From an uncultured Nitrosomonadales bacterium (GTDB lineage: Bacteria > Pseudomonadota > Gammaproteobacteria > Burkholderiales > Methylophilaceae): a stretch of DNA of 6,860 nt. The DNA lies in NCBI GenBank assembly GCA_946481065.1, contig CAMLMA010000093.1, positions 1-6,860 on the forward strand, in the 5' to 3' direction. Below, one piece after another: positions 1 to 6,860 of the stretch. A program made the position numbers and the translations under genes. Numbering within the stretch: the first letter of the stretch is position 1; each line of letters starts with the position of its first letter. Under the pieces are notes generated by a model. It searched no databases. It was not told the origin of the DNA and was given only the letters and a program-made list of their open reading frames with translations.

Positions 1-569
1 AGATCGCTGAAGTCGGTGTCGCAGTCCTGGCGGAACAGCAGGCGGCCGGCACCCAGTGCCGACAGGCGATCATCGAGCGCCTGGCCGGTGGCGCAGAACT
101 TCGGGTAGCTGCTGTCGCCCAGTGCGAGCACGGCATAATGCACGCCGCTCATTCTCGGGGCGTCGGCCGCCATCACCGAGGTGTAGAAGTTGCTCATGGG
201 CTCGGGCGGGTCGCCGTCGCCATGCGTGCTGCAGATGATGAGGATGAAGTGATAGCGCGACAGGTGGCGTGCGCGCATCTGCGACAGGTTCTTCAGTTCA
301 AAGGCGATGTGCTTCTGTTCCAGCGCGAAGGCGAGCTTGCTGGCAAGCGCTTGCGAGTTGCCGGTCTCGGTGCCGTAGGCGACCAGCACCTTGCTCGCTT
401 CCGGTTTGGGCGCACCGTTGTCGGCGATACCAGGCACGGCATGCTTGCCGAGCGCCGCGATATAGCCGCTCAGCCACAGCAGCTGGTCGCTATTGAATTC
501 CTTGAGCAGCAGGTCGAGCTTGCTGAGTTGGGTGTCTTCGATCAATCGTTCCGCGGTGTTGGCGGTCAT
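1..569 (-). CDS. cysJ: Sulfite reductase (NADPH) flavoprotein alpha subunit, N-terminal part (partial, runs off the left edge)
   Basis: Only the first 189 residues are present. CysJ-type flavoproteins carry electrons from NADPH through FAD and FMN to the sirohaem subunit CysI, which reduces sulfite to sulfide in assimilatory sulfur metabolism in the cytoplasm. What is visible is the N-terminal segment and the flavodoxin-like FMN domain. The segment SDQLLWLSGY (about residues 27-36) resembles the N-terminal region of E. coli CysJ. The FMN phosphate loop is YGTETGNS (65-72), followed by STHGDGDPPEP (114-124) and LGDSSYPKFC (150-159), all characteristic of diflavin reductases. The FAD/NADPH domains would lie beyond the window. 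The ATG at 569 is the only in-frame start near the homologous N-terminus. A GGAAG lies directly against it, too close for an ideal ribosome binding site. The gene is divergent from the LysR regulator next door. Other diflavin reductases are possible, but the N-terminal match favours CysJ. Confidence 0.85.
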   Translation of the reverse strand, partial: MTANTAERLIEDTQLSKLDLLLKEFNSDQLLWLSGYIAALGKHAVPGIADNGAPKPEASKVLVAYGTETGNSQALASKLAFALEQKHIAFELKNLSQMRARHLSRYHFILIICSTHGDGDPPEPMSNFYTSVMAADAPRMSGVHYAVLALGDSSYPKFCATGQALDDRLSALGAGRLLFRQDCDTDFSD

Positions 570-674
570 CTTCCGGTCATTTGGGGTACTTTTTGGCAGA
601 CCGACAGTATGAAAGGCTGGATAATGAATGAATAATGAAATTTAAATCAAAATGATATTAAAATATTTCATATC
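570..674. promoter_or_regulatory. Divergent AT-rich control region between the cysJ-like gene and the LysR gene
   Basis: The 105-bp gap should contain promoters for both divergent genes. LysR regulators classically bind such gaps to control themselves and the neighbour. The half nearest the regulator (about 621-674) is strikingly AT-rich compared with the genes. It contains ATGA-type short repeats (624-639) and the element AATAATGAAAT at 631-641, which recurs inverted at 1574-1584. No clear -35/-10 pair could be chosen for either direction. Confidence 0.55.
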
Positions 675-676
675 AT
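652..676. promoter_or_regulatory. 25-bp near-perfect dyad overlapping the LysR start codon (candidate autoregulatory operator)
   Basis: The outer arms ATGATAT (652-658) and ATATCAT (670-676) are exact reverse complements. After one mismatched pair (659/669) the symmetry continues inward, AAA (660-662) against TTT (666-668). The right arm includes the first two bases of the LysR ATG (675-677). LysR proteins bind dyads with a T-N11-A core, and autorepression is common in the family. Binding here is an inference, as an AT-rich dyad can arise by chance. Confidence 0.45.
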
Positions 677-1541
677 GGATATCCACCTGCTCAAGACTTT
701 CCTCGAGATCGCCCGTTCCGGCAGTTTCATCAGCGCTTCGGAGCGCCTCAACGTCACGCAGACGACGGTCACCGCGCGCATCAAGAACCTCGAGGAGCAG
801 CTCGGTTGCAAACTGTTCATCCGTAACAAGCGCGGCGCACGGCTGACCGAGAACGGGCAGCGCTTCATCGGTCACGCCAGCCAGATGGTGCAGACCTGGG
901 AGTCGGCCAAGCGCGACCTGCCACTGCCCGAAGGCTCGGAAGGCTTGCTGACCATCGGTGCCGAGACCAGCCTCTGGAACCCGCTGTTCCTCAACTGGAT
1001 CACCTCGATCCAGGCCGCCTATACCAACCTGACGGTGCGCGCGCTGGTGCTGGACACCAAGCACCTGCACGAGCAGCTTGAAGCCGGCATCATGGATGCC
1101 GCACTCGTGCACCAGCCGGATTACTGGCCGGGCCTGCAGGTGCTGGAGATCCTCGAAGAGAAGCTGATCTACGTGCGCGCGGTACGTTCGGCAGAGCCTT
1201 ACCTCTTCGTCGACTGGGGGGAGGATTTCCGCACGCAACATGACATTGTGCTGCCGGACAAAGCGAAGTCGGCGATCACCATGAATCTCGGTCCGCTCGC
1301 CTTGTTCTACCTGCTGGAACATGGCGGCAGCGGCTATTTCCGTACGCGCGTGGTGCAACGCTACCTGGCTGAAGGCATCCTTGAAAGGGTCCCGCAGTCG
1401 CCGGAATTCTCGTACCCGGTGTACCTCGTCTATCCGCGGAACAAGATCACGCCAAGGCTAGAGGCCATTATCGAGCTGCTGAAGCGCGATGCTGGCGAAT
1501 CCACCAACTGGTCGCAGCACCAGGAGCGCATGGCGCCTTAA
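675..1541 (+). CDS. LysR-family transcriptional regulator, HdfR-like
   Basis: A 288-residue cytoplasmic DNA-binding regulator of normal LysR length. The winged helix-turn-helix lies at about residues 2-60. The opening MDIHLLKTFLEIARSGSF and the recognition-helix region ASERLNVTQTTVTARIKNLE are textbook LysR. The rest (about 90-275) fits the periplasmic-binding-protein-like effector domain. The segment VDWGEDF resembles a segment I recall from E. coli HdfR, as does the start, so I place it in the HdfR branch rather than with CysB, the usual cysteine regulator. The ATG at 675 is supported by the family-typical N-terminus, although no Shine-Dalgarno sequence precedes it and a dyad overlaps it. 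It is divergent from the cysJ-like gene, which is its likeliest target besides itself. The effector is unknown. Confidence 0.9.
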   Translation: MDIHLLKTFLEIARSGSFISASERLNVTQTTVTARIKNLEEQLGCKLFIRNKRGARLTENGQRFIGHASQMVQTWESAKRDLPLPEGSEGLLTIGAETSLWNPLFLNWITSIQAAYTNLTVRALVLDTKHLHEQLEAGIMDAALVHQPDYWPGLQVLEILEEKLIYVRAVRSAEPYLFVDWGEDFRTQHDIVLPDKAKSAITMNLGPLALFYLLEHGGSGYFRTRVVQRYLAEGILERVPQSPEFSYPVYLVYPRNKITPRLEAIIELLKRDAGESTNWSQHQERMAP

Positions 1542-1544
1542 GTA

Positions 1545-1557
1545 TCAATAATATTGA
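1545..1557. promoter_or_regulatory. 13-bp perfect palindrome downstream of the LysR gene
   Basis: TCAATAATATTGA is an exact palindrome around the central A at 1551. It lies just after the LysR stop codon, at the upstream end of the AT-rich gap before the small membrane protein gene. It could be an operator for that gene. No T-run follows in a way that suggests a terminator. Confidence 0.3.
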
Positions 1558-1645
1558 ATTTATCTAGCGTTATATTTCATTATTAACTATATAAAACTGG
1601 TCGCATAATCCTCATCCATCAAGGCACACGCAATATGAGGGCATC
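1558..1645 (+). promoter_or_regulatory. AT-rich promoter region of the small membrane protein gene
   Basis: The gap is AT-rich and includes ATTTCATTATT (1574-1584), the exact reverse complement of the 631-641 element in front of the LysR gene. Possible -10 sequences are TATAAA (1590-1595) and CATTAT (1578-1583). The latter sits 18 bp after TTGAAT (1554-1559), but neither match is strong. A GAGGG (1637-1641) placed just before the ATG at 1646 is a plausible ribosome binding site. Confidence 0.35.
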
Positions 1646-2047
1646 ATGTCTACCAGGGTTATCAGCGTCAGCTCGCAACGCAGGGCGGCGCAAATCTTCA
1701 ACTTCCTATCCGTCATCGCCGTCACGTTCATGCCGATCTTCCCGCTACTGATGATCTGGATCGCGGCGTCGATCGTCGTCTACTCGGCCAATATCTTCCA
1801 TCCCAACCAGGTCGTGCGCCGCTATACCAAATACGCAGGCTATCGCTTCTACGGCTTTGCGGGTGTGTCGCTGGCAACCATGATCTTCTCCGGTATCCTG
1901 GTCAAGGTCGCCGGTAGCGCGCAGACCCTGCTGCTCTGCCTGTGGATATTCGGCTTCGTCATCGTCGTGCCGATGGGGCTGCTGGCGCTGTTCAGGGCTA
2001 ATCACGAGCACTGGCATGAGATGCGGGTAGAGGAACGCGAGTATTAG
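1646..2047 (+). CDS. Small three-helix inner-membrane protein of unknown function
   Basis: I do not recognise a family. The 133-residue product has a short basic N-terminus (residues 1-16) with R4, R12 and R13, then a long hydrophobic stretch at about 19-47 with two prolines (P30, P33). That stretch could be one long helix or a tight helical hairpin. A basic, tyrosine-rich loop (52-67) follows, then a helix at about 68-89 and another at about 93-116. The charged C-terminal tail carries the cluster HEHWHE (120-125). The positive-inside rule puts the 52-67 loop in the cytoplasm. The start is supported by GAGGG about 5 nt upstream. The gene follows the LysR regulator by 104 bp and converges on the LuxR gene with a 24-bp gap that holds no obvious terminator. 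Confidence 0.75.
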   Translation: MSTRVISVSSQRRAAQIFNFLSVIAVTFMPIFPLLMIWIAASIVVYSANIFHPNQVVRRYTKYAGYRFYGFAGVSLATMIFSGILVKVAGSAQTLLLCLWIFGFVIVVPMGLLALFRANHEHWHEMRVEEREY

Positions 2048-2071
2048 GGATGCAGTGGTCGGCTGTCGCGA

Positions 2072-2863
2072 TCAGCGCAGCCAGATTTCGCATTTGCTGA
2101 TGAGTTCGGCCTGGTTCGCGGCGTTGAGCGTCTCGCGCGCGCTGCGTAGCTGGTTCTCGATAGTACGTACCGACTTGCCGAGCTGGTCGGCGATTTGCTT
2201 GTAGCTCAATCCCTTGGCGGCCAGTTCGATCGCCATCAATTCCGAACGCGTCGGCCGCTTGATGATCTGCGATCGCTTCGGGTCATGCCAGCGCTTGCTG
2301 ATACCGATCAATGGGCCTAGGAAGGTCTCGGCGAAACTCTCCATGAAGGCGATCTCGCCGCTGGTCCAGACATGCGGCTCGTGGGTGAAATCCACGCAGG
2401 TCAACCCGACTGGTTGCCGATCCCAGGTTAGCCGCTGGAACAGGATGGACTTGCTCTGGATCGATTCGAACTTCTTGCGTGAATCGCCGAGCATGGGGTT
2501 GCTGGTGACGTTGTCGCAGACCACTGGCGCACGCTGGCGCCAGGTCCGCTGGAAGACGCTGACCTGGTTGGAGAAGACTACGCCGGTGTAGTCGGGCGGG
2601 TCGAAGGTCTTGTTGTAATAGATCGAAGCCGGGTTGTAGGTCGCGTCCTGCGGCGTGAGGAACCCGATATCGGCCCGGCAGGCCGCGAGTTTCTGTACGA
2701 TGAACTCGAGCGCGATCTCCATCATCTCATCCGGGTCCTCGATGGCAAGGATGAGATGTGCCGCGCAGTTCAGGGTGTCCTGCGGGTACAGGCCGCGATT
2801 GGCGTCGAGAAAGTGCTTCTTCAGCGCCTTCTTGGTCGGTGGCTCCATTTGATAATTCAGCAT
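2072..2863 (-). CDS. GAF-domain LuxR-type transcriptional regulator
   Basis: A 263-residue one-component regulator. An N-terminal region of about residues 32-186 has the length and pattern of a GAF-type ligand domain. It contains three cysteines at about 33, 62 and 116 and a fourth near 156. The C-terminal LuxR/GerE helix-turn-helix (about 203-258) is clear: LAAKGLSYKQIADQLGKSVRTIENQ, split here as LAAKGLSYKQIADQLGKS followed by VRTIENQLR. There is no receiver domain or conserved aspartate, so it probably senses a small molecule or redox state directly. The start is uncertain. The ATG at 2863 has only a weak AGAG upstream. A GTG at 2899 would add 12 residues, and the ATG at 2847 would remove 5. 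The gene is divergent from the exported cupin operon and is the obvious candidate to control it. The ligand is unknown. Confidence 0.85.
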   Translation of the reverse strand: MLNYQMEPPTKKALKKHFLDANRGLYPQDTLNCAAHLILAIEDPDEMMEIALEFIVQKLAACRADIGFLTPQDATYNPASIYYNKTFDPPDYTGVVFSNQVSVFQRTWRQRAPVVCDNVTSNPMLGDSRKKFESIQSKSILFQRLTWDRQPVGLTCVDFTHEPHVWTSGEIAFMESFAETFLGPLIGISKRWHDPKRSQIIKRPTRSELMAIELAAKGLSYKQIADQLGKSVRTIENQLRSARETLNAANQAELISKCEIWLR

Positions 2864-2998
2864 GATCGGTGACTCTACTTGTCCGGCGGTGTCACGCACG
2901 TCCCCGGCGTGATTCCATTAAAACTATCTTACTCCCAAATTGCATAGCATGTCGCATGCCTGCACAAGGACTGAAAATGCCTGAAATATAGGGGTATT

Positions 2999-3026
2999 TT
3001 GTCAAGTTTTTACAGTTGTGTAACAA
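2999..3026 (+). promoter_or_regulatory. Candidate sigma-70 promoter for the cupin operon
   Basis: TTGTCA (2999-3004) matches the -35 consensus at five of six positions. The best -10 at a 16-bp spacing is TAACAA (3021-3026), only a partial match. Transcription would then begin at about 3032-3034. A weak -10 would fit a promoter that needs an activator, such as the divergent LuxR protein. This is an inference from base matches only. Confidence 0.35.
3007..3026. promoter_or_regulatory. Dyad overlapping the candidate promoter (possible operator)
   Basis: TTACA (3010-3014) and TGTAA (3019-3023) are exact reverse complements around GTTG. After one mismatch (3009/3024) the symmetry extends with TT (3007-3008) and AA (3025-3026). 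It covers the spacer and candidate -10 of the cupin operon promoter, a position where a bound protein would affect initiation. Confidence 0.4.
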
Positions 3027-3031
3027 ATAAG

Positions 3032-3097
3032 ATGTCTCTCAATGAAGGAACCGACTTTCAGATTTCACTTTTAATTTCGGACCAAGGAGAGAGACAT
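3032..3097 (+). promoter_or_regulatory. Leader hairpin that can mask the cupin ribosome binding site and start codon
   Basis: ATGTCTCTC (3032-3040) is the exact reverse complement of GAGAGACAT (3089-3097), which contains part of the Shine-Dalgarno sequence (AAGGAGAG, 3084-3091) and the A and T of the cupin ATG (3096-3098). The fold continues inward with GG (3047-3048) against CC (3082-3083) and CCGA (3051-3054) against TCGG (3077-3080). The AAGGA core lies in an internal loop. In RNA this would reduce translation initiation unless melted or remodelled. The pairing is read directly from the sequence; the regulatory role is inferred. Confidence 0.5.
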
Positions 3098-3545
3098 GAA
3101 GAAGACTTATTGGGCAGTTGCAGTGGTAACCACGATCGGAATGTTCTATGGCGCGGCACTGATGGCGCACGGCGCGGCTGATGCACCGGACAAGCGCGTC
3201 AAGATGCAGTATTTCAAGAACGCGCAGAAGATGAAGATCCGCTCCATGAATGTCGAAGGTACCAACGCCTTCCTGCAGGACATCGTCGCATCCAACGACC
3301 CGAAGGCGCCGATCGCCTGCGGCCTGTTCCGCATGGAGAAGGGCAATTCGCTGACCTACACTTATGGATACGATGAAGCCAAGATCATCGTCGATGGCGA
3401 GATGTACGTGAATGACGGCGCGACCAAGGTCAAGGCGACCAAGGGTGATGTCCTGTTTTTCCCCAAGGGCGCGACGATCACCTTCTCATCCGATAGTTAT
3501 GGCGTAGGATTCATCTGCGGCCAGCGCGCATTCGACGGCGCATGA
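3096..3545 (+). CDS. Exported small cupin protein, EutQ-like
   Basis: A 149-residue protein with a Sec-type signal peptide (KK at the N-terminus, hydrophobic stretch about 5-24, probable cleavage after AHG or AHGAA at about 26-28), so the mature protein should be periplasmic. The remainder is one cupin barrel. Its closest resemblance is to the C-terminal domain of the ethanolamine-utilisation protein EutQ: YDEAKIIVDGEMYV (92-105) and KGDVLFFPKGATITF (116-130) follow the EutQ pattern YDEIDMVLEGEL...AGDVMFIPKGSSIEF, recalled from E. coli. The usual cupin metal-binding histidines are absent, as in EutQ. Two cysteines, C75 (IACGLF) and C141 (FICGQ), could form a disulfide. AAGGAGAG stands about 5 nt before the ATG. 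This is the first gene of a three-gene exported operon. Its ligand or enzymatic activity is unknown. Confidence 0.85.
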   Translation: MKKTYWAVAVVTTIGMFYGAALMAHGAADAPDKRVKMQYFKNAQKMKIRSMNVEGTNAFLQDIVASNDPKAPIACGLFRMEKGNSLTYTYGYDEAKIIVDGEMYVNDGATKVKATKGDVLFFPKGATITFSSDSYGVGFICGQRAFDGA

Positions 3546-3562
3546 TGCCAAGCTGGCATCAT
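3542..3562 (+). other. Perfect 9-bp hairpin overlapping the cupin stop codon
   Basis: ATGATGCCA (3542-3550) and TGGCATCAT (3554-3562) are exact reverse complements separated by AGC. The TGA stop (3543-3545) is inside the left arm. No T-run follows, so it is not a standard intrinsic terminator. It is better read as an intercistronic RNA stabiliser or processing signal that could raise cupin expression over the downstream genes. The function is inferred. Confidence 0.6.
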
Positions 3563-3591
3563 TCACGAGAACAGAATCGAGGAGAGCGGAA

Positions 3592-5115
3592 ATGAAAAAA
3601 CTTTCATTGATCCATCTATTTCCGTTGTGTATTTCCATGGCCTTGCCTGGCGTCGGCCACGCTGAACGCAATATCGACCTGACCGACCTGACGCAAGGTG
3701 ACCCGTTCTTTTACACCAGCGACCAGGACGTCAAGGAAACCGACGGCCAGAAGGCGCTGGTCGGCACAGGCCGCCCCAACAGAACGCATTCGCAGATCCC
3801 GCATCTGCCGTTCTATTTCGGCTACATGAATACCAACTACACCTATCGCTTCGTCACGGTGGCGGAACAGGTACTGACCATGATCGGCGAGGGCAAGCAC
3901 GGCTTGTGGCGCGTGCAGGAGAATGGCACCGTGCGGGAGTATCTGAGGCAAGGGGCCAAGGGTCTGTCACCGGGCGCGGATCTTGAAGACCCTGCCAACC
4001 TGGAGATCATCCGGCAGAGCTACAGTTCGTATATCCCGGAGGCAGGCTGGGCCGGCTACAAGTATCCGGACGAGCAACTGTCCAAGGCTGGCGAACTCAA
4101 CTATATCGACCTGCCGATCGGCCACGCCAAATACGGCAATAAGTATGTCGCGCATCAGCCGATCGATCTGCCTAATTTCTACTGCACGATGTCCGAGAAC
4201 GATTACCCCTACGCCCAGCAGGTGATGAATTTCGCCTTCCAGCAACCCGGGGCGAACAAGATCGGTCCGCTGGGCAAGCGTGCCGGCCTCGATATCAAGG
4301 AGAACTACACCCAGGTGATCCGCATCAACCACCTGCCGGACGCACGCTCCTGGGTGAATGTCGGCGAGCCGGGCAAGGACGCGCTGCATGTGAAGTGGGA
4401 AGCAGTCGACACGAGCAAGACTGAGGTCGAGTATTACCTCGTCGAGCGGCCGTTCTTCAACAAGCCTTATATCTTTGTCGCCGCAGTCTACGACAACCAG
4501 GATAACCGCGATTTCCAGTATGTGCGGCCGGCGGGGTCTTACTTCGATTCGATCCGTGACAAGCAGGCAGAACTCAAGACCACGGTCACGCCTCAGCCAC
4601 GCTTCCACCTCAGGAATGGCGACCTCGCCCCGGCGGTCGGGCTGCCGATCTACGGCGTCCATCACCCTAACCGGGCCGCTTATGGCGGCGGCGGTGCCTG
4701 TCCGTTCAAGGGTGGAGATTGGGGTCGCTATCCCAAGACTACCGGCGGCTCGGGCTGGCCCACGCAATATGAGGAAGTCACGCCGCTTTGTGATGCCGTG
4801 CTGGTCGATATCAAGTTCTACGCCAATCTCGATGGTCGCGACTGGAACGATACGACCAAGTATCTCGGCAATGCCGGCGTCGGTAGCAAACAGGTCGAAT
4901 ACAAGATGCAGGGCGGCGAGTACGGGGTCTTCACCGACCCCTACAACGTCGATCGGCATGTCAAGAACGCCGAAAGCCAGGTCGTCCCGGACCGGCTGAC
5001 GCTGACCTACCCCAGTGTCGCTCCGACCGTCGCCTACACGCCCGTGGAGAGGATCCCCATGGGCCCGGGCATGGTTCCCACCAAAGGCTCTACTTGCCGT
5101 CCCGTGCCGGAATGA
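3592..5115 (+). CDS. Large exported protein of unknown function
   Basis: I do not recognise a family. The 507-residue product begins with a clear signal peptide (KK, hydrophobic 4-21, cleavage likely after GHA at residue 24). C13 is not in a lipobox, so it should be a soluble periplasmic or secreted protein of about 483 residues. The mature part is rich in tyrosine and other aromatics (for example FYFGYMNTNYTYRF early on), has no membrane helix and no CXXCH haem motif, and has four cysteines, C198, C370, C400 and C502, enough for two disulfides. A glycine-rich stretch YGGGGACPFKGG surrounds C370. The C-terminus is proline-rich. The start is supported by GAGGAGAG (3578-3585) about 6 nt upstream. 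It lies 46 nt after the cupin and 47 nt before the porin gene, so all three are probably cotranscribed. A role in binding or processing a substrate passed through the porin is only a guess. Confidence 0.85.
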   Translation: MKKLSLIHLFPLCISMALPGVGHAERNIDLTDLTQGDPFFYTSDQDVKETDGQKALVGTGRPNRTHSQIPHLPFYFGYMNTNYTYRFVTVAEQVLTMIGEGKHGLWRVQENGTVREYLRQGAKGLSPGADLEDPANLEIIRQSYSSYIPEAGWAGYKYPDEQLSKAGELNYIDLPIGHAKYGNKYVAHQPIDLPNFYCTMSENDYPYAQQVMNFAFQQPGANKIGPLGKRAGLDIKENYTQVIRINHLPDARSWVNVGEPGKDALHVKWEAVDTSKTEVEYYLVERPFFNKPYIFVAAVYDNQDNRDFQYVRPAGSYFDSIRDKQAELKTTVTPQPRFHLRNGDLAPAVGLPIYGVHHPNRAAYGGGGACPFKGGDWGRYPKTTGGSGWPTQYEEVTPLCDAVLVDIKFYANLDGRDWNDTTKYLGNAGVGSKQVEYKMQGGEYGVFTDPYNVDRHVKNAESQVVPDRLTLTYPSVAPTVAYTPVERIPMGPGMVPTKGSTCRPVPE

Positions 5116-5162
5116 CGGGCCGAGCCAACTACCCTAACTAAAGATCAATGAGGAGAAATACC

Positions 5163-6071
5163 ATGTATTCACTACGCGTGAAGGCCCTCGGCTTGCTGAT
5201 ACTCGCGTTGTTCACTGCGAATAACGCGCTGGCAGCCGGCGGCAGCAAACCGTCCGATAGCGACAATCAGCAAGGCCCGGCCGAGGTCGGGCCGGCCAAG
5301 GCAGCCAAGGAATCCACGGCTTTCGATGACTTCCTCGATGGCGAGACGCTCTTCGGCGGCAAGTTCAGCACCTGGCTTGAACTAGCCTCGGATTATGTGT
5401 TCCGCGGCGAATCAGAGACCAATGACGGCAAGATCCCGTCGATCAAGGCGGCGATCACCTGGTCGCATCCAAGCGGCGTCTATCTGGGCTACTACGGCGC
5501 CAACAACCTGTTCCCGGGCAACGACCCGGCTGGCAACAACCCGAACATCAACGCGTTGTGGGGGCCTTATGCTGGTTATGCCAAGAAGGATATCGCCGGC
5601 ACCGGCCTCAACTACAACGGCATGTTCTTCCAGTATGTGTATCCGGGCGACAACGATTCGAACTACCTCGAGATGTTCAACTATGTCGACAAGCAGTTCG
5701 GCGCGCTCAACCTCAAGTTCGAGTATTCGCCGACCATCACCGACTGGTTCGGCGTGAAGGGTTTGCAGTCGCATAACATCGCCATCCACCCGAGCATCGC
5801 CCTGCCGCATAAATTCACCCTGTCTGGCGGGATCGGCTATCAGTTCTTCAACAATAGCGGCCCACGCCTGGACGCCGACGGTAATGGCAAGGAAGAGCTG
5901 AACTGGGTGCATTGGAACATCGGCATCAGCCGCAAGGTGCTGGGTTACAACGTCGACTTGCGTTACCACGACACCAATATCGATGTCGGCCATCACGATT
6001 TCTACGGCTTCAAGTCCAACCACCAGATCGTCGACCAGCGTTATGTGTTCGCCATCTCCAAGAGTTTTTGA
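5163..6071 (+). CDS. TorF-family putative outer-membrane porin
   Basis: A 302-residue outer-membrane beta-barrel protein. The signal peptide (residues 1 to about 24, ending NALA) is followed by a low-complexity Gly/Ser/Pro/Ala/Lys linker (about 26-52) and then alternating aromatic strands. WLELASDYVFRGESET (71-86) is the hallmark entry strand of the TorF/Gcw_chp family (TIGR02001), and the protein ends in the typical beta-barrel C-terminal phenylalanine (YVFAISKSF). The ATG at 5163 is preferred to one at 5148, because the Shine-Dalgarno sequence AGGAGA (5151-5156) lies between them at the right distance for 5163. It is the last gene of the exported cassette and is followed by an intrinsic terminator. 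TorF-type proteins are presumed porins and their substrates are generally unproven. A DADGNGKEE segment near residue 240 resembles part of a calcium loop, but incompletely. Confidence 0.85.
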   Translation: MYSLRVKALGLLILALFTANNALAAGGSKPSDSDNQQGPAEVGPAKAAKESTAFDDFLDGETLFGGKFSTWLELASDYVFRGESETNDGKIPSIKAAITWSHPSGVYLGYYGANNLFPGNDPAGNNPNINALWGPYAGYAKKDIAGTGLNYNGMFFQYVYPGDNDSNYLEMFNYVDKQFGALNLKFEYSPTITDWFGVKGLQSHNIAIHPSIALPHKFTLSGGIGYQFFNNSGPRLDADGNGKEELNWVHWNIGISRKVLGYNVDLRYHDTNIDVGHHDFYGFKSNHQIVDQRYVFAISKSF

Positions 6072-6107
6072 TTAGGCGTCTCCAAAAGTAGTATGGCCTA
6101 ACCCCTT

Positions 6108-6134
6108 GCCGCGCCCAGAAGGCGCGGCTTTTTT
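6108..6134 (+). terminator. Intrinsic terminator of the exported-protein operon
   Basis: GCCGCGCC (6108-6115) and GGCGCGGC (6121-6128) form a perfect 8-bp GC-rich stem with a CAGAA loop, followed at once by six T residues (6129-6134). This is a canonical rho-independent terminator 36 nt after the porin stop codon and marks the end of the operon. Confidence 0.93.
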
Positions 6135-6137
6135 ATT

Positions 6138-6366
6138 CCTTTCGGTAGCGGATGACAGCGCGTACCTGGCCGACCTCCGTCTCGATGAACCGAGGTCTTG
6201 CCGTGAGCCATGCATGTGCGGAGTGGCGCCAACGCTTGTAGAATATGGTATCGAGACATCGTCTTGATGCATCGACCGCGGTGGCCATGGCAGCCGCGAT
6301 CGATAAGTGCCTGAACGGCAGGGTGCATCACGACTTGATGTGGTCTTGAATCGCTTAGAGGTGTAA
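6138..6366. other. Gene-free intergenic stretch with inverted repeats
   Basis: No convincing coding region or known RNA gene is seen here. GACCTC (6172-6177) and GAGGTC (6192-6197) form a 6-bp inverted repeat. An 11-bp repeat pairs 6271-6281 with 6294-6304 with one mismatch and encloses the palindrome GCCATGGC (6284-6291). Two CATC...GATG mini-dyads follow the same design around 6257-6269 and 6327-6341. GAGGTG before 6367 serves as the ribosome binding site of the next gene. No confident promoter was found. Confidence 0.5.
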
Positions 6367-6858
6367 ATGATCACGCTCACGCTGAGCCTGGACTCGTTGG
6401 CGGTATATCTGGTCGTGGCCGATATACTGGTGTTGCTCTCCTATGTGCTGTATGTCCTGCACAAGAAGCGGAAACTGGAGCGCGCCATCGCCAAGGTTTC
6501 TGAATTCGTCACGGATTACTTCATGAATAGCGGCATCAGCGTGAAGGTGACCTCTTACCAGAAGCCGGGCGAGCATCACTTCGTCACCATGATCGAATCG
6601 CAGCCGCTGAAGCGTTTCCGCTATTCCAGCGTGATCGAGCGCAACCTCGTCGACCATATCGAGAGCGCCATCGGCGTGCAGATCGACAAGATCTACTGGC
6701 GATTCCCCCTGCATATGCAGAATGACCAGATGCTGGCCGAAGCCCCTGATAACGCGTCGGATGCCTATCTCGAGGAGAGCAAGGAGGCCATGCGCATCAG
6801 CGATAACTACAAAGTCTCCGAGGCCAGTTGGGATGATTTCAGCGAGCAGTCGAAGTAG
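6367..6858 (+). CDS. Membrane-anchored protein of unknown function
   Basis: I do not recognise a family. The 163-residue product has one hydrophobic helix at about residues 10-31 (AVYLVVADILVLLSYVLYVL), then a basic HKKRK patch (32-36), which by the positive-inside rule puts the rest in the cytoplasm. The soluble part has a mixed, strand-like central region (about 57-115) and an acidic C-terminus (EAPDNASDAYLEESKEAM and DDFSEQSK). The start is supported by GAGGTG a few nt upstream. The gene is complete, ending with TAG at 6856-6858, and is separated from the porin operon by a terminator, so it is probably an independent unit. Confidence 0.8.
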   Translation: MITLTLSLDSLAVYLVVADILVLLSYVLYVLHKKRKLERAIAKVSEFVTDYFMNSGISVKVTSYQKPGEHHFVTMIESQPLKRFRYSSVIERNLVDHIESAIGVQIDKIYWRFPLHMQNDQMLAEAPDNASDAYLEESKEAMRISDNYKVSEASWDDFSEQSK

Positions 6859-6860
6859 GC

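Follow-up and report, generated by a model that had tools for sequence, protein, structure and literature searches.

In the 6,860-nt stretch of DNA analysed here (the window), three genes encode exported products: a EutQ-like cupin, an orphan of 507 residues (p507) and a TorF-family putative porin. Together they represent a real and apparently unnamed module. As judged from the sequences, cupin and p507 make up the core, to which two methylotroph families add TorF; most loci also have, close by, a gene for one or the other of two unrelated putative regulators, each type with a conserved site of its own ahead of the cupin gene. We propose, with a probability of about 0.4, that the module is accessory, separately regulated and apparently mobile, and that p507 would be a periplasmic enzyme whose substrate is a one-carbon or methylated compound, with the cupin as partner and TorF as pore. 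The features of the locus are as follows:

2072..2899, minus strand: GAF-LuxR-type regulator, GerE domain over the cut-off, likely start at about 2863
2989..3004, plus strand: predicted operator TAGGGGTATTTTGTCA, 107 nt 5' of the cupin start, aligned across GAF-LuxR loci
3028..3033, plus strand: candidate -10 element TAAGAT, 23 nt 3' of the operator
3096..3545, plus strand: exported EutQ-like cupin, 149 aa, PF06249 and PF05899 over cut-off, no conserved His
3542..3562, plus strand: 9-bp perfect hairpin ATGATGCCA-AGC-TGGCATCAT, spanning the cupin stop, without a T run
3592..5115, plus strand: p507, exported orphan of 507 aa, no family match, confident structure model
5163 (alternative 5148)..6071, plus strand: TorF/Gcw_chp outer-membrane barrel, TIGR02001 over the cut-off
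6108..6137 (stem 6108–6128), plus strand: intrinsic terminator, 8 G-C pairs followed by TTTTTT

The initial annotation had described three consecutive genes for proteins with signal peptides, separated by 46 and 47 nt and closed by one strong terminator, and this layout was borne out. The gaps (3546–3591 and 5116–5162) agreed with the gene calls; for torF the start at 5163 is better than that at 5148 because AGGAGA precedes the ATG at 5163, and with this start both gap lengths are recovered. Hydrophobic N-termini with plausible cleavage sites were read by eye in all three proteins. The stem at 6108–6128, with six T behind it, was the longest and the only all-G-C one among five terminator-like sites found, a class that was itself at chance level (5.0 expected). 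The hairpin at the cupin stop gave a fold energy with flanks of −16.2 kcal/mol, and its sequence was not repeated in the 13 relatives folded. The regulator had been described as a divergent GAF-LuxR protein: its gene does lie on the minus strand opposite the cassette and its helix-turn-helix passed (GerE 27.6 bits, cut-off 23.5), but both GAF scores fell just under the Pfam cut-offs (GAF_2 25.0 against 28.6 bits, GAF 21.1 against 22.4), so that the GAF domain is probable only. Since most homologues align only from about residue 11–15, translation of the regulator probably starts at the ATG near 2863.

No sequence match to p507 was found in Pfam, NCBIfam, PHROG or PDB, and a search at E ≤ 0.001 gave 318 homologous proteins, which seem to form a family undescribed so far. 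An AlphaFold2 model was confident (pLDDT 89.5), an earlier one from 27 close sequences having been poor (pLDDT 55.7) and set aside; a Foldseek comparison of the model with PDB gave no fold at E ≤ 0.001 and VIA likewise gave no convincing match, which does not count as evidence for a new fold. An alignment of 132 sequences sharing 42–77% identity with the p507 of the window contained 53 invariant columns, including R86, K102, H103, R107, R115, D173, C198, D250, E280, E285, R312, H358, C370, D376, E395, C400, D401, D406 and K408. This conservation pattern, with three Cys, two His and many charged residues, suggests an enzyme-like protein.

The cupin scored above the cut-offs of EutQ (PF06249, 42.9 bits, cut-off 21, with about 100 residues aligned) and PF05899 (27.9 bits, cut-off 23.5) and had PDB relatives in 4axo, 3lwc and 2pyt. 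Identity as EutQ acetate kinase (NF012001) was rejected at 41.8 bits, far under the equivalog cut-off of 193. Metal-dependent cupins carry metal-ligand histidines in two cupin motifs; in 21 aligned cupins none of the columns that were invariant or conserved at 90% held a His, and assignment to this class was likewise rejected. By curated score the third protein is a predicted full-length TorF-family porin (TIGR02001, 138.1 bits, cut-off 47.15, profile positions 26–244 of 244; PF09694, 78.4 bits, cut-off 24), and no PDB sequence relative was found for it at E ≤ 10.

In 84,980 species genomes scanned, at least 46 p507 loci were found, a lower bound since the two peptide patterns used can miss members and others turned up separately. 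The 51 loci compared here correspond to about 50 genomes because two of them, L038 and L044, belong to a single MAG; where these overlap in p507 they are 95% identical, so that they may represent different strains or duplicate copies. Across genera and classes the cupin, p507 and regulator genes stay together, so that the linkage test proposed in the initial annotation was passed, with the cupin directly upstream of p507 in 40 of the 51 loci. The initial reading of the three exported proteins as an uptake or sensing module for a specific compound was supported in part: the linkage of cupin and p507 is widespread, but TorF is optional (15/51 loci outside the window), which makes the porin-plus-two arrangement the Methylophilaceae/Methylophagaceae form of a wider cupin and p507 core. 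Genomes of these two families account for 15 of the 51 loci. Within Methylophilaceae, the TorF subfamily of the window (58–78% identical) occurred in 7 of 187 genomes, namely six of the seven with p507 and one of the 180 others, the latter being a deletion scar of the module (Fisher 9e-10, with kinship and incomplete genomes ignored); eight further genomes matched at E ≤ 1e-10 with TorF copies that were only 26–33% identical.

p507 was detected in 7/187 Methylophilaceae, 9/57 Methylophagaceae and 6/125 Paracoccus genomes, and, being rare even in the first two families, it does not belong to core methylotrophy. In the order to which the genome of locus L043 belongs, 3 of 341 genomes carried p507, two of them (L073 and L074) without the cupin. 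The Vibrionaceae copies were nested inside Methylophaga in a p507 tree read without support values, and heterotrophs such as Grimontia seem to have obtained the module from methylotrophs; the Vibrionaceae carriers are not known to us as methylotrophs. In two genomes the module has been lost by deletion.

A GAF-LuxR gene lay near p507 in 17 of the 51 loci and an XRE-PAS gene in 15, with both together in none, “nearby” being used loosely (the GAF-LuxR gene of L025 is 8 kb upstream and that of L032 is cut by a contig end). In Methylophilaceae, the GAF-LuxR gene (E ≤ 1e-10) was present in 3/187 genomes, all three with p507. Each regulator type was paired with its own conserved site 5' of the cupin, TAGGGGwTTnyTGTCA for GAF-LuxR and GTAATnnATTACTTGAC for XRE-PAS, both predicted operators whose patterns were drafted from 7 GAF-LuxR loci (window included) and 10 XRE loci. 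In held-out loci, the first GAF pattern occurred 5' of the cupin within two mismatches in 9 of 13 GAF-clade loci (the misses being L005, L017, L023 and L032) and the XRE pattern within one mismatch in 4/4. A relaxed GAF consensus, composed after the held-out result on the first pattern was known, showed at most one mismatch in 16 of 20 GAF-clade loci (two of which, L036 and L046, stop short of the expected position of the regulator and were assigned by genus) and at least four in all 21 other loci. The searches covered the stretches of the p507 loci; elsewhere in these, the first GAF pattern appeared at two mismatches once each in L002, L003, L013 and L074, and the XRE pattern at up to three mismatches in many loci. 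Fifteen of the 16 loci that fit the relaxed consensus to within one mismatch had TAnnnT 21–23 nt 3' of the GAF site (the exception being L025), and TAAGAT at 3028..3033 is a possible -10 element. These patterns support the conserved site as candidate operator of a dedicated regulator, and the use of two alternative predicted regulators, each with its own site, is new here.

Neighbouring genes in several lineages suggest a role with one-carbon or methylated compounds, on counts made without a chance control. Specifically, a class III formaldehyde dehydrogenase and an S-formylglutathione hydrolase are encoded some 70 nt upstream in Algicola (L034), sarcosine-oxidase-like alpha/beta genes occur in L027, L031 and L044, and a GcvT-like protein is encoded about 220 bp away in 4/4 actinobacterial loci; the L039 protein is similar to TMAO demethylase over the C-terminal part of that enzyme (277 bits against a cut-off of 1100). 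Genes for PQQ alcohol-dehydrogenase accessory proteins are found upstream in P. sulfuroxidans (L017) and were absent from the two proteins scanned in Paracoccus MKU1. In nine loci the next gene encodes a c-type cytochrome, and in one gamma clade the product of the third gene is a c-type cytochrome that matches MauG weakly. TorT-TorS-TorR-like genes adjoin p507 in two distant lineages (L024 and L043). No clear hint came from the gene neighbourhoods of L073/L074, Vibrio ostreicida, Grimontia and Enterovibrio.

Co-occurrence did not bear out two candidate substrates: a methanethiol/DMS link through methanethiol oxidase (SBP56) was rejected in Methylophagaceae (2/9 genomes with p507, 10/48 others), as was a methylamine link through glutamine synthetase III/GMAS type in Methylophilaceae (2/7 and 63/180). 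The dimethylformamidase domain had a low raw share, with no background set (6/47 p507 genomes). For TMAO demethylase in Paracoccus the association with p507 was borderline, with 4/6 p507 genomes against 31/119 at E ≤ 1e-200 (p = 0.051) and 4/6 against 24/119 over the curated cut-off (p = 0.022), both one-sided, uncorrected for the several tests run and taking no account of kinship or incomplete genomes.

These results bear on three other explanations. p507 could act in the periplasm on TMAO or a related tertiary amine oxide, giving dimethylamine and formaldehyde, as might be read from the TorTSR-like sets in two distant lineages and the demethylase counts in Paracoccus; TorF in Shewanella is reportedly TorR-regulated. 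In E. coli, TMAO demethylase activity has been described but not traced to its source (PMC4949985). We nonetheless find a TMAO module distinctly improbable, as the TorT-like proteins fit the solute-binding chain 4yhs (327 and 314 bits) over TorT 3o1h (230 and 224 bits) and the demethylase is over cut-off in only 4 of 41 p507 genomes overall. Protection is unlikely too, but less so: here p507 and the cupin would rid the periplasm of formaldehyde or some other small aldehyde, by trapping or removal, and would not form a growth pathway. The formaldehyde-handling neighbours in Algicola, the use that heterotrophs such as Grimontia would have for it and the deletion of an accessory module in two genomes are consistent with this, whereas a dedicated outer-membrane pore would speed entry of a toxic aldehyde, no known aldehyde-enzyme family was matched, and formaldehyde dehydrogenase genes adjoin p507 in one lineage only.

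To a similar degree, we doubt a non-enzymatic role in which p507 would serve in binding or in the envelope, capturing a ligand or metal, with TorF as its pore. Such a role would agree with the lack of any enzyme family or fold found for p507, with a cupin devoid of conserved metal histidines and with the homologues in actinobacterial records, which likewise start with an export signal (by eye) although such cells should have no outer membrane; against it, the 53 invariant columns with their Cys, His and charged residues are more than a scaffold seems to need, and nine loci have a c-type cytochrome gene directly behind.

In the preferred reading of p507 as a periplasmic enzyme, the GAF or PAS domain would read a signal and act on a single promoter, TorF would pass a small polar compound across the outer membrane, and p507 would act on a one-carbon or methylated compound, yielding or consuming formaldehyde. 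The cupin may be a small partner that binds substrate or product or helps p507 to mature, and the gamma-clade cytochrome with its weak MauG match would fit a redox step. A fuller version, held tentatively and with some doubt, is that p507 founds both a new family and a new fold, being an enzyme of the periplasm that handles a one-carbon or methylated compound with a metal-free cupin as partner, in a cassette that crosses bacterial classes and swaps its whole control unit of regulator and operator (GAF-LuxR or XRE-PAS, each with its site). In annotation, this conserved and apparently transferred gene set shows no more than the labels “hypothetical protein, cupin, TorF porin”; its two candidate operator sequences allow a direct test of control. 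Should p507 prove to be an enzyme, there would be, in some methylotrophs and marine heterotrophs, a step for one-carbon or methylated compounds that we know from no pathway.

The literature search gave no paper recognisable as dealing with the module, in line with the initial statement that no named system of this composition was known. The TorTSR-controlled tor operons share TorT/TorS/TorR-like genes with L024 and L043, in whose stretches no TMAO reductase gene was seen by eye, but 32 of the 51 p507 loci differ in having a nearby regulator of another type. DUF1329 proteins pair with DUF1302 barrels, and the likeness lies in an exported protein of about 460 residues encoded with a barrel; one p507 homologue (P0093) is labelled DUF1329 in UniRef. 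Membership of DUF1329 (PF07044) was rejected, as a profile-profile comparison of p507 with three DUF1329 proteins gave no similarity (hhalign probability 0.3%) and 17 p507 members, P0093 included, gave no DUF1329 hit at E ≤ 1. The mtoX operon holds a gene for a MauG-like partner, and MtoX (SBP56) resembles p507 as a periplasmic protein of methylotrophs with such a partner; p507 differs in having no SBP56 match, and mtoX shows no association with it in Methylophagaceae. With EutQ (PF06249, NF012001) the cupin shares the aligned region and the relatives 4axo and 2pyt, but it is exported, and has 149 residues against the 233 positions of the EutQ model, and the window holds no eut gene. Of the TorF/Gcw_chp putative porins (TIGR02001, PF09694) the third gene encodes, by curated score, a full-length member, whereas its subfamily stands apart in being tied, within Methylophilaceae, to p507 or to the scar of the module.

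Genes and other features of the window, listed from its start:

CysJ-like flavoprotein gene, partial
LysR regulator gene
gene for a 133-aa small protein
minus strand, GAF-LuxR gene (LuxR-type regulator, GAF domain probable)
plus strand, EutQ-like cupin gene
3592-5115, plus strand, p507 (507-aa exported protein)
from 5163, plus strand, torF (outer-membrane barrel)
terminator
6367-6858, 163-aa protein of no family, N-terminal part hydrophobic by eye

The intergenic gaps of 46 and 47 nt reported in the initial annotation are correct if torF begins at 5163, a start preceded by a ribosome-binding site, and the signal peptides proposed for the three plus-strand proteins agree with their hydrophobic, export-signal-like N-termini, as judged by eye. 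The 163-aa protein gave no match in Pfam and PHROG scans. A 9-bp perfect hairpin without a T run (3542-3562) spans the cupin stop codon and might determine how much cupin is made relative to p507; in the other loci the hairpin is different or missing.

Conservation was assessed at 51 p507 loci (numbered with L), of which 46 came from a scan of 84,980 species, one genome each, the others being a plasmid copy and four stretches from genome searches. A cupin homologue lay directly upstream of p507 on the same strand in 40/51 loci. TorF followed p507 in 15/51, all within the genome families of Methylotenera oryzisoli (6) and Methylophaga sp. OBS4 (9); a weak TorF-like gene follows p507 in L045. 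The 11 cupin-less loci comprise nine of other branches (L034, L035, L037, L039, L041, L042, L043, L073 and L074), one cut by a contig end (L044) and one with a deletion scar (L047). In nine gammaproteobacterial MAG loci a c-type cytochrome gene stands 20-265 bp after p507 in place of TorF, and in L044 such a gene lies 7.2 kb downstream. These c-type cytochromes have about 560 aa, that of L040 (10449-12131) with the motifs CRTCH and CGSCH; one of the ten, scanned, gave a weak MauG match (42 bits) and no Pfam match. Tandem cupins precede p507 in L032 (316-1268) and L038 (5839-6697); judged by eye, only the second of each pair seems to have an export signal. The MAG SS_bin_92 has p507 on two contigs (end of L038, start of L044); the two p507 sequences are 95% identical where they overlap, reflecting either two strains or two copies.

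Two regulators accompany the module: 17/51 loci have GAF-LuxR, 15/51 a PAS-containing XRE-type protein (HTH_3 and PAS_4 in L006), and none has both; neither was found near L027-L031, L040 or the loci without cupin. Operator patterns were drawn up from 7 GAF and 10 XRE loci, the relaxed GAF consensus being set after the first matches. In 16/20 GAF-clade loci this consensus, TAGGGGwTTnyTGTCA, lies 67-136 nt upstream of the cupin start with one mismatch or none, 15 of these 16 having TAnnnT 21-23 nt further on; L005, L017, L023 and L032 show 3-4 mismatches and all 21 loci outside the clade at least 4. The site precedes the cupin whether GAF-LuxR is divergent or downstream and convergent, as in Paracoccus, a Paracoccaceae MAG, Microvirga and L045. 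In the XRE loci (14/14), GTAATnnATTACTTGAC lies 84-158 nt upstream of the cupin with no more than 2 mismatches; it is a palindrome that leads into a TTGACA-like -35, and no GAF-clade locus has it within 3 mismatches at the same place. The predicted control of the module by these two unrelated regulators is best supported by the finding that each of them comes with a site of its own.

Among 187 Methylophilaceae genomes, p507 and the window-type TorF subfamily each occurred in 7, six of them shared, and GAF-LuxR in 3, all with p507. The contig of the seventh p507 genome (G171) breaks off within p507, with the cupin and XRE-PAS genes on the opposite side. The seventh TorF genome (G219; L089 7729-8559) retains only the C-terminal part of TorF, abutting the C-terminal part of an XRE-PAS gene, as a single deletion within the module would leave. 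The scar of Enterovibrio sp. ZSDZ42 (L047, about 8365-9489) joins the N-terminal part of XRE-PAS to the C-terminal part of p507. Presence in 6/125 Paracoccus and 9/57 Methylophagaceae genomes is the distribution of an accessory set.

In the p507 tree, its topology read without support values, Grimontia and Enterovibrio sit inside the Methylophaga branch and have its XRE-PAS regulator without TorF, a pattern that fits acquisition by Vibrionaceae from a methylotroph. Among Methylophilaceae the GAF and XRE types are interleaved, which suggests that control units have been swapped. The L039 contig is labeled as a Bifidobacterium breve MAG; this label looks wrong, since its p507 groups with Thermoleophilia contigs and the GcvT-like genes of L039 and L041 share 95% identity.

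Genes near p507 in several lineages may point to one-carbon chemistry:

L034: formaldehyde dehydrogenase and S-formylglutathione hydrolase
L027, L031, L044: sarcosine-oxidase-like alpha and beta subunits
L027: glutamate-synthase-domain protein beside the sarcosine-oxidase-like genes (scanned)
L027, L031: putative glutamine-synthetase-like protein (read without a scan)
L037, L039, L041, L042: GcvT-like protein
L017: PQQ alcohol-dehydrogenase accessory genes
L024 3685-8357 and L043 3676-8637: TorT-TorS-TorR-like genes

Such neighbors are absent from several other lineages (L018-L022, L035, L073 and L074), and detoxification and a non-enzymatic role are live alternatives. So is a TMAO-related function; against it, the TorT-like proteins of L024 and L043 are nearer to the solute-binding protein 4yhs than to TorT (3o1h). 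Co-occurrence tests of particular substrates with p507 failed or were borderline. All this taken together, the proposal goes no further than that the module might act on some small one-carbon or methylated compound, with a probability of roughly 0.4.

A literature search, judged from its results alone, found no description of the central protein, the composition or the two control units. Regulated operons of a barrel and periplasmic proteins are of an already known kind; the case for novelty concerns p507, as a candidate new enzyme family.
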